Assembly (NCBI RefSeq): GCF_029893805.1
Contig: NZ_JARXYP010000002.1
Location: forward strand, 1,426,001-1,490,000
DNA from: Streptomyces sp. SAI-135
GTDB taxonomy: Bacteria > Actinomycetota > Actinomycetes > Streptomycetales > Streptomycetaceae
Direction: 5' to 3'
Length of the DNA: 64,000 bases
Position 1 is the first letter of the stretch. Every line of letters starts with the position of its first letter. A model generated the notes under the pieces. It worked only from the letters and a program-made list of their open reading frames with translations, was not told where the DNA came from and made no database searches. The translations under genes and the position numbers were made by a program. Below are positions 1 through 64,000 of this stretch, piece after piece.

Positions 1-2737
1 ACCGACCGCCTGGGCCGCGGGATTCGACGGCACCGGCACCAAGGTCGCCGTCCTGGACACCGGCATCGACACCGGCCACCCCGACCTCGCGGGCAAGGTG
101 GTCGCCGAGCAGGACTTCAGCGGCACCGGCACCACCACGGACAGGTTCGGGCACGGCACCCATGTGGCGTCCACCGTGGCCGGCAGCGGCGCCAGGTCGG
201 ACGGGAAGTACAAGGGCGTCGCGCCGGGCGCGCGGCTCCTGAACGGCAAGGTCCTCGACGACCAGGGCGGCGGCTCCGACTCCGGGATCATCGCCGGCAT
301 GGAGTGGGCGGTGGCCCAGGGCGCGGACGTGGTCAACCTCAGCCTCGGCGGCCCCGACTCCCCCGGCGTCGACCCGATGGAGGAGGCCGTCGACCGGCTC
401 TCCGCCGAGTCCGGCACCCTCTTCGTCATCGCGGCCGGCAACGACGGCCCCGGTGAGCGGACGGTCGGCTCCCCCGGCAGCGCCGCGTCCGCGCTCACCG
501 TGGGCGCGGTCGACAAGTCCGACGGCCTCGCCGAGTTCTCCAGCCGGGGCCCGCGGGTCGGCGACGGCGGGGTCAAGCCCGACCTGACCGCGCCGGGCGT
601 CGACATCACGGCCGCGGCCGCCGCCGGCAGCGTCCTGACGGAGTGGTACCCCTCCGACGTCCCCGGGTACCTCACCATCGAGGGCACCTCCATGGCCACC
701 CCGCATGTGGCGGGCGCCGCGGCGATCCTCGCCCAGCAGCACCCCGACTGGAGCGGTGAGCGTCTCAAGGCGGTGCTGACCGGTTCCGCGAAGCCGGGCA
801 CGTACAGCGCGTATCAGCAGGGCACCGGACGGGTCGACCTGGTCCGGGCGCTGGACGAGAGCGTCGTCACCGAGCAGGGCCCGCTCGACTTCGGGGTCCA
901 GCAGTGGCCGCACGCCGACGACCAGGCGCAGGCCAAGAAGCTCACCTACCGCAACCTCGGCTCCGAGCCGGTCACGCTCGACCTGTCGGTCGAGGCCTAC
1001 GGGGTGGACCGGAAACCCGCCGCCGAGGGCATGTTCACCGTCTCCCCGCAGCGGATCACCGTCCCGGCGGGCGGCGAGGCGAGCGCCGAGGTCACCGCTG
1101 ACACCCGCGTGGGCACCGTGGACGGCAGCTTCGGCGGCTCGGTCACGGCCACCTCCGGCGACGGCAAGGTGCGGGTGCGGTCCGCCGTGGGGGTGGACCG
1201 CGAGGTGGAGTCGTACGACCTGACGCTCAAGCACACCGACGAGGACGGCAGGGCGACCGGTGACGCCGTGACCTCCGTCGCGAGCCTGGCCGGCTCCTTC
1301 TACGCCGACTACGCCGACGAGCAGGACGGCGAACTGACGGTACGGCTGCCCAAGGCGGACTACCTCCTGACCGGGGTGATCCACCCGTCGGCCGCCTCCG
1401 ACCGGCATGCCGTGCTGGTCCAGCCCAGGCTGACCCTGGACAAGGACACGACCGTCGAGGTCGACGCCCGGCAGGCGAAGCCGGTGGACATCACCGTGCC
1501 GGACCCGGCGGCCGTGAACAACGACGCGGCGGTCATGGTCGAGTACGGGCGGGGCGAGGGCCGCGACGACGCCCATCTCGAGTTCCTGATGCCCACCTTC
1601 GAGGGCTCCCGCTTCGGGCGGCTCGGCCCGGACGACTCGGTGACGGGGCTGACGTCCCTGTTCTCCGGCGGCTGGGCCGGCAAGGCCAGGGACGGCAGGC
1701 CGGTCAACTATCACCTGGCCTGGTACCGGCAGGGCAGCCTGGACGGCTTCACCGTGACCGTCGCGCGCAGGCAGCTGGCGAAGGTGAACCTTGAGGTGGG
1801 CGAGTCGGTCGACGGCCGGCGCGCCCAGTCCGAGGTGACCCCGCACCTGCCCGACGGCCGCCTGGTGCCCGGCTACACCGACATGCGCGGCGACCTTCCG
1901 TACCGGAGCACCGAGTACATCCTCGACAACGGCGTGAAGTGGTCGGTGCGCACCTGGCAGCGCTTCGACCAGGGCCAGGACGCGGTCTTCGAGGGCTTCC
2001 TGATGCGCATGCCGAAGGCATGGAAGGCCGGCCGCACCTACGCCGAGCGGTTCGGGGTCGGTGTCTTCGGACCGGTCCTGAACGGCCCCGACGACCTCGG
2101 ACCGGGCAGGGGCTTCCCCGGTGTCGGCCGCGACGGGAACACCCTCAGGGTCTTCCTGCCGCTGTTCGGCGACGGCTCCGGGCACTGGGGCCTCAGCAAG
2201 CCGACCTCGATGACGGCCAGGCTGGAGGCGGACGGCAAGGAGATCGCCGACGACTACGGCATCCCGCCGACCGTCGAACCGACGGAGTACACCGTGCCCG
2301 CCGAGGACACCGCGTACAGGCTGACGCTCGACAACTCCCGTGACCCTGCCGTGTACCCGGTCAGCACCCGCGTCCATGCCGAGTGGACCTTCCGCTCGGC
2401 GAAGACCGCCGGGGGCGAGTTCGCCCCGGTGCCGCTGTCGACGGTCCGCTTCAGCCCCGAGCTGGCCCTGGACAGCACGGCGAAGGCGGGCAGGCGGTTC
2501 GAGGTGCCGTTCACCGTCGAGGGAGCGGCCGCGGGACAGCGCCCGGCGAAGCTCGCCTTCCAGGTGTCGTACGACGAGGGACGGACCTGGCAGCCGGCCA
2601 AGGCCGTCGGCGGCACGCACCTGTCGCTGAAGCACCCGGCGACGGCGGGTTCGGTCTCCCTGCGCGCGGAACTCACCGACCGGTCGGGCAACACCCTGAC
2701 CCAGACGATCGAAAGGGCCTATCTGACCACCCCGTGA
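1..2737 (+). CDS. S8 family serine peptidase (subtilase), 5' end outside window
   Basis: Secreted-type subtilisin-like endopeptidase. Reading is open from base 2, so the true start, signal peptide and propeptide lie to the left. All three catalytic motifs are visible: Asp in VLDTGID (codon at 56), His in GHGTHVA (codon at 152) and Ser in GTSMATPHVAGA (codon at 689), plus the oxyanion Asn in IAAGNDGP. After the protease domain, which ends about base 840, some 630 residues form a long beta-rich C-terminal extension, probably Ig-like domains used for substrate binding or surface retention; this size is usual for large Streptomyces S8 proteins. It ends in AYLTTP. The family is certain; the substrate is unknown. 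Confidence 0.95.
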   Translation, partial: PTAWAAGFDGTGTKVAVLDTGIDTGHPDLAGKVVAEQDFSGTGTTTDRFGHGTHVASTVAGSGARSDGKYKGVAPGARLLNGKVLDDQGGGSDSGIIAGMEWAVAQGADVVNLSLGGPDSPGVDPMEEAVDRLSAESGTLFVIAAGNDGPGERTVGSPGSAASALTVGAVDKSDGLAEFSSRGPRVGDGGVKPDLTAPGVDITAAAAAGSVLTEWYPSDVPGYLTIEGTSMATPHVAGAAAILAQQHPDWSGERLKAVLTGSAKPGTYSAYQQGTGRVDLVRALDESVVTEQGPLDFGVQQWPHADDQAQAKKLTYRNLGSEPVTLDLSVEAYGVDRKPAAEGMFTVSPQRITVPAGGEASAEVTADTRVGTVDGSFGGSVTATSGDGKVRVRSAVGVDREVESYDLTLKHTDEDGRATGDAVTSVASLAGSFYADYADEQDGELTVRLPKADYLLTGVIHPSAASDRHAVLVQPRLTLDKDTTVEVDARQAKPVDITVPDPAAVNNDAAVMVEYGRGEGRDDAHLEFLMPTFEGSRFGRLGPDDSVTGLTSLFSGGWAGKARDGRPVNYHLAWYRQGSLDGFTVTVARRQLAKVNLEVGESVDGRRAQSEVTPHLPDGRLVPGYTDMRGDLPYRSTEYILDNGVKWSVRTWQRFDQGQDAVFEGFLMRMPKAWKAGRTYAERFGVGVFGPVLNGPDDLGPGRGFPGVGRDGNTLRVFLPLFGDGSGHWGLSKPTSMTARLEADGKEIADDYGIPPTVEPTEYTVPAEDTAYRLTLDNSRDPAVYPVSTRVHAEWTFRSAKTAGGEFAPVPLSTVRFSPELALDSTAKAGRRFEVPFTVEGAAAGQRPAKLAFQVSYDEGRTWQPAKAVGGTHLSLKHPATAGSVSLRAELTDRSGNTLTQTIERAYLTTP

Positions 2738-2816
2738 CCCCTGACGGGCGCGGCTTCGCCCGGGACGGCCTCGCCGCTGTCCCGGGCGCGGGCGCGCCCG
2801 CGCCCGCGGCAGCCGG

Positions 2817-2975
2817 TCAGTCTCCGCAGGCGCACCCTGCGGCGGCCTTGTCCGGGGTGTCGGCGTCGGCCTTGACCACGTACACCTCCCAGGGCTCCTT
2901 GTCCTGGAGGGCGTAGCAGCACGAGGTGTCACGCTCCTCGAACGCGGCCAGGCCGGCCTCCCTCAGCCGGGTGAG
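2817..2975 (-). pseudogene. Remnant of an ArsI/CadI-type metalloenzyme (C-terminal piece)
   Basis: Read on the minus strand, this piece gives RLREAGLAAF, then SCCYALQDK, EPWEVYVV and a cysteine-bearing tail ending GCACGD. That matches my memory of the C-terminal third of ArsI/CadI vicinal-oxygen-chelate proteins (organoarsenical lyase / cadmium-induced protein). In intact members about eight residues (VWVDGPDG-like) sit between QDK and EPWEVY; here they are missing, an in-frame deletion. No upstream part of the domain is found: sequence before RLREAGL is unrelated and runs into the neighbouring protease control region. A short functional protein from an upstream ATG near 3047 is possible but unlikely. 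It is the only gene-like content of the 330-base gap. Confidence 0.6.
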
Positions 2976-3070
2976 AGCTGAACCCGGCACAGGCCGAGGG
3001 CCGTCTACCCGTGCCGGGCGCGGCCGGGCAGACTGGAGCGTCGGCACTCAGCGCTCCCGGGGGGGGCTTC

Positions 3071-3970
3071 GTGATCAGAGCACGCCGTAGCGGCACCAGA
3101 CGTCCACGACTGATCGCCTCGCTGGCGGGCCTGCTGGCGGGGAGCGCGCTCGCCGTCTGCGGAACCGGCGCGGCCGCGGCACCCGCGGTCGGCTCCGCAC
3201 CCTCCACCGCCTCGCTGTCCGGCGCGGCCTCGGCCCTCGGGTCCCTGGGAATCGCCGGGACGACCTGGGCGGTCGACGAGCGCACCGGACAGCTGCGGGT
3301 CCTGGCGGACTCCACGGTCGCGGAAGCGGACCTGTCCACGATCCGCCGGGCCACCGGGCGTTTCCCGGGCGCCGCGACCGTCGAACGGCTCGACGGCCGG
3401 CTGCGCACCTTCGTGTCCGGTGGCGACGGCGTCCACGCCTCCGGCCGGCGCTGTTCTGCCGGGGTCAACGTGCGCGGCGGCACCACGTACTACTTCCTCA
3501 CGGCCGGCCACTGCACCGACGGCCTGCCCACCTGGTACACCAGCTCCGCCCTGACCACGCAGATCGGCCCCACCACCGGCACCAGCTTCCCCGGCAACGA
3601 CTTCGGAGTGGTGCGGTACGCCAACCCGGACGTACCGCACCCCGGCACCATCGGGACCGTGGACGTCACCGGCACCGCCTCCGCCTTCGTCGGACAGAGC
3701 GTCTGCCGACGGGGAGCGACCACGGGAGTGCGCTGCGGTGTGGTCACCGCGCTGAACGCAACCGTCAACTACGGGGACGGCAGCAGCGTTTCCGGACTGA
3801 TCCGGACCAACATCTGCGCCGAGCCGGGCGACAGCGGCGGACCGCTCTACGCCGGCGACAAGGTCATCGGCATCCTCTCCGGCGGTTCCGGAAACTGCTC
3901 CACGGGAGGCACCACCTACTACCAGCCGATCCAGGAAGTGCTGAACGCCTACGGCCTGTCCGTCTACTGA
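3071..3970 (+). CDS. Streptogrisin-like S1 (chymotrypsin-fold) secreted protease
   Basis: Extracellular serine protease made as a pre-pro-protein. From the GTG at 3071 the product is 299 residues, the usual length of streptogrisin A/B precursors; a further in-frame start at 3011 would add 20 atypical residues. An Arg-rich signal peptide is followed by a propeptide (about residues 40-110, with [15 protein letters not shown] typical of alpha-lytic/streptogrisin pro-regions). The triad is His147 (LTAGHC), Asp177 (GNDFGVVR) and Ser255 ([10 protein letters not shown]). Paired cysteines flank the His and Ser. Its stop overlaps the convergent esterase stop by 7 bases, so there is no room for a terminator between the two. 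Confidence 0.93.
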
Positions 3971-5421
3971 CGGGTCGCTGCGGGCCCCTTCCGTCGCCCG
4001 TCCAGGGAGCAGTCGTTCGCCGACGCCACGGCCTCCGCCCGCGCGGGCAGGGCCACGGTCCCGGAGGCGGGTGGCCGCCGGCCCGAGCCGAGCCAGCGTT
4101 CGAGTGCCGTGAACGCCGTGCGGTAGCAGGGTGCGAGGGGGCGCAGCCGGTCAGGGAACAGGTCGGCCAGGGCGTCGGCGTGGGTCCCTGCCTCCACCCG
4201 GTAGTAGCGGTGCAGCCCGCCGCGTCCGGCGTCGCGCACCATACGAGCGTAGACGTCGGAGTCCTGACTGATGGGCAGCAGGACGTCCAGGGTGCCGTGC
4301 AAGGTGATCAGCGGTTTGCCGATCCGTCCGGTCAGGCCGATCCTCGCGACGGCCTGCCGGACCTCCTCCGGCCGGGTGGCGTAGTCGTAGTCGGCGTCGC
4401 AGGCCGGGGTGCCCGTCGTGCAGTACGGCGTCCCGGCCTCCGTCGCCCCGTCGAAGCCGGGGTCGAGTTCCTCCCGGTAGATGCGCTGGGTCAGGTCCCA
4501 GTAGACCTGGTGGTGATACGGCCACAGGAACTCCGACCCGGCCGGGAAACCGGCGGCGTGCAGGGCCTCCTGCGCCTGCCGGGCGCCCGGGCCGCCGGCG
4601 GCGTACACCGGGTAGTGGCGCAGCGCCCGGGGCAGGAAGTCCAGCAGGGTGGGTCCGTCGGAGCGCCACAGGGTGCCCTCCCAGTCGACTCCGCCGTCGT
4701 AGAGCTCGGGGTGGTTCTCCAGTTGCCAGCGCACCAGGTATCCGCCGTTGGACATGCCGGTCACCAGGGTGCGTGACGGGGGGCGGTGGTAGCGCCGGGC
4801 GACCGTGACCCGGGCGGCCCGGGTGAGCTGGGTGAGCCGGTCGTTCCACTCGGCGACGGCGTCACCGGGCGATCTCCCGTCGCGGTGGAAGGTCAGGCCG
4901 GTATTGCCCTTGTCGGTGGCCGCGTAGGCATAGCCGCGGGAGAGCACGGAGTCGGCGATGGCGCGGTCGTTGGCGTACTGCTCGCGGTTTCCGGGGGTGC
5001 CGGCGACCACCAGGCCGCCGTTCCACCGGTCGGGCAGGCGGATCACGAACTGGGAGTCGTGTCTCCAGCCGTGGTTGGTGTTGGTGGTGGAGGTGTCGGG
5101 GAAGTAGCCGTCGATCTGGATGCCGGGCACTCCGCTGGGGACGGTCAGGTCCTTCGCCGTCAGTCCGGCCCAGTCGGCCGGGTCGGTGTGCCCTGAAGCG
5201 ACGGTGCCGGCCGTGGTCAACTCGGCCAGACACGCCGTCTGCTGGTGTTCGGCCCCCGGAACGCGGAGCTGCGCCCGGTGCGCGCAGTGACCGCCGGGCC
5301 CCTCCGTCGCGGCGGTGGCCGGAAGGGGGGTGAGCACGAGCGCGGCCACGCCGACGACGATCGGAACGCGGTGGCGCCGGGGACGCCGTGGGCGTGCGGG
5401 AGAGCTGGAGGAGCGACGCAT
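3964..5421 (-). CDS. Secreted alpha/beta hydrolase, tannase / hydroxybutyrate-oligomer hydrolase type
   Basis: Exported esterase of the alpha/beta-hydrolase fold. I place the start at the ATG at 5421 ([10 protein letters not shown]), since GGAGG lies 7 bases ahead; the ATG at 5445 lacks a ribosome site. An Arg-rich N-terminus and hydrophobic segment ending near TAATE form the signal peptide. The nucleophile elbow GMSNGG, an Asp in [10 protein letters not shown] and a His in EAGTHAD supply a plausible triad. The wording of the core ([19 protein letters not shown]) recalls tannase/feruloyl esterase or 3-hydroxybutyrate oligomer hydrolase relatives, between which I cannot decide. Six or so cysteines suggest disulfides, consistent with secretion. 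Confidence 0.8.
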
Positions 5422-5597
5422 CAGTGTGCCTCCGAGAGGACGCATACGAGGATGCGCGGGACACTAGGGCCCCACCCCGCCCCGGAACATGGGGTGGTGA
5501 ACCACCATCAGCCCACCGGTGATGGTGCGGAACACCATGCCGGATCGAGAGTCCGGTTCTGCCCCACGAGGGCGGGCCGCGCGCCGGGAGGGTGCCG

Positions 5598-6176
5598 TCA
5601 GAGCACGGCGAGCCGGTCCACCAGCAGGTCCAGCCTCTGCTCGGTGTACTCCGGTGGCAGGCGGCCTGCTCGGGACAGGGTGGCCAGGCCGTGCAGGGAC
5701 GCCCAGAACAGCTCGGTGAACACTCCCGGGTGGACGCCGTCGCCGGCGGCCTCGCCCAGGCTCTCCAGCAGAGCGGCGAAAGCGTCCTTGAGCTGGGGCG
5801 GGGTGTCCTCCCGGGCGAACGCCAGACCGCCGTCGAGCTGGAAGATCGCGTCGTAGACCGCCGGCTTGCGGTCCGCGAAGTCGAGGTAGGCGCGCGCGAG
5901 GGCGAGGATCCGCGCGCGCGGGCCGTCCGCGGCGGCGGCCGCGGCCCGCACCGCCGCGGCCAGCTCCGAAGCGCCCTCCAGGGCGACGGCGCCGATGATC
6001 TCCCGCTTGCCGCGGAAGTGGCTGTAGAGGACGGGCTGGCTGTACTCGATGCGCTCGGCGAGCCGGCGGGTGGTGACCGCGTCCCAGCCCTGCTGCTCGG
6101 CGAGTTCCCGGGCCGTCGCCACGATGAGGCGCTCGCGCTCCGCCCGTTCGCGCTGCTTGCGATCCTGTACCGACAT
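5598..6176 (-). CDS. TetR family transcriptional regulator
   Basis: A 192-residue one-component repressor. The N-terminal helix-turn-helix (RLIVATARELAEQQGWDAVTT ... IEYSQPVLYSHFRGKREII) is a clear TetR signature, and the C-terminal ligand-binding part resembles the WHG-type TetR_C domain. It is divergent from the DUF1772 membrane gene; the shared 107-base gap carries two related palindromes (6185-6199 and 6235-6250) overlapping the -35 regions of opposed promoters, so it most likely represses both itself and its neighbour. The inducing ligand cannot be read from the sequence. Start at ATG 6176, a few bases from the nearest operator. Confidence 0.92.
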   Translation of the reverse strand: MSVQDRKQRERAERERLIVATARELAEQQGWDAVTTRRLAERIEYSQPVLYSHFRGKREIIGAVALEGASELAAAVRAAAAAADGPRARILALARAYLDFADRKPAVYDAIFQLDGGLAFAREDTPPQLKDAFAALLESLGEAAGDGVHPGVFTELFWASLHGLATLSRAGRLPPEYTEQRLDLLVDRLAVL

Positions 6177-6184
6177 GCCTGGAT

Positions 6185-6250
6185 TCTAGCACTGCTAGAC
6201 AATCGAGCGTCAGCAGTACTAGTGTCGCCTTATTCGCTAGCAACGCTAGA
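6185..6250. promoter_or_regulatory. Twin palindromic operators on face-to-face promoters (TetR / DUF1772)
   Basis: Operator 1 at 6185-6199 is a perfect 7-1-7 palindrome (TCTAGCA-C-TGCTAGA). Operator 2 at 6235-6250 (CGCTAGCAACGCTAGA) matches it at 12 of 16 positions. Between them lie opposed promoter-like elements: plus strand TAGACA (6196-6201), 18 bases, TAGTGT (6220-6225); minus strand TTGCTA (6243-6238), 16 bases, TAGTAC (6221-6216). Each operator covers one -35 box and the two -10 boxes overlap. The palindromes are seen directly; promoter assignment is inference. Confidence 0.7.
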
Positions 6251-6283
6251 TCTCAGATGTCGGAGTCAGTAGGGGGCAGGACC

Positions 6284-6730
6284 ATGCTCATCGCACTCGA
6301 GGTCGTCACCACCGTGGTCGTGGGCGTGATGGTGGGGGTGGAGTTCTCCGTCGCCTTCGTCATGAACCCGATCCTCAACGCGCTTCCCGAGGACAGCGCC
6401 CAACGCGGCCACGCCCACGGCGGCCGCATGCTCGGCGCCGTGATGCCGTTCTGGTACATCGGCTCGCTGGTCCTCGCCGCGCTCTGGGCCGTCGCCGGAC
6501 GGCAGCACGACGGCACCGGGCTCGTCGTCACCGCCGCCGGACTGCTCCTCCTCAGCGTCGTCATGTCGATTCTGCTGCTCGTCCCGATCAACAACCGGAA
6601 CAAGACCTGGACGCCCGAGACGCGGCCCGCCGACTGGAAGCAGCAGCTGAACCGCTGGGAGCGCCTCCACTACGTCCGCGTCGCCGTCATCGTCGCCGCC
6701 TTCGCCCTGCTGGCCACCGCCCTCACCTGA
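6284..6730 (+). CDS. DUF1772 integral membrane protein
   Basis: A small membrane protein of about 148 residues with four hydrophobic segments (roughly residues 4-24, 50-70, 78-98 and 128-147). Conserved DUF1772 traits are visible: the N-terminal GVEFSVAFVMNPIL, the PFWYIGS stretch and the loop LLLVPINNRNKTW, followed by W..LNRWERLHYVR. The family includes anthrone-oxygenase-like proteins, but most members have no assigned reaction. Start: ATG 6284 has a GGGGGCAGG stretch just upstream; the ATG at 6257 sits almost on the operator and has none. It is probably under control of the divergent TetR. Confidence 0.85.
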   Translation: MLIALEVVTTVVVGVMVGVEFSVAFVMNPILNALPEDSAQRGHAHGGRMLGAVMPFWYIGSLVLAALWAVAGRQHDGTGLVVTAAGLLLLSVVMSILLLVPINNRNKTWTPETRPADWKQQLNRWERLHYVRVAVIVAAFALLATALT

Positions 6731-6754
6731 ACGGAGCAGCCGGAGCGGTGCGGG

Positions 6755-7183
6755 TCAGGACCCGGCGAGGAAGGTGAGACGCACCTTGCGCTGCGGGTTG
6801 TCCCTGTTGGTGTCCACCAGGCACACCGACTGCCAAGTACCCAGCTCCAGCCGTCCGTTCACCACCGGCAGCGTGGCGTGCGGAGGCACGATCGCCGGCA
6901 TGACGTGGTCGCGGCCGTGGCCGGGGCTGCCGTGGCGGTGCTGCCAGCGGTCGTCGGCCGGGAGGAGGGTGTGCAGGGCGGCCAGGAGGTCGTCGTCGCT
7001 GCCGGCGCCCGTCTCGATGATCGCCACGCCTGCCGTCGCGTGCGGGACGAAGACGTTGAGGAGGCCGTCACGGCCCGCGGCGGCCTCCCTCAGGAAGGCC
7101 TCGCAGTCGCCGGTGAGGTCGACGATCCGCTCCGACGAACCGGAGGCGACGTTCAGGACTCGGGTGGTGAAAGCGTCTGACAT
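6755..7183 (-). CDS. yjbQ: YjbQ family protein (UPF0047, secondary thiamine-phosphate synthase-like)
   Basis: Soluble 142-residue protein of the YjbQ/UPF0047 family, whose members show weak thiamine-phosphate synthase activity; the true role is unsettled. Family hallmarks are present: NVFVPHATAGVAIIE, DDLLAAL, the HGRDHVMPAIVPPH block and the C-terminal LGTWQSVCLVDTNRDNPQRKV. The conserved His and Glu residues are thought to line a metal or substrate site. I start at ATG 7183, preceded by GGATGGGAGC and giving a normal length; the earlier start at 7222 adds a Gly/Glu-rich tail. It converges with the DUF1772 gene with a 24-base gap. Confidence 0.9.
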   Translation of the reverse strand: MSDAFTTRVLNVASGSSERIVDLTGDCEAFLREAAAGRDGLLNVFVPHATAGVAIIETGAGSDDDLLAALHTLLPADDRWQHRHGSPGHGRDHVMPAIVPPHATLPVVNGRLELGTWQSVCLVDTNRDNPQRKVRLTFLAGS

Positions 7184-7326
7184 GCTCCCATCCTCACCCC
7201 TCCCGCCGGATTCACTCGTCATGCACGGCCCGTTCCGCCAAGCGCGCTGGCGCCGATCCCCAAGAAGCCACGCCTCCCGCAGGCCGCCCCGGGAAGATCC
7301 ACGACCTCACCGCGGTTGGTAGAAGG

Positions 7327-8403
7327 GTGAACAACACGTGCGAGGTCGAGGTAGTAGTCGTAGGCGCCGGCCAGGCAGGTCTGTCCAGCGCCTATCACCT
7401 GCGCCGCACCGGTTTCGAGCCGGAGCGGGACTTCGTGGTGCTGGACCACGCCCCCGCCGCGGGCGGCGCCTGGCAGTTCCGGTGGCCGTCGCTGACCTAC
7501 GGCAAGGTCCACGGGATGCACGCGCTGCCGGGGATGGAGCTCACGGATGCCGATCCGGAGCGGCCCTCGTCGCAGGTGATCGCCGAGTACTTCACGGCGT
7601 ACGAGCGGGCCTTCGACCTGCGGGTCCGGCGCCCCGTCGACGTCCGCGCGGTGCGCGAGGGCAGTGACGGCAGGCTGCTCGTGGAGACCTCGGACGGTGT
7701 CTGGTCGACGCGGGCGCTGATCAACGCGACCGGCACCTGGGACCGGCCGTTCTGGCCGCGCTATCCCGGCCAGGAGACCTTCCGGGGGCGGCAGTTGCAC
7801 ACCGCCCAGTACCCCGGGCCCGAGGCGTTCGCCGGGCTGCGGGTGGTCGTGGTGGGCGGGGGCGCCTCCGGCACCCAGCACCTCATGGAGCTCGCCCCGT
7901 ACGCCGCCGCCACCACCTGGGTGACCAGGCGCGAGCCGGTGTTCCGCGAGGGCCCCTTCACCGAGGACGTCGGACGCGAGGCCGTGGCGCTGGTCGAGGA
8001 GCGGGTACGGCAGGGACTGCCGCCGAAGAGCGTGGTCTCGGTGACCGGACTGCCGCTGAACGACGCGGTCCGGCAGGCGATCGCGGACGGGGTCCTCGAC
8101 CGGCAGCCCATGTTCGACCGGATCACGGCCGAGGGCGTGGACTGGAACGACGGGCGGCACGTGGACGCCGATGTGATCCTGTGGGCGACCGGGTTCCGGC
8201 CCGCCATCGAGCACCTGGCCCCACTGAAGCTGCGCGAGCCCGGTGGCGGGATCCGGGTCGAGGGCACGCGTGCGGTCGCCGACCCCCGGGTCCATCTCGT
8301 CGGATACGGTCCGTCGGCGAGCACCATCGGCGCCAACCGGGCGGGCCGTGCGGCCGTGCGGGACATCAGGCGGCTGCTGACGGCGGTGCCCGCCGCTGCC
8401 TGA
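7327..8403 (+). CDS. FAD-dependent monooxygenase-like oxidoreductase (CzcO/flavoprotein type)
   Basis: A 358-residue flavoprotein with two Rossmann motifs: FAD-binding VVVVGAGQAGLSSAY at the N-terminus and NADPH-type VVVVGGGASGTQHL about residue 177. ATGTWDRPFWPRYPG lies between them and WATGFRPAIEHL near residue 295 is the usual ATG motif of flavin monooxygenases and thioredoxin-reductase-like enzymes. This suits class B-like hydroxylases (CzcO family), which oxygenate small organics, but the substrate is unknown. Start is a GTG with AGAAGG close ahead. It is divergent from YjbQ and converges on the MltG-like gene after a 21-base gap. Confidence 0.88.
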   Translation: MNNTCEVEVVVVGAGQAGLSSAYHLRRTGFEPERDFVVLDHAPAAGGAWQFRWPSLTYGKVHGMHALPGMELTDADPERPSSQVIAEYFTAYERAFDLRVRRPVDVRAVREGSDGRLLVETSDGVWSTRALINATGTWDRPFWPRYPGQETFRGRQLHTAQYPGPEAFAGLRVVVVGGGASGTQHLMELAPYAAATTWVTRREPVFREGPFTEDVGREAVALVEERVRQGLPPKSVVSVTGLPLNDAVRQAIADGVLDRQPMFDRITAEGVDWNDGRHVDADVILWATGFRPAIEHLAPLKLREPGGGIRVEGTRAVADPRVHLVGYGPSASTIGANRAGRAAVRDIRRLLTAVPAAA

Positions 8404-8424
8404 CGGCCCGTCACTCGCGGCTTC

Positions 8425-9264
8425 TCAGGACGGGTTGCGTTGGTTCTTGTTGAACTCGGCGACGTTGCGCCGGTGTTCCTCGAAACTGTTGGTGAACCGG
8501 GTGTCCCCCGGCTTCACCGTGACGAAGTACAGCCAGTCCCCCGGCGTGGGGTTGATCGCCGCGCGCATCGCGTCCTCGCCCGGGTTGTCGATCGGGGTCG
8601 GCGGCAGGCCCATGCGCTGGTACGAGTTGTAGGGGCTGTCGATGCGGAGGTCGGAGCCGGTCGTGCGCAGGGTGGAGCGGTTCAGCGCGTAGTTGATGGT
8701 GGAGTCCATCTGCAAGGGCATCCCGCGCTCCAGGCGGTTGAAGACGACCCGGGCCACCTTTCCCATGTCGGCCTTGTTCGCCGCCTCGGCCTGGACGATG
8801 CTCGCGATGGTGACCGCCTGGTAGACGTTCATCGCGTTGCGCTGGGCGCCGGCCGCGATGGGAGCGCCGTTGAACTTCTTGTTCGCGGTGTCGACCATGA
8901 ACGAGAGCAGCGCCTCTGGCGTCGCCCTCCTCCCGTTGCGCTCCAGCGGATACGTCGCCGGGAAGAGGTAGCCCTCCGGATTGCCCTCCGCGTCGGCGGG
9001 CAGGTGGAGGTCCGCCTTGGCCAGGGACTTCTTGGCGGTGCCCGGCGGCTGGGCGAGGGCCTTGTCGACGGCGTCGTAGACCTGCCCGGCCCGCCAGCCC
9101 TCCGGGATCACCAGGGTGGCGGACTCCTTCTCCCCCTCGCCCTGCAGGCTCAGCAGCGGCACCGCCACGGCGGTGCCGGCCACGACGGCCCCGGTCGCGA
9201 TGAGGACGAGTCGGCCCCGGCGCGTCAGTCGAATCGTGCTCCGTGGCGGAGTGTTCCTGTGCAT
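8425..9264 (-). CDS. mltG: Endolytic transglycosylase MltG-like protein (short form)
   Basis: Membrane-anchored lytic transglycosylase that cuts nascent glycan strands in the wall. A single N-terminal membrane segment (LVLIATGAVVAGTAVAVPLL) precedes a truncated LysM-like part and the YceG domain. Key motifs are present: EGYLFPATYPL, ASIVQAEA (catalytic Glu), ARVVFNRLERGMPLQMDSTINYAL and the GLPPTPIDNPG box. At 279 residues it is far shorter than the main Streptomyces MltG, which carries a long disordered cytoplasmic region, so this is probably an accessory paralogue. No ribosome site precedes the ATG at 9264, so a leaderless transcript is possible. Confidence 0.9.
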   Translation of the reverse strand: MHRNTPPRSTIRLTRRGRLVLIATGAVVAGTAVAVPLLSLQGEGEKESATLVIPEGWRAGQVYDAVDKALAQPPGTAKKSLAKADLHLPADAEGNPEGYLFPATYPLERNGRRATPEALLSFMVDTANKKFNGAPIAAGAQRNAMNVYQAVTIASIVQAEAANKADMGKVARVVFNRLERGMPLQMDSTINYALNRSTLRTTGSDLRIDSPYNSYQRMGLPPTPIDNPGEDAMRAAINPTPGDWLYFVTVKPGDTRFTNSFEEHRRNVAEFNKNQRNPS

Positions 9265-9290
9265 GCGGGCACGGTAACCCGCATAACGTT

Positions 9291-9316
9291 ACAAACCAGG
9301 CATATCTTCGGTTTGT
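9291..9316 (-). terminator. Hairpin between ABC exporter and mltG-like gene
   Basis: Perfect 7-base inverted repeat ACAAACC (9291-9297) and GGTTTGT (9310-9316) with a 12-base loop, 11 bases beyond the exporter stop and about 27 bases upstream of the next start on the same strand. It may end the exporter transcript or act as an operator for the mltG-like promoter; no U-run follows. Confidence 0.45.
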
Positions 9317-9326
9317 CGGTCTCGGT

Positions 9327-11165
9327 TCAGCTGGTCGGTTCCAGTTGCGCGTCCTCGCGCACCGGGTCCAGCCGGGCGTCCCGGCGCACGAGCTCGGCGT
9401 ACCGCCCCTCCAGCTTCAGCAGCTCCTCGTGCGTACCGCGCTCGGCGACCCGGCCCGAGTCGAGGACCACGATCTGGTCGGCGTCGCGGACGGTGGACAG
9501 CCGGTGGGCGATGGTGAGCGTGGTGCGGTTGGCCGAGAGCGCGTCGATGGCCTCCTGCACCGCGTGTTCGGTGCGGGTGTCCAGCGCGCTGGTCGCCTCG
9601 TCCAGGATGAGGACGGGCGGGTCCCGCAGAATGGTCCGCGCGATGGCCAGACGCTGCTTCTCGCCCCCGGAGAAGCGGTGGCCCCGCTCGCCGACGACGG
9701 TGTCGTACCCGTCCGGCAGCGAGGCGATGTGGTCGTGGATCTGGGCCGCCCGCGCCGCCTGCTCGATCTCCTCGTCGGTGGCGTCCGGCTTGGCGAAGCG
9801 CAGGTTGTCGGCGACCGAGGCGTGGAAGAGGTACGTCTCCTGCGAGACGACCCCGATGGCCCGCGCGAGGGTGTCGAAGTCGAGGTCGCGGACGTCCACC
9901 CCGTCCAGGGTGACCCGGCCGCCCGTGACGTCGTAGAGCCGCGGGACCAGATAACCGAGCGTGGACTTGCCGGCGCCGGTCGGCCCGACGACCGCGAGGC
10001 TGCTGCCCGCGGGGACGTCGATGTCGATGCCGTCGAGGACGGGGCCCCGTTCGTCCTCCCCGGCGTCATAGCGGAACTCCACGTTCTCCAGGCGGACCTC
10101 GCCCTTGACGCGGTCGAGGTGGACCGGGTCCTCGCGCTCGGTGATGTCGATGGGCAGGTCGAGGTACTCGAAGATGCGCTGGAAGAGCGCGAGCGAGGTC
10201 TGGATCTGGACGCCGGTCGACAGGAGGCTCACGGCCGGGCGGAACAGGCCCTGCTGGAGCGAGACGAAGGCGACGATGGTGCCGATCGAGATGTCGGGGC
10301 CGCCGGCCTGGAGGGCGATGCCCGCGGTCCAGTAGATGAAGGCGGGCATCGCGGACATGACGATCCCGATGACGGCCATGCGCCAGCGCCCCGCCATGTT
10401 CGACCGCACCTCGAGGTCGACCAGGCTCTCGGACTCGTCGGAGAAGGACCGGGTCAGCGAGTCGGAGCGGCCCATGGTGCGGCCGAGCAGGATGCCGCTG
10501 ACGGACAGCGACTCGGTGACGGTGGCGGCCATCGCGGCCATCTGCTTCTGGCGCTGGGTGGTGATCTTCTTGCGTTCGTTGCCGACCCGGCGGCTGATCC
10601 ACACGAACACCGGGAGCAGCAGCAGCGAGACGACGGTCAGCCGCCAGTCGAGGGCGATCATCGCGACGATCGTGGCGACGACGCTGGTCAGGTTGGAGAC
10701 CAGCGAGGTCGCGGTCGAGGTGACGGTGGCCTGCATGCCGCCGATGTCGTTGGCGATGCGGGACTGCACCTCGCCGGTGCGGGTGCGGGTGAAGAAGGCG
10801 AGCGACATGCGCTGGAGGCGGCCGTAGACCGCGGTGCGCAGGTCGTGCATGACGCGCTGGCCGACCGTCGTGGAGATGAGGGTCTGCAGGACGCCGAAGA
10901 TGCCGGTGAGGACGGCGCTGAGGATCATGCCCAGCGCGAGCAGGGTGAGCAGCCCGGTGCGGCCCTCGGGGATGGCCACGTCCAGCGTTTCCTTCAGCAG
11001 GAACGGGGTGGCCACGGTGACGAGGGAGGAGGCGCCGACCAGCAGGCCGACGACGGCGAGCTTGGCGCGGTAGGGCTTGAAGAGCCGGAGGATGCGGCGC
11101 ACCTGACGGGGCTGGTCGGTCGAGGTGCCTGGTGCGGGGGTCCAGTCGATGTGATCGCGGGGCAT
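9327..11165 (-). CDS. ABC transporter, fused permease and ATP-binding protein (exporter)
   Basis: A 612-residue half-transporter of the type IV exporter class. Six membrane helices occupy roughly residues 35-320, followed by a complete nucleotide-binding domain: Walker A GPTGAGKST, Q-loop VVSQETYLFHASV, signature FSGGEKQRLAIAR, Walker B VLILDEATSALD and H-loop TIAHRLSTV. It should work as a homodimer exporting an unknown lipid, peptide or drug. The start at ATG 11165 has GTAGGAG ahead. A divergent MarR gene shares the 94-base control region with a perfect palindrome, so expression is probably MarR-controlled, as is common for drug efflux. Confidence 0.93.
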   Translation of the reverse strand: MPRDHIDWTPAPGTSTDQPRQVRRILRLFKPYRAKLAVVGLLVGASSLVTVATPFLLKETLDVAIPEGRTGLLTLLALGMILSAVLTGIFGVLQTLISTTVGQRVMHDLRTAVYGRLQRMSLAFFTRTRTGEVQSRIANDIGGMQATVTSTATSLVSNLTSVVATIVAMIALDWRLTVVSLLLLPVFVWISRRVGNERKKITTQRQKQMAAMAATVTESLSVSGILLGRTMGRSDSLTRSFSDESESLVDLEVRSNMAGRWRMAVIGIVMSAMPAFIYWTAGIALQAGGPDISIGTIVAFVSLQQGLFRPAVSLLSTGVQIQTSLALFQRIFEYLDLPIDITEREDPVHLDRVKGEVRLENVEFRYDAGEDERGPVLDGIDIDVPAGSSLAVVGPTGAGKSTLGYLVPRLYDVTGGRVTLDGVDVRDLDFDTLARAIGVVSQETYLFHASVADNLRFAKPDATDEEIEQAARAAQIHDHIASLPDGYDTVVGERGHRFSGGEKQRLAIARTILRDPPVLILDEATSALDTRTEHAVQEAIDALSANRTTLTIAHRLSTVRDADQIVVLDSGRVAERGTHEELLKLEGRYAELVRRDARLDPVREDAQLEPTS

Positions 11166-11202
11166 GGTCTCCTACGGAGGGTGAGATGAAGCGGACTGTC
11201 GG

Positions 11203-11235
11203 AGCCTAGCTCATTGTTACCTATGCTCACAATGA
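11203..11235. promoter_or_regulatory. MarR-type operator and exporter promoter
   Basis: TCATTGT (11211-11217) and ACAATGA (11229-11235) form a perfect 7-base inverted repeat with an 11-base spacer, the length expected for a MarR dimer. On the minus strand TTGTGA (11232-11227), 18 bases, TAGGCT (11208-11203) forms a good promoter for the exporter; the palindrome covers its -35 and spacer. Confidence 0.7.
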
Positions 11236-11259
11236 ACGTGGTCCTGATATTGTTCCCGC

Positions 11260-11697
11260 ATGACCACGCCCGATTCCGACAGTCTGCTCGCCGAGCAGTT
11301 GCTCAGGCTCACGCGCCGGGTGCACCGCATCCAGAAGCGCCAGCTGCACGAGCGCGGTCTCGGCGTGACCCCGGCCCAGTCCCGGCTGCTGCGCACGCTC
11401 GCGCACTGGGAGACACCGCCCCGCATGGCCGATCTCGCGGAGCGGCTGGAGGTGGTGCCGCGCGCGGTGACGAGCCTGGTCGACGGTCTGGAGGCGAGCG
11501 GCAAGGTGCGCCGGGTGCCCGATCCCGCCAACCGGCGGGTGATCCGCATCGAGCTCACCGAGGACGGTGTGAAGACGCTCCAGGAGCTGCGGGACGTGCG
11601 CAGGGCCGCCGCGGAGGAGATCCTCGCCCCCCTGTCGGGCGAACAGCGTGAGGTGCTCGGCCGGTTGCTGGACACCTTGGCGGACGGACCGTGCTGA
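11260..11697 (+). CDS. MarR family transcriptional regulator
   Basis: A 145-residue winged-helix repressor. The DNA-binding core is clear: LGVTPAQSRLLRTL, PRMADLAERLEVVPRAVTSLVDGLEASG (recognition helix) and the wing VRRVPDPANRRVIRIELTEDG with the conserved D-x-R-x-R pattern. It faces away from the ABC exporter and the palindrome at 11211-11235 lies 24 bases before its start, so autoregulation and control of the exporter are likely. Its stop codon lies in the base of a very strong hairpin that separates it from the convergent dicarboxylate transporter. Confidence 0.92.
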   Translation: MTTPDSDSLLAEQLLRLTRRVHRIQKRQLHERGLGVTPAQSRLLRTLAHWETPPRMADLAERLEVVPRAVTSLVDGLEASGKVRRVPDPANRRVIRIELTEDGVKTLQELRDVRRAAAEEILAPLSGEQREVLGRLLDTLADGPC

Positions 11698-11744
11698 ACG
11701 GGGTGTGGCCACCACTTCGGTGAAGTGGTGGCCACACCCCGTTC
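11696..11744. terminator. Bidirectional terminator with a 23-bp perfect stem
   Basis: Arms at 11696-11718 and 11722-11744 pair perfectly over 23 bases around a 3-base loop (GGT). It begins inside the marR stop codon and ends 10 bases before the convergent transporter stop, so it serves both genes. No U-run follows, which is usual for Streptomyces terminators. Confidence 0.85.
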
Positions 11745-11754
11745 GGGACCGGCG

Positions 11755-13113
11755 TCAGCGGGCCTCGGGAACCGGCTCTCCGGTGGTCTTCGCCCGTACG
11801 GATTCGTCCTCCTGCACGGGCACGCTCTCGCCGCCCAGCACGCTCCTCGCCCGGGCGATGTCCAGCGCCCCCTCCCAGCGGGAGACCGCGAAGACCGCGA
11901 CGCAGTTGCCGAGCAGGTTCGTCACGACGCGCATCGAGTCCATGATGCGGTCCACGCCGAGGAGCAGGGCGACGGCACCGGCGGGAATGGCACCCAGCGA
12001 GGACGCGGTCGCCGACAGGGCGAGGAAGGCCGAACCGGGGATGCCCGCCATGCCCTTGCTGGTCAGCATCAGCACCAGGACCACGGTGATCTGCTGGCCC
12101 AGGCCGAGGTCGACGCCCACCGCCTGTGCGATGAACAGCGTGCCGATGGAGAGGTAGAGCGAGGCGCCGTCGAGGTTGAAGGAGTAACCGGTCGGCAGCA
12201 CAAGCCCGACGGCGTCGTCGCGGGCACCGGCCTTGCGCAGCTTCTGCATCACGCGCGGCATGACGGACTCGGTGGACGCGGTGCCGAGCGCGAGCAGCAT
12301 CTCCTCGCGGATGTAGCGCAGGAACTTCCAGAGGCTGAGTCCGGTGAGCGCCTTGAGCGCGACGGCGAGCAGCACGACGAACAGCGCGGCGGCCGCGTAG
12401 CACAGGACGATCAGCTTGGCGTAGGTCTCGATGACGCCGAGGCCGTACTGGCCGATCAGGACGGCCATCGCGCCGAACACCGCGATGGGCGCGAGGCGCA
12501 TCACGAAGCCGACGACCGCGAAGATGATCTCCTGAGCCTGCTCGACGGCGGGCAGCACCTGGGGGACCCTGGTGTGGCCGAGGTGCAGCAGGGCGGCCCC
12601 CACCAGACAGGCCAGGACGAGCACCTGGAGCAGGGAGTTCTCGGCGAAGGCGCCGATGAAACTGGTGGGCAGCGCGTTGACGACGAACTCGGTCGTCGAG
12701 GGCAGGTGCCCGCCGCCGGTCTTGGCGTCCACGGCCGACGGGTCGAGCGTCGCCGGGTCGACGTGCATGCCCGAGCCGGGCTGGACGACGTTGGCGGCGA
12801 GCAGACCGATGAGCAGCGCGAGGGTGCTCGCCACCTCGAACCAGATCAGCGCCTTGAGCCCGATCCGGCCGAACGCCTTCAGGTCACCGGCCCTGGCGAT
12901 GCCGACGACGACCACGCAGAACACGAGCGGCGAGATGATCGCCTTGATGAGCCGGGTGAAGCCGTCGCCGAGCGGCTGGAGGTCCGAGGCGAAGCCGGGC
13001 CAGAGCTTTCCGACGAGGACGCCGAGCACGAGCGCGCAGGCGACCTGCGCGAACAGAGAGGTACGCAGTATGTGTGCGACGCGTCGCGGCAGGGACGGGA
13101 CGGACGGCGGCAC
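11755..13113 (-). CDS. dctA: Dicarboxylate:cation symporter (DctA/GltP family)
   Basis: Inner-membrane Na+/H+-coupled transporter of C4-dicarboxylates (or acidic amino acids). It has the DAACS fold: several N-terminal helices, the serine-rich hairpin ALGTASTESVMPRV, the PTGYSFNLDG motif and the second hairpin MLTSKGMAGIPGSAFLAL, plus MDSMRVVTNLLGN near the C-terminus. Start: GTG 13113 is preceded by AAGGAG at correct spacing and gives 452 residues; the longer reading to 13215 crosses two palindromes and is not credible. A preference for malate/succinate/fumarate is likely but not proven. Two palindromes immediately upstream suggest tight control. Confidence 0.9.
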   Translation of the reverse strand: MPPSVPSLPRRVAHILRTSLFAQVACALVLGVLVGKLWPGFASDLQPLGDGFTRLIKAIISPLVFCVVVVGIARAGDLKAFGRIGLKALIWFEVASTLALLIGLLAANVVQPGSGMHVDPATLDPSAVDAKTGGGHLPSTTEFVVNALPTSFIGAFAENSLLQVLVLACLVGAALLHLGHTRVPQVLPAVEQAQEIIFAVVGFVMRLAPIAVFGAMAVLIGQYGLGVIETYAKLIVLCYAAAALFVVLLAVALKALTGLSLWKFLRYIREEMLLALGTASTESVMPRVMQKLRKAGARDDAVGLVLPTGYSFNLDGASLYLSIGTLFIAQAVGVDLGLGQQITVVLVLMLTSKGMAGIPGSAFLALSATASSLGAIPAGAVALLLGVDRIMDSMRVVTNLLGNCVAVFAVSRWEGALDIARARSVLGGESVPVQEDESVRAKTTGEPVPEAR

Positions 13114-13140
13114 GGGCACTCCTTGAGCGACGGGGACCCG

Positions 13141-13185
13141 CAGAAGTCCGGGGATGACTTCTGCGATACGGAAAGCGATTTCCGT
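13141..13185. promoter_or_regulatory. Two adjacent perfect palindromes upstream of dctA
   Basis: First: CAGAAGTC (13141-13148) and GACTTCTG (13156-13163), 8-7-8. Second: ACGGAAA (13168-13174) and TTTCCGT (13179-13185), 7-4-7. They lie 28-72 bases upstream of the GTG start. The second looks like a repressor or activator operator; the first could be an operator or a 5'-UTR hairpin. The binding protein is unknown. Confidence 0.65.
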
Positions 13186-13281
13186 GGCGATCACTCTGGA
13201 GGGGCCGTTGATCACGCGCGAAACCGTCGCGTTTCAGCCGCGTAAATCACGCTGCCTGTGACGCACCGCACACAACAGGCC

Positions 13282-14901
13282 TCAGCAGCCTCCGCGTTCT
13301 TCGGTCAGCACCCCCTGGACGGTGGTGAGGGAGCGGTCGTAGCAGCCGTCCGAACCGCGGATCCGGTAGCGCTCGCTCGTCGTCGCGACCGCGTGCCGCT
13401 GGTCGCGCGGGACGTTGATCGTGTACGTGGCGTCGCCCGCGTAGGTGTCGTCGAGCCGGTACCTCGCCGTGCGGTGGCCCGATCGGGTTTCCGTGACGTC
13501 GGCCCGGTCACCGAGCGTCAGCACGGTGCGCAGCCGGTCGCCCGCACCGACGACGGTGGTGCCGTCCATCGTGTACGTGCGGTGGGTGCGGGTGGTCCGG
13601 GCCGGGCCCCGGCCGTCGACGGTGACCGACTCGTCGTCCGTCCAGGTCGCCTTGAGCGCGTCGGGGTTCTCGCCCTCGGCCCAGCGGTGCACGGAGGTGT
13701 TCGCCAGCGAGCGGCGGACGGTGGTCGTGACCCGGCCGTGCGAGGTGTCGACGTATCCGGCGACGGTGAGGCGATGGCTGCCCTCGGTGTCCACGCGGTG
13801 CTCCGAACCGGGCGTGTACGTGGCGGAGTCGGCGAGATCGCCGCTCGTGTGCATGGTGAGCTTCCCGGTGACGTGCGCCCGCCCCGCGTCCTGCCAGACG
13901 AGGACGTTCACGGGGGTGCTCCAGCCCGGCTGCCCCTCGGGGACACCGACCACCTGGACCTGCACGCGGTGCGGGCGCCCGTCGTTGAGGATGCCGGCGA
14001 AGGGCGTCAGGTCGTATTCGATCGGCTTGACGTCGAAGGCGCGGGGGCCCGGAACGACGTACCAGAGGAAGGGATTGGACCAGCCGCCCGTCCACACGGT
14101 CGGGAACGGGGCGGCGATGCCCGCGAGTCGGCCGTCCACCCTGATCTGCACCTCGCGGTAGGGGCCGCCGTCGGCCCGGCAGGAGTACGGGGCGTTCGAC
14201 GGCACCGCCAGGTACCAGTACTCCTCGCAACCGCCGCCGGAGCCGGTGGCGTACACCTCGGCGACGATGCGCTCGCTGTTGCGCGGGGTGGTCAGGGTGT
14301 CCTGGTCGAGCGTCAGCACACGGTCCGGCGCGGGGGCCTGGCGCCCCTGGTAGAAGGTGAGCGTGACCTTCACGTCGATGATCCCGGTGTACGTGTCGTC
14401 GACGACGTTCCCGATGAGCATCTCGACGTCGTGGCTGCCGCGGAAGGTGTCGCTGTAGCGCGTGACGTCCTTCTCCACGGACCACTCGATGCCGTCGGGC
14501 GAGGGCTGCGGCGTGGACGTACGGAAGATCTCGACCCCGCCGACGTGCAGGTACCCGAGCCGGTCGAACTGCCGCCCCCTGACCTTGCCGTCCATGCGCA
14601 GCACGACCTTGCTCCAGCTGTCACCGCACCCCTCGGGCGGTGCGTAACGGCCGGTGTAGGGGGTGAAGTCGCGGAACTGAGCCTCGGCGACCGTGACCTG
14701 GCAGGACCTGCCCGAGGGCCTGGTGACGGGCGGGGCCGCGGTGATGGGGTCGTGCCAGTCGGTGCCGAACTCGGCGGGGACTGCGGCCTGTCGGGCCGCC
14801 GGGGACGGGACCTCCGCGGACCGGGCGGGAGCCGCTCCGAGCAGGGTGCTCGCCAGGAGGGTCGCTCCTGCGAACATGGACATGACGATCCGTCTCTTCA
14901 T
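13282..14901 (-). CDS. Secreted peptide-N-glycosidase A-like protein (PNGase A family)
   Basis: A 539-residue exported protein resembling the peptide-N4-(N-acetyl-beta-glucosaminyl)asparagine amidase A family, which removes N-linked glycans from glycopeptides. A signal peptide ends near ARSAEV. The body shows the family's double jelly-roll wording: VEIFRTSTPQPSPDGIEW, VEKDVTRYSD, DTYTGIIDVKVTLTFY, PNAPYSCR-like cysteine loops and WYVVPGPRAFDVKPIEYDLTPFAG. A single transcription unit with the upstream L,D-transpeptidase (56-base gap, same strand) is possible. Deglycosylation of plant or fungal glycoproteins in soil is a reasonable role but is inferred. Confidence 0.82.
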   Translation of the reverse strand: MKRRIVMSMFAGATLLASTLLGAAPARSAEVPSPAARQAAVPAEFGTDWHDPITAAPPVTRPSGRSCQVTVAEAQFRDFTPYTGRYAPPEGCGDSWSKVVLRMDGKVRGRQFDRLGYLHVGGVEIFRTSTPQPSPDGIEWSVEKDVTRYSDTFRGSHDVEMLIGNVVDDTYTGIIDVKVTLTFYQGRQAPAPDRVLTLDQDTLTTPRNSERIVAEVYATGSGGGCEEYWYLAVPSNAPYSCRADGGPYREVQIRVDGRLAGIAAPFPTVWTGGWSNPFLWYVVPGPRAFDVKPIEYDLTPFAGILNDGRPHRVQVQVVGVPEGQPGWSTPVNVLVWQDAGRAHVTGKLTMHTSGDLADSATYTPGSEHRVDTEGSHRLTVAGYVDTSHGRVTTTVRRSLANTSVHRWAEGENPDALKATWTDDESVTVDGRGPARTTRTHRTYTMDGTTVVGAGDRLRTVLTLGDRADVTETRSGHRTARYRLDDTYAGDATYTINVPRDQRHAVATTSERYRIRGSDGCYDRSLTTVQGVLTEERGGC

Positions 14902-14957
14902 GGCCGTGTTCTACGGCGAGTGGGGCGTCTCCCGCAATGACGCCTCCCCCGCCGGAC

Positions 14958-15701
14958 TCAGTCCGCCAGGTCCGCCCTGTCCCCCATCACCACCACGGGA
15001 CGCAGGTCCGGATCGAGAGTGCGCAGCAGATACCGCATCGCCGGCCCGGAGACGCTGACACAGGCCGACGTACCGCTGCCGTGGTCCATGTGCAGCCAGA
15101 TGCCGCCGCCCTTGTCGACACCCCGCGGCCGCGCCTGGTCGTTCGGCGGGGTGCCCTCGACCCGGTTGTAGTCGATCGCGATGACGTGGTCGAAGTCGTG
15201 CCAGTAGGACTTCGGCCACCAGCGCGGGGCCGCCATGGCGGCGGACCGGGTGTACGGCAGCCGTGTTCCGGGGTCCGGCAGCACGCCCCCGGCGTCGCTG
15301 AGCGTGAACACGCCCACGGGGCTGCGTAGGTCGCCCTCGCGATGGTCGGTGGTCCAGCCCTTCCTGCCGTTGTGCGCGGGCCAGCCGCGGAGCCGGTCCC
15401 AGCCGGAACCGCGTTTGACGTAGAGCACGACGGTGGCGTCGGCGGAGTCCCTGCCGTCGCCGTAGACCGCCACGATCTGGCGGGACGCGGCCGGGATGCG
15501 GCGCTGCAGACGGTCGCCCACGCCGGGAACGCGGGTGGGCGCGGCCTCCGGTGCGTCCGCGGCCCTGGTGTGCCCGCCGCCGTGCCGCGGGCCGGGGACG
15601 GGGCCGCCGCAGCCTGCCAGGGTGACCAGCAGCGCCGTCAGGACCGTCGCCGTCAGGGCCGTCGCCGTCACCACGCCACGCCGTGCGCCTGCGCCTCGCA
15701 T
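14958..15701 (-). CDS. L,D-transpeptidase (YkuD) family lipoprotein
   Basis: Cell-envelope protein of 247 residues. The N-terminus has a Cys after a hydrophobic segment (LVTLAGCGG lipobox), so it is probably a lipoprotein. The YkuD catalytic motif is visible near the C-terminus as GIWLHMDHGSGTSACVSVSG, with the nucleophilic Cys and conserved His. L,D-transpeptidases form 3-3 peptidoglycan crosslinks or attach proteins to the wall; members of this shorter subgroup are often annotated only as L,D-transpeptidase-like. It is divergent from the ABC exporter pair, with 182 bases between starts in which I see no convincing operator. Confidence 0.85.
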   Translation of the reverse strand: MRGAGARRGVVTATALTATVLTALLVTLAGCGGPVPGPRHGGGHTRAADAPEAAPTRVPGVGDRLQRRIPAASRQIVAVYGDGRDSADATVVLYVKRGSGWDRLRGWPAHNGRKGWTTDHREGDLRSPVGVFTLSDAGGVLPDPGTRLPYTRSAAMAAPRWWPKSYWHDFDHVIAIDYNRVEGTPPNDQARPRGVDKGGGIWLHMDHGSGTSACVSVSGPAMRYLLRTLDPDLRPVVVMGDRADLAD

Positions 15702-15883
15702 CGCTCCATGGTCGCACCGCGGCCCGCGGAGGGCCGCCTCCGCTCAGGCAGCCGGATCTGTACGGCGCCGCGGAAAACCTGTTGCCTCCGAGCACGCTCT
15801 GCCGCGAACCTTTCACGGTTTGCAGCCGCCGTGTGCGGCTCCCTCCCACCCCCCTGACACGAGCCACTGGGACGTCACACGTC

Positions 15884-17749
15884 ATGCAGATCCAAGACCT
15901 TCCGTATCCCGACCCGGGAGTGCCGGACGCCCGCTCGGGCTCCCGGTTCCTGTGGTGGCTCTTCAGGAACCAGCTGGGCGGACAGCTCAAGTCACTGGCC
16001 TGGGGACTGCTGCACTTCCTGTCCATCTCCGCGCTGCCCCTGTGCGTCGGGGTGGCCGTCCAGGCGGTCGTCGACCACTCCGGCCGCCGGCTCGCCCTCG
16101 CGGGCGGCCTGCTGGCACTGTGCTGCTTCGGCAGCGCGCTCGGCGACACCTTCCTGCACCGCACCGCCGTCACCAACTGGATCACGGCCGCCGCGCGCGT
16201 CCAGCAGCTGCTGGCCCGCAAGGCCGCGACCCTGGGCTCGGCGCTGACCCGGCGGGTGGCGGCCGGTGAGGTCGTGGCCGTGTCCACCGGCGACGTCGAG
16301 AAGATCGGCTGGTTCGTGGAGGCCTGGTCGCGGTTCACCGCGGCGGCGGTCACCGTCGTCGTGGTCTGCGCCGGCCTGGTCGTCTACCAGCCCGCACTCG
16401 GCGGGGTGGTCGCCGCCGGTCTGCCGTTCCTGGCCCTCGCGGCCCTGCCACTGCTGCCCCGGGCGACCCGACGCGCCGACTTCCAGCGCGAGAAGGCCGG
16501 ACGCGCCACCGAACTGGCCTCCGACACCGTCGCCGGTCTGCGGGTGCTGCGCGGCATCGGCGGCGAGGAACTCTTCCTCGACCGCTACCGCAGGGCCTCC
16601 CAGGAGGTGCGCCACGCGGCCGTGCGCAGCGCCCGGATGTGGTCCCTGATCGCCGCGATCCAGGTGCTGCTGCCGGGACTGCTGCTGATCGCGGTCGTCT
16701 GGTACGGCATCCATCTGGCCCGGCAGGGCCGCGTCGAGATCGGCGAACTGGTCGCCGTCTACAGCTCGGTGATGATCCTGACCTATCCGCTGCGACACTT
16801 CGAGGAAATCGCCATGGCGTACTCCTTCTCCCGGCCCTCGGCCACACGCGCCGCCCGGGTGCTGTCACTGGAGCGGGCCACGTCCGCGGAGGGCTCGGAC
16901 CGGGGACGAGTCCAGGACGGTGACGGTGACGGCCTGCCGAGCGGGGACCTGTACGACCCGGCCACCGGTCTGCTCGCCCCCGCCGGGCGGCTCACCGCGG
17001 TGGTGTGCGGCGACCCGGACGCGGCGGGGCTGTTGGCCGAACGCCTCGGCGGGCACCCCTCGGAGATGGGCCCCTCGGTGCGGCTGGGCGGCGTGCCGCT
17101 GGACGAGCTGCCGCTCGACTCGGCACGCACGGCGGTCCTGGTCCAGGACAAGGACCCCGTCCTGCTCTCGGGAACCCTGCGTGAACTGCTCGACGTGCCC
17201 GCCTCGGGTGACGTCGGGGCGGACGAGGCGCTCGCGGCCGCGCAGTGCGCGGACGTGCTGGCGGCCCTGGCCCAGGGGTCCCTGGACGCCGAGGACCCGA
17301 TGGACGCGCGCATCACCGAACGCGGGCGGTCCCTGTCGGGCGGCCAGCGCCAACGGCTCGCCCTGGCCCGGTCCCTGTTCACCGACCCCGAGGTGCTCGT
17401 CCTGGACGAGCCGACCTCCGCCGTCGACTCGCACACCGAGGCACGGATCGCGCAGGGGGTGCGGGATCTGCGGGCCGGGCGCACCACCGTGGTGTTCACC
17501 TCCTCGCCGCTCCTCCTGGACCACGCGGACCGCGTGGTGCTCGTGCACGAGGGAGAGGTCGCGGCGGTCGGCCTGCACCGCGAGCTGGTGCGCAAGGAGC
17601 CGAGGTACCGGGCGGTCGTCACCCGTGAGACGGACGAGGAGACCGCGTCGGAGGCCCGAGGGTCAGGGCAACGCGTGCTGCACGACCACGACGTGCTGAA
17701 CGAGCAAGCCGTACTGCAGGAACTGGAAGAGATCGAGGAGAGCGCATGA
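15884..17749 (+). CDS. ABC exporter half-transporter with degenerate Walker A (subunit 1)
   Basis: A 621-residue fused permease/ATPase. Six helices (about residues 30-315) lead into an atypical nucleotide-binding domain. Where Walker A (GxxGxGKST) should be, the sequence is VVCGDPDAAGLLAERLG with no Lys-Ser/Thr; the H-loop is VVFTSSPLLLDHAD, lacking the switch His. In contrast the signature LSGGQRQRLALAR and Walker B VLVLDEPTSAVD are intact. It therefore probably contributes only the signature half of one working ATP site and pairs with the next gene, whose start overlaps its stop (ATGA). An acidic C-terminal tail (LQELEEIEESA) is added. Start ATG 15884 has a weak ribosome site. Confidence 0.9.
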   Translation: MQIQDLPYPDPGVPDARSGSRFLWWLFRNQLGGQLKSLAWGLLHFLSISALPLCVGVAVQAVVDHSGRRLALAGGLLALCCFGSALGDTFLHRTAVTNWITAAARVQQLLARKAATLGSALTRRVAAGEVVAVSTGDVEKIGWFVEAWSRFTAAAVTVVVVCAGLVVYQPALGGVVAAGLPFLALAALPLLPRATRRADFQREKAGRATELASDTVAGLRVLRGIGGEELFLDRYRRASQEVRHAAVRSARMWSLIAAIQVLLPGLLLIAVVWYGIHLARQGRVEIGELVAVYSSVMILTYPLRHFEEIAMAYSFSRPSATRAARVLSLERATSAEGSDRGRVQDGDGDGLPSGDLYDPATGLLAPAGRLTAVVCGDPDAAGLLAERLGGHPSEMGPSVRLGGVPLDELPLDSARTAVLVQDKDPVLLSGTLRELLDVPASGDVGADEALAAAQCADVLAALAQGSLDAEDPMDARITERGRSLSGGQRQRLALARSLFTDPEVLVLDEPTSAVDSHTEARIAQGVRDLRAGRTTVVFTSSPLLLDHADRVVLVHEGEVAAVGLHRELVRKEPRYRAVVTRETDEETASEARGSGQRVLHDHDVLNEQAVLQELEEIEESA

Positions 17750-19527
17750 TCGGCGTGGCGCCACCGGCGTACGACCCGGCGGCACCGACGACGGCGAACA
17801 CCCTGCCCGTCGGGGCCACCGCGACCGTACGCGCCTACGTGGCCGAACTGTTCCAGCGGCACCGCCGCGCCTTCGCGCTGCTCGTCGGCGTCAACACCGT
17901 CGCGGTGGTGGCCTCCATGGTCGGCCCGTGGCTCCTCGGCGACCTCGTCGAGCGGGTCTCGGACGGAGCCCGGGAAGTCCATCTGGAGCTGACGGCCGGG
18001 CTGTTCGTGATCGCACTGGTCGTCCAGGCCGTCTTCGTACGGCAGGTGCGGCTGCGCGGTTCGATGCTCGGCGAGCGCATGCTGGCCGACCTGCGCGAGG
18101 ACTTCCTCGTGCGGGCGGTCGGTCTGCCGCCGGGGGTCCTGGAGCGGGCCGGGACCGGTGACCTGCTGTCCCGGATCACGACGGACATCGACCGGCTCGG
18201 CAACGCGATGCGCGAGGCCGTGCCGCAGCTGGCGATCGGCGTGGTGTGGGCGGCCCTGCTGCTGGGCGGGCTCGTGATCACGGCGCCGCCCCTGGCCGCC
18301 GCGGTGCTGCTCGCCCTGCCGCTGCTGGTGGTCGGCTGCCGCTGGTACTTCAAGCGGGCACCCTCCGCCTACCGCTCGGAGGCCGCCGGATACGCCGCCG
18401 TGGCCGCCGCCCTCGCGGAGACCGTGGACGCCGGACGCACCGTCGAGGCGCACCGGCTGAGCGCGCGTCGCATCGAGCTGTCGGAACGGCGGATCAGGGA
18501 GTGGACGGCCTGGGAGCGGTACACGCTGTGGCTGCGATCGGTGCTCTTCCCGTGCATCAACGTCAGCCATGTGATGATCCTTTCGTCGGTGCTGATGGTC
18601 GGCGGTGTCTTCGTCCTCCAGGGCTGGATCGGGGTCGGGCAGCTGACGACGGGCGCCCTGATCGCGCAGATGCTGGTCGACCCGGTCGGGCTGATCCTGC
18701 GCTGGTACGACGAGCTGCAGGTGGCCCAGGTGTCGCTGGCCCGGCTCGTCGGGGTCCGGGACATCGAGCCGGCCGGCGGTGAGCCCGGGTTGGCTCCCGA
18801 GGGACGGGACGTCCACGCGGACCGGGTGCACTTCGGCTACCTGGAGGGCGTGGACGTCCTGCGCAAGGTGTCCCTCGAGGTCCCGCCCGGCACCAGGCTG
18901 GCGCTGGTCGGCCCCTCGGGCGCCGGCAAGTCCACCCTGGGCAGGCTGCTGGCGGGGATCTACGCTCCCCGGGACGGCCGGATCACCCTCGGCGGTGCCG
19001 AACTGTCCCGGATGCCCGCCGAACGGGTCCGCGAGCACGTGGCCCTCGTCAACCAGGAGCACCACGTCTTCGTGGGCTCCCTGCGCGACAACCTCCTGCT
19101 CGCCCGGACGGACGCCACGGACGCCGAGCTCTGGGCGGCGCTCGGGGCGGTCGACGCGGACGGATGGGCGCGGGCGCTCGACGACGGCCTCGACACCGAG
19201 GTCGGCTCCGGCGGACTGACCGTCACCCCTGCCCAGGCCCAGCAGGTCGCACTGGCCCGACTGGTCCTGGCAGACCCGCACACGCTGGTCCTGGACGAGG
19301 CGACGTCGCTGCTGGACCCCCGGGCGGCCCGTCACCTGGAACGCTCCCTGGCCCGCGTCCTCGACGGCCGCACGGTGGTCGCCATCGCCCACCGCCTGCA
19401 CACCGCCCACGACGCGGACGTCATCGCGGTCGTCGAGAACGGCCGCATCAGCGAACTGGGCAGCCATGACGAGCTCGTCGCGGCGGAGGGGGCGTATGCG
19501 GCGCTGTGGAGGTCGTGGCACGGGTGA
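17746..19527 (+). CDS. ABC exporter half-transporter with degenerate signature (subunit 2)
   Basis: A 593-residue partner of the preceding gene, translationally coupled by an ATGA overlap. Six helices are followed by a nucleotide-binding domain with intact Walker A (GPSGAGKSTLG), Q-loop (VNQEHHVFVGSLRDNL), Walker B (TLVLDEATSLLD) and H-loop (VAIAHRLHTAHDAD), but the signature is replaced by LTVTPAQAQQVALAR with no SGG. Combined with subunit 1, only one composite ATP site would be complete, as in asymmetric heterodimeric exporters. Substrate unknown; no biosynthetic genes lie beside it. Confidence 0.92.
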   Translation: MIGVAPPAYDPAAPTTANTLPVGATATVRAYVAELFQRHRRAFALLVGVNTVAVVASMVGPWLLGDLVERVSDGAREVHLELTAGLFVIALVVQAVFVRQVRLRGSMLGERMLADLREDFLVRAVGLPPGVLERAGTGDLLSRITTDIDRLGNAMREAVPQLAIGVVWAALLLGGLVITAPPLAAAVLLALPLLVVGCRWYFKRAPSAYRSEAAGYAAVAAALAETVDAGRTVEAHRLSARRIELSERRIREWTAWERYTLWLRSVLFPCINVSHVMILSSVLMVGGVFVLQGWIGVGQLTTGALIAQMLVDPVGLILRWYDELQVAQVSLARLVGVRDIEPAGGEPGLAPEGRDVHADRVHFGYLEGVDVLRKVSLEVPPGTRLALVGPSGAGKSTLGRLLAGIYAPRDGRITLGGAELSRMPAERVREHVALVNQEHHVFVGSLRDNLLLARTDATDAELWAALGAVDADGWARALDDGLDTEVGSGGLTVTPAQAQQVALARLVLADPHTLVLDEATSLLDPRAARHLERSLARVLDGRTVVAIAHRLHTAHDADVIAVVENGRISELGSHDELVAAEGAYAALWRSWHG

Positions 19528-20007
19528 GTGACGGTGAGAGTGACGGGTGAGTGAGGGGGCGGGGCCGGGCCGGGGGGCTTGCGGCGGGGGGCTGCGGCTG
19601 AGTGCGGGGGCCGGGACAGTTCGGGTGCCGGGTGCCGGGTGCCGGGTGCCGGGAACAGGGCGGGCTGCCGGGGCCAGGGAGGGGAGACCCAGGGTGCTGC
19701 ACTCGCCTGGGCGCCGCCTGGACGTGTCGGGGTACCGAAAGGCTGGACGCAAGTCCCTCGATCCCACCGCCCACCAGGCCTGCCTCCTCCCACCCCGCCC
19801 CCCGCAACCCACCCGCTCCAGCCGGCGCAGCGACCACGTGGCGTTGCGCGGTTCCGAAAGGGGGTGGAAGGCTGGACAGCAGCACCGGCTCAGGGAGCGC
19901 TCGCGGACGGCATGATTTGACGGTGGGCGCGGCAAGTGCCCCGTGAGTCCGTGGTCCGTCCCGGGCCGCGGAAGGACCGGGCCCGTCCCCTTCACCTGGA
20001 GGTACCC
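19528..20007. other. 480-base non-coding stretch
   Basis: No convincing gene on either strand. The left part is G-rich with GTGAG repeats and a 7-base tandem repeat. Two loosely similar copies of a CCGAAAGG ... GGCTGGAC stretch occur near 19734-19750 and 19854-19876. Nominal reading frames across it are artefacts of composition. The right end carries the ribosome site of the DUF5709 gene (GGAGG at 19998-20002). Confidence 0.6.
19623..19653. repeat. Heptanucleotide tandem repeat
   Basis: Four head-to-tail copies of GGGTGCC (19623-19650) followed by GGG. It lies in the non-coding stretch after the ABC pair. The period of 7 rules out a simple codon-repeat origin; strand-slippage expansion is likely. 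Confidence 0.9.
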
Positions 20008-20478
20008 GTGGACAGCTCGGACGGATGGGGAGACGACGTCTACCAGCCCGACGCATCCGAGATCCAGGACGACGCGGGTCTGCTCGACGCGGAGGACACC
20101 CTGGAGGACGACGGCGTCGGCGATCCCCTCGACCGCGGCTGGTCGCCTCCGGAGCGGCCCTGGGCGGTGGAGCACAGGGGTGTGACGGCCGCGGAGCGCC
20201 GGCAGGGCGAGACGCTGGACCAGCGGCTCGCCGAGGAGACGCCCGACCTCGCGCCGGCCGACGGCGACGGCATCGGCGACATCGACGGCACCGACGGCGA
20301 GCTCCTGGACAACGAGGTCGGCGCGTTGCGTTCCGGCCGTCTCGTGGCCCCCGACGAGGGGGCGCACGAGGACGAGGAGAGCGCGCTGGTCGCCATGGAC
20401 GTGGGCATCGACGGTGCCGCCGCGTCCGCGGAGGAGGCCGCGATGCACATCGTCGACGAGGACTCCCTGCCCGGCTGA
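20008..20478 (+). CDS. DUF5709 family protein
   Basis: A very acidic 156-residue soluble protein. The start is GTG 20008, with GGAGG five bases ahead. Sequence marks of the actinobacterial DUF5709 family are visible: [60 protein letters not shown] and the C-terminal [11 protein letters not shown]. There are no membrane segments or cysteines. Function is unknown; members are often linked to stress and are probably partly disordered. The type B L31 gene follows after 82 bases. Confidence 0.85.
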
Positions 20479-20560
20479 CCCCCGCGGGCCGGCCGGCCCT
20501 TCCCGGACCGTCCGCCACCGCACTGCCCGTGCCGTTTTCCCTGCCTCCCGAGGAGCAGCC

Positions 20561-20821
20561 ATGCAGCAGGACAAGCACCCCGACTACCACGAGGTCGTCT
20601 TCCGCGACCGCTCCGCCGGCTACGCCTTCCTGACCCGGTCCACCGCCACCAGCGACCAGACCATCGAGTGGGACGACGGCGAGACGTACCCGGTGGTGGA
20701 CGTGGAGATCTCCTCCGAGAGCCACCCCTTCTACACCGGCAAGGCGCGGACGGTGGACTCGGAGGGACGCGTGGCCGCCTTCGAACGGCGCTACGGCGGC
20801 GGGGCCGGTCAGGGCGGCTGA
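20561..20821 (+). CDS. rpmE2: 50S ribosomal protein L31 type B (zinc-independent)
   Basis: An 86-residue ribosomal protein. The wording ([61 protein letters not shown]) is the type B, or C-minus, L31, which lacks the CxxC zinc site of the housekeeping form. In many bacteria it replaces the zinc form when zinc is short, under Zur control. I do not see a clear Zur box (TGAAAATGATTTTCA-like) in the 82 bases upstream, so this copy may be constitutive. Ribosome site GAGGAG precedes ATG 20561. Confidence 0.95.
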
Positions 20822-20844
20822 CGGGGAACCCCGGCGCCCCTGCC

Positions 20845-21639
20845 TCAGATGAAGTTGAGGGCCGCCGCGCAGCCCACTCCCCCGAGCAGCATGAACGCGG
20901 GCATCAGCACCTTCAGCTCCACCCAGCTGCCGGCCCGGAAACGCATGACCTTCGGCGGGCCGATCGGGTACCAGCGCTTGCGGCCCACCGGGATCGGCCA
21001 CAGGATCGGGCAGCCGGAGACCGTCAGCGCGTCCCCGATGTCGTGCACGAGCGCGCCCAGCACGACCGGCAGCCCCAGCCACAGGTACTCCTGGCCCGGC
21101 TGCGTGAACAGCCAGTCCGAACCGTTGCCCGGCTTGTCCAGGACGCCCGCGATGATCCACGCGCTGGTCGCGGCAAGCAGCCAGACCAGGACGTCGGCGC
21201 TGGAGCCCCGGGTCGCCCGCCACAGCAGGCCCTCGATGGCCAGCACCATGTGCACGAACAGGATCGCCAGCACCGCCCAGCGGCCCCCGGTGATCGCCGC
21301 CACCGAGCAGCCCGCGCCGATCAGCACCGCCCACAGCCAGGTGTGGGTGAGCGTGCGGTGCCCGCCGGAGCGCCGCGGGTCCCCCTGCTTCTTGGTGGCC
21401 TTGTAGACGGCGTAGGAAAGCTTGTCGACGATCTCGCACAGGGCCCGCGAGATGGGCCCGAAGGCCCGCGAGATGGTGGCCGCCTTGTGGTCGAGGTCGG
21501 GGGCGAGCGCGGCGCCCGCGCAGATCAGTGCTCCGGCCAGCAGAACGGGCCACGGCATGGTGTGCCCCGTGGCGGCCGCCGCCGCTCCTACGCCCAGCCA
21601 GGCCGCGGCGCCCGACAGTGAGTGTGCTGGTCCCATCAT
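20845..21639 (-). CDS. Membrane-bound metal-dependent hydrolase (YdjM-like)
   Basis: Integral membrane protein of about 264 residues from the MMGPAHSLSG start at 21639; start choice is uncertain since reading is open to 21795. Metal-ligand motifs are spread between helices: AHSLSG, APDLDHK, GGHRTLTHTW and LVHDIGDALT, matching the YdjM/PF04307 family of putative membrane hydrolases. Several hydrophobic segments (near residues 10-45, 100-150, 190-210 and 245-264) fit a polytopic protein. The substrate is not known; membrane lipid or peptide cleavage is the usual guess. It diverges from the Ski2-like helicase. Confidence 0.85.
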   Translation of the reverse strand: MMGPAHSLSGAAAWLGVGAAAAATGHTMPWPVLLAGALICAGAALAPDLDHKAATISRAFGPISRALCEIVDKLSYAVYKATKKQGDPRRSGGHRTLTHTWLWAVLIGAGCSVAAITGGRWAVLAILFVHMVLAIEGLLWRATRGSSADVLVWLLAATSAWIIAGVLDKPGNGSDWLFTQPGQEYLWLGLPVVLGALVHDIGDALTVSGCPILWPIPVGRKRWYPIGPPKVMRFRAGSWVELKVLMPAFMLLGGVGCAAALNFI

Positions 21640-21784
21640 CGGCGTTGCCCGCCCCATTCCTCGTGTGCCACTGTCCAGTTGACCGGCGCCGCTGACGCTT
21701 CGTCGGCGACACAGCGTACTGGTCGTGATCTTCGCACCGGCATCCGATTCCCCCATCGGGCCTCCGGGCAGGCAAGATGGGTGG

Positions 21785-24298
21785 GTGACCCTCATCGATC
21801 AGCTGCCGCCGACCGCCGACCCTGACGCCCTCTACGAAGCCTTCGAGTCGTGGGCCGAGGAGCGGGGTCTGACGCTCTACCCCCACCAGGAGGAGGCGCT
21901 GATCGAGGTGGTCTCCGGGGCGAACGTGATCGTGTCGACGCCCACCGGCTCCGGCAAGAGCATGATCGCGGCGGGTGCGCACTTCGCCGCTCTCGCCCGT
22001 GACGAGGTCACCTTCTACACCGCGCCCATCAAGGCCCTCGTGTCGGAGAAGTTCTTCGAGCTGTGCAAGATGTTCGGCACGGAGAACGTCGGCATGCTGA
22101 CCGGCGACGCCTCCGTCAACGCCGACGCCCCCGTCATCTGCTGCACGGCCGAGGTGCTGGCCTCGATCGCGCTGCGCGACGGCAGGAACGCGGACGTCGG
22201 CCAGGTCGTCATGGACGAGTTCCACTTCTACGCCGAGGCGGACCGCGGCTGGGCCTGGCAGATCCCGATCCTGGAGCTGCCCCAGGCACAGTTCATCCTG
22301 ATGTCGGCCACGCTCGGCGACGTCTCGATGTTCGAGAAGGACCTCACCCGGCGCACCGGCCGGCCGACGTCGGTGGTCCGCTCGGCCACCCGTCCGGTCC
22401 CGCTCTCCTACGAGTACAAGTTCACCCCGCTCACCGAGACCCTGACGGAACTCCTGGAGACCAAGCAGGCGCCGGTGTACATCGTGCACTTCACGCAGGC
22501 GCAGGCCGTGGAGCGGGCGCAGGCACTGATGAGCATCAACATGTGCAGGCGCGAGGAGAAGGACCAGATCGCCGATCTGATCGGCAACTTCCGCTTCACC
22601 ACCAAGTTCGGCCGCAACCTCTCCCGTTACGTCCGGCACGGCATCGGCGTCCACCACGCCGGCATGCTGCCCAAGTACCGGCGGCTGGTGGAGAAGCTCG
22701 CCCAGGCCGGACTGCTGAAGGTCATCTGCGGCACGGACACCCTCGGCGTCGGTGTCAACGTGCCCATCCGCACGGTGCTGTTCACGGCGCTGACCAAGTA
22801 CGACGGCAACCGCGTCCGTACCCTGCGCGCCCGCGAGTTCCACCAGATCGCCGGCCGGGCGGGCCGGGCCGGCTACGACACGGCAGGCTTCGTCGTCGCC
22901 CAGGCTCCCGAGCACGTCATCGAGAACGAGAAGGCGCTCGCCAAGGCGGGCGACGACCCGAAGAAGCGCCGCAAGGTCGTCCGCAAGAAGGCGCCCGAGG
23001 GGTTCGTCGCCTGGTCGGAGAACACCTTCGAGAAGCTGATCGCCTCCGAGCCGGAGCCGCTGACGTCCCGCTTCCGGGTCACCCACACGATGCTGCTGTC
23101 GGTGATCGCCCGTCCCGGGAACGCCTTCGCGGCGATGCGGCACCTCCTGGAGGACAACCACGAGCCGCGCAAGCAGCAGCTGAAGCACATCCGGCGGGCG
23201 ATCGCCATTTACCGCTCGCTGCTGGACGGCGGCATCGTCGAGAAGCTCGACGAGCCCGACGCCACCGGCCGCATCGTCCGGCTCACCGTGGACCTCCAGC
23301 AGGACTTCGCACTCAACCAGCCGCTGTCCACGTTCGCGCTCGCCGCGTTCGAACTGCTCGACCCCGAATCGCCGTCCTACGCCCTGGACATGGTCTCCGT
23401 CGTCGAGTCCACGCTGGACGACCCCCGGCAGATCCTCGTGGCCCAGCTGAACAAGGCGAAGGGCGAGGCCGTGGCCGCGATGAAGGCGGACGGCGTCGAG
23501 TACGAGGAGCGCATGGAGCGCCTCCAGGACATCACGTACCCGAAGCCCCTGGAGGAGCTGCTCTTCCACGCGTACGACACCTACCGCAAGAGCCACCCCT
23601 GGGTCGGCGACCACCCGCTCTCCCCGAAGTCCGTCATCCGTGACATGTACGAACGGGCGCTGACCTTCACGGAGTTGGTCTCCTTCTACGACCTCGCCCG
23701 CACCGAGGGCATTGTCCTGCGCTACCTCGCGAGCGCCTACAAGGCGCTCGACCACAACATCCCGGACGACCTCAAGTCCGAGGATCTGCAGGACCTGATC
23801 GAGTGGCTCGGCGAGACGGTCCGCCAGGTCGACTCCAGCCTCCTGGACGAGTGGGAGCAGCTCGCCAACCCGGAGGAGATGACCGCCGAGGAGGCCCAGG
23901 AGAAGGCCGACGAGGTCAAGCCGGTCACCGCCAACGCGCGCGCCTTCCGTGTCCTGGTCCGCAACGCCCTGTTCCGCCGCGTCGAACTCGCCGCCCTGGA
24001 CCAGGTCGAGGAGCTCGGCGAGATGGACGGCGAGTCCGGCTGGGACGCCGACGCGTGGGGCGAGGCGATGGACAAGTACTGGGACGAGTACGACGACCTC
24101 GGCACCGGTCCCGACGCCCGCGGCCCGAAGCTGTTGCGGATCGAGGAGGAGCCGCAGAACCGGCTGTGGCGCGTCCGGCAGACCTTCGCCGACCCGAACG
24201 GTGACCATGACTGGGGCATCACCGCGGAGATCGACCTGACCGCCTCCGACGCGGAGGGCCGCGCGGTCGTCCGGGTCACCGACGTCGGCCAGCTGTGA
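21785..24298 (+). CDS. Ski2-like DEAD/DEAH helicase with DUF3516
   Basis: An 837-residue superfamily 2 helicase. The GTG at 21785 (VTLIDQLPP) fits homologue-like beginnings. Motifs run in order: TPTGSGKS (I), APIKALVSEK (Ia), TAEVL (Ib), VMDEFHFY (II, DEFH), LMSATLGD (III), then VHHAGMLPKYRR, CGTDTLGVGVNVP and QIAGRAGRAG (VI). The C-terminal 400 residues match DUF3516, seen in actinobacterial relatives of Ski2/Mtr4 RNA helicases. Likely role: ATP-driven RNA unwinding in decay or processing. It is followed, through a tandem repeat, by tesB. Confidence 0.92.
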   Translation: MTLIDQLPPTADPDALYEAFESWAEERGLTLYPHQEEALIEVVSGANVIVSTPTGSGKSMIAAGAHFAALARDEVTFYTAPIKALVSEKFFELCKMFGTENVGMLTGDASVNADAPVICCTAEVLASIALRDGRNADVGQVVMDEFHFYAEADRGWAWQIPILELPQAQFILMSATLGDVSMFEKDLTRRTGRPTSVVRSATRPVPLSYEYKFTPLTETLTELLETKQAPVYIVHFTQAQAVERAQALMSINMCRREEKDQIADLIGNFRFTTKFGRNLSRYVRHGIGVHHAGMLPKYRRLVEKLAQAGLLKVICGTDTLGVGVNVPIRTVLFTALTKYDGNRVRTLRAREFHQIAGRAGRAGYDTAGFVVAQAPEHVIENEKALAKAGDDPKKRRKVVRKKAPEGFVAWSENTFEKLIASEPEPLTSRFRVTHTMLLSVIARPGNAFAAMRHLLEDNHEPRKQQLKHIRRAIAIYRSLLDGGIVEKLDEPDATGRIVRLTVDLQQDFALNQPLSTFALAAFELLDPESPSYALDMVSVVESTLDDPRQILVAQLNKAKGEAVAAMKADGVEYEERMERLQDITYPKPLEELLFHAYDTYRKSHPWVGDHPLSPKSVIRDMYERALTFTELVSFYDLARTEGIVLRYLASAYKALDHNIPDDLKSEDLQDLIEWLGETVRQVDSSLLDEWEQLANPEEMTAEEAQEKADEVKPVTANARAFRVLVRNALFRRVELAALDQVEELGEMDGESGWDADAWGEAMDKYWDEYDDLGTGPDARGPKLLRIEEEPQNRLWRVRQTFADPNGDHDWGITAEIDLTASDAEGRAVVRVTDVGQL

Positions 24299-24367
24299 GC
24301 CACGGGCCGGCCGTGAGCCCCAGGCCAGTGAGCCCCGGGCCAGTGAGCCGCGGGCCAGTTGTGAGCC
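24295..24367 (+). repeat. 15-base tandem repeat between helicase and tesB
   Basis: Three 15-base units GTGAGCC(C/G)C(A/G)GGCCA at 24313-24357, with a divergent first copy at 24295-24312 that overlaps the helicase stop codon and a partial last copy. Every unit carries a TGA stop. It sits directly before the tesB ribosome site (AAGGAG), so it may shape coupling of the two genes. Confidence 0.9.
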
Positions 24368-24383
24368 AAGGAGAATCCCACCG

Positions 24384-25250
24384 ATGACCAACCCGGCCGA
24401 GAGGCTCGTCGACCTGCTCGACCTGGAGCAGATCGAGGTCAACATCTTCCGTGGCCGAAGCCCGCACGAGTCCCTCCAGCGGGTCTTCGGCGGCCAGGTG
24501 GCGGGCCAGGCGCTGGTGGCCGCCGCCCGCACCACGGACGGCGAGCGCCCGGTGCACTCGCTGCACGCGTACTTCCTGCGCCCGGGCCGGCCCGGGGTAC
24601 CGATCGTGTACCAGGTCGAACGGGTGCGGGACGGACGGTCGTTCACGACGCGCCGGGTCACCGCCGTGCAGCAGGGCCGCACGATCTTCAATCTCACCGC
24701 CTCCTTTCACAAGCCTGAGGAAGGTCCCTTCGAGCACCAGCTGCCGCCGGCCCGCAAGGTCCCGGACCCGGAGTCCCTGCCGAGGGTCGGCGACGAGATC
24801 CGGGAGCACCTGGGCGAGCTGCCCGAGCAGTTGGAGCGGATGGCGCGCCGCCAGCCCTTCGACATCCGTTACGTGGACCGGCTGCGCTGGAGCGCCGAGG
24901 AGGTCAAGGGCTCCGAGCCGCGCAGCGCGGTGTGGATGCGCGCGGTCGGGCCGCTCGGGGACGACCCGGTCGTGCACACCTGCGCGCTGACCTACGCGAG
25001 CGACATGACGCTCCTGGACGCCGTCCGTATCCCGGTGCAGCCCCTGTGGGGCCCGCGGAGCTTCGACATCGCGTCGCTGGATCACGCCATGTGGTTCCAC
25101 CGGCCGTTCCGCGCGGACGAGTGGTTCCTGTACGACCAGGAGTCACCGATCGCGACGGGTGGCCGCGGGCTCGCCCGTGGCCGGATCTACGACCGGGAGG
25201 GACGTCTGCTGGTGTCCGTCGTCCAGGAGGGGCTGTTCCGGCCGCTGTAG
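24384..25250 (+). CDS. tesB: Acyl-CoA thioesterase II
   Basis: A 288-residue cytoplasmic thioesterase that hydrolyses acyl-CoA to free acid and CoA. It has the double hot-dog layout of TesB: FRGRSPHESLQRVFGGQVAGQALVAA at the start of the first repeat, and YASDMTLLDAVR, SLDHAMWFHRPF and VVQEGLFRPL in the second. The Asp, Thr/His and Gln expected from E. coli TesB (Asp204, Thr228, Gln278) have matching positions in those motifs. A strong AAGGAG site precedes the ATG. It is probably cotranscribed with the helicase, with 85 bases between them. Confidence 0.94.
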   Translation: MTNPAERLVDLLDLEQIEVNIFRGRSPHESLQRVFGGQVAGQALVAAARTTDGERPVHSLHAYFLRPGRPGVPIVYQVERVRDGRSFTTRRVTAVQQGRTIFNLTASFHKPEEGPFEHQLPPARKVPDPESLPRVGDEIREHLGELPEQLERMARRQPFDIRYVDRLRWSAEEVKGSEPRSAVWMRAVGPLGDDPVVHTCALTYASDMTLLDAVRIPVQPLWGPRSFDIASLDHAMWFHRPFRADEWFLYDQESPIATGGRGLARGRIYDREGRLLVSVVQEGLFRPL

Positions 25251-25251
25251 G

Positions 25252-26133
25252 TCAGGCGCCTCTGCGAAGGAGCCGGCCGAGCAGTCCGCGGGACGGCTCC
25301 CGGGACAGCGGCTCGGCCGGGGGCAGGCCGGAAGGTGCCTGTCGGCCCGCGGGACGCGGTGCCGGCCGGAACCGCCGCGCGTCCTCCAGGGCGCGGGTCA
25401 GTTCGGTCCTCAGCCAGGCGATCTCGGCCGGGTCGTCCGCCGTCATGATCTTTTCGACGAGCTGCGCGGCGGGCGAGCCCTGCGCCCCGTGGGCGGGTGG
25501 TCCCGGCCGGAAGCGACCCAGGTGGGACCGCTCGTAGGGGTCCGGGACGAGTTCCGCGATCTGCGTGGTGTCGAGGAAGGCGGCGAGGGCGCCGGCGCTC
25601 TCCCAGGGGTCCTCGGCGAGGCGCAGGAGGAATCCGCGGTGGCGTCCGCGCCAGTTGCGGGCGCGCAGGTCCACGCCCTCGTCCAGCAGATCGCGCAGCC
25701 CCTCGGGCATCCGCCGCGCGGTCAGCAGCGGAGTGTTCTCCTCGACTGTCGTGAACTCCTCCAGGTCGTCGGCCAGATACAGCCACACCACGGCCCGGTA
25801 GCGGTTCAGGTAGAAGCGCACTGGCGAGAACAGACCGAGGCGCGCCAGGCGGGTGAACCTGCCGACCGGGATGTCCATGACCTGGGCGCCCTCGGTGGTG
25901 CCCACGAGCCGTACGCGTTGGCGCAGTGAGTCCGGGAAGCCGTCCGTGGACCGCAGCCGGTCGATCTCGGAGGAGGTGACGCGTCGGCCCCCGCCTCCTT
26001 CGTCGGGCACCGTCCGGATCTGGCCCAGGTGGACGGCCAGGTCGAACTCGCTTCGCTTGATGCCCAGTTCGCGTGCGGCGCGGCTGGGCGGACAGGAATG
26101 GCGCTGGGGCCGGGTGATGGTTGTGCTCGTCAT
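25252..26133 (-). CDS. Uncharacterised actinobacterial protein (DUF6397-like)
   Basis: A 293-residue soluble protein that I recognise only loosely, as similar to streptomycete proteins annotated DUF6397. The N-terminal 60 residues (SRAARELGIKRSEFDLAVHLGQIRTV ... RRVTSSEIDRL) look like a helix-turn-helix or MerR/excisionase-like wing, followed by a repeated similar block (PVGRFTRLARLGLFSPVRFYLNRYRAVVWLYLADDLEEF). The C-terminus is Pro/Arg-rich. DNA binding is inference from this pattern. It converges with tesB with a 1-base gap and is downstream of the extra roadblock gene. Confidence 0.7.
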   Translation of the reverse strand: MTSTTITRPQRHSCPPSRAARELGIKRSEFDLAVHLGQIRTVPDEGGGGRRVTSSEIDRLRSTDGFPDSLRQRVRLVGTTEGAQVMDIPVGRFTRLARLGLFSPVRFYLNRYRAVVWLYLADDLEEFTTVEENTPLLTARRMPEGLRDLLDEGVDLRARNWRGRHRGFLLRLAEDPWESAGALAAFLDTTQIAELVPDPYERSHLGRFRPGPPAHGAQGSPAAQLVEKIMTADDPAEIAWLRTELTRALEDARRFRPAPRPAGRQAPSGLPPAEPLSREPSRGLLGRLLRRGA

Positions 26134-26218
26134 GTCGCTCCCCCGTGGAGTCGTCGCTCACGCTGTGTGCGCTCGCTGTGACAAAGACCGTAGCCGGTGG
26201 GGCGAGATGCGTGGCGGG

Positions 26219-26255
26219 CCTGTGGATAACTCCCAAGGCCCGCGGAAACCACAGG
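26219..26255 (-). other. 7-base inverted repeat after the second roadblock gene
   Basis: CCTGTGG (26219-26225) and CCACAGG (26249-26255) with a 23-base loop, directly after the roadblock stop. It could be a weak terminator or an operator for the following gene. Confidence 0.35.
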
Positions 26256-26669
26256 TCAGAGGTCCGTCGCCGGGCTCCGCTCGGGTCGGCGGGCGTCCAC
26301 GTCGAGATGCTCGCCGACCCGGTTGACGAGCAGCGTCATCTCGTAGGCGATGCGGCCGATGTCGGCCTCGGAGCCGCTGAGGACGCACAGACAGCTGCCG
26401 GTGCCCGCCGCGGTGACGAACAGCACCGCGTCGTCGAACTCGATCATCGTCTGCCGTACGCTGCCCGCGCCGAAGTGGCGCCCCGAGCCCTTGGCCAGGC
26501 TGTGCAGTCCGGACGAGACGGCGGCGAGATGGTCCGCGTCCTCGCGTCGCAGTCCCGTGCTGGCGCCCGTCACCAGGCCGTCGTTGGACAGCACCAGCGC
26601 GTGCCGTACGTGGTCGACGCGCTCGGTCAGATCGTCCAGCAGCCAGCCGAGCCCCTGCTTCTGCGGCAT
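26256..26669 (-). CDS. cvnB: Roadblock/LC7 domain protein (extra CvnB-like)
   Basis: A 137-residue roadblock/LC7 protein of the kind found as CvnB in conservons, where it is thought to modulate the small GTPase CvnD. It shares long runs with the CvnB at 28395-28850 (LVLSNDGL, LRREDA(D/E)HLAAVSSG, HSLAKG(S/A)GRHFGAG, VRQTM(I/V)E), so the two are paralogues. It is separated from cvnD by the oppositely oriented PPOX gene at 26764, has its own upstream region and so is probably independently expressed. No signal peptide. Confidence 0.9.
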   Translation of the reverse strand: MPQKQGLGWLLDDLTERVDHVRHALVLSNDGLVTGASTGLRREDADHLAAVSSGLHSLAKGSGRHFGAGSVRQTMIEFDDAVLFVTAAGTGSCLCVLSGSEADIGRIAYEMTLLVNRVGEHLDVDARRPERSPATDL

Positions 26670-26763
26670 GTGCCCCGTCTCCCCGTGTGACGTCTCCTCC
26701 TGCCCGGAGGACCTCCTGGCAAGCCTTCACCACGACCGTCAACGGGGCAAGGAGAATGGGGAC

Positions 26764-27192
26764 ATGGCACAGAAGATGACCGATGAGGAATGGCGGGAGT
26801 TCGTCTCGCACGGCACCCGCACCGCAAAGTTGTCGACCGTCCGGGCCGACGGGAGTCCGCACGTGGCGCCGATCTGGTTCGTGCTCGACGGGGACGACCT
26901 GGTGTTCAACACCGGGAAGGCGACCGTGAAGGGACGCAACCTGGCGCGGGACGGACGCGTCGCACTGTGCGTGGACGACGACCGGCCGCCCTTCGACTAC
27001 GTGGTGCTGCGGGGACAGGCCCTGCTGTCGGAGGATCTCGACGAGGTCCGGCACTGGGCCGGCCGGATCGGAGCCCGGTACATGGGCGAGGAGCGGGCCG
27101 AGGAGTTCGGAGCCCGCAACGGCGTTCCCGGGGAACTCCTCGTCCGCGTGAAGATCGACAAGGTACTGGCCGAAAAGGCCGTCGCGGAGTGA
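26764..27192 (+). CDS. PPOX class F420-dependent oxidoreductase
   Basis: A 142-residue split-beta-barrel flavin/deazaflavin protein. Family words are clear: RTAKLSTVRADGSPHVAPIWFVLDGDDLVFNT, TVKGRNLARDGRVALCVDDDRPPFDYVVLRG and GELLVRVKIDKVLAEK. Members use coenzyme F420 (or FMN) to reduce small substrates such as biliverdin or mycotoxins; the substrate here is unknown. Start ATG 26764 has AAGGAG ten bases ahead. It lies between the conservon and the extra roadblock gene, facing opposite to both. Confidence 0.9.
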   Translation: MAQKMTDEEWREFVSHGTRTAKLSTVRADGSPHVAPIWFVLDGDDLVFNTGKATVKGRNLARDGRVALCVDDDRPPFDYVVLRGQALLSEDLDEVRHWAGRIGARYMGEERAEEFGARNGVPGELLVRVKIDKVLAEKAVAE

Positions 27193-27223
27193 CGCTCCGG
27201 TGCGGCGGCTCCGGAAGCCGGGG

Positions 27224-27829
27224 TCAGCCCACCGAGTCGAGCAGCCGGGCGGTGTGCATCCGCCCGGCGTACTCGACCAGCCGGATCAGCACCTCCTTGC
27301 CCGAGTCGCGGTCCCGTGCGTCGCACAGCACCACGGGGGTGCCCTGGTCGAGGTCGAGGGCGCGGGAGACGTCGTGGGCGCCGTAGGTCCGGGCGCCGGC
27401 GAAGCAGTTGACGGCCACCACGAACGGGATGTGCCGGTGCTCGAAGTAGTCCACGGCCGGGAAGCAGTCCTCCAGGCGCCGGGTGTCCGCGAGGACCACG
27501 GCACCCAGGGCCCCTTGTGACAACTCGTCCCACAGGAACCAGAAGCGGTCCTGCCCCGGGGTGCCGAAGAGGTAGAGCGACAGCCCTGAGCGAATGGTGA
27601 TCCGCCCGAAGTCCATGGCGACCGTGGTGGTGACCTTCTGGTCCACACCGTCGGTGTCGTCCACCGACTGCCCCGCCTCACTGAGCAGTTCCTCGGTGCG
27701 CAGCGGCCTGATCTCGCTGACCGCGCCCACCAGGGTGGTCTTGCCCACGCCGAATCCGCCGGCGACCAGTATCTTCAGCGCGAGGGCGGTCGTCTCGCCG
27801 CCCTGGGCGTCGGAGTTCTCGGAGACCAT
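27224..27829 (-). CDS. cvnD: Conservon GTP-binding protein CvnD
   Basis: A 201-residue small GTPase of the MglA/Ras-like group found in conservons. The P-loop is VAGGFGVGKTTLVG, switch region DFGRI, G3-like GTPGQDRFWFLW, and the VAVNCF and CDARDRD segments stand in for G4/G5. CvnD works with CvnA, CvnB and CvnC in a membrane-associated complex likened to eukaryotic G-protein systems. Unlike many conservons, where cvnC and cvnD nearly overlap, here a 129-base gap precedes the start; on the minus strand the gap carries three AACCG repeats at 9-11 base spacing. Confidence 0.94.
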   Translation of the reverse strand: MVSENSDAQGGETTALALKILVAGGFGVGKTTLVGAVSEIRPLRTEELLSEAGQSVDDTDGVDQKVTTTVAMDFGRITIRSGLSLYLFGTPGQDRFWFLWDELSQGALGAVVLADTRRLEDCFPAVDYFEHRHIPFVVAVNCFAGARTYGAHDVSRALDLDQGTPVVLCDARDRDSGKEVLIRLVEYAGRMHTARLLDSVG

Positions 27830-27958
27830 CGATCACTTCTCTCGGGAGGGCCGGCGGTGGACGGCGACATCGGTGCGGGGCCGCGAAGGCAGCATCATGA
27901 CAACTGGGGCTCCGCTTCGCGCGGTTGGACCGGTTATTGCCCGGTTCTGAACGTTCAT

Positions 27959-28372
27959 CTACAGCGCCCGCAGCCCTTCGATCACCTCGCGCAGAATCCG
28001 TTCGTCGGGAAGCTGTGCGGGAGGCACCGGGCGGCTGACGGTGACACAGCCGAGTTCCAGGAGGTCCCCCAGGAGCACCCTGACCACGCCGACGGGCAGG
28101 TCGGTGCCTGCGGAGAGTTCCGCCACCGACTGCGTCTCGACGCGGCACAGGTCGATCAGGGCCCGGTGTTCCGGCCCGAGCGCCGTGTCGTCGCCGGCCC
28201 CGGGCGCGCCGACGTCGAGGGTGACGAGGGCGATCAGATCGAAACGCACCCCGGTGGGGCCGGGCCTGGTGCGTCCACCCGTCATCGCGTAGGGGCGGAC
28301 GAGGGGCCCGGCCTCACCGTCGTACCACTGGCTCCCCAGTTCGTGGGGGAGGCCCGCCATGTCCTCGGTCAT
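27959..28372 (-). CDS. cvnC: Conservon DUF742 protein CvnC
   Basis: A 137-residue DUF742 protein with a winged-helix look: VRPYAMTGGRTRP, LIALVT, LGPEHRALIDLCRVETQSVAELSAGTDLPVGVVRVLLGDLLELGCVTV and the usual C-terminal ILREVIEGLRAL. It lies 22 bases after cvnB in the same operon. CvnC proteins bind their partner CvnD and may also be DNA-binding; exact function is open. Confidence 0.93.
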   Translation of the reverse strand: MTEDMAGLPHELGSQWYDGEAGPLVRPYAMTGGRTRPGPTGVRFDLIALVTLDVGAPGAGDDTALGPEHRALIDLCRVETQSVAELSAGTDLPVGVVRVLLGDLLELGCVTVSRPVPPAQLPDERILREVIEGLRAL

Positions 28373-28394
28373 CCGGTCCGACCGCCCTTCTTCC

Positions 28395-28868
28395 TCATCC
28401 GGCGGCGGGTGGCCGCGCGCCCACGCGCGGCGGCGTGTAGAGGTGCTCGCCGACCCGCTTGACCAGCCGTGCCATCTCGTAGGCGACCAGGCCTATGTCG
28501 GCGGTCACCGCGGTGAGGACGGCGAGGCAGGAGCCGTCTCCCGCGGCGGCCACGAACAGGAAGCCGTCGTCCATCTCGACCATGGTCTGGCGCACTCCCC
28601 CGGCGCCGAAGTGCCGGCCCGCGCCCTTGGCCAGACTGTGGAAGCCGGAGGAGACCGCGGCGAGATGCTCCGCGTCCTCACGGCGCAGGTCCGTCGAGGC
28701 GCCCACGGCGAGGCCGTCGTTGGAGAGCACCACGGCATGCCGTACCTCGCTCACGCGCAGCACCAAGTCGTCCAGCAGCCAGTCGAGTTCGCCGGACCTT
28801 CCCCATTCCCGGCCGCGCTCGCGCGGGGGGACCCCCGTGTCGGCCCTCATGCTCGGGTCCTGGATCAT
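28395..28868 (-). CDS. cvnB: Conservon roadblock/LC7 protein CvnB
   Basis: Roadblock/LC7 protein of 157 residues from ATG 28868, whose ATGA overlaps the cvnA stop, indicating translational coupling. An alternative start, ATG 28850, gives a more usual length. The domain covers ELDWLLDDLVLRVSEVRHAVVLSNDGLAVGAS through AYEMARLVKRVGEHL. In conservons the roadblock protein interacts with the GTPase as a regulator. It is clearly paralogous to the extra roadblock gene at 26256. Confidence 0.94.
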   Translation of the reverse strand: MIQDPSMRADTGVPPRERGREWGRSGELDWLLDDLVLRVSEVRHAVVLSNDGLAVGASTDLRREDAEHLAAVSSGFHSLAKGAGRHFGAGGVRQTMVEMDDGFLFVAAAGDGSCLAVLTAVTADIGLVAYEMARLVKRVGEHLYTPPRVGARPPAAG

Positions 28869-31387
28869 CCTCGGTCTCCTTCGCTGCTGTCGCTGCCCGC
28901 TGGGGTGTCTGGGGTGGCCCTGCGGCCGGGCTGCCTGCCGCCGCCGCGCGCCCAGCCGTCCCGGTACGCCGCCATCCGGTTCCGGACGACTTCGGGTGTA
29001 CGGCCGTCGTCGTCCCGGTGGGCGGCTGCCTCGGCCGGTTCCTCGGAGCGCCGCTCGCGCAGCTGGGGGGCGAGGCTCGCCTGCCGTACCCGGCGGGGCA
29101 GGTCCTCGGCCTCCTCCGGCTCCTCGGGCGGGCGGTGCAGACGCAGGGCGGTGACCCCGGAGGGCGGTGTGTCGGTCGTTCCCCGGTCCGCGGCCATCGG
29201 GTGAGCCACCAGGGCGGGTCGCTCGGCAGGGGCGGGGACGGGCTCCTGGTCGCGTTCGCCGGCGGCCACACGCGCGTACTCGCGTTCGGTGAGCCGTTCC
29301 CGGTCCGCCGCCTTGGCGGGGGAACGTTCCGCCGCCTTGATGTGCAGCAGGGCCGTAGGCAGCAGGACGACCGCGGTGGTGCCGCCGTAGGGCGAGGTGC
29401 GCAGGTGCACCTTGATGCCGTGCCGGGCCGCGAGCCTGCTGACCACGAACAGGCCCAGCCGGTCGCTGTCGAACAGGTCGAGTGCCTCGGACTGCTCGAT
29501 GCGGCGGTTGGCCTCCGCGAGGGTCTCCTTGCCCATGCCGAGGCCGCGGTCCTCGACCTCGACGGCGTAACCGTTGCCGACGGGTTCGCCGACGACCCGC
29601 ACGCGCGTGTGGGGCGGCGAGAACTGGGCGGCGTTCTCGATGATCTCGGCCAGCAGGTGGGTGAGGTCGGCGACCGCGGCGCCGACGACGGACGCGTCGG
29701 GCAGCTGACGCACCTCCACGCGCGCGTAGTCCTCGACCTCGGAGACGGCCGCGCGGACCACGTTGGTGAGCGAGACCGGCATGCGCCAGGCGCGGCCGGG
29801 TGCCGCTCCGGAGAGGATGATCAGGCTCTCGGCGTGGCGGCGCATGCGGGTGGTGAGGTGGTCGAGCCGGAAGAGGTCGCTCAGTTCGTTCGGGTCGTCG
29901 GAGCGGCGTTCCATGCTGTCGAGCAGGCTCAACTGGCGGTGGACGAGGACCTGGCTGCGGCGGGCGAGGTTGACGAAGACCCCGGAGATGCCGCTGGCGA
30001 GTTCGGCGCGCTCGACGGCGGCGCGCAGCGCGGCGCGGTGCACGGTGGACAGGGCCTCGGCGACCTGGCCGGTCTCGTCCTCGGCGGGTGGTCCGGGCGG
30101 GGCCTCGGCCCGGATGTCGATCTCGTCGCCGGCGCGCAGCCTGTCCATGGCCTCCGGGAGTTTGCGGCGGGCGATCTCCAGGGCGCTGTTGCGCAGGCTC
30201 ACGAGCTCGATGACGAGGCCGCGTCCGATGCGCACGGAGATGACGAGCGACGCGGCGACGGCGATCAGGCCGAGCAGGACGGCGGCCCCGGCCGGGGCGA
30301 GCAGTCCCCGGGTGAACGGGTCGGCGCGGTGGGCGACACCGCTGCCCGCGGCCAGTTCGACGGTGCGCATGCCGTCCTGCACACGCGTGTGTGCCGTCCG
30401 CCAGGTGGCCTCAGGCGTCGACTCGACGGCGCGGACGCCCGGGGCGGCGGCCAGCACCCGGTCCTCGGCGGCTGTCACGGTGGCGTAGGCGCCGCTGCCG
30501 GCGACCTTCGCCCAGGCGGCGCGGTCGGAGCCGCGCAGGTCCGCCACAGCGCCCTCGGTCAGGGTCCGCCGGGTGTCGACGGCCCCGGTGAACAGCCGCA
30601 GCCGCTCCCCGGCGAGCACGCCCGCCAGCCGCGCGCTCGACAGCACGGCGTCCTCCTGGGCCAGCGACTCGCGCGCGCGGGAGAACTCGAGCAGCACACG
30701 TGCGTCGGAGCCGAGCTGGGCGTCCTGGATGCCGGTGAGGGCGCCGCCGACCGTGAAGGCGCCGGCGATGGTCCTGGTGTAGCGGCCGTACGTCTCGTCC
30801 CATCCGGCGCTGCGGTCCAGTACGGCGGCGCGCACGGAGCGCAGTTGCTCGGCGCCGGTCACGAAGGCTTCGAGCCGCCGGGCGACACCGGCGGGCAGTT
30901 CCTCGCTGTCGGCGACGGTGTTGTCGTCGCCGAGCCGCAGTCGTGCGACGGCCCGGTCGGTGCGCGCGGCGAGCTTGCGGAGGTCGTCGCTCTGCGCGGC
31001 GGACGGGTCGGTCGCACAGCGGACGGCGGCGGCGCGCTCCGCCTGGAGCGCGGTCACGGCCTCGGCGACCGGGGCCCTCACGGATTCGTCCACGCGCTGC
31101 AACTGCCGCAGACGGGACACGTCCTGGGCGGTGCTGACGGTGGCGTACGCCCACAGCGCGAGCAGCGAGACCACGGGCACCATGAGCAGGCAGACGATCT
31201 TGGCGCGGACCGTGCGGGGGCGTATCCGCCAGTGTCCCGCGCGGGCGGGTATGTCCTCGGCCGGGGGACCCACGGGGTCGCCCGGACTTTCGTCGGCCGG
31301 TGGTCCGGCGTGTGCGCGGCGGCCGCGCGCCGGTGTCTGGTGCGGCGACTCGGCGCCGGCTGTGGGGGTCCTACGCGGTGTACGCAT
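28865..31387 (-). CDS. cvnA: Conservon sensor histidine kinase-like protein CvnA
   Basis: An 840-residue membrane sensor. The start is ATG 31387, behind GAGGAGG; a nominal ATG at 31501 lies inside the upstream MHYT gene. Layout: disordered N-terminus, membrane helix (IVCLLMVPVVSLLALWAYA), nitrate/nitrite-sensing-like helical extracellular region, second helix (LGLIAVAASLVISV), HAMP-like linker, a dimerisation stretch LFRLDHLTTRMRRHAESLIILSG, and an HATPase_c domain with N box EIIENAAQFS and GLGMG. The C-terminal 170 residues are Pro/Arg/Glu-rich. CvnA proteins look like kinases but usually lack a partner response regulator. Confidence 0.94.
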   Translation of the reverse strand: MRTPRRTPTAGAESPHQTPARGRRAHAGPPADESPGDPVGPPAEDIPARAGHWRIRPRTVRAKIVCLLMVPVVSLLALWAYATVSTAQDVSRLRQLQRVDESVRAPVAEAVTALQAERAAAVRCATDPSAAQSDDLRKLAARTDRAVARLRLGDDNTVADSEELPAGVARRLEAFVTGAEQLRSVRAAVLDRSAGWDETYGRYTRTIAGAFTVGGALTGIQDAQLGSDARVLLEFSRARESLAQEDAVLSSARLAGVLAGERLRLFTGAVDTRRTLTEGAVADLRGSDRAAWAKVAGSGAYATVTAAEDRVLAAAPGVRAVESTPEATWRTAHTRVQDGMRTVELAAGSGVAHRADPFTRGLLAPAGAAVLLGLIAVAASLVISVRIGRGLVIELVSLRNSALEIARRKLPEAMDRLRAGDEIDIRAEAPPGPPAEDETGQVAEALSTVHRAALRAAVERAELASGISGVFVNLARRSQVLVHRQLSLLDSMERRSDDPNELSDLFRLDHLTTRMRRHAESLIILSGAAPGRAWRMPVSLTNVVRAAVSEVEDYARVEVRQLPDASVVGAAVADLTHLLAEIIENAAQFSPPHTRVRVVGEPVGNGYAVEVEDRGLGMGKETLAEANRRIEQSEALDLFDSDRLGLFVVSRLAARHGIKVHLRTSPYGGTTAVVLLPTALLHIKAAERSPAKAADRERLTEREYARVAAGERDQEPVPAPAERPALVAHPMAADRGTTDTPPSGVTALRLHRPPEEPEEAEDLPRRVRQASLAPQLRERRSEEPAEAAAHRDDDGRTPEVVRNRMAAYRDGWARGGGRQPGRRATPDTPAGSDSSEGDRG

Positions 31388-31451
31388 GGCCTCCTCGCTC
31401 GGGAGTGGTTCGGGGGCGTGTCGTCGGCCCGTCCGGGGCCCGGATCCGCCG

Positions 31452-32225
31452 CTAGGAGGTGACGCTCTCGACGGTGCGCTGGGCCGAGACGGATGCCTCA
31501 CGCTCTCCTGTCGTGGGCGACAGCGCGACGAAGGCCGAGGTCAGGAACAGATAGGAACCGAGCCCGACGGCGAGCGGAAAGATGAACTGCATCGCCGTCG
31601 CGCCGGGCAGGACGGCGCCCGAGGGCGAGACCCGCACGCTCACCGCGAACATCCCCGTGTAGTGCATGCTGCTGACCGCGGCCCCCATGATCAGGGAGGC
31701 GAGGGTGACGGCGACGGGCGACTTGATGTTGAGCGCCGCCCACAGGGCCGCCGTCGCCGCGACCACCGCGATGAGGACGGAGAGACCGACGAGCACCGGG
31801 TCGTAGTGGACGTCGCCGTGCAGCCGTACGGCGGCCATGCCCAGGTAGTGCATGCTCGCCACGCCCAGGCCGGTGGTGAGTCCGCCCAGGAGGAGCGCGC
31901 GGACCCGGTCGCGGCTGTAGCCGACCGCGAAGACGCCGGCGGCGACGACGGCCATCGCGACCAGGAGGCTCGCGATGGTCAGCGGCACGTCGTAGCGGAT
32001 GTCGGTGCCGCTGACGCCGAAGCCGAGCATGGCCACGAAGTGCATGGTCCAGATGCCGGTTCCGATGGCCGAGGCCGCGGTGATGAGCCAGTTGCGGCGC
32101 GAACGTCCGGTGGCTCCGAGCGCGCGCATGGTGCAGCGCAGGCCGAGCGCGGCGCCGATGCAGGCCATGACGTACGAGAGTGTGGGCGTCAGCCAGCCCA
32201 GGGCTGCGTGGTCCAGGTGTCCCAT
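31452..32225 (-). CDS. MHYT domain membrane sensor
   Basis: A 257-residue protein with seven predicted helices and the three MHYT repeats complete: GIWTMHFVAMLGF, GVASMHYLGMAAV and AVSSMHYTGMFAV. The Met/His residues are proposed to bind copper and sense oxygen, CO or NO. There is no output domain (in other bacteria MHYT is fused to GGDEF/EAL or kinases). It lies 64 bases upstream of cvnA on the same strand, so it may deliver a gas or redox signal to the conservon; that link is inferred from position. Confidence 0.92.
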   Translation of the reverse strand: MGHLDHAALGWLTPTLSYVMACIGAALGLRCTMRALGATGRSRRNWLITAASAIGTGIWTMHFVAMLGFGVSGTDIRYDVPLTIASLLVAMAVVAAGVFAVGYSRDRVRALLLGGLTTGLGVASMHYLGMAAVRLHGDVHYDPVLVGLSVLIAVVAATAALWAALNIKSPVAVTLASLIMGAAVSSMHYTGMFAVSVRVSPSGAVLPGATAMQFIFPLAVGLGSYLFLTSAFVALSPTTGEREASVSAQRTVESVTS

Positions 32226-32369
32226 GGCCAGGGGACGCTAGTGGGGGCAGGGGCGCACAAAGGGGGCGCATTTCGAAAGGTGTTGCAATATGGCGCAGAG
32301 ATGCGTCTGAACGATCGCGTCACGCTCGAACGTGTGCGCACGGGCCCTGATCCGTGTCGGTGCGGGATC

Positions 32370-32978
32370 ATGCGGAACATGAGCGACGACCACACACACG
32401 TCCAGGAGTTCTTCTCGGCGCGTGCCGCCGACTGGGACCGGAAGTTCCCGAACGACGGTCCGGCCTACGCCGCCGCGGTCGCCGAGCTCGGTCTGCGGGA
32501 GGGCGACCGGGTTCTGGACGCGGGCTGCGGCACCGGACGGGCCCTGCCGCCCCTGCGGGCGGCCGTGGGGCCCTCGGGGGTGGTCCTCGGGGCCGATCTC
32601 ACCCCCGCCATGCTGCACGAAGCCGTACGGGCCGGCCGTGACCGGGAGGGGTACCTGCTGCTGGCCGACGTGGCCGCGCTGCCGCTGCGCTCCCGGTCAC
32701 TGGACGCCGTCTTCGGAGCGGGTCTGATCTCCCATCTGCCGAGCCCGTCCGAGAATCTGCGCGAGCTGGCCCGGGTGGTGCGGCCCGGTGGCGTCCTGGC
32801 CCTGTTCCATCCGATCGGCCGGGCGGCGCTCGCCGCCCGGCAGGGACGGCGGATCACCCCGGAGGACCTGCGCGCCGAGCCCAACCTCCGCCCGCTGCTG
32901 TCCGGTTCGGGATGGCGCCTGACGTCGTACGCCGACGAGGACGCCCGCTTCCTGGCGCTGGCCGTGCGCGAAGGCTGA
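32370..32978 (+). CDS. Class I SAM-dependent methyltransferase
   Basis: A 202-residue Rossmann-fold methyltransferase. Motif I is VLDAGCGTGRALPPL, followed by VLGADLTPAMLHEAV, LLADVAALPLRSRSLDAVF and the post-motif VVRPGGVLALFHPIGRAAL. It belongs to the UbiE/Methyltransf_11 group; the substrate is unknown. Start may be ATG 32370 or ATG 32379; both have weak ribosome sites. It is divergent from the MHYT gene and converges with the hydrolase after a 5-base gap. Confidence 0.9.
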   Translation: MRNMSDDHTHVQEFFSARAADWDRKFPNDGPAYAAAVAELGLREGDRVLDAGCGTGRALPPLRAAVGPSGVVLGADLTPAMLHEAVRAGRDREGYLLLADVAALPLRSRSLDAVFGAGLISHLPSPSENLRELARVVRPGGVLALFHPIGRAALAARQGRRITPEDLRAEPNLRPLLSGSGWRLTSYADEDARFLALAVREG

Positions 32979-32983
32979 GGCGC

Positions 32984-33739
32984 TCACCCGGAGCCGGCGA
33001 CCGCCGCCGCGAAGGCCTCGGGGTTGTCGAGCATGACGTTGTGTCCGGCGCCGGGGACGGTCACCACGCGCACGCCCGCCGCCTCAAGCGCCTGTCGCCC
33101 CTCCAGTTCGCCGCTGAGCTCGCCCTGGAGGTACACCCGGTCGATCGGCAGTTCTTCGAGAACGGCCCGCATCATGGGTACCGATCCGCGCCTGAGGCCG
33201 GCCGCGCTGCGGTGCAGGGCGCGCGGATCGGTCAGCCGCATGGTCGCGGCCCACACGGGGCCGGCCTTCTCGAGCACGCGCGCGCGGGCGCCCGTCACGA
33301 AGTCCTCCTCCTCGTAGGAGCCGATCCAGGTGCTGCCCGCCGTGGCCGGGGGTGAGGCGTCGAGGTTGGCCTCCGTGAGGACCAGCCGGGAGACGAGTTC
33401 CGGTCGCCGGTGGGCGAGCACGAGCGCGACCGACCCGCCCATGCTGTGCGCGATCAGCTCGGCACCGCTCAGACGCGCGGCGTCCAGCACGGCGGCCAGG
33501 GCGTCCGCGTGCTCCTCCAGGGTGTATCCGAAGTCGTGGGGGCGGTCACTGATGCCGTGTCCGGGCAGGTCGACGAACAGGCTGCGCCGGCCCGCGAGTT
33601 CGGGCCGGGCCGCGATGTGCGCGTGGTAGACGGTCGAGACGGATCCCAGGCCGTGCACGTACACGCGTGCCGGTTCCTCGCCGGGCGTCTCGGTCCAGCG
33701 GATGCAGCTGCCCTTGTCGTCGAACTCGGCCTGCCTCAT
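32984..33739 (-). CDS. Alpha/beta hydrolase
   Basis: A 251-residue cytoplasmic hydrolase. The oxyanion stretch VYVHGLGSVS, the nucleophile elbow AHSMGGSVAL, an acid in LQGELSG and the His in GAGHNVMLDNPEAF make up the fold and triad. Start ATG 33739 has GGGAGGAC eight bases ahead. It is divergent from a PadR regulator; the shared gap holds a perfect palindrome, so a PadR-controlled detoxification or ester-hydrolysis role is plausible, substrate unknown. Confidence 0.9.
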   Translation of the reverse strand: MRQAEFDDKGSCIRWTETPGEEPARVYVHGLGSVSTVYHAHIAARPELAGRRSLFVDLPGHGISDRPHDFGYTLEEHADALAAVLDAARLSGAELIAHSMGGSVALVLAHRRPELVSRLVLTEANLDASPPATAGSTWIGSYEEEDFVTGARARVLEKAGPVWAATMRLTDPRALHRSAAGLRRGSVPMMRAVLEELPIDRVYLQGELSGELEGRQALEAAGVRVVTVPGAGHNVMLDNPEAFAAAVAGSG

Positions 33740-33770
33740 GTGTCCTCCCTCGGTTGCGACACCCAGGACA

Positions 33771-33790
33771 ATACATCGCCACCGATGTAT
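33771..33790. promoter_or_regulatory. PadR-type operator
   Basis: ATACATCG (33771-33778) and CGATGTAT (33783-33790), a perfect 8-4-8 palindrome containing ACAT/ATGT half-sites typical of PadR family boxes. It is midway between the divergent hydrolase and padR starts, and its AT-rich ends could double as -10 elements for both. Confidence 0.75.
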
Positions 33791-33847
33791 AGCGAAGACG
33801 TAGTAAGTCGGAGGGGATGTACAGCGCCGGTGCGGCAGAATGCGTGC

Positions 33848-34372
33848 ATGCTGGAGCTGGCCATCCTCGGATTCCTCTACGACGCCCCGCTGCACGGTTA
33901 CGAACTGCGCAAACGCATCACGGCGCTGGCGGGGCACGTGCGCCCCGTGGCCGAGAGCACGCTGTATCCGGCCATCAAACGGCTGGAGAAGGCGGGGCTG
34001 CTGGCGCGCGCGACGGAACCCGGTGCGGTGGCCGCGCCCCGCCATGTCCTGACGCTCACCGCCGAGGGCCGCCAGGAGCTGCGTCGCCGGCTCGCGGAGA
34101 CGGCGGCGCGGGACATCTCCGACGAGAACCGGTGGTTCACGGTTCTCGCCTTCCTCCGGCACCTGGACGACGCCGACGCGCAGGCTGCCGTGCTGCGGCG
34201 CCGGCTCGCCTTCCTGGAGGAGCCCGCGAGCTTCTTCTACGAGGGCGACCGCCCGCTGAGCGCCGAGGAGCTGGACGATCCCTTCCGGCGCGGTGTGCTG
34301 ACCATCGCCCGTGCCACCTCGCGGGCGGAACTCGCCTGGCTGCGGGAGACGATCACGTCACTGTCCGGGTGA
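33848..34372 (+). CDS. PadR family transcriptional regulator
   Basis: A 174-residue repressor. The N-terminal PadR winged helix is textbook: MLELAILGFLYDAPLHGYELRKRI, AESTLYPAIKRLEKAGLL and VLTLTAEGRQELRRRL. A C-terminal helical dimerisation part follows (residues 90-174). Start ATG 33848 makes the protein begin at the usual MLELAILG. It lies 58 bases after the palindrome shared with the hydrolase and probably represses both genes until a small aromatic or lipid-like ligand binds; the ligand is unknown. Confidence 0.92.
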   Translation: MLELAILGFLYDAPLHGYELRKRITALAGHVRPVAESTLYPAIKRLEKAGLLARATEPGAVAAPRHVLTLTAEGRQELRRRLAETAARDISDENRWFTVLAFLRHLDDADAQAAVLRRRLAFLEEPASFFYEGDRPLSAEELDDPFRRGVLTIARATSRAELAWLRETITSLSG

Positions 34373-34377
34373 GCCGG

Positions 34378-35832
34378 TCAGCCCGCCGGGGACTGGCGCT
34401 CCTCCGGTGCCGCGGGCGGCCCGGCCGGCGTCGGCGCGGGCGGACCGAAGAGGACGGCCCTGGCCACGGGCGGCGCGAACAGGGCGGTGACGGGCTCGGA
34501 GAGGGTCAGGACGGCACGGAAGGCCCGCCCCACGACCGGGTCCCCGGGGGCGCGCTCCTGGACACGGTGCAGGTACCACCCGGCGAAGCGGTCCGCGGGC
34601 GCGCCGTCGGTCGCGGTGCCGACCGCGCCCGGCATCTTGCGGTCCGCCCCCGCGGAGATGTCCCACGCGAGCCGGGACGCCGCGAGGAGCGCCTGCTGCA
34701 CACGCCGGGTCGTGGGCGTCCGGCGCGGGTCGGCCAGCGCGTCCCGCAGGGCGACCGCGCTCATCGCGGCCACGGCCATGCCCTGCCCGTAGATCGGGTT
34801 GAAGGTGCACAGGGCGTCGCCGGTGGCGAGGAATCCGGCCGGGTGCCCGGGGAGGTCGTAGCGTCGGCGGATGTTGGCCGTCCGCCGGTAGCCGAACGCC
34901 GGGGAGAGCGGTTCCGCCTCGTCCAGCCACTGGTGCAGGAGCGGGTGCGGCAACCTCTTGGCGTACGTCACGAACTCGTCGTCGTCCGTGGGCGGTTCGT
35001 CGCCGCGCAGACCCGAGACGATCACCAGGTGGCTGCCGTCCTCCAGGGGCAGCGCACCGCCGGCGTGCACCTGCTCGGGGTCGGGATAGGCGTAGTAGCC
35101 GCGGGTTTCGCCGTCGAGGGCGCCGTTCGTGCCGCGGTAGACGCGGGAGGCGTAGGCGAGGCCGGTGTCGATGGTCTCCTCTCGGGGGCGCTCGGCGCCG
35201 ATCGCCGCGAGCCATTGCGGGGCCTTCGTGCCGCTGCCGGAGGCGTCGACGACCAGATCGGCCTCCAGGGGGCGGGACTGCGCGCGGGTGTCGCCCGATC
35301 GGTCGCGCAGCAGGACGCCCCGCACGCGCGTGGCGTCGCCGAGGAGGCCGACGGCGTCGGTCCCCTCCAGCACGCTGATCAGGGGGTTGGTCAGGACCCG
35401 CCGCCGCACCAGCTCCTCGAGCTGCGCGCGCGAGCCGGTGTAGATGTGCGTCGTCGCGGGCACCCGCCGGAACCAGCGGCCGCTCTGCCACAGCACCATG
35501 TCGGCCGGCATGCCCACCCGCGGCGCCCCCGCCTCCCGCAGCTCCGCCAGGAAGCCCGGCAGCAGCGACTCCAGGGCCACCTGTCCGCCCTGGAGCAGCA
35601 CATGCGGGTGGCGGCCCTGCGGCACGCCGGGGCGGTCTTTCGCGCCCTGCGGGAACCGGTCCCGCTCGACGACAGTCACCCGGTCGGCGTGTGCGGCCAG
35701 GACGTGCGCCGCGAGAAGTCCCGCGAGGCTGCCGCCCACGACGACGGCATGCCGTCCGGTCCGCCCGCCGCCTTCTCCCCAACGGCCCTTCCCTCCGGCA
35801 GAGTTCACCGATTCCACTCCCCTGGTCGCCAT
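34378..35832 (-). CDS. FAD-dependent monooxygenase/epoxidase-like protein
   Basis: About 484 residues from ATG 35832; starts at 35865 or GTG 35820 are also possible because no clear ribosome site is seen. The FAD motif is HAVVVGGSLAGLLAAHVL with ERDRFP ahead of an RPGVPQGRHPHVLL arm; LVVDASGSGTKAP is the central DG-like motif and GDALCTFNPIYGQGM the ribose-binding GD motif. This pattern fits group A flavin hydroxylases and squalene-epoxidase-like enzymes, and relatives without assigned substrates are common in Streptomyces. It converges with padR after a 5-base gap. Confidence 0.85.
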   Translation of the reverse strand: MATRGVESVNSAGGKGRWGEGGGRTGRHAVVVGGSLAGLLAAHVLAAHADRVTVVERDRFPQGAKDRPGVPQGRHPHVLLQGGQVALESLLPGFLAELREAGAPRVGMPADMVLWQSGRWFRRVPATTHIYTGSRAQLEELVRRRVLTNPLISVLEGTDAVGLLGDATRVRGVLLRDRSGDTRAQSRPLEADLVVDASGSGTKAPQWLAAIGAERPREETIDTGLAYASRVYRGTNGALDGETRGYYAYPDPEQVHAGGALPLEDGSHLVIVSGLRGDEPPTDDDEFVTYAKRLPHPLLHQWLDEAEPLSPAFGYRRTANIRRRYDLPGHPAGFLATGDALCTFNPIYGQGMAVAAMSAVALRDALADPRRTPTTRRVQQALLAASRLAWDISAGADRKMPGAVGTATDGAPADRFAGWYLHRVQERAPGDPVVGRAFRAVLTLSEPVTALFAPPVARAVLFGPPAPTPAGPPAAPEERQSPAG

Positions 35833-36014
35833 GTCGCGAGAAGGCTCAAGTATCCCGTCCCGCATACCGGGTTGACCGTTTTCCGGCCCTTCTGAGCCCC
35901 CGTGTGCTTCCGTGTCGGGCCGTCGGGCCCTTCTGCGGCGAAAGTTCCGACTCTACGTTGAACAGCGGAGGATGCACGTTCGGCACAGACGTCAGCTGGG
36001 GGAAGGTGGTCGGC

Positions 36015-36311
36015 ATGTGGGGCAGGATCCGCAGGTCCAGTGCCAGACTCGTCAACTCGTTGCGCACCCAGGAGCCCACCGGCCGGGAGACCCGCCCGCA
36101 CAATCTTTTCGAGGCCGCCGCCGCGTACGTCTCGGCCTGCGCCGAGGACGACCAGGACCGGATCGACGAGGCCTCGGCCTGGGTCTCGCCGGAGGCCCTG
36201 TCGTTCGGGGTCAACGAGCTCGCGTGCCGGGCCGTGATCGCCCTCGCGCGGGAGCGCGACGAGTCTCCGCGTACGGTGGCTCGTGCGCTCCTCGGACTGC
36301 CGGCGGCCTGA
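36015..36311 (+). CDS. Small conserved hypothetical protein
   Basis: A 98-residue soluble protein that I do not assign to a family. From ATG 36015 (MWGRIRRSSARLVNSLRTQE), with GGAAGGTGG ahead, it has a basic N-terminus, then a helical, acidic middle (FEAAAAYVSACAEDDQDRIDEA) and ACRAVIALARERDESPRTVARALLGL at the end. The spacing of Ala/Leu suggests three or four helices. No membrane segment. It stands alone between two minus-strand genes' upstream regions and a promoter for the next plus-strand gene. Confidence 0.65.
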   Translation: MWGRIRRSSARLVNSLRTQEPTGRETRPHNLFEAAAAYVSACAEDDQDRIDEASAWVSPEALSFGVNELACRAVIALARERDESPRTVARALLGLPAA

Positions 36312-36383
36312 GCGGCCGGCGAGGGGTGGTCGTTTCGCCCCCGTCCAGCCGGAAAACTGCAGCTCCGGGTGTTCTTGGGAGTC

Positions 36384-36413
36384 GTGACAAGCGCCTTCCG
36401 CGCACACTAAGGT
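36384..36413 (+). promoter_or_regulatory. Housekeeping-type promoter
   Basis: GTGACA (36384-36389), an 18-base spacer and TAAGGT (36408-36413) match the Streptomyces principal-sigma pattern. The start codon of the next gene lies 35 bases further on. Confidence 0.6.
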
Positions 36414-36447
36414 GCGCGCCGTTGGACGAACCGATGGGGAGGCTGGG

Positions 36448-37515
36448 ATGGCCGGGACGGACGAGGACGCCGTCGCCGCCGCGGACGACGCGCTCTACGT
36501 GCTGACGGCGGTGCTTTTGACGCCGGCGAAGTTCCCGAGCGTGCTGGGCGACGACTATCCGGAGGCCTGCGCGGCGCTCGGCCTGGCACCGCTGGCCGAC
36601 GGGTACGGCCTGGTGATCGGCCAGGACGGGAGCGGCGCCAGGTGGACCGTCGTCATCGACGACGTCTCCCTGGTCGCCGTCGCCATCGCGTCCTGGGACT
36701 GCGGCATGGAGTACGACCTGTCGCCCGACGAGCGCACGGTCGTGGCCGCCCTGCCCGGTTGGCCGCTCGCGGTCGCCGTCGCCGCGCCCGGCGTGCCGGC
36801 GCCGCACGACCCCGACCCCGAGGCCGCCGACGGGCCGCTGCTGGCGCCGCCGGACACGTCGACGTGGGGATCCGCCCAGCGGCGTCTGGGCGCCGACGAG
36901 ATCGCGCTCCAGTGGGCGATGTGGCGGGAACAGATCGACGACTCGGCCTTCCCGAGCCCGAACGGCGGCTCCGCGGGGGGTGACGGGACCGTGAGCGGGG
37001 CGGCCGTGGACGGCGCGTCGGCGGACGGTGCGGTCCCGCAGACCTCGGAAGGTGCGGTCCCGCAGGCCTCGGGCGGTGCGGCCTCGAAGGCCTCGGAGGG
37101 TGAGACTGCGGATGGCGTGACCGCTGACGGGGACGCCTCGCGGGACAGGACCACGGGTGACGAGGCCACGCAGGACAGCGCAACGGGCGACAGCGCTGCG
37201 GCAGGCGCCACTTCGGGTGCGGCCGGGAACGGGACACCGCGCAAGGGCCACAGCGGTGTCCGGCGCGTTCTCGCGGAGGCCCGCGCCTACGTGGACTCGC
37301 CGCCGCCCCTGGGACGTGTCCGGTCGTCCTTCGCGTCGGGAGACGCGCGGACACTGCGCGCCGACGGTCCCGGCTGGTCACTGGTGGCCAGGACCGACGA
37401 CATCGCGTTCGTGCTGCTCGACGACGAGCCCGGGGAGGTCCTGCCGGTGGGCCGGGGCCCGGAGCTGCCGGGACTGCTGGAGGCGCTCGACAAGATGGCC
37501 GTGCGCCCCAGCTGA
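36448..37515 (+). CDS. Hypothetical protein with low-complexity repeat linker
   Basis: A 355-residue protein of unknown function. ATG 36448 is preceded by GGGGAGG. Residues 1-180 form one globular part (LYVLTAVLLTPAKFPSVLGDDYPEACAALG ... GMEYDLSPDERTVVAALPGWPLAVAVAAP). Residues 185-255 are an Ala/Gly/Ser/Thr/Asp linker that contains a 24-base tandem repeat. Residues 270-355 form a second globular part (GVRRVLAEARAYVDSPPPLGRVRSSFASGDARTL ... GWSLVARTDDIAFVLLDDEPGEVLPVGRG). No signal peptide or membrane segment; cytoplasmic location is expected. Confidence 0.75.
   Translation: MAGTDEDAVAAADDALYVLTAVLLTPAKFPSVLGDDYPEACAALGLAPLADGYGLVIGQDGSGARWTVVIDDVSLVAVAIASWDCGMEYDLSPDERTVVAALPGWPLAVAVAAPGVPAPHDPDPEAADGPLLAPPDTSTWGSAQRRLGADEIALQWAMWREQIDDSAFPSPNGGSAGGDGTVSGAAVDGASADGAVPQTSEGAVPQASGGAASKASEGETADGVTADGDASRDRTTGDEATQDSATGDSAAAGATSGAAGNGTPRKGHSGVRRVLAEARAYVDSPPPLGRVRSSFASGDARTLRADGPGWSLVARTDDIAFVLLDDEPGEVLPVGRGPELPGLLEALDKMAVRPS
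37027..37098 (+). repeat. 24-base in-frame tandem repeat
   Basis: Three units at 37027-37050, 37051-37074 and 37075-37098 encoding GAVPQTSE, GAVPQASG and GAASKASE. The first two differ at three bases, the third is more diverged. It is located in the linker of the hypothetical gene and is probably length-variable between strains. Confidence 0.85.
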
Positions 37516-37524
37516 ACCGCCGCG

Positions 37525-37562
37525 CCGCACCGCCCGGGTCGGTTCGATCCCGGCCGGTGCGG
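37525..37562. terminator. Bidirectional terminator
   Basis: Arms 37525-37538 and 37549-37562 pair over 14 bases with one mismatch around a 10-base loop, centred in the 52-base gap between two convergent genes. Confidence 0.75.
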
Positions 37563-37567
37563 GTGCG

Positions 37568-37750
37568 TCAGCGGCCGAGTTCCTTGCGGGTGACGCGGCG
37601 CAGCCTGCGCCGCTGTGAGGGGTCGAGGGTGAGATACGCGGCGGCCGGGACTCCCAGAACGATCAGGATTGCGGCCCACCAGGGCAGCCAGAACAGCAGG
37701 AGCAGTCCGACCGCGACTCCCCCCGCGGCGATCTTCGCGTTCTTCGACAT
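37568..37750 (-). CDS. Small membrane protein with basic tail
   Basis: A 60-residue protein: MSKNAKIAAGG, then two hydrophobic stretches (VAVGLLLLFWLPWWAAILIVLGVPAAAYLTL) and a strongly basic C-terminus (SQRRRLRRVTRKELGR). Start ATG 37750 has AAGGAGG nine bases ahead, supporting a real gene. It is too short and generic to assign a function. The fatty-acid desaturase follows upstream on the same strand, 140 bases away, so cotranscription is possible. Confidence 0.75.
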   Translation of the reverse strand: MSKNAKIAAGGVAVGLLLLFWLPWWAAILIVLGVPAAAYLTLDPSQRRRLRRVTRKELGR

Positions 37751-37890
37751 GTGCGTCGCCTCCTTCGCGGCGGTTGCCGCTCTCTGTCCGGAAAAACGGG
37801 TCCACGCCTCCGTCAGTTCCGCATCGCAACCCTGAGACATCCCTGAGACCTGGCGAGACCTCGCCCTGAGACACCCCGGAGGCGGGCCCG

Positions 37891-38949
37891 CTAGCGGTCG
37901 GCCCGCAGCGGCTCGCCCACCTCGTGCATATGGCCCAGGGCCTGACGGTAGGAGTCGACGAGTCCGGTCTCCGTGTAGGGGATACCCAGTTCCCGGCAGT
38001 GGGCGCGGACCAGCGGCTGGGCGAGGCGCAGATGGGGCCGGGGCATGCTGGGGAAGAGGTGGTGCTCGATCTGGTAGTTGAGGCCGCCGAGGAACCAGTC
38101 GGTGAGGACGCCTCCGCGGATGTTGCGGGAGGTGAGCACCTGGCGGCGCAGGTGGCCCCAGGACTCTCCGTCCGGGTCCGGCATCTCCATGCCCTTGTGG
38201 TTGGGGGCGAAGGCCATCCCGAGATGCAGGCCGAACAGCGCCTGGTGGACCGCCGCGAAGGCCAGCGCCTTCCCGGGGGACATGACGGTCAGCAGCAGCG
38301 TGGCGTAGGCGGCGAGATGGGCCACCAGGAGAGTGCCCTCCACCGCGCGCTCCCCCGGCGCCTGCCTGCGCAGGTCCCGGAAGCCCTGGATCTTCAGTGC
38401 GACGCCTTCGAGGAGGGTGAGCGGGAAGAACAGCCAAGCCTGATGGCGGGTGAGCAGGCGCCTGAAGCCGGTGCGTCCCCTGGCCTGTTCGCCGGTGAAG
38501 ACGAGGACGTCGGCGGCGACGTCGGGGTCCTTGTCGATGTGGTTGGGGTTGGCGTGGTGCCGGTTGTGCTTGTGGTTCCACCAGGAGTAGCTCATCCCCA
38601 GCAGCAGATTGCCGTGGAGAAGCCCGATGAGCCGGCCGGTCGTCCTGTCCCCGGTGATCTGCGCGTGGCCGGCGTCGTGCCCTATGAAGGCGGTGCGGGC
38701 GCAGAACACCGCGAGGACCGGGGCCACCAGCAGGGTCCGCCAGGAGTCGCCGGACAGGGCGACGGCCGTGACGAGGCCGGCGAGAGCGAGCGCGTTGACG
38801 GTGACGGCGCGGGCGTACCAGCCGCGCCGGCGGTCCAGGAGGCCCTGGCCCTTCACCGCGCGCAGGAGAGGCGCGAACTCGCTTCCGCCGGGCGGGGAGC
38901 CGGACGTACCGCGCGGGTGGGGCGCGAGGATCGCTGCGCTCTGGGGCAT
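37891..38949 (-). CDS. Membrane fatty acid desaturase (acyl-lipid type)
   Basis: A 352-residue di-iron desaturase that introduces a double bond in a membrane acyl chain, needing O2 and a ferredoxin-type donor. Three His boxes are present: HDAGH (about residue 91), HKHNRHH (about 126) and QIEHH (about 294), with the Gln-variant third box typical of front-end/DesA3-like enzymes. Hydrophobic helices flank the boxes. The upstream region (38967-39075) contains direct repeats that may be its operator. Cold or membrane-fluidity control is plausible but unproved. Confidence 0.93.
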   Translation of the reverse strand: MPQSAAILAPHPRGTSGSPPGGSEFAPLLRAVKGQGLLDRRRGWYARAVTVNALALAGLVTAVALSGDSWRTLLVAPVLAVFCARTAFIGHDAGHAQITGDRTTGRLIGLLHGNLLLGMSYSWWNHKHNRHHANPNHIDKDPDVAADVLVFTGEQARGRTGFRRLLTRHQAWLFFPLTLLEGVALKIQGFRDLRRQAPGERAVEGTLLVAHLAAYATLLLTVMSPGKALAFAAVHQALFGLHLGMAFAPNHKGMEMPDPDGESWGHLRRQVLTSRNIRGGVLTDWFLGGLNYQIEHHLFPSMPRPHLRLAQPLVRAHCRELGIPYTETGLVDSYRQALGHMHEVGEPLRADR

Positions 38950-38966
38950 GTCCGGACTCCGGCTCT

Positions 38967-38996
38967 CTCAGGAAACGTGCTGACCTGAGAAAACGT
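38967..38996. promoter_or_regulatory. Candidate desaturase operator
   Basis: CTCAGGAAACGT (38967-38978) and CTGAGAAAACGT (38985-38996) are direct repeats matching at 10 of 12 bases. The same stretch has an inverted pair CTCAGG / CCTGAG (38967-38972 / 38984-38989). It lies 18-47 bases upstream of the desaturase start. Confidence 0.55.
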
Positions 38997-39028
38997 ACGG
39001 ACCGGTGACCTTGGGCGACCATCCGGGA

Positions 39029-39075
39029 ACCCCCCCGTGTGCACAGGGGGGTCAGCACCGTGGGCACAGGGGGGT
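39029..39075. other. G-rich hairpin and 12-base direct repeat
   Basis: ACCCCCC (39029-39035) pairs with GGGGGGT (39046-39052). GCACAGGGGGGT occurs twice, at 39041-39052 and 39064-39075, 23 bases apart. It lies in the divergent gap of the desaturase and the SNF2 helicase and may be an upstream terminator or insulator; the G-runs could also form a quadruplex. Confidence 0.5.
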
Positions 39076-39166
39076 TGGCGACACCCCATGTGCATGTGAC
39101 CCAGGACACAGCTATGAAAGCCGGGGAGGTGATGTACCCTCGACCACTCCGACGACGTAGTCAAGT

Positions 39167-42121
39167 TTGAGGAGTCCCACGATCTCTGTTCAGGGGTACC
39201 CCGCGGCATCACCGTCCGAGATCTCCGAACTGGCCTCGTGCAGCGCCGTGTTCGTGCCCGGCGATCCGGCCCGCACCGGCAGGGTGGCCTTCTGGCGGCC
39301 CGACGGTGCCCCTCCTCCCGACGTCGCTGTGGGAGCGGTCGAGGACCTCTCGCTCGTGATTCCCGGCGACGACGGGGTGGCACCGGTGAGACTGCCCGCG
39401 GTGCTGCTGCCGGTCCGCGCCGCCCTGCCGGTCCTCACGCGTGCGCGTACCTCCCCGCAGGGGCACCGGGCGGCCGTCTTCTGGGGCGCGGCGGCCGTAC
39501 TGGCCCTGCAGTGCGTGGCCCGGGGGCTGCTGCTGCCCGGTCTGTCCGCCACCGATCACGACGCCTGGCGCGTGGGTCCCCTGGACGCCGCGGACGTGGA
39601 GCGGATCCGCCGGCTCGCCGCGGCGATGCCGCCCGAGGCGCATGCCGTGCCGCTGAGCAACGCCGTACCGCTGAGCAACGCCAACGCCAACGCCGTACCG
39701 ACGCGCAACGCCGTACCGCCGAGCACCACCGGACCGCAGAGCACCACCGGACCGCAGAGCACCGCCGAACCACTGCGGCTGCCCGATCCCGAACGGTTGC
39801 TGCGCGCCTTCCTCGACGCGGTCGCCGACGCCCTGCCCCGCTCCCCCGCGGCGCCCCTCCTCACAGGCGGACCCGCCTACGCCGCCCAGGAACCGCGGCA
39901 GGTGCCCGAGCAGCGTGCGTGGGCGGCGGATGTCGCCGCGGGCCACGACGCCGGAGTACGCGTCTCGTTGCGGATCGAGGTGCGCGGCCTGGACAGCGGT
40001 GAGGCGCCCGCCTTCAGGGCCGTTCTCCAGCTGCACAGCGTGAGCGATCCGACGCTCGTGGCGGACGCCGCCGACGTGTGGGACGGTGCCACCGCCTTCG
40101 GTCCCCACGCGCGGATGGACGGCCTGCTCGCGCTGCGCAGGGCCGCACGCGCGTGGCCCGCGCTCGCCCCGCTGCTCTCGGCGGCCGTCCCGGACGCGGT
40201 CGAACTCGCCGACGAGGAGATCACCGAGCTGCTCGGTCCGGGGACACGGGCCCTGTCCGATCTGGGCGTCGAGGTGCACTGGCCGAAGGGCATGGCCGCA
40301 AAGCTCACCACGCGCGCGAGAGTCGGCCCGCCGGACGGCCACGACCGGGTGCCGTCGGCCACTCCGTCGTTCCTGTCCGCCGACGCCCTGCTCGCGTTCG
40401 ACTGGCGGTTCGCGCTGGGCGACCAGCAGCTCACGCGCGAGGAGTTGGACCGGCTCGCCGAGGCCGGCCGGCCTGTCGTGCGGCTGCGTGACCAGTGGGT
40501 GCTGGTCGACCCGCAGGAAGTGCGCCGGGCGCGTGCCCGGCAGGACCGCAAGGTCACGCCCGTCGACGCCCTCAGGGCCGCTCTGACGGGCTCCGCCGAG
40601 GTCGACGGAGCCAGGTTCGACGTGCAGCCGACCGGGTGGCTGGCGGCCCTGCGGGACCGGCTGGCGGATCCGGAGGGCCAGGAGCCGGTCCCGCAACCCG
40701 CCGCCCTCGCCGCGACCCTGCGCGACTACCAGCGCCGGGGCCTGAACTGGCTGGCCCGGATGACGTCCTCCGGCCTCGGCTGCTGCCTGGCCGACGACAT
40801 GGGACTCGGCAAGACCATCACCCTGATCGCGCTGCATCTGCACCGGCAGACCGACCCGTCGACCGCCGGCCCCACCCTCGTGGTGTGCCCGACGTCCCTG
40901 ATGGGCAACTGGCAGCGCGAGATCGAGAGGTTCGCACCGGGTACGCCCGTGCGCCGCTTCCACGGTCCGCGGCGCGCACTCGACGGCCTGGCCGACGGGG
41001 AGTTCGTGCTCACCACGTACGGCACCATGCGCCTGGACGCGTCCCGGCTCGCCGCTGCCGCATGGGGGATGGTCGTGGCGGACGAGGCGCAGCACGTGAA
41101 GAACCCGTACTCGTCGACCGCCCGGGAGCTGCGCTCGATCGGGGCACGCGCACGCGTGGCGCTCACCGGGACCCCGGTGGAGAACAACCTCTCGGAGCTG
41201 TGGGCGATCCTCGACTGGACGACCCCTGGGCTGCTGGGCCCGCTCGGCACCTTCCGCGCCCGGTACGCACGGGCCGTCGAGAGCGGTCAGGACCCGGCCG
41301 CCGCGGAGCGTCTGGCCCGGCTGGTACGCCCCTTCCTGCTGCGGCGCCGCAAGTCGGACCCGGGGATCGCCCCGGAGCTGCCGCCGAAGACGGAGACCGA
41401 CCGTGCCGTGTCGCTGACACCGGAACAGACCGGACTGTACGAGGCCGTCGTGCGCGAGACGCTGGCAGAGATCTCCCGGGCTGACGGCATGGCGCGACGC
41501 GGACTGATCGTGAAGCTGCTGACCGGTCTGAAGCAGATCTGCAACCACCCGGCGCAGTTCCTCAAGGAGGAGCAGCCGGTCATCGCCGGCCGTTCCGAAA
41601 AGCTGGAGCTGCTGGACGAACTCCTGGACACCATCGTCGCCGAGGGGGCGGGCGTCCTGGTGTTCACGCAGTACGTGGGCATGGCCCGGCTGATCGAGCG
41701 GCATCTCGCGGCGCGCGGCCTGCCGTCGCAGTTCCTGCACGGCGGGACACCGGTCGTGCGGCGCGAGGCGATGGTGCGGCGGTTCCAGGAGGGGGAAGTG
41801 CCCGTGTTCCTGCTGTCGTTGAAGGCGGCGGGTACCGGTCTGAACCTCACCCGGGCCGAGCACGTCGTGCACTACGACCGCTGGTGGAACCCGGCCGTCG
41901 AGGCGCAGGCCACCGACCGCGCGTACCGCATCGGCCAGACCCGCCCGGTGCAGGTGCACCGGCTGATCGCCGAGGGCACGGTCGAGGACCGCATCGCCGA
42001 CATGCTGCACCGCAAACGGGAGTTGGCCGACGCGGTGCTCGGCTCCGGCGAGGCGGCACTGACCGAACTGACGGACGCGGAACTGACCGACCTGGTGGAG
42101 CTGCGAGGGGGCGCACGATGA
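39167..42121 (+). CDS. SNF2-family helicase (bacterial HepA/RapA-like ATPase)
   Basis: Up to 984 residues. Reading is open from TTG 39167, but the best ribosome site (GAGGAG) lies inside those codons and no standard start follows it closely, so the N-terminus is uncertain. An N-terminal SNF2_assoc-like region of about 500 residues, with an odd repeat linker, precedes the ATPase: ADDMGLGKTITL (I), VVCPTSLMGNWQRE (Ia), VADEAQHVKN (II, DEAQ), ALTGTPVENN (III), then VFTQYVGMARLIERHL (IV), SLKAAGTGLNLT (V) and QATDRAYRIGQTRPV (VI). It remodels nucleic-acid-protein complexes. Its stop overlaps the SWIM gene (ATGA). Confidence 0.93.
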   Translation: MRSPTISVQGYPAASPSEISELASCSAVFVPGDPARTGRVAFWRPDGAPPPDVAVGAVEDLSLVIPGDDGVAPVRLPAVLLPVRAALPVLTRARTSPQGHRAAVFWGAAAVLALQCVARGLLLPGLSATDHDAWRVGPLDAADVERIRRLAAAMPPEAHAVPLSNAVPLSNANANAVPTRNAVPPSTTGPQSTTGPQSTAEPLRLPDPERLLRAFLDAVADALPRSPAAPLLTGGPAYAAQEPRQVPEQRAWAADVAAGHDAGVRVSLRIEVRGLDSGEAPAFRAVLQLHSVSDPTLVADAADVWDGATAFGPHARMDGLLALRRAARAWPALAPLLSAAVPDAVELADEEITELLGPGTRALSDLGVEVHWPKGMAAKLTTRARVGPPDGHDRVPSATPSFLSADALLAFDWRFALGDQQLTREELDRLAEAGRPVVRLRDQWVLVDPQEVRRARARQDRKVTPVDALRAALTGSAEVDGARFDVQPTGWLAALRDRLADPEGQEPVPQPAALAATLRDYQRRGLNWLARMTSSGLGCCLADDMGLGKTITLIALHLHRQTDPSTAGPTLVVCPTSLMGNWQREIERFAPGTPVRRFHGPRRALDGLADGEFVLTTYGTMRLDASRLAAAAWGMVVADEAQHVKNPYSSTARELRSIGARARVALTGTPVENNLSELWAILDWTTPGLLGPLGTFRARYARAVESGQDPAAAERLARLVRPFLLRRRKSDPGIAPELPPKTETDRAVSLTPEQTGLYEAVVRETLAEISRADGMARRGLIVKLLTGLKQICNHPAQFLKEEQPVIAGRSEKLELLDELLDTIVAEGAGVLVFTQYVGMARLIERHLAARGLPSQFLHGGTPVVRREAMVRRFQEGEVPVFLLSLKAAGTGLNLTRAEHVVHYDRWWNPAVEAQATDRAYRIGQTRPVQVHRLIAEGTVEDRIADMLHRKRELADAVLGSGEAALTELTDAELTDLVELRGGAR
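39644..39763 (+). repeat. 18-base in-frame tandem repeat in the SNF2 gene
   Basis: Six 18-base units (GCCGTACCGCTGAGCAAC type) with a 12-base AACGCC insert at 39680-39691, encoding NAVPLSN, NAVPTRN, NAVPPST and TTGPQST runs. The two last units, 39728-39745 and 39746-39763, are identical. It lies in a linker between two globular parts and looks like slippage expansion. Confidence 0.88.
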
Positions 42122-43374
42122 CCGGACACGAGGGTGACACGGAGCACACGTTCGCGGCGCTGCCGCCCGCGCGCGGGCGGGGTTTCGCACAGACCTGGTG
42201 GGGCCAGGCCTGGCTGCGGGCCCTGGAGGACACCGCGCTGGACACGGGGCAGGTGAAGACGGGGCGCGGCCTCGCGCGCGCGGGCGCGGTGGGTGCCGTG
42301 TCGGTACGTCCCGGGCGCATCACGGCGGTCGTGCAGGACCGCGACCGCACCGCGCACCGCGCGGACGTCCTGCTGGCCGAACTCCCGGACGAGCAGTGGG
42401 ACCGCCTCCTCGACCTGGCGGTCGAACGGTCCGGCCACGTCGCCGCCCTGCTGGACCGCGAGATGCCGACGCACCTGGTGGAGGACGCGGCGTCCGAGGG
42501 CATCGACCTCCTGCCGGGGCTGGGCGATCTTGAACCGGAGTGCGACTGCGGCGCCTGGGACCACTGCGGGCACACGGCGGCCCTGTGCTACCAGATGGCC
42601 AGGCTGCTGGACCAGGACCCCTTCGTGCTGCTGCTGATGCGCGGACGCGCCGAGGACGCCCTGCTGGAGGCTCTCCGGGGCCGCAGCGCCGCCCCCACCC
42701 GGGAAGCCCCCGAACCGGAGGGCGTGGATGCCGCCGAGGCGTACGCGGCCGGCGCCGTACTGCCGCCCCTGCCCGCGCCCCCGGCACTTCCCGACAACCC
42801 CGGCCTGCCGCCCTCCCTGGACACGGAGACCCCCCCGGGGCCGGGCGTCGACCCGGTCGCCGTCCGCCATCTGGCCGCCCGGACCGCGGTGGAGGCACAC
42901 CGCCTGCTCGCGGAGGCTCTCCGACAACCCTCCTCTCCGCGCGAACTGACGGCCGCCCAGGACGCCGTACGACTCGCCGTCGCCGCTCCCGACCAAGCGC
43001 TGGCGGAGCGGCTCGCCCACGGATCGGGGCGCGACCCGCAGTCCCTGGCGGACGCCACGCACGCGTGGGGGCTCGGCGGTGCGGAGGCGCTGTCCGTGCT
43101 GGAGGAGTCATGGCAGCCCTCGGGCGGCGCACTCGCACGCGCGGGTGCCGCTCTGGACTCGGCCTGGGACGAGGACGAACGGCCCCGGCTCACGGCGGCC
43201 GGCAACCGCTGGACAGTCGTCGGCGCGCCGGCCCAGATACGCCTGGGGCGGGACGGCCGGTGGTGGCCGTACCGCAAGGAGGGGGAACGCTGGACGCTCG
43301 CGGGCCCGGCGGCACTCGATCCGGCGACCGCGCTGGCCTCGGCGGAGCTCCCCTCAGCCGAGCAGCAGCGGTAG
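42118..43374 (+). CDS. SWIM zinc-finger protein
   Basis: A 418-residue protein coupled to the SNF2 gene by an ATGA overlap. The SWIM finger is CDCGAWDHCGHTAALCY (CxC...CxH), a nucleic-acid or protein-binding zinc motif. The N-terminus (RGFAQTWWGQAWLRALEDTALD) matches SWIM proteins that accompany SNF2 helicases in Streptomyces. The C-terminal half is Ala/Pro-rich, then WTVVGAPAQIRLGRDGRWWPYRKEGERW. Inference: the SWIM protein targets or regulates the helicase in one complex. Confidence 0.9.
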   Translation: MTGHEGDTEHTFAALPPARGRGFAQTWWGQAWLRALEDTALDTGQVKTGRGLARAGAVGAVSVRPGRITAVVQDRDRTAHRADVLLAELPDEQWDRLLDLAVERSGHVAALLDREMPTHLVEDAASEGIDLLPGLGDLEPECDCGAWDHCGHTAALCYQMARLLDQDPFVLLLMRGRAEDALLEALRGRSAAPTREAPEPEGVDAAEAYAAGAVLPPLPAPPALPDNPGLPPSLDTETPPGPGVDPVAVRHLAARTAVEAHRLLAEALRQPSSPRELTAAQDAVRLAVAAPDQALAERLAHGSGRDPQSLADATHAWGLGGAEALSVLEESWQPSGGALARAGAALDSAWDEDERPRLTAAGNRWTVVGAPAQIRLGRDGRWWPYRKEGERWTLAGPAALDPATALASAELPSAEQQR

Positions 43375-43648
43375 CTCGGCCGGCCCCACCGTGAACCGGC
43401 GCAGCAGCACGCTGCTCAGCCGCCTCGGCACGGGCCGGCGGGCCCCGTCCCCGCCCCCGTCCCCGGCCCTCGCCGCAGCCATCGGCCTGCCACGCTCGGC
43501 GTCGGCCCCCACGACCGGCGCCGCGTCGAACGAACGGCACGGGGTCTACGTCCCGTCGATGCCGCACGTTCACCCCTCGGCCGTACGGTGTTCCGAGCGG
43601 GGCCCAAATCTGGCCGCTGTCAGTGAACTTGGTCCCCAGGAGGCCCCC

Positions 43649-44989
43649 ATGTCCGCGCGTTCCGACGGCCGACGCCCCGCCAGACGCACCGCCGCGGTGG
43701 GCGTACCGCTCGCCCTGGTCGCCGCCCTGGGCGCGGCGGGCCCGGCCACGGGGGCCCCGGCCGACGGGGCGCGGGTCGTCCGTACGGCGACGCTGGGCGA
43801 CATCCCGCTCGGTGCGTTCAGCAACGGGCTGCTGCCGGGCACGGTGGACGACGACCGCGGGGTGGACCTCGGGGGCATAGGCAGTGACATCTTCCCGGCG
43901 GGCCGCAAGGGCGAGTTCTGGACCGTCACCGACCGTGGGCCCAACGGCCAGATCAAGGTCGGCGGCACCAAGCGCCGCACCTTCCCGGTCCCGGGGTTCG
44001 ACCCGGCGATCGTGAAGATCCGCCTCTGCGGCGACGCCGTCGAGGTGCTCGACGCGATCCCGGTCACCACCTCCTCCGGCAGGGCCGTCACAGGGCTGCC
44101 CGACCAGCAGGGACGTGACGAGGCGCCGTACGACTACCGCGCGCTCACGGCTCTGCCGTACAACCCGGACGGTCTGGACACCGAGGGCATCGTGCGGGCC
44201 GCGGACGGGACCTTCTGGCTCGTCGACGAGTACGGGCCGAGCCTGGTGCACGTCTCCGCGCGCGGGAGGGTCCTCACACGCTATGTGCCCGAGGGACTGA
44301 ACCTCACCGGCGCCGACTACCCGGTGCTGGAGGCGCTGCCGTCCGTGCTGCTGCACCGGAAGATCAACCGGGGCTTCGAGGGGCTCGCCCAACTCCCCGG
44401 CGGCGACCTGGTACTGGCCGTGCAGAGCCCGCTGTCCCTGCCGGACACGGCCGCCGGAGAGGCCTCGCGGACCGCCCGGCTGCTGAGGTTCTCGCCGAAG
44501 AAGAAGGCGGTCACCGCCGAGTACGCGTACCGGTTCGACCCTGTGGACGTCGTGGACCCGGGCGAGGACGACACCTCCGAGCTCAAGATCTCCTCGCTGG
44601 TCGCGGTGGGCGGTGACCGGCTGCTGGTCGAGGAGCGCACGGACAGGGCCGCACGGCTTCAGCTGGTACGCCTGGACCGGTCCTCGAACATCCTCGGCAG
44701 CTCCTGGGACGACGACACCACGTCTCCCTCGCTGGAGCAGCTCGCCGATCCGGCGGCCAAGGGAGTTCCTGTGCCGGCCAAGAAGCTGGTCGTCGACCTG
44801 GGCACCGTCGCCGGCGTGCCGGGAAAGATCGAGGGCGTCGCGCGCGTGGACGACGACACGCTCGCCCTGATCAACGACAACGACTTCGGGATGACGGACG
44901 GAACCGGGGCGTTCGACACCGAGGGCCGGCTGGTCGACAGCGGGGTGGAGACGACGGTGACGTACGTCCGGCTGCCGCGCCGTCTGTGA
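43649..44989 (+). CDS. Secreted esterase-like/phytase-like domain protein
   Basis: A 446-residue exported protein. ATG 43649 is preceded by CCAGGAGG. A signal peptide (RRTAAVGVPLALVAALGAAGPATGAPA) leads to a beta-propeller-like body of the esterase-like activity of phytase family (PF13449): GGIGSDIFP, FWTVTDRGPNGQ, NPDGLDTEGIVRAADGTFWLVDEYGPSL, FEGLAQLPGGDLVLAVQSPL and DDTLALINDNDFGM. Members may hydrolyse phosphate esters or bind metals. A 274-base non-coding gap with short hairpins precedes it. Confidence 0.85.
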   Translation: MSARSDGRRPARRTAAVGVPLALVAALGAAGPATGAPADGARVVRTATLGDIPLGAFSNGLLPGTVDDDRGVDLGGIGSDIFPAGRKGEFWTVTDRGPNGQIKVGGTKRRTFPVPGFDPAIVKIRLCGDAVEVLDAIPVTTSSGRAVTGLPDQQGRDEAPYDYRALTALPYNPDGLDTEGIVRAADGTFWLVDEYGPSLVHVSARGRVLTRYVPEGLNLTGADYPVLEALPSVLLHRKINRGFEGLAQLPGGDLVLAVQSPLSLPDTAAGEASRTARLLRFSPKKKAVTAEYAYRFDPVDVVDPGEDDTSELKISSLVAVGGDRLLVEERTDRAARLQLVRLDRSSNILGSSWDDDTTSPSLEQLADPAAKGVPVPAKKLVVDLGTVAGVPGKIEGVARVDDDTLALINDNDFGMTDGTGAFDTEGRLVDSGVETTVTYVRLPRRL

Positions 44990-44997
44990 GGTCCGCG

Positions 44998-45453
44998 TCA
45001 GCCGATCAGGGACGGCAGCAGTGACTCCAGGTCGCTCGGGAACCCGCTGGGGATGTCACTCGGGAACTGCGACGGGAGCTCGCTCGGCAACTCGCTGGGC
45101 AGCCGTGTGGGCAGACTGAACGACGGCTCGGGAGATCGGCTCGTGCTGGTCCGCGAGGCCGGGCTCCTGTCCGGCGAGTCGTCGCTCCCCGAGGCCATGA
45201 AGACCACGACGAGGGCGACCGCCACGGCCGCCGCGATCACGGCGAGCAGGGCGAACAGCGGGCTCCGGCGCTTTCTCGGACCGCTCGGGCCGGGGTCGCC
45301 GACCCGAGCCATCGGCTGGGTCGACGGCATTCCGCCGTAGGGGTTCGAGCCGTTGCGCCCGAAGTCGTCAGGGGGTGGTCCGAAGCCACCGCCCGGAGGC
45401 GGTGTGTCACCCGGCGGTCCGGGCGGCTGGGGCGGTACCGGCGGCATGGCCAT
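44998..45453 (-). CDS. Single-pass membrane protein with Pro/Ser-rich outer tail
   Basis: About 151 residues from ATG 45453 (MAMPPVPPQPPGPPGD); reading is open to 45600. A cytoplasmic Pro/Gly-rich N-terminus, a basic PRKRRSP stop, one membrane helix (LFALLAVIAAAVAVALVVVFMA) and an extracellular Ser/Pro/Asp tail with four-residue repeats (LPSE, LPSE, LPSQ, FPSD, IPSG, FPSD) are visible. The layout is common among uncharacterised Streptomyces membrane anchors. No enzymatic domain. It converges with the phytase-like gene after 8 bases. Confidence 0.75.
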   Translation of the reverse strand: MAMPPVPPQPPGPPGDTPPPGGGFGPPPDDFGRNGSNPYGGMPSTQPMARVGDPGPSGPRKRRSPLFALLAVIAAAVAVALVVVFMASGSDDSPDRSPASRTSTSRSPEPSFSLPTRLPSELPSELPSQFPSDIPSGFPSDLESLLPSLIG

Positions 45454-45571
45454 ACCGTCCAGACTCGCCTCGGCCCGGTCATGGGGCGAGCCCCGCGCGG
45501 AAGTTGATACCTCCTCATGCCGTGGATCGCACGATTCCGGCACATTCCCCGCCAGAGCCGCCGCGAGGACG

Positions 45572-45625
45572 CACGCGCGCGTGCCGTCGGCGCAGGCCAC
45601 TCACGGCCGACGGCACACGCGCGTG
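45572..45625 (-). terminator. Terminator downstream of xylA
   Basis: Arms 45572-45591 and 45606-45625 pair over 20 bases with one mismatch around a 14-base loop. It sits 9 bases after the xylA stop codon on the minus strand. Confidence 0.8.
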
Positions 45626-45633
45626 GGCTTCGT

Positions 45634-46824
<1,191 letters not shown>

Positions 46825-46843
46825 CTATTTCGTCATGGCGGTT

Positions 46844-46904
46844 TACAAATTAGTATGCACACACGTCTCCGGGAAGAGACAAGGTGTCTTCGGGGTGAGA
46901 CACC
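46844..46904. promoter_or_regulatory. xylA-xylB control region
   Basis: TACAAATTAGTA (46844-46855) is palindromic at 10 of 12 positions and the most AT-rich spot of the region, a candidate ROK (XylR) operator. Two hairpins follow on the xylB side: GTCTC/GAGAC (46865-46869 / 46876-46880) and GGTGTCT/AGACACC (46883-46889 / 46898-46904). Confidence 0.6.
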
Positions 46905-46946
46905 GACCGCATCAAGATCATGAGCCGCGCAAAAAGGGAGAGCCCG

Positions 46947-48392
46947 ATGTCAGCAGCCGAGGGTCCGCTCGTCGTCGGCGTGGACACGTCCACCCAGTCC
47001 ACCAAGGCGCTGGTGGTCGACGCGGCCACCGGCCAGGTCGTCGCGCGCGGCCAGGCACCGCACACCGTGTCCTCCGGGGCCGGCCGCGAGAGCGACCCGC
47101 GCCAGTGGTGGGACGCGCTGTCCGAGGCCCTGCGCCAGTGCGGGGACGCCGCGCGGGAGGCCGCCGCGGTGTCGATCGGCGGCCAGCAGCACGGCCTGGT
47201 CACGCTGGACGCGCAGGGCGAGCCGGTGCGCCCGGCCATGCTCTGGAACGACGTCCGATCCGCGCCGCAGGCCCTGCGTCTCATCGAGGAGCTGGGCGGC
47301 CCGAAGGCCTGGGCGGAGCGCACCGGCAGCGTGCCGGGCGCCTCCTTCACGGTGACGAAGTGGGCCTGGCTCGCCGAGCACGAGCCGGAGGCCCTGCGTG
47401 CCACGAAGGCCGTCCGCCTGCCCCACGACTACCTCACCGAGCGGCTCACCGGCGAGGGCACGACCGACCGCGGCGACGCCTCCGGCACCGGCTGGTGGGC
47501 GTCCGCCACGGAGTCGTACGACAGCGAGATCCTCGCGCACGTGGGCCTCGACCCCGCCCTGCTGCCCCGCGTGGTCCGGCCCGGCGAGGTGGCTGGCACC
47601 GTACGCGACGGCCACGACCTGCCGTTCTCCAAGGGCACCCTGGTCGCCCCCGGCACCGGCGACAACGCGGCCGCCGCCCTGGGCCTCGGTCTGCGGCCCG
47701 GGACGCCGGTGATGAGCCTGGGCACCTCCGGCACGGTGTACGCCGTGTCCAAGCGGCGCCCCGCCGATCCGACCGGCACGGTGGCGGGCTTCGCCGACGC
47801 CCACGGCGACTGGCTACCCCTGGCCTGCACCCTGAACTGCACCCTCGCCGTCGACCGCGTCGCCGCCCTGCTGGGCCTGGACCGTGAGGCGGTGGAGCCG
47901 GTCTCGGGGGTCACCCTGCTGCCGTACCTGGACGGCGAGCGCACCCCGAACCTGCCGAACGCCTCCGGGCTGCTGCACGGCCTGCGCCACGACACCACCG
48001 GCGGCCAGCTCCTCCAGGCCGCCTACGACGGCGCCGTGCAGGCGCTGCTCGGGGCACTGGACCTGGTGCTGGACGAGGACGCGGACCGTTCGACGCCGCT
48101 GCTGCTGATCGGCGGCGGCGCCCAGGGCACCGCCTGGCAGCAGACCGTACGACGGCTCTCCGGGCGGCCCGTCCAGGTGCCCGAGGCCAAGGAACTGGTC
48201 GCCCTCGGCGCCGCCGCGCAGGCCGCCGGACTGCTGACCGGCGAGGACCCGGGGGCGGTCGCCCGGCGCTGGAACACGGCCGCGGGCCCGGTCCTGGAGG
48301 CCGTGGAACGGGACGAGGAGACGCTGGCCAGGATCGCCGGGGTACTCTCCGACGCGGCGCCGCTGCTGGAGCGGGGAACGCAGACCGGCTGA
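46947..48392 (+). CDS. xylB: Xylulokinase
   Basis: A 481-residue FGGY-family kinase that phosphorylates D-xylulose to xylulose 5-phosphate, the step after XylA. The N-terminal VVGVDTSTQSTKALVVD is the phosphate-1 motif, followed by SIGGQQHGLV, AMLWNDVRS, GTGDNAAAALGLG, SLGTSGTVYAV, YLDGERTPNLPNASG and LIGGGAQGTAWQQ (adenosine motif). Start ATG 46947 has AAGGGAG ahead; ATG 46920 has none. The ROK regulator follows 124 bases downstream on the same strand. Confidence 0.96.
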   Translation: MSAAEGPLVVGVDTSTQSTKALVVDAATGQVVARGQAPHTVSSGAGRESDPRQWWDALSEALRQCGDAAREAAAVSIGGQQHGLVTLDAQGEPVRPAMLWNDVRSAPQALRLIEELGGPKAWAERTGSVPGASFTVTKWAWLAEHEPEALRATKAVRLPHDYLTERLTGEGTTDRGDASGTGWWASATESYDSEILAHVGLDPALLPRVVRPGEVAGTVRDGHDLPFSKGTLVAPGTGDNAAAALGLGLRPGTPVMSLGTSGTVYAVSKRRPADPTGTVAGFADAHGDWLPLACTLNCTLAVDRVAALLGLDREAVEPVSGVTLLPYLDGERTPNLPNASGLLHGLRHDTTGGQLLQAAYDGAVQALLGALDLVLDEDADRSTPLLLIGGGAQGTAWQQTVRRLSGRPVQVPEAKELVALGAAAQAAGLLTGEDPGAVARRWNTAAGPVLEAVERDEETLARIAGVLSDAAPLLERGTQTG

Positions 48393-48516
48393 CGACGACC
48401 GGGACGCACGCCGGCCGTTCCCGGCCTCGGCCCGCCGAGGACGAGGACCGGCCGGGGCCAGGGACACGGGCCGTCCGAGCCACGGGACCGCGGCTCCGCC
48501 GAGGATCGAGGGAGGC

Positions 48517-49725
48517 ATGACCGCACCGCTGCACGACGCCCGCCCGGCGGGGCCCGGGCGCGGGCTGCCCGACACCCAGCAGGGCATGCGCCGCCGCAAT
48601 CTGGCCCGCGTGATGCACACCGTGCGTGCCGAGGGGCCGCTGTCGCGTGCCGCGGTCGCCTCGCGCATCGGCCTGACCCGGGCAGCGGTGTCGACCCTCG
48701 TCGACGAACTCGTGCGCTCGGGGCTGCTGGAGGAGCTCGGCCCGGAGCGTCCCGGCCGGGTCGGCAGACCGGGTTCCGCGCTCGCCGTCAGCGGCCGCGG
48801 GCCCGCCGGGATAGGCGCCGAGATCGGCGTGGACCACCTCGCGGTCTGCGCGGTCGATCTGCGCGGACAGGTCCGCGCGCGGGCGGTGCGGTACGCCGCG
48901 AACCGGGGCCGCTCCCCCGAGCCGGTGATCACCGAACTGACGGCCCTGGTGCGCCGGGTGGTGGCGGAGGCGGAGGACGAAGGCCTGTGGCCGGCCGGAC
49001 TCGCGGTGGCGGTGCCCGGCCTGGTCGCGCGTGACGCCCGGACCGTCGTCCGCGCCCCGAACCTCGACTGGCACGACACGGACCTGGGCACCCTGCTGCC
49101 CGAGGACCTTCCGCTGACCGTGGGCAACGAGGCCAACTTCGGCGCGCTGGCCGAACTCTGGCTCGGCGACGGCACCCCCCATGACTTCCTGCACGTCTCC
49201 GCGGAGATCGGCATCGGTGCGGCCCTGGTCGTGGACGGGCAACTGCTGCGCGGCACCCGTGGTTTCGCGGGCGAGCTCGGCCATGTCCCGGTCCGCCCGG
49301 ACGGACCGGCGTGCCCGTGCGGCGGACGCGGCTGTCTGGAGCAGTACGCCGGCGAGGAAGCGGTGCTGCGGGCGGCCGGTCTGGAGCCGGGCGAGGACCG
49401 GGTCGGGCTGCTCGCCCAGCACGCGGCGGACGGCGACGAGGGCGTACGGGGCGCCCTGCGCGAGGCCGGTCAGGCGCTCGGCATCGCGCTGACCGGGGCG
49501 GTCAATCTCCTGGACCCGCAGACCGTGGTGCTCGGCGGTGCGCTGGCCGGGCTCGCGCCCTGGCTGCTGCCCTCCCTGCGGGACGAGCTGGCCCGGCGCA
49601 CGGCCGGCCCCGCCTGCCCGGTGGCCGTGTCCGGCCTGGGTTCCGAGGGCCCCCTCCTGGGTGCCGCGCACTCGGTCGTACGGGCCGTTCTGGACGACCC
49701 GGCGGTGGTGGGCGAACGGGCCTGA
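48517..49725 (+). CDS. ROK family transcriptional regulator (XylR-like)
   Basis: A 402-residue repressor. The N-terminal winged helix (RRRNLARVMHTVRAEGPLSRAAVASRIGLTRAAVSTLVDELVRSG) is fused to a ROK sugar-kinase fold: VPGLVARDARTVVRAPNLDW, VGNEANFGALAELW, AEIGIGAALVVDGQL and the zinc motif GHVPVRPDGPACPCGGRGCLEQYA. Lying beside xylB and xylA, it is most likely the xylose repressor, released by xylose or a phosphorylated form; that assignment rests on position. Start ATG 48517 with GGGAGG ahead. Confidence 0.92.
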   Translation: MTAPLHDARPAGPGRGLPDTQQGMRRRNLARVMHTVRAEGPLSRAAVASRIGLTRAAVSTLVDELVRSGLLEELGPERPGRVGRPGSALAVSGRGPAGIGAEIGVDHLAVCAVDLRGQVRARAVRYAANRGRSPEPVITELTALVRRVVAEAEDEGLWPAGLAVAVPGLVARDARTVVRAPNLDWHDTDLGTLLPEDLPLTVGNEANFGALAELWLGDGTPHDFLHVSAEIGIGAALVVDGQLLRGTRGFAGELGHVPVRPDGPACPCGGRGCLEQYAGEEAVLRAAGLEPGEDRVGLLAQHAADGDEGVRGALREAGQALGIALTGAVNLLDPQTVVLGGALAGLAPWLLPSLRDELARRTAGPACPVAVSGLGSEGPLLGAAHSVVRAVLDDPAVVGERA

Positions 49726-49807
49726 GCGCCCGTCAACTCACCCCATCGGGTGAGCGGGTTGTCGCCTGCGCGCCCGTCAACTCACCCCATCGGGTGAGCG
49801 GGTTGTC
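49726..49807. repeat. Duplicated 38-base hairpin unit after the ROK gene
   Basis: Identical 38-base copies at 49726-49763 and 49770-49807 (period 44). Each includes the perfect hairpin CTCACCC-CATC-GGGTGAG (49737-49754 and 49781-49798) followed by GCGGGTTGTC. It begins directly after the ROK stop. A tandem terminator is the simplest reading; the rest of the gap to 50077 holds no clear gene. Confidence 0.85.
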
Positions 49808-50077
49808 CACATTCCCGACGTCGTCCACCGCAACGCCCGGCGTCCTTCGCCGCGACCGTCAGCCGCCGTACCGTGATGCACACGAGCCACGCAGCCGCCG
49901 TGGAGGCCGGACTTCGCGAGGTCCCGTCCGCCCGCGACACCCGCCGCCCCCGCGCCGAAGATCCGCGAGGAACGGCTTCCGGCGCGCGAGACTCACCGCG
50001 GAGCGCACGTCCTGCTCCGTGACACCGCGGCGACCCCGCTCGGCTGAACACCCGCTGAGACGAAAGGCACTTGACTG

Positions 50078-50677
50078 ATGGAACGCGCCCGATCGCCACT
50101 CGACCGACGGCGGCTGCTGAAGGGGGCCGTCCTGGCGGCCGTACCGTACGTACTGCTTCCCGAGACGCGGGCCGGGGCCGCCCCGCAGCCCGTCGACCAC
50201 CCGCTCGCCGAGTGGCAGCCGGCCACGTCGTCCAACTTCACGGCATCGGACCGCCCCTGGTCCTATGAAGTGGACCGGGTCGTCATCCACGTCACCCAGA
50301 CCACCTACCTCGACGCCCTGGACATCTTCCGGAACCCGGCGAAGCAGGTGTCCGCCCACTACGTCGTGCGCTCGGCCGACGGTCATGTCGCGCAGTGCGT
50401 GCGGGAGGCGGACGTCGCCTGGCACGCCGGGAACTGGGACTACAACACCCGCAGCGTCGGCATCGAGCACGAGGGCTGGGTGGACAGACCCGCCTACTTC
50501 ACCGAGGCCCTCTACCAGGAGTCCGCGAAACTCACCGCGGGGATCTGCGAGAGGTACGGCATCCCCAGGGACCGCGCACACATCATCGGTCACTACGAGG
50601 TGCCGGGCACGGACCACACCGACCCGGGACCGTACTGGGACTGGGATCGCTACCTGCGCATGGTCGAAGCCGTGTGA
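50078..50677 (+). CDS. Tat-exported N-acetylmuramoyl-L-alanine amidase (Amidase_2)
   Basis: A 199-residue zinc amidase that cuts the bond between MurNAc and L-Ala in peptidoglycan. The N-terminus carries a twin-arginine signal (DRRRLLKGAVLAAVPYVLLP). The Amidase_2 fold is clear: VDRVVIHVTQTTYLDALDIF (first zinc His), SAHYVVRSADGHVAQCVREADVAWHAGNWDYNTRSVGIEHEGW, IIGHYEVPGTDHTDPGPYWDW (zinc His and the terminal H-x-DPG motif). It likely acts in wall turnover or lysis. Start ATG 50078; AAAGGC lies ahead. Confidence 0.94.
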   Translation: MERARSPLDRRRLLKGAVLAAVPYVLLPETRAGAAPQPVDHPLAEWQPATSSNFTASDRPWSYEVDRVVIHVTQTTYLDALDIFRNPAKQVSAHYVVRSADGHVAQCVREADVAWHAGNWDYNTRSVGIEHEGWVDRPAYFTEALYQESAKLTAGICERYGIPRDRAHIIGHYEVPGTDHTDPGPYWDWDRYLRMVEAV

Positions 50678-50774
50678 GCCGGACATCGTTCGGGTGACGC
50701 CGGTCGAAGAGGTTGTTTGCGCGCGCACCGGGAGTGACGATGTCCCCGACCGCATCGCGTTCCGGGAGGCCGAC

Positions 50775-52055
50775 TTGACCGATCCATGGGTGGCCCTGGA
50801 GCCGGGGGCCGACCCTGCCGAGCGGGTCCGGCTGCTGCGGCGCGCGCACGAGACGTTCACCGAGGCGGGCACGGTGCAGCGGCCGGTCCGCCCGGTGGTG
50901 GCCGACTCGTGGCGGCGCTCCGCGCGGGCCGGGGTCGGGCCGGACGGGACGGCGGACGTCGAACTCGGTGACGGTGACCTCGGCCCGTACCGGGCCGAGC
51001 ATCCGCTGGCGCGGGTCATGCCGCTGTTCCGCGAGCTGATGGGGACCTTCGCGTTCGACGGGGAGCACCTGCTCGCGGTGTGCGACGAGCACGGCAGGCT
51101 GCTGTGGGTCGAGGGCCATGCCCGGACCCGCCGGCAGGCGGAGTGGATGAACTTCGTGCCGGGTGCGCGGTGGGCGGAGACCGCGGTGGGGACGAACGCC
51201 CCGGGTACGGCGGTCGCGGTGGACCGGCCGGTGCAGGTGTTCGCGGCGGAGCACTTCATCCGCCGGGTGCAGCCGTGGACCTGCGCGGCGGCACCGGTCC
51301 ACGATCCGCGGACCGGGCGGGTGCTGGGGGCCGTGGACATCACCGGCGGCGACGGGCTCGCGCATCCGCACAGCCTGGGCTTCGTCCAGGCGGTCGCGCG
51401 GGCCGCCGAGTCCCAGCTGGCGCTGCTCCTGCCGCAGCAGCCGGAAGCCGACAGGACCGAGCTGAGTGCGCTGGGCCGGGACGAGGCGCTGCTGGTCGGG
51501 GCCGGCCGCAGGGTCAGGCTCAGCCGCAGGCACAGCGAGATCCTGGTGCTGCTGTCCCGGCATCCGGAGGGCCTGACCGGGGACGAGTTGCTGTGCGCGC
51601 TGTACGAGGACGAGTCGGTGACGCCGGTGACGCTGCGGGCCGAACTGGCACGGCTGCGCAGGGTGCTCGGCCCCGGACTGCTGGCGTCACGGCCGTACCG
51701 GCTGACTGTGCCGGTCGAGTCGGACGTGGCGGTCGTGGAGCGGCGGCTGGAGAGCGGGGCGGTGACGGCGGCGGCGCGCGGGTACGGCGGACCGCTGCTG
51801 CCGGCTTCGCAGGCCCCGGCGGTGGTGCAGCTCAGGCGCCGGGTCGCCGACGGGCTGCGCACGGCGCTCATCTCCCGCCGGGACCCCGACCTCCTGGCGG
51901 ACTGGGCGCACGCGGCGTGGGGCGAGGACGACCTAGAGGTGTGGCGGGCGCTCGCGGCCGTACGGCCCACGGCGAGCGTCCGGGCCCGCCTGGCCGCGCT
52001 GGAGGCCGAGCTGGCCGCGCCGACGGCAACGTGGTTGCAACGTCCGCGCTCCTAG
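50775..52055 (+). CDS. GAF-domain transcriptional regulator (AcoR-like, no AAA domain)
   Basis: A 426-residue regulator starting at TTG 50775, preceded by GGGAGG five bases away; the reading further upstream runs through the amidase gene and is not credible. Residues 20-190 hold a GAF-type sensor of the AcoR kind (FDGEHLLAVCDEHGRLLWVEG, WAETAVGTNAPGTAVAVDRPVQVFAAEHFI, TCAAAPVHDPRTGRVLGAVDITGG). The sigma-54 AAA domain of AcoR is absent; instead LSRRHSEILVLLSRHPEGLTGDELLCALYEDESVTPVTLRAELARLRRVLG is a winged helix. It probably controls the aldehyde dehydrogenase that follows. Confidence 0.88.
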   Translation: MTDPWVALEPGADPAERVRLLRRAHETFTEAGTVQRPVRPVVADSWRRSARAGVGPDGTADVELGDGDLGPYRAEHPLARVMPLFRELMGTFAFDGEHLLAVCDEHGRLLWVEGHARTRRQAEWMNFVPGARWAETAVGTNAPGTAVAVDRPVQVFAAEHFIRRVQPWTCAAAPVHDPRTGRVLGAVDITGGDGLAHPHSLGFVQAVARAAESQLALLLPQQPEADRTELSALGRDEALLVGAGRRVRLSRRHSEILVLLSRHPEGLTGDELLCALYEDESVTPVTLRAELARLRRVLGPGLLASRPYRLTVPVESDVAVVERRLESGAVTAAARGYGGPLLPASQAPAVVQLRRRVADGLRTALISRRDPDLLADWAHAAWGEDDLEVWRALAAVRPTASVRARLAALEAELAAPTATWLQRPRS

Positions 52056-52111
52056 CCTCCCCCGCAGAGCCGCCCAACGGCGGGCGGCGCTGCTGAAGGA
52101 GGCTGGCCAGC

Positions 52112-53635
52112 ATGACCCGTTACGCGGCACCCGGCACCGAGGGCGCGATCGTCTCCTACCAGGCGCGCTACGACCACTTCATCGGTGGCGAGTACGTGCC
52201 GCCGGCGCGCGGGCAGTACTTCGAGAACCCGTCGCCGGTGACCGGGCAGCCCTTCACCGAGGTCGCCCGGGGCACCGCCGAGGACGTGGAGCGGGCGCTG
52301 GACGCCGCACACGCCGCCGCGCCCGGCTGGGGCCGGACGTCGGTCACCGAGCGCTCCGACATCATGCTCAAGATCGCCGATCGCATGGAGGCGCACCTGG
52401 AGCAGCTCGCCGTCGCGGAGAGCTGGGAGAACGGCAAGCCGGTGCGCGAGACGCTGGCCGCCGACATCCCCCTCGCCATCGACCACTTCCGGTACTTCGC
52501 GGGGGCGATCCGTGCGCAGGAGGGCTCTCTCGGCGAGCTCGACGACGACACGGTGGCGTACCACTTCCATGAGCCGCTCGGTGTGGTCGCGCAGATCATC
52601 CCGTGGAACTTCCCGATTCTGATGGCGGTGTGGAAGCTCGCCCCGGCCCTCGCGGCGGGCAACGCGGTCGTCATCAAGCCGGCCGAGCAGACCCCGGCCT
52701 CCATCCACTACTGGATGAGTCTGATCGCGGACCTGCTGCCACCGGGCGTGGTGAACATCGTCAACGGCTTCGGAGTGGAGGCGGGCAAGCCGCTCGCGTC
52801 CAGTCCGCGGGTGGCGAAGGTGGCGTTCACCGGGGAGACGACCACGGGGCGGCTGATCATGCAGTACGCCTCGGAGAACATCAAACCGGTCACTCTCGAA
52901 CTCGGCGGCAAGTCTCCGAACATCTTCTTCGACGACGTCTGGGCGCGCGACGACGACTTCCGGGACAAGGCGCTCGAAGGGTTCACGATGTTCGCCCTCA
53001 ACCAGGGCGAGGTCTGCACGTGTCCGTCCCGGGCGCTGATCCAGCGCGGCAACTACGCCGAGTTCCTCGAGGCGGCCGTGGCCCGCACCGAGCTCATCAA
53101 GCCGGGCCATCCCCTCGACACCGACACGATGATCGGCGCCCAGGCCTCCAACGACCAGCTGGAGAAGATCCTCTCGTACCTGGACGTCGGCCGGCAGGAG
53201 GGCGCGAAGGTCCTCACCGGCGGCGAACGCATCGAGTACGACGGCGAGTTGAAGGGCGGCTACTACGTCCAGCCGACGATCTTCGAGGGCGACAACCGCA
53301 TGCGGATCTTCCAGGAGGAGATCTTCGGCCCCGTCGTCTCGGTGACGTCCTTCGACGACTTCGACGACGCCCTGAAGATCGCCAACGACACGCTGTACGG
53401 CCTCGGGGCGGGCGTGTGGACCCGAGACATGAACACCGCGTACCGGGCGGGGCGGGCGATCCAGGCGGGCCGGGTGTGGACCAACTGCTACCACGCGTAC
53501 CCGGCGCACGCAGCCTTCGGCGGGTACAAGCAGTCGGGGATCGGGCGGGAGACGCACAAGATGATGCTGGAGCACTACCAGCAGACCAAGAATCTGCTGG
53601 TGTCGTACTCGCCGAAGAAGCTGGGGTTCTTCTAG
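52112..53635 (+). CDS. NAD-dependent aldehyde dehydrogenase (ExaC/AldB type)
   Basis: A 507-residue aldehyde dehydrogenase oxidising aldehydes (acetaldehyde-like in this subgroup) to acids with NAD(P)+. Motifs: [35 protein letters not shown], the general base in [13 protein letters not shown], the nucleophile in [11 protein letters not shown], and [10 protein letters not shown] plus the C-terminal [15 protein letters not shown]. The CTCPSR variant of the Cys motif is characteristic of the AldB/ExaC group. AAGGAGG precedes ATG 52112. The GAF regulator upstream and terminator downstream frame it as the end of that unit. Confidence 0.95.
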
Positions 53636-53647
53636 GCACGGGAAGAC

Positions 53648-53689
53648 GGCGCCCGGGGCTCGGCAGATGCCGCCCGGGCGCCCTTTCTT
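53648..53689 (+). terminator. Rho-independent terminator after aldehyde dehydrogenase
   Basis: GGCGCCCGGG (53648-53657) pairs with CCCGGGCGCC (53673-53682), followed by CTTTCTT. The 10-base perfect GC stem plus T-run is the most classical terminator in the window. Confidence 0.9.
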
Positions 53690-53744
53690 GTTCGTGCGGA
53701 AGCGCCCCCCAGGCTTCGGTCGGCCGGTCAGCCTGGCGTTCGGA

Positions 53745-54101
53745 TCACCGGAAGCCGTGGTGGGCCAGGCCCAGAAGCAGAGCTGCCACGGCGGTGGCGA
53801 GGAAGACGATCCCGCCCACGATGTTCCGGGACCCGACCCGCAGGTGAGCGATGACGGCGCCGACGAAGTAGAGGACGAGGCCGCAGGCGGCGAGAGTTCC
53901 CAGGACGGGCACGGCGAGCCCGGCCAGCAGCCCCGCGGTACCGGCCGCGAGCAGCATGCCGAGCACCGGGACCCACTTGCGGGGCACGCCTTTCATGTCC
54001 GCCTGGGTCTTGGGGTATTCGTGGCCGATCAGGTAGGTGACGGCGGCGGCCCCGTTGAAGACCGCGCCGACGAGGGTCACCGTGAGGTAGGCGGCGAACA
54101 A
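53745..54101 (-). CDS. DoxX-like family membrane protein
   Basis: A 118-residue four-helix membrane protein. I start at TTG 54101, which has AAAAGGGGAC ahead; longer readings add an Arg/Pro-rich, non-hydrophobic leader. The body (LFAAYLTVTLVGAVFNGAAAVTYLIGHEYPKTQADMKGVPRKWVPVLGMLLAAGTAGLLAGL ... LGTLAACGLVLYFVGAVIAHLRVG) matches DoxX_2 proteins. These are poorly characterised, some tied to redox or membrane stress. It converges toward the aldehyde dehydrogenase terminator. Confidence 0.85.
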   Translation of the reverse strand: MFAAYLTVTLVGAVFNGAAAVTYLIGHEYPKTQADMKGVPRKWVPVLGMLLAAGTAGLLAGLAVPVLGTLAACGLVLYFVGAVIAHLRVGSRNIVGGIVFLATAVAALLLGLAHHGFR

Positions 54102-54317
54102 CTTGTCCCCTTTTCCGTGTGTTCCGTAGCCGGGTGCTGCTGGGCAACCCGTTGCGGGACGCCCTTCTCCGGGTGGACGGACAGCCGGTCGCCTTTTGTG
54201 ACATCGGCGGGCAGGACAGCCACGGTGTTTCGGGTGAGACCGAAAGTGCGTGCGGGGCACGCGGGCTCACGGACAACCTGAAGGCGACCGAAGACGTACG
54301 GGTACGGGGGAGACCTG

Positions 54318-55259
54318 GTGCGCAGAATCGCCGCGCTGTCACTGCTGTCACTGCTGTTGCTCGCCACGATCGCCGCCTGCGGGCCGGGCGACCCGGGCGT
54401 GCCCGCCGCGCGCGCCGAGCCGGACACGGGGCTCCCGCGCGAAGCCACCACCCGTGAACTCACCACCCTGCGCCGGGCCGAGAACATCCTGGAGCGGCGC
54501 TGCATGGCTCGCGCCGGATTCCACCTGCCCGCGGCACCCGAACCGGTCCGCACCGGCCCCGAGCCGCCACCGATGGCGCTCGTCCTGGCCGATCCCGTCT
54601 GGGCGCGCGAGCACGGCTACGGCGCCCGCGTGCGCACCCCGCAGGAGACCGCCCGGCTGCGCGCGGACGACCCCGTGGGCGACCACCTGAGGGCGTTGCC
54701 CGCCGAGCGGCGTGCGCAGGCGCTGCGTGCCTGGCAGGGCGGTGGTGTCGACACCGTGGAGGTCACCCTCCCCAGTGGGATGACGACCGGGCGCAGCACT
54801 CGCGGCTGCACCAGCGAGGCGCGGGGCGAGTTGTACGGCGACTTCCGCACCTGGTTCGGCGCGGACGCCGTGGACCGCGGGGTCACGGCGCTGGCCCTGA
54901 GCCGGGCGCAGGCGGATCCCGGCTTCACGCGAGCACTGCGGGGCTGGTCGGACTGTGTGGCCGGGCGCGGGCTGCCGTACCGGTCGCCGCTCCGGCTGCG
55001 GGCCGCGCTCGGCGACTCGGCGCCTGCGGCCAAGGAGATCGAGTACGCCGTCGCCGAGGCAGCGTGCGCCGTCGGCTCCGGCCTCGCGGAGGTCGCGGAG
55101 CGCGTCGAGAAGCGGCACCTCGCGCAGGTGCGTGAGCAGTACCTCGCCGACGTGCACAACGCCCGCCGGATGCGGCTCGCCGCGCTGCCGAGGGCGGATC
55201 GGATCGTCCGCGACGACGACTCGTCGACGATCAACACCCACACGGGAGGCATGAGATGA
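54318..55259 (+). CDS. Hypothetical secreted lipoprotein
   Basis: A 313-residue exported protein that I do not assign to a family. GTG 54318 has GGGGAG at five bases. The N-terminal hydrophobic segment ends in a lipobox (LLLATIAACGPG), so it is probably lipid-anchored to the membrane. The mature part is helical and Arg-rich, with cysteine pairs (ERRCMARAGFHLP, RGCTSEARGELYGDF, WSDCVAGRG, EAACAVGSGLAE) spaced as in secreted Streptomyces proteins. Its stop overlaps the next start (ATGA), coupling it to the I36-like gene. Confidence 0.8.
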   Translation: MRRIAALSLLSLLLLATIAACGPGDPGVPAARAEPDTGLPREATTRELTTLRRAENILERRCMARAGFHLPAAPEPVRTGPEPPPMALVLADPVWAREHGYGARVRTPQETARLRADDPVGDHLRALPAERRAQALRAWQGGGVDTVEVTLPSGMTTGRSTRGCTSEARGELYGDFRTWFGADAVDRGVTALALSRAQADPGFTRALRGWSDCVAGRGLPYRSPLRLRAALGDSAPAAKEIEYAVAEAACAVGSGLAEVAERVEKRHLAQVREQYLADVHNARRMRLAALPRADRIVRDDDSSTINTHTGGMR

Positions 55260-55792
55260 AGCGATACCTACGAAGCGCCCTGGCCACAGCGGCGGTGATC
55301 GGGCTGCTCACCACGGCCGGCCCCGCCATGGCCGCCTCGGAGGCCGGGCCCTCCGCGCCCACGGCGACCGGTGCCACACCTGGCGCACCGACCCCGGTGC
55401 GGCCCGGCACCGACCTCAGTCAACTGGCCGCCGCCGACGGCGCGGACGGCTACCTCTACGCCTACGACCTGCCCAACTTCCAGGGCGACTGGTGCCGGTG
55501 GGACCGCGACGACGAGTGGTGGGGCAACGACTGCGGCAACTTCAACGACCGCGCGACGTCGGTCTGGAACAACGGTTTCCCCGGCCTCTTCAGCGAGGTC
55601 TCGCTGCGCCGCGACGTGAGCCCCAGCACGAACCAGTCGATGTTCTGCATCGAGGCCGGCAACTACTACGCCGACCTGTCGCTCGGCTACGAGAAGTTCC
55701 TCGACGGCGGCTGGGCGGACAACGCGGTCAGCGGACACCACTGGTTCACCGACGACGCGGACTACATCCACGACCCGCACTACGCCTGCTGA
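55256..55792 (+). CDS. Secreted peptidase-inhibitor I36 / beta-gamma-crystallin-like protein
   Basis: A 178-residue secreted protein with signal peptide (ATAAVIGLLTTAGPAMAA), a Thr/Pro/Gly linker and a compact C-terminal domain: GYLYAYDLPNFQGDWCRWDRDDEWW, DRATSVWNNGFPGLFSEVSLRRD, MFCIEAGNYYADLSLGYEKFLDGGWADNAVSGHHWF. This resembles peptidase inhibitor family I36 (SMI-type), a crystallin-like fold. Whether it inhibits a protease or binds wall material is unknown. Coupled to the lipoprotein upstream and 14 bases ahead of the amidase gene, it appears to be part of one operon. Confidence 0.85.
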   Translation: MKRYLRSALATAAVIGLLTTAGPAMAASEAGPSAPTATGATPGAPTPVRPGTDLSQLAAADGADGYLYAYDLPNFQGDWCRWDRDDEWWGNDCGNFNDRATSVWNNGFPGLFSEVSLRRDVSPSTNQSMFCIEAGNYYADLSLGYEKFLDGGWADNAVSGHHWFTDDADYIHDPHYAC

Positions 55793-55806
55793 CCGGAGCG
55801 ACGAAC

Positions 55807-57291
55807 GTGACGATCACCATCAACGAACGTGACACCTGGGGACAGTACGCTCCCGAAGAGGTGCGGGCCCATGCCTCGGCCCCGCCCGAGGCCAACCTGA
55901 AAGAGCCGTGGTCCGGACACATGGGTGTGTTCCTGCACCACCTCGGCGCCGGCAGCACCAGCGACCTCCGGACGGAGGAAGACTGCCGCCGGACCGTCGC
56001 CAAGATCTACTGGGACCACAAGAGCAGCGGCGAGTACTACGGAGACATCGCCTACAACTTCCTCGTATGCCCGCACGGACAGGTCTACGAGGGGCGTGGA
56101 TACGAGCGCGGCGAGGGGAACCAGGGCCTCGCCGGCGACATCGAGGGTGTCGGGCGCAACGCGGGCTTCTACTCGATCGTGGGCATGATCCGCTCGCAGG
56201 ACGTGCCGACCGAGACCCTCCTGCGTTCGATCAGGGGCCTGATCGACCATCTTCGTCACGACGCCCCGCGCAACAGGACCGGGGACAGGATCTTCCCGCA
56301 CTCCTTCAACTACGAGACCGACTGCCCCGGCAACCTGCACATGTACGCCCGACCGGGATCGGTGGTCGACCCGTCCGCTGCGTGGCGGGCGCTTCCCGAC
56401 ATCTACGTGTCCCGGACGCAGAGGTGGGTGAACAACACCTACAAGACGGCGCCCGGATACGTGATCTGCTCCGAAACCGGCTACACCGGCTGGAACACCG
56501 TCCTCGCCCTCACCCAGGGGCTTCAGCACGAACTCGGCATCTCCCCCACCGTCCAGAACTTCGGCCCCGGCACGTTCGACGCGGTGAGGAACCACGAGCT
56601 CGTGCCGGAGTTCGAGCGGAACGAGAACCTGCTGCGCCTGTACAACGGGGCACTGTGGTGCAAGGGCTACTGGGCCTCCCAGACCCTGGGCGGATGGGGC
56701 GAGGATCCCGAGACGTCCCTGCGGCAGCTCTACGCCGACATGGGTCTGAACGCCGCGGACGCCGGGCAGCGCCTGGCCATGTGGCCGCATGTGCTGAAGG
56801 CGCTGCTGCGCATGGACCAGTTCCGGCTCGTGCCCGGTGGTGACCCCCATGTCCGGGCGATCCAGCAGCGGCTGAACTCCCGCTATGTCGCGGGGATCGG
56901 GATCCCGGCGATGAGTCTTGTGCCCTGCGACGGGATCTACTCCCGTGATGTCCAGCAGGGCCTCATGATGGCCATTCAGTACGAGATCGGGATCGCCCCC
57001 GGGTTCGATCAACGGGTACTTCGGACCGGGAACGCAGGCAGCCCTCAAGGGGAGGGGCTCGGCGACCCTCTCGGGAGATCTGCGGTACCTGTTCCGTGCC
57101 GCGTGCTACTTCAACTCACCGACGTACACGGCGAACGGGCAGGCGCACTACCTGTCGGCGGACATCGGCACCGATGCCCAGACCGGCACGCACACCGGGT
57201 GGCTGCAGGCCTTCCAGAGGTTCTCCCAGCTCCCCGTCACGGGCCACAACGACTACGCGACGTGGGCGCAGCTCCTCGTGTCGTCCGGTGA
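55807..57291 (+). CDS. Amidase and peptidoglycan-binding part of a frameshifted cell-wall hydrolase
   Basis: Starts at GTG 55807 behind CGGAG. Residues 1-200 form a PGRP/Amidase_2-like domain (RDTWGQYAPEE, GVFLHHLGAGSTSD, YGDIAYNFLVCPHGQVYEGRGYERGEG, NYETDCPGNLHMYA). Residues 210-400 contain two peptidoglycan-binding-like repeats (VLALTQGLQHELGISPTVQNFGPGTFDAV; DPHVRAIQQRLNSRY). From base 57004 the frame is wrong: the natural continuation (SINGYFGPGTQAALKGRG) lies in the +1 frame and leads into the DUF1906 domain at 57278-57955. The last 95 residues of this frame are nonsense. No signal peptide is visible. Confidence 0.8.
   Translation: MTITINERDTWGQYAPEEVRAHASAPPEANLKEPWSGHMGVFLHHLGAGSTSDLRTEEDCRRTVAKIYWDHKSSGEYYGDIAYNFLVCPHGQVYEGRGYERGEGNQGLAGDIEGVGRNAGFYSIVGMIRSQDVPTETLLRSIRGLIDHLRHDAPRNRTGDRIFPHSFNYETDCPGNLHMYARPGSVVDPSAAWRALPDIYVSRTQRWVNNTYKTAPGYVICSETGYTGWNTVLALTQGLQHELGISPTVQNFGPGTFDAVRNHELVPEFERNENLLRLYNGALWCKGYWASQTLGGWGEDPETSLRQLYADMGLNAADAGQRLAMWPHVLKALLRMDQFRLVPGGDPHVRAIQQRLNSRYVAGIGIPAMSLVPCDGIYSRDVQQGLMMAIQYEIGIAPGFDQRVLRTGNAGSPQGEGLGDPLGRSAVPVPCRVLLQLTDVHGERAGALPVGGHRHRCPDRHAHRVAAGLPEVLPAPRHGPQRLRDVGAAPRVVR
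57001..57006 (+). other. Apparent single-base insertion (frameshift site)
   Basis: Run CCCCCGGGTTCG: removing one base here joins IGIAPG to SINGYFGPG and restores a 715-residue reading from 55807 to 57955. Cause may be a sequencing error in a GC run, a real mutation, or less likely a programmed shift. Confidence 0.75.
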
Positions 57292-57955
57292 CACCTCACG
57301 CGACGCCACCGGCTGCGACTGCATCACCGAGATCACCCCGCAGCGTGGTCAGTTGCTCAAGTCCAACGGCTACCGCATCGTCGGCCGCTACCTCGACGAG
57401 CATCTGGCCCCGGGCGACGACGGCTATCTCGGCAAGGCGCTCAAGCCCGGAGAGCCGCAGACCATTCTGAACGCCGGGCTCAGGTTCTTCCCCATCTTCC
57501 AGTACAACGGCACGCAACTGGGCAACTTCACCTACGACAAGGGCTACGACCAGGGCAAGAAGGCCCACGCCAAGGCCGTCGAACACGGAATCGGCGCCGG
57601 TACCTGCATCTACTTCGGGGTCGACTACGACGCGACCGACGAGGAGATCACCAGCCATGTCGTGCCGTACTTCAACGGCGTCAGGGCCGGCCTCGCCGAA
57701 CTCGGCAGCCGCTACACCTTCGGCGTCTACGGCTCCCGCAACGTGTGCATCCGGGTGTCGAAGGACGCCGGCGCCCGCTGGTCGTTCGTCTCCGGGATGT
57801 CCTGGGGGTTCTCCGGGAACCTCGGATTCCCGCTGCCGGAGAACTGGTCGTTCAACCAGATCCACGAGTACCAGTTCCAGCCGGGCTGGGGCCTGGACCA
57901 CAACATCTGGCGGGACGGCGGCGATCCCGGTGTCTCCGCCGTCGGCCAGGGATGA
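57278..57955 (+). CDS. DUF1906 glycoside-hydrolase-like domain (C-terminal part of the frameshifted protein)
   Basis: Frame is open from 57005, but its first start codon is GTG 57278, without a ribosome site, so it is best read as the continuation of the preceding gene. The domain is the Rv2525c-like DUF1906 TIM barrel: DATGCDCITEITPQRGQLLKSNGYRIVGRYLDEH, PIFQYNGTQLGNFTYDKGYDQGKKAHAKAVEHG, TCIYFGVDYDATDEEI, YTFGVYGSRNVC and the C-terminal DHNIWRDGGDPG. Such domains are linked to wall glycan cleavage. Together with the amidase part it forms a two-activity wall hydrolase. Confidence 0.8.
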   Translation: MSSGDTSRDATGCDCITEITPQRGQLLKSNGYRIVGRYLDEHLAPGDDGYLGKALKPGEPQTILNAGLRFFPIFQYNGTQLGNFTYDKGYDQGKKAHAKAVEHGIGAGTCIYFGVDYDATDEEITSHVVPYFNGVRAGLAELGSRYTFGVYGSRNVCIRVSKDAGARWSFVSGMSWGFSGNLGFPLPENWSFNQIHEYQFQPGWGLDHNIWRDGGDPGVSAVGQG

Positions 57956-57967
57956 GGGAGGAAGTCG

Positions 57968-58642
57968 ATGATCTCCAGACGCACTCTGCTGGGTGCCGCC
58001 GGCACCGGCCTGCTGGTCGTGGCGTCGGGCACCCTGGCAGGCCCCGTCGCGGCGGCCGCGCCACGCGCCGGGGCCTGGACGGGGGACGTGTCCGCCAACG
58101 GATGGCGGATCGATCCCTCCGCCGTGACCGTGCACCCCGTCGAGGGGTCCGCCGCGTCGCTCGGCCTGCGCGGTGGTGAGGCCGCGGCGGTGCTGCTGCA
58201 CGTCGCGCGGCGCTGGCACTACGAGATCGCCCCGCTGGACACGGGTGAGGGCGGCGGCGTCACCGGTGCCACCACACGGCGCACGGTCGGTGCCGACTTC
58301 GAGTCCAACCACCTCTCCGGCACCGCGATCGCGCTGCACCCCGCCGCCTATCCGCTGAAGGGGAGCGAGGGGCTGTGGCCGCACCAGGAGGCGATCGTGC
58401 GGGACATCCTCGCGGACTGTGACGGAACGGTCGTGTGGGGCGGTGACCTGGCTCCGGTGAAGGTCTCGCACTTCCACATCGCCGTCCGCCCCGGTGACAG
58501 GACCCTGGCACGGGTCGCGGCCCGGCTGGACGGCAGCCGGGCCACCGGGCCCCGCACGCAGACCGCCGGCACCGTGGCCGACCCGGCGGCCCCGGCCCGC
58601 CGTGCCAAGTCCCGGCGCCTGCACCGGGCTCAGGGCACCTGA
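57968..58642 (+). CDS. Tat-exported M15-like peptidase homologue with altered metal motif
   Basis: A 224-residue exported protein. ATG 57968 has GGGAGGAAG ahead; the signal is twin-arginine (MISRRTLLGAAGTGLLVVAS). The mature part resembles M15 D-Ala-D-Ala carboxypeptidase/endolysin folds: DFESNHLSGTAIALHP matches SxHxxGxAxD, and VVWGGDLAPVKVSHFHIAV matches the WGGD...HxH end. In the first motif the Asp ligand is replaced (TAIA instead of TAID), so zinc binding or activity may be lost or changed. The C-terminus is Ala/Arg-rich. It follows the DUF1906 part by 12 bases, last gene of the run. Confidence 0.72.
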   Translation: MISRRTLLGAAGTGLLVVASGTLAGPVAAAAPRAGAWTGDVSANGWRIDPSAVTVHPVEGSAASLGLRGGEAAAVLLHVARRWHYEIAPLDTGEGGGVTGATTRRTVGADFESNHLSGTAIALHPAAYPLKGSEGLWPHQEAIVRDILADCDGTVVWGGDLAPVKVSHFHIAVRPGDRTLARVAARLDGSRATGPRTQTAGTVADPAAPARRAKSRRLHRAQGT

Positions 58643-58733
58643 GGCGGGCAGGGACGGCGAGCGGCGGGTCGTCGAGGGCGTAGGCGCGGCGACACCGCGC
58701 CGATGGAGTTGACACCGGTACGGGCTCGATGCC

Positions 58734-58808
58734 TGGGTGTAGTCCCGCACCCAAGTGGATCGCACCGAGGAGTCGAATCCCTGCTCCTGGCCCTGATCCT
58801 ACGATCAG
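58734..58808 (+). other. Hairpin cluster after the wall-enzyme run
   Basis: TGGGTG/CACCCA (58734-58739 / 58748-58753) and CTGATC/GATCAG (58793-58798 / 58803-58808, 4-base loop). The second may terminate the operon. The segment 58770-58780 looks like a tRNA T-loop (TCGAATCC), but no tRNA fold can be built. The gap 58643-58874 holds no gene that I can see. Confidence 0.4.
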
Positions 58809-58874
58809 CGTCAGGAGGAGCTGAGGCGCCGCGAGGACCGGATCTGCGTGCGGTCCCGTCCGGCTGCGGCCCGC

Positions 58875-59714
58875 CTACGCCGGGTTCACGTCGGCGTACA
58901 GCACATGGTGGTCCGAGACCTCGTTCGGATGCACACGGTGCCTGACGGGGACGTAGTCCCGCAGGAAGACGTAGTCGAACTTGCTCTGCCAGTCGGTGGT
59001 CGGCTCGCAGGTGCCGTCGCTCCCCGGGCGGCACTGCGGGTCCGCGTCCGCGGCCAGTTTCCACATCGGGGTGAGTTCGTAGCCGTCCGGCACGGCGTTG
59101 AAGTCGCCGATGACGATCGCGCGGTCGTGCCGGGCGACCTCCTTGGCGAGGACGCCGACCTGGGCCGCCCTGACCGGCTCCTGACGTCGTTCGGCGAGGT
59201 GGGTGTTGAACAGGCGGACCTGGCGGCCGCCCACCGTGGTGGTGACCTCCATGTAGCCACGGTCCTCGGAGCCGCCGTCGGGGTACTCCTCGGTGACGAC
59301 GTCGGTCATCGGGGCGGCCGAGAGGATGGCCTCGCCGTAGCCTCCCGGGTTCCAGGGCGCTCCCCCGCAACGGCCCCAACTCTGGAGGACCGCCCCGTAC
59401 TCGACGTGGTACACGAGTCCGTGGAGGTTCTCCAGATAGTCCCGGATCTTCTCGACGTCGCCCACGCACGCCTCCTGAAGCCCGATGACCTGCGGTGCGA
59501 ACCGGGCGATCTCCGCCGCCCGGTCGTCGTTGTCCGTCTCGCAGGGGTTGCAGAGGTTCCAGGTCATCACCCGGTTCGCTACGACGTCCCGGACGGGGTC
59601 GGCGGGCAGTGACCGGGCGTCGAGGGCGCCGCTCGGGGCGCTGGGGCCGGAGAGCACCATCCAGGCCACGACCATGGCACCCACGAGCAACCACGTGGCC
59701 TTTCCGAGCACCAT
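58875..59714 (-). CDS. Endonuclease/exonuclease/phosphatase (EEP) family protein, membrane-anchored or secreted
   Basis: A 279-residue protein. ATG 59714 has GAGGAGG ahead. An N-terminal hydrophobic segment (ATWLLVGAMVVAWMVLSG) is a signal or anchor. The EEP fold motifs are complete: VMTWNLCNPC (Asn), VIGLQEACVGDVE (Glu), LFNTHLAE, IVIGDFNAVPD (Asp-x-Asn) and NEVSDHHVLYADV (terminal SDH). Such proteins cut nucleic acid or phosphodiesters (DNase I, sphingomyelinase, inositol phosphatases); cysteines and export suggest extracellular DNase or lipid phosphodiesterase activity. Substrate not determinable. Confidence 0.88.
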   Translation of the reverse strand: MVLGKATWLLVGAMVVAWMVLSGPSAPSGALDARSLPADPVRDVVANRVMTWNLCNPCETDNDDRAAEIARFAPQVIGLQEACVGDVEKIRDYLENLHGLVYHVEYGAVLQSWGRCGGAPWNPGGYGEAILSAAPMTDVVTEEYPDGGSEDRGYMEVTTTVGGRQVRLFNTHLAERRQEPVRAAQVGVLAKEVARHDRAIVIGDFNAVPDGYELTPMWKLAADADPQCRPGSDGTCEPTTDWQSKFDYVFLRDYVPVRHRVHPNEVSDHHVLYADVNPA

Positions 59715-59778
59715 CGCCTCCTCAGCGTGGACGACACGTCCGGCAACCGATGTCTGCCTCACGAGGTTATGGCACCGG

Positions 59779-59813
59779 GGCCGGCCCGCGGAACGGGTGT
59801 CCGCAGGCCGGCC
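59779..59813 (-). terminator. Terminator of the Hsp90-TPR operon
   Basis: GGCCGGCC-C-GCGG (59779-59791) pairs with CCGC-A-GGCCGGCC (59801-59813), 12 base pairs with one mismatch and a 9-base loop. It lies just beyond the TPR gene stop (59820) on the minus strand. Confidence 0.8.
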
Positions 59814-59819
59814 GGCACG

Positions 59820-62759
59820 TCACTGCTCGTCGCGCAGCCGGGCCGCCAGCGAGGTCAGCGGTTCGGTCTCCTCGGTGTGGCCGACGGCCCTCAGGTGGGC
59901 GACCGCCGCGTCGAGGCGGGTGAGGGCGGGGGCGGGGCGTTCCAGGTAGAGGCCCTCCACGGCGCCCGCGAGCCGGACGCACTCGGCCCACTCGCCGGCC
60001 CGGTCGTCCTCCGGGCCCGGTTCGCCGAGCAGGGCCAGGGCCTTCTCCAGGGCGGCCAGCGCGTCCTCGTACGCACCGGCGTAGGCGTTGACCCGCCCGT
60101 GTTCGTAGGCCAGGGCGGAGTCCAGGGAGCGGCCGCGCGCCTCGTACCCGGCGGCGCGGGCCTCGTCGGCGATCCGCGCGGCGTCGGCGAGGAAGGCACG
60201 GGCGCCGGTCAGGCCCTCGGCGCCCTGCTGCTGGGCCTGGAGGCGGGCGAGTTCGCGCAGGGAGTTGCTGAGCAGTTCGTAGCGCGGGTCCCGGGCGTGC
60301 GCGGCGATCGCCTGGTCGGCGGCCTCGCGGGCGGGGCCGAACTCGCCGGACTCGCCGAGGAGTACGGCTGTCTCGGCGGCGATCATGGCATGGCTGCCGG
60401 GGTCGTCGTCCCAGCCGGCCGACTCGGCCGCGAGCGCGGCGAACTCGGCCGTGGCGGCCTTGATGTCCTCCCCCGCGCGCAGTGCGCGGGCGCGGGTCAG
60501 GCGCAGCTGGGCGGCGAGCCGGTCGTCCAGCTCTCCGGAGGCGACGTCCGGTTCGGCCAGCAGGGAGTCCAGCAGGGCGATGCAGTCCTCGACGCGGCCC
60601 AGGTCCAGGCTGAGCTGGGCCGCGTTGCTGTAGGTGCAGAACGCGTCGATCCTGCTGCCGCGGCGCAGGTTCACCTCGGCCGCGCGTGTCAGGTGCCGCA
60701 GGGCCTCGTCGGGGCGGCCCAGGTGCATGCAGGCCTCGGCGAGGTCGCCGTGCAGACGGGCGGTGTCGACCGTGTCGGCGGGCCAGTCGGCGGCCAGCCG
60801 CAGAGCTTCGGTGAGGTTCGCCCGGGCGGCCTCGGGGTCCCGCAGGGCGAGCTGGAGCCGGCCGCGCAGGCCGAGGGTGCGGGGCAGGTGCCAGGCGGGG
60901 CCCTGCGCCTTCAGCCGGTCCAGGAGGGCGTCGATCTCGGTGACCGCGGCGGGCAGGTCGCCGGAGAGGGCGTGCGTGCTGGCCCGCAGCATCAGGGCGC
61001 CGGAGATCTGGCCGGCGAGGTCGTGCCGGGTGGCGAAGGCGTGCAGCAGGTCGGCCTCGGCGAAGACCGGAGCGACGTGCTCCTTGCTTCCCGTGGTCTG
61101 CAGGCGCAGGCCGAGCGCGGTCGCCCGCAGCCTCAGCAGGCGGCCCTCCTGGTAGGGGGCGAGGCCGGTGGTCCCCTCGTGCAGGCGGACCACGGACGCG
61201 TGGACCGCGGTCAGCGCGGCCGCTTTCGCCTCGGGTTCGTCCGCGTCCCCGTCCTCGCCGGGGATCTGGGCGGTGGCGAGCAGGGCGCAGGCGCGGGAGA
61301 CGGCCGCGTGACCGGGCTCCGCCGCGTCGTCGTAGAGGGCCGCGGCCTCCTCGTGGAGGGCGGCGGCGTCGGCGAACCGGTCGTCGTTGCCGGCCCGGCT
61401 CGCCTCGTCGGCCAGCAGGTCCGCGCGCAGCCGGACCAGCGGGCCGACGGCGGGGTCGTCGGGGTGGGTGTAGTCGCGGGCGGCGACGAGCGTGCGCAGC
61501 CGGGCGAAGCAGGTCTGGGCGTCCGGGTGCCCCTCCTCGTCCAACGTCCTTGCCCGGACGATCAGTTCGGGCAGGGCCGTCGGGACGGTGGCGGTCGTGC
61601 GGGAGGGCGGTGCGGTGACCGGGGCGGCCGGGGCGACATCGTCGAGGCTGCGGGTGCGCAGGGTCAGTTCCAGCGCGTCGAGGAGCGGAGCCCGGTCGAG
61701 GCGGGCCCTGCGGCGGTCGCTGTGGGTGGAGGTCCCGTTGCGGGCGTCGAAGCGGGCGGCGAGGTCGTCCGCGCGGCCCCGCACCTCGGCGTGCAGGCCG
61801 GCCACCGTCCAGGTGCGGCCGGACCATCCGGCGGCGGGCAGTTCGCCGTGGCCGAGGTGCTCGACGCGCTGGAGGAGCACGTCCACGCCGGTGAGGAAGT
61901 CGAGCTGGTCCAGCGGTGAGTCGACCTCGTCGAACAGGTTCCGGTTCTCGGCGAGCAGTTCCAGTCCGCGGGCCTCGTTGCCGGTCAGCGCGCAGAACTC
62001 CAGGTGCCGGCCGACCTCACCGGACATGGCGGGGTTGCGGCGGCAGCCGCGGTAGCCGACGAGGTGCAGTTCGCGAGCCCGGTCGGCGGCGCCGGTGCGC
62101 AGCAGGGGCAGCAGCGCGTAGGACAGGGAGCGGGCGGGCTCCTCCTGGCAGGACTCCTTGCCCGCCAGGACGGGCTCCCAGGTGCGCAGGGCCCGCTCGT
62201 CGTCGCCCGCGGTGAGGTGGTACAGGGCACGCTCGCAGATCTCGCAGGCCTCGCAGTCGCTGAGCCGGGTACGGGCGCGGCCCGCCCACAACTCGTAGGC
62301 CGGCGCGGTGTCCTCGCCCACGTGGGCGGTGAGCTGGTACGCCTGCCCGTAGTAGGGCTGGAGGCCGAGGCCGGCCTTCTCGTAGCGGTCGCGCATCTCC
62401 TTCAGCCACTGACGCAGGCTGGCCAGCGGTATCTCGGGCAGCTGACGCAGGGCGTGGCCCACCCACTTGAAGCGCCAGAACACCATGTGGCGCAGGCGCT
62501 CGTCGAAGACGTCGGGCTGCTCGTCGAAGAGGGTGAGCAGCCGGGCGAAGACGACGGGCGACTTCCGCGGCTCGGAGCCGTAGGTGTACGCCTCCTGCAG
62601 TTCCAGGAGGGCGTGGACGAGCGGGACGGGCTCCTCGAACTGCTCGGCGGCGTCGACGAGTTCCTCGGCGGTGACGGTGCGGGTACGGCCGTAGGGACGC
62701 TCGTCGTTGTCCTGGAGCGCCTGGTACAGCTCGTCGGTGGTCTGGATCACGGTGGGCAT
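59820..62759 (-). CDS. Large tetratricopeptide-repeat protein paired with Hsp90-like gene
   Basis: A 979-residue soluble protein. ATG 62759 starts 2 bases after the upstream stop, so the two genes are translationally coupled. The N-terminal third (LYQALQDNDERPYGRTRTVTAEELVDAAEQFEEPVPLVHALLELQEAY) and a cysteine-rich patch (RLSDCEACEICERALYHL) precede many helical repeats; from about residue 480 the TPR pattern is plain (ADAAALHEEAAALYDDAAEPGHA, AARANLTEALRLAADWPADTVDTARLHGDLAEACMHLGRPDEALRHLTRAAEVN, YEDALAALEKALALLGEP). It is probably a scaffold or client adaptor for the Hsp90-like partner. Confidence 0.88.
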   Translation of the reverse strand: MPTVIQTTDELYQALQDNDERPYGRTRTVTAEELVDAAEQFEEPVPLVHALLELQEAYTYGSEPRKSPVVFARLLTLFDEQPDVFDERLRHMVFWRFKWVGHALRQLPEIPLASLRQWLKEMRDRYEKAGLGLQPYYGQAYQLTAHVGEDTAPAYELWAGRARTRLSDCEACEICERALYHLTAGDDERALRTWEPVLAGKESCQEEPARSLSYALLPLLRTGAADRARELHLVGYRGCRRNPAMSGEVGRHLEFCALTGNEARGLELLAENRNLFDEVDSPLDQLDFLTGVDVLLQRVEHLGHGELPAAGWSGRTWTVAGLHAEVRGRADDLAARFDARNGTSTHSDRRRARLDRAPLLDALELTLRTRSLDDVAPAAPVTAPPSRTTATVPTALPELIVRARTLDEEGHPDAQTCFARLRTLVAARDYTHPDDPAVGPLVRLRADLLADEASRAGNDDRFADAAALHEEAAALYDDAAEPGHAAVSRACALLATAQIPGEDGDADEPEAKAAALTAVHASVVRLHEGTTGLAPYQEGRLLRLRATALGLRLQTTGSKEHVAPVFAEADLLHAFATRHDLAGQISGALMLRASTHALSGDLPAAVTEIDALLDRLKAQGPAWHLPRTLGLRGRLQLALRDPEAARANLTEALRLAADWPADTVDTARLHGDLAEACMHLGRPDEALRHLTRAAEVNLRRGSRIDAFCTYSNAAQLSLDLGRVEDCIALLDSLLAEPDVASGELDDRLAAQLRLTRARALRAGEDIKAATAEFAALAAESAGWDDDPGSHAMIAAETAVLLGESGEFGPAREAADQAIAAHARDPRYELLSNSLRELARLQAQQQGAEGLTGARAFLADAARIADEARAAGYEARGRSLDSALAYEHGRVNAYAGAYEDALAALEKALALLGEPGPEDDRAGEWAECVRLAGAVEGLYLERPAPALTRLDAAVAHLRAVGHTEETEPLTSLAARLRDEQ

Positions 62760-62761
62760 CG

Positions 62762-64000
62762 TCAGCTGTCCTTGCGGAGGGCGTGGGCGAGGAGGTCGAG
62801 GAAGGAGCGGTTGATGAGGCTCGACTCGGCGGGCCTGAGCGGGCGCCGGGACAGCATCGCGGCCTGCCCGTAGAGGGCTTCGGCGCTGGTGCGGGCCAGC
62901 TCGGGCTCGTCGATGGTGACCGCGGTGCGGACCAGCGGGTTGAGCTGGTTGAGGATCAGCTGGGCCTTCGGGGCCTCCTGGCGCAGGGCGCCGAGGATGT
63001 CGCCCCACACACCGCCCTGCTGCTCGCGGGCCAGCTGGGAGCGGGTGCGTTCGTGCCGGGCCTCGCGGCTGTCGAGGAGGAGGGCGGGGGCGGAGGCGGG
63101 CTGGAAGGTGCGCAGCGCGACATCGCAGTCGAAGACGGCGAGGGCGTCGCGGGCCTGGGCGAGATAGGCAGCGGCGGCCAGTTCGGTCTCCCGGTCGACG
63201 GGGTCGAGGTGGGCCGTGAGGGTCGCCGGGTCGAGGTCGGCGACGCTGACCTCGGGCCTGACCTCGGGCAGCCGGTGGACCAGCGCGCGGTCGTAGGTGT
63301 AGCCGCCGTTGACGACGCCGAGGCCGGCGGCCGAGGCGATCGCCGCGACCTGGCGGAACTCCTCCACGCTCGACGTGACGAGCACGGTGCGGTGGGTGCG
63401 CGCGAACTCGTCGAGGGTGGCGTGCCCGTCGGTGGTCTCGAACGGCAGCCAGGGCAGCAGCATCCGCATGATCTCGTCGTCGTGCACCGCGAGCGACTTC
63501 ACGGCCAGGTGGTGCACCTGGAGGAAACGGCCGAGCAGTTCGGGGTCACTGGCGGCGGCCCTGGCGATCCACGCACGCAGGTGTTCGGCGAGGGCGTCGC
63601 GTACGGCGGCGAGGGTGTCGTCCTCGTAGAGGGACTCGCGGGACGCCGTCGGGCGCAGGCTCTCGGCGTCGACGACACAGCGGACGAAGAACGCCCAGTC
63701 GGGCAGGATCTCCTCCGCCTGCTCCGAGAGCAGCATGCCCTTGACGTGCACCCGGTGGCCGTGGCGGCGCCCGGCCGGCACCGCCTCGGGCAGGACGCAG
63801 GCGATGCCCTTCAGGCCCACGGCCGGCAGGTCCAGCTCGATGGTGTCCAGCGGCGTGAACCCGAAGACCTCCTCGCCGTACGCGGCCAGGGCGCGGGAAC
63901 GGGCTCCGGGGGTGGGGTGGGTGCGCGCCCACGGCGCGGGCTCGGGGTTGACGGGTGCGCCCTTGCCGCCGGGGCCTGCCGTGCCGTCGTCGAAGGTCAC
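62762..64000 (-). CDS. Hsp90 (HtpG-like) family protein, 5' part outside window
   Basis: The last 412 residues of an Hsp90-like ATPase; the N-terminal GHKL ATPase domain is beyond the right edge. Middle-domain words match HtpG: RVHVKGMLLSEQAEEILPDWAFFVRCVVDAESLRPTASRESLYEDDTL, FLQVHHLAVKSLAVHDDEIMRMLLPWLPFETTDG, then a diverged C-terminal part (LILNQLNPLVRTAVTIDEPELARTSAEALYGQAAMLSRRPL). The end is RKDS: there is no MEEVD tail, so eukaryote-like TPR docking is not expected. Coupled 2 bases from the TPR gene. Confidence 0.88.
   Translation of the reverse strand: MTFDDGTAGPGGKGAPVNPEPAPWARTHPTPGARSRALAAYGEEVFGFTPLDTIELDLPAVGLKGIACVLPEAVPAGRRHGHRVHVKGMLLSEQAEEILPDWAFFVRCVVDAESLRPTASRESLYEDDTLAAVRDALAEHLRAWIARAAASDPELLGRFLQVHHLAVKSLAVHDDEIMRMLLPWLPFETTDGHATLDEFARTHRTVLVTSSVEEFRQVAAIASAAGLGVVNGGYTYDRALVHRLPEVRPEVSVADLDPATLTAHLDPVDRETELAAAAYLAQARDALAVFDCDVALRTFQPASAPALLLDSREARHERTRSQLAREQQGGVWGDILGALRQEAPKAQLILNQLNPLVRTAVTIDEPELARTSAEALYGQAAMLSRRPLRPAESSLINRSFLDLLAHALRKDS

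What the first reader, a model, noticed from the sequence alone, without database searches (positions are those of the whole stretch)
54318..58642. Compact envelope-enzyme operon: lipoprotein, I36-like protein, amidase-DUF1906 and M15-like protein
Four or five genes run tightly on one strand, with ATGA coupling and 12-15 base gaps, and combine a lipid-anchored protein, a secreted crystallin-like inhibitor, a two-activity wall hydrolase and an M15-like protein. The set resembles a dedicated wall-remodelling or wall-attack cassette in which the I36 and lipoprotein parts could be immunity or regulatory factors. I know of no described system with this composition. This is the best candidate here for an undescribed system.
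Basis: inference. Interest (0 to 1): 0.6.

Follow-up and report, generated by a model that had tools for sequence, protein, structure and literature searches.

The report
Variant wall-hydrolase cassette with dead-peptidase partner
Four neighbouring Streptomyces genes combine a cell-wall-cutting enzyme, frame-shifted in this genome, and its regular partner, a peptidase look-alike whose catalytic site is lost, with a separate lipoprotein and inhibitor pair, and look like a stripped-down relative of a recently predicted bacterial weapon system.

Summary
The genes are real, tightly spaced and under purifying selection, but two corrections apply. (1) The hydrolase is not one open frame here: its amidase half and DUF1906 half lie in different frames that meet around 57,000-57,010, whereas all 15 amidase-type relatives examined are single frames. 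(2) The set is two conserved modules. Module B, hydrolase plus M15-like protein: 36 of 38 hydrolase copies in 121 Streptomyces genomes have the M15-like gene downstream on the same strand. Module A, lipoprotein plus I36-like protein: a widespread pair (27 of the 30 best loci), independent of B genome-wide (p = 0.50) but found joined to B in three or four arrangements.

Module B is close to a conflict system predicted in 2025 (PMC12419801: peptidoglycan-binding domains, Rv2525c-like barrel, TelC toxin tip, 3-TM protein, secreted VanY-like protein). In the window's clade, a single origin, tip and 3-TM gene are absent and an N-terminal amidase is present. The M15/VanY-like partner lacks the His-Asp-His zinc set in 58 of 59 sequences, so it is probably a binder, not a peptidase. 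Most likely this is a leaderless bacteriolysin with an exported non-catalytic protective or cofactor protein. Function is inferred; no experiment.

The parts
54318..55259 (+). Lipoprotein (GTG start, lipobox IAAC), module A, no named family
   Evidence: homologs in 43 of 121 genomes at E<=1e-8; dN/dS 0.24-0.35 against four close relatives; AlphaFold pLDDT 59, mostly helical, inconclusive
55256..55792 (+). Small secreted I36-like protein, module A; ATGA overlap with the lipoprotein
   Evidence: 27 of the 30 best lipoprotein loci have such a gene next; Pfam I36 matches 16 of 33 family members at E<=0.01
55807..57955 (+). Wall hydrolase gene without recognisable export signal: N-terminal Amidase_2, peptidoglycan-binding region, Rv2525c-like (DUF1906) domain; frame broken once around 57,000-57,010
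55924..56334 (+). Amidase_2 (PGRP-type) domain; H, Y, H, C of the expected zinc site invariant in 16 of 16
   Evidence: which residues bind zinc is recalled knowledge of the family
57203..57274 (+). PG_binding_1 match, in the second frame
57356..57880 (+). Rv2525c-like glycoside-hydrolase-like domain, in the second frame; D205, D207, D296 of this piece invariant in 68 of 68, D103 and E148 in 67 of 68
57968..58642 (+). Tat-type (RR) M15/VanY-like protein with degenerate zinc site: H115 and H168 kept, the Asp position is A122, the catalytic acidic position is K165

Best explanation
The locus is a derived relative of the actinobacterial wall-engaging conflict cassettes built on a leaderless peptidoglycan-binding plus Rv2525c-like protein. 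Shown: the hydrolase family carries an amidase with conserved zinc residues and an Rv2525c-like domain with conserved acidic residues, mostly has no recognisable export signal, and is coupled to a Tat-type M15/VanY-like protein whose catalytic site is lost. Inferred: the hydrolase leaves the cell by lysis of part of the population or by an unknown route, binds the wall of neighbouring cells and cuts the MurNAc-L-Ala bond (amidase) and perhaps glycan (Rv2525c-like); the exported dead M15-like protein binds peptide stems or the hydrolase and either protects the producer's own wall or aids the hydrolase; the I36-like protein and lipoprotein are an add-on exported pair, plausibly protease inhibition and surface retention that spares the released enzyme. 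In this genome the hydrolase frame is broken, so the cassette is inactive here unless that is a sequencing error.
For: Pairing: 26 genomes both, 1 hydrolase only, 1 M15 only, 93 neither (Fisher 3.7e-24); 36 of 38 hydrolase places have the M15-like gene downstream within 1.6 kb. All 15 amidase-type rows (14 distinct; L069 and L141 are one record) have M15 next, no C-terminal extension and no TM gene; the amidase type is one origin in the core tree, 17 rows, support 100/99. M15 zinc positions: His 17 of 59, Asp 1 of 59, His 39 of 59; all three only in L167; the homolog in Gordonia phage Periwinkle has all three. RR plus hydrophobic stretch in 54 of 58 M15-like frames. Fold: Foldseek's top two are LdcB/VanY-like and VanY (E 0.04 and 0.96); VIA Z 4-5 to hedgehog, DacB, VanXY, Ply500, ChiX. 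Amidase and Rv2525c-like residues invariant or nearly so. Among 58 of 67 hydrolases whose conserved start was recognised, none has a hydrophobic stretch behind it and 54 have none in the 60 codons before it. Enterococcal relative in an operon with a bacL2 gene, 36% over 310 aa. B. amyloliquefaciens YbfG, a DUF1906 protein, is listed in pellicle and cell-free liquid (PMC12020853, passages).
Against: No experiment shows killing, lysis or protection. The toxin tip and 3-TM protein that mark the described conflict system are absent. A housekeeping wall-remodelling enzyme could also be conserved and paired. Export signals were judged by hydropathy and the RR motif only; four hydrolases (L072, L076, L116, L161) have an open frame with a hydrophobic stretch before the conserved start, and 9 of 67 were not scored. 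L147 has His-Glu-His at the zinc positions and may still bind metal. The M15-like model is only pLDDT 66.8, no Z exceeds 5.3, and hedgehog domains, not M15 enzymes, top the Z list. The window's hydrolase is frame-broken.
Confidence: 0.5

Rival explanations
1. Wall remodelling: a developmental autolysin set used by the producer itself (sporulation, hyphal lysis), with the dead M15-like protein as its localiser or brake.
For: Purifying selection on all genes; no toxin tip or TM gene in this clade; another Amidase_2 protein lies at 50078-50677.
Against: Patchy: present in 27 of 121 genomes; relatives also on plasmids beside transposase genes; hydrolases mostly without a recognisable export signal; relatives described as predicted conflict systems.
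Confidence: 0.3
2. The M15-like protein is a cofactor that positions the hydrolase on peptide stems rather than an immunity factor.
For: Kept with both hydrolase types, with or without the TM gene and the C-terminal extension; in Bac41 BacA is itself a cofactor of BacL1 (PMC9951850, passages).
Against: Export by Tat while the hydrolase looks leaderless means the two are not sent out together; a remnant locus (L132) keeps TM and M15 genes after the hydrolase is mostly lost, as expected of protection, though one locus is little.
Confidence: 0.35
3. Relic phage lysis genes (endolysin pair) rather than a host system.
For: PHROG endolysin matches; Gordonia phage Periwinkle encodes an M15 lysin next to a glycosyl-hydrolase lysin and a holin.
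Against: Phage matches are all under 60% identity, the listed ones at most 36.2%, and none covers 80% of the query (36 of 56 records not listed); spread over several actinobacterial genera; M15 partner carries a Tat-type signal; flanking genes are aldehyde dehydrogenase, DoxX-like and an endonuclease/phosphatase family protein.
Confidence: 0.07
4. Chance neighbours: the lipoprotein and I36 pair merely inserted upstream and has no shared function with the hydrolase.
For: Genome-level independence, p = 0.50; the pair stands without the hydrolase in most loci examined, also twice more in this genome.
Against: Lipoprotein beside the hydrolase in 3 of 38 surveyed loci (G000 and G091 being close kin) against about 0.02 expected (my arithmetic); three or four arrangements: window clade, L076, L121, and L126 with reversed order downstream; genes 12-15 bases apart in the window.
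Confidence: 0.25

Closest known systems
TelC - peptidoglycan-binding - Rv2525c-like cassette of Actinomycetota (Lipocone paper, PMC12419801; section 31 and term-found passages read, not the whole text)
   Same: Peptidoglycan-binding plus Rv2525c-like core; neighbouring secreted VanY-superfamily gene; predicted to act on rival cell walls
   Different: Here no TelC-type tip, no 3TM-CCDN or Ig-domain gene; N-terminal amidase; the VanY-like protein lacks the catalytic site; lipoprotein and I36 pair upstream
BacA of enterococcal bacteriolysin Bac41 (operon with a gene annotated bacL2; identification of the 726-aa protein as BacA is by size and operon, recalled)
   Same: Protein with peptidoglycan-binding and Rv2525c-like domains, 36% identity over 310 aa
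   Different: No BacL1, holin or multi-TM protein found here; the enterococcal protein has a YbfG-type C-terminus (PF21015)
M15 peptidases LdcB/DacB/VanY/VanX/Ply500 and phage M15 lysins
   Same: Sequence kinship to phage M15 lysins (E 2e-8) and weak fold resemblance
   Different: Zinc Asp and catalytic acidic positions replaced
Peptidase inhibitor family I36 (SMPI type, recalled)
   Same: Pfam match just over cut-off
   Different: Target unknown; sits after a lipoprotein in a conserved pair

Membership tests
TelC/PGBD/Rv2525c conflict cassette (PMC12419801) | Rv2525c-like TIM barrel with peptidoglycan-binding domains | tested here: met
   PF08924 1.9e-49 and PF01471 4.8e-5 in the second-frame piece
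TelC/PGBD/Rv2525c conflict cassette (PMC12419801) | TelC toxin domain | tested here: not met
   0-5 aa after the Rv2525c-like domain in 15 of 15 amidase-type rows; in the window the gene ends likewise. Relatives without amidase mostly have 215-307 aa there, whose class-0 profile has 5ukh as top PDB hit at only E 0.063 (that 5ukh is TelC is recalled)
TelC/PGBD/Rv2525c conflict cassette (PMC12419801) | neighbouring 3TM-CCDN or Ig-domain gene | tested here: not met
   M15-like gene starts 12 bases after the hydrolase; no TM gene in 15 of 15 amidase-type rows; no Ig domain among the matches
TelC/PGBD/Rv2525c conflict cassette (PMC12419801) | secreted VanY-superfamily gene in the operon | tested here: met
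   57968-58642, RR signal, M15-like
M15 peptidase | zinc ligands His, Asp, His and catalytic acidic residue | tested here: not met
   window: H115, A122, H168, K165; full triad in 1 of 59
M15 peptidase | M15 fold | tested here: inconclusive
   best Foldseek hit LdcB E 0.04; Z 4-5; pLDDT 66.8
PGRP-type amidase (Amidase_2) | family match and conserved zinc residues | tested here: met
   PF01510 5.5e-6; H, Y, H, C invariant 16 of 16
Bac41-type bacteriolysin | BacL1-type endopeptidase partner and downstream multi-TM protein | tested here: not met
   none among the ORFs and the eight proteins scanned between 52112 and 59762
Peptidase inhibitor I36 | Pfam model over cut-off | tested here: met
   21.3 bits against 21.1, borderline
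Killing or immunity function | lytic and protective activity | not testable with these tools
   needs bench work

The most novel reading that the evidence does not exclude
The Tat-exported dead VanY-like protein is the general self-protection factor of a family of leaderless wall-binding bacteriolysins: it stays where the toxin tip is replaced by an amidase and the tip's 3-TM gene is lost, and the lipoprotein and I36 pair is a portable second protection or delivery module that has joined these cassettes several times.
Probability: 0.25. Interest if true: 0.65.

Novelty: new variant of a known kind. Interest (0 to 1): 0.45.

Why it matters
It would define a protein-based antagonism system in antibiotic producers in which a pseudo-peptidase is the regular partner of a wall hydrolase, and it gives a natural experiment: toxin tip and 3-TM gene are absent in one clade while the pseudo-peptidase stays, so the roles of the two partner proteins can be separated by simple co-expression tests. 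The lipoprotein of module A, found in about a third of the Streptomyces genomes sampled (43 of 121), has no function known to me, and its pairing with an I36-like protein makes it testable.

Tried and rejected
One conserved four-gene operon: rejected, module A and module B segregate. Programmed frameshift in the hydrolase: rejected, the 15 amidase-type relatives are single frames. Broken copies do occur elsewhere in the wider family: stops inside matches at G009 C1:4994688 and G045 C16, and for M15 at G001 C336 and G040 C1:4264664; L136 also lacks part of its N-terminus. Strict coupling of C-terminal extension and 3-TM gene: weakened, 14 of 50 hydrolases with an extension have no TM gene detected, among them L078, L079 and L127, the sisters of the amidase clade; some are misses of my scan (L118 has an annotated 142-aa gene there), and the TM rule (two hydrophobic stretches) is loose. 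Extension class follows the two main clades, so the class association (0 of 10,000 shuffles) is not free of shared ancestry. My first regex grouping of extensions and TM proteins was replaced by BLAST clusters. One family of C-terminal extensions: not supported, two classes and the BacA-like tail do not align by profile. A hydrophobic pore-forming tip in Streptomyces: not supported, only L116 and L124 have strongly hydrophobic tails, L127 and L135 marginal ones. Lipoprotein fold: model too poor (pLDDT 59, pTM 0.49), so not searched. PADLOC: no match for 7 proteins. Rfam and tRNA scans of the window: nothing. PDB by sequence: none for the DUF1906 piece or the BacA-like protein, one chance hit for the M15-like protein, PGRPs for the amidase. 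NCBIfam gave no useful match. L077 was scored 'no amidase' only because its contig starts inside the gene; I treated it as amidase type in the tree. L135's 412-aa 'extension' is a frame cut by a transposon. The signal-peptide scan began at the conserved start and could not see upstream extensions, and its RR count (27 of 39 over the threshold) was spoilt by wrong matches; one search replaces both. The iterated I36 profile was trained on the sequences it scored, and the two paralogs outside the training set, are the independent checks.
Full report
What is in the window. On the plus strand are a lipoprotein (54318-55259), an I36-like secreted protein (55256-55792), a hydrolase gene (55807-57955) and an M15-like protein with an RR signal (57968-58642). 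The hydrolase starts with an Amidase_2 domain and ends with an Rv2525c-like (DUF1906) domain, but the two halves are in different frames that meet around 57,000-57,010. One PHROG profile, phrog_15213, runs through both halves in order. All 15 amidase-type relatives examined are one open frame of 708-727 aa, and S. spinoverrucosus differs by a single one-base gap in 1,560 aligned bases. The DUF1906 half is still the most constrained stretch (dN/dS 0.09-0.15 against five close relatives). So the break is recent or a sequencing error.

Module B. In 121 genomes of the genus, the DUF1906 piece matches 38 places in 27 genomes at E<=1e-20 and the M15-like protein 38 places in 27 genomes at E<=1e-8. 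In 36 of 38 the M15-like gene follows on the same strand within 1.6 kb; 26 genomes have both, 1 only the hydrolase, 1 only the M15-like gene, 93 neither (Fisher 3.7e-24, not corrected for kinship). The M15-only genome, G068 (L132), keeps a remnant of the hydrolase's C-terminal end and a TM gene. Beyond Streptomyces the pair occurs in Micromonospora, Paractinoplanes, Virgisporangium and Nonomuraea; it was not found beside the hydrolases of Rathayibacter L080, Leifsonia L082, Curtobacterium L119, Paenarthrobacter L117, Salimicrobium L116 and Enterococcus L124.

Two hydrolase types. In one search I tabulated 67 of 68 loci; L066 gave none, as its contig ends. Fifteen rows (14 distinct) have the N-terminal amidase; none has a C-terminal extension or a TM gene. 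Of 52 rows without amidase, 51 have an extension over 200 aa and 36 a TM gene behind it; the exception, L077, is cut by its contig and is amidase type. The core tree (65 rows) puts the amidase type in one clade of 17 rows (100/99) whose nearest rows, L127 and L078/L079, have the extension but no TM gene detected. So the TM gene was probably lost before the extension was exchanged for the amidase.

What the wider family is. The Lipocone paper (PMC12419801; section 31 read whole, other passages found by term) describes TelC domains fused to peptidoglycan-binding domains and an Rv2525c-like barrel, in Actinomycetota next to an Ig-domain protein or a 3-TM protein with conserved Cys, Cys, Asp and Asn (3TM-CCDN), the latter also with a secreted VanY-superfamily gene, and reads them as conflict systems. 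The larger TM cluster here has a matching C..C..D..N layout by eye, and the class-0 extension has 5ukh as its first but weak PDB hit (E 0.063). I conclude that the extension type, at least class 0, is that described system, and that the window is a derived variant outside its definition. An enterococcal relative of the DUF1906 half (36% over 310 aa) lies in an operon with a bacL2 gene and a holin, with a protein of four hydrophobic stretches behind it. Papers seen in passages state that BacL1 and BacA carry the activity of Bac41 (PMC9951850) and that downstream diversity is linked to specific immunity (PMC8532689).

The M15-like partner. In 59 sequences (window plus 58 loci; L069/L141 are one record and L081/L083 near-copies) the first zinc His is present in 17, the Asp in 1 and the last His in 39; only L167 has all three, and L147 has His-Glu-His. 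Positions around them are kept (Gly 59, Phe 58, Arg 59 of 59). The phage homolog has all three ligands. An RR motif with a hydrophobic stretch precedes the domain in 54 of 58. The model (pLDDT 66.8) finds VanY-type enzymes first in Foldseek and hedgehog and M15 structures in the Z list, all with low scores. In contrast the hydrolase keeps the amidase H, Y, H, C in 16 of 16 and three Asp of the Rv2525c-like domain in 68 of 68. If this partner is the paper's VanY-superfamily protein, the word 'peptidase' does not fit most of the family sampled here.

Export of the hydrolase. In 58 of 67 hydrolases the conserved start could be recognised; none has a hydrophobic stretch behind it and 54 have none in the 60 codons before it; L072, L076, L116 and L161 do have one in an open upstream frame, and 9 loci were not scored. 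In the window any upstream extension would overlap the I36 gene. So most members look leaderless.

Module A. The lipoprotein has homologs in 43 of 121 genomes (56 places, E<=1e-8). Of the 30 best loci 27 have an I36-like gene within 300 bp downstream; L047, L048 and L055 do not. Pfam I36 matches 16 of 33 such proteins at E<=0.01. Two further copies of the pair lie elsewhere in this genome. Genome-wide the lipoprotein and hydrolase are independent (8 of 43 against 19 of 78, p = 0.50), yet three hydrolase loci of 38 have the lipoprotein beside them (G000, G091, G007), against about 0.02 expected by my arithmetic (0.46 copies per genome, 10 kb around each cassette, about 9 Mb genomes). The arrangements differ: upstream in the window clade, in Nonomuraea aridisoli L076 and in N. 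gerenzanensis L121 (lipoprotein E 4.6e-7, I36-like by pattern only), downstream and reversed in G007 (L126). Window clade and L076 may share one event. A DUF5937-like or winged-helix regulator of one family lies next to several loci of both kinds (L034, L063, L064, L072, L076; L051, L057, L061) but none was found in the window.

Mechanism. Shown: composition, pairing, loss of the M15 site, retention of hydrolase sites. Inferred: a leaderless bacteriolysin that reaches rival or sister walls after release and cuts them, with the Tat-exported dead M15-like protein as protector or cofactor and module A as exported accessory. Against this stand the absence of any test and the possibility of ordinary self-remodelling.

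Novelty. New variant of a known kind. I found no description of the amidase type or of the lipoprotein and I36 pair in searches, which cover open-licence papers only; of the hits I read passages or listings.

Noticed in passing
L117, L118, L121, L126, L129, L138, L150-L162, L164-L167 (C-terminal extensions, coordinates): A second class of C-terminal extension (23 loci, about 225-266 aa, motifs RKALIQ and D-S-T-G) unrelated by profile to the TelC-like class, with no credible PDB or Pfam match: a candidate undescribed toxin tip.
   Followed up: partly
L138, L154, L156, L121 (genes behind the hydrolase): A different small 3-TM protein family (EPTENDG-type in three of the four) replaces the Cys-Cys type behind some class-1 hydrolases.
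   Followed up: partly
window 50078-50677 +: A second Amidase_2 protein (E 5.8e-36) with an RR-type start, upstream of a further gene at 50694-52055 and an aldehyde dehydrogenase.
   Followed up: no
G000:C2:8653500-8659500 and G000:C2:283500-289500 (L168, L169): Two more lipoprotein plus I36-like pairs in the same genome.
   Followed up: yes
L072:9486-9998 and L129:3295-3777: Other small secreted proteins fill the slot just before the hydrolase: a PG_binding_1 protein and a ricin-B-type lectin.
   Followed up: partly
L135 (G048:C157), L115, L117: Cassettes beside or cut by transposase genes, two of them on plasmids.
   Followed up: no
L167 (G014:C286) and L147 (G082:C1): The only M15-like partner that keeps His, Asp, His (L167) and one with His, Glu, His (L147); they may be active outliers.
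   Followed up: no
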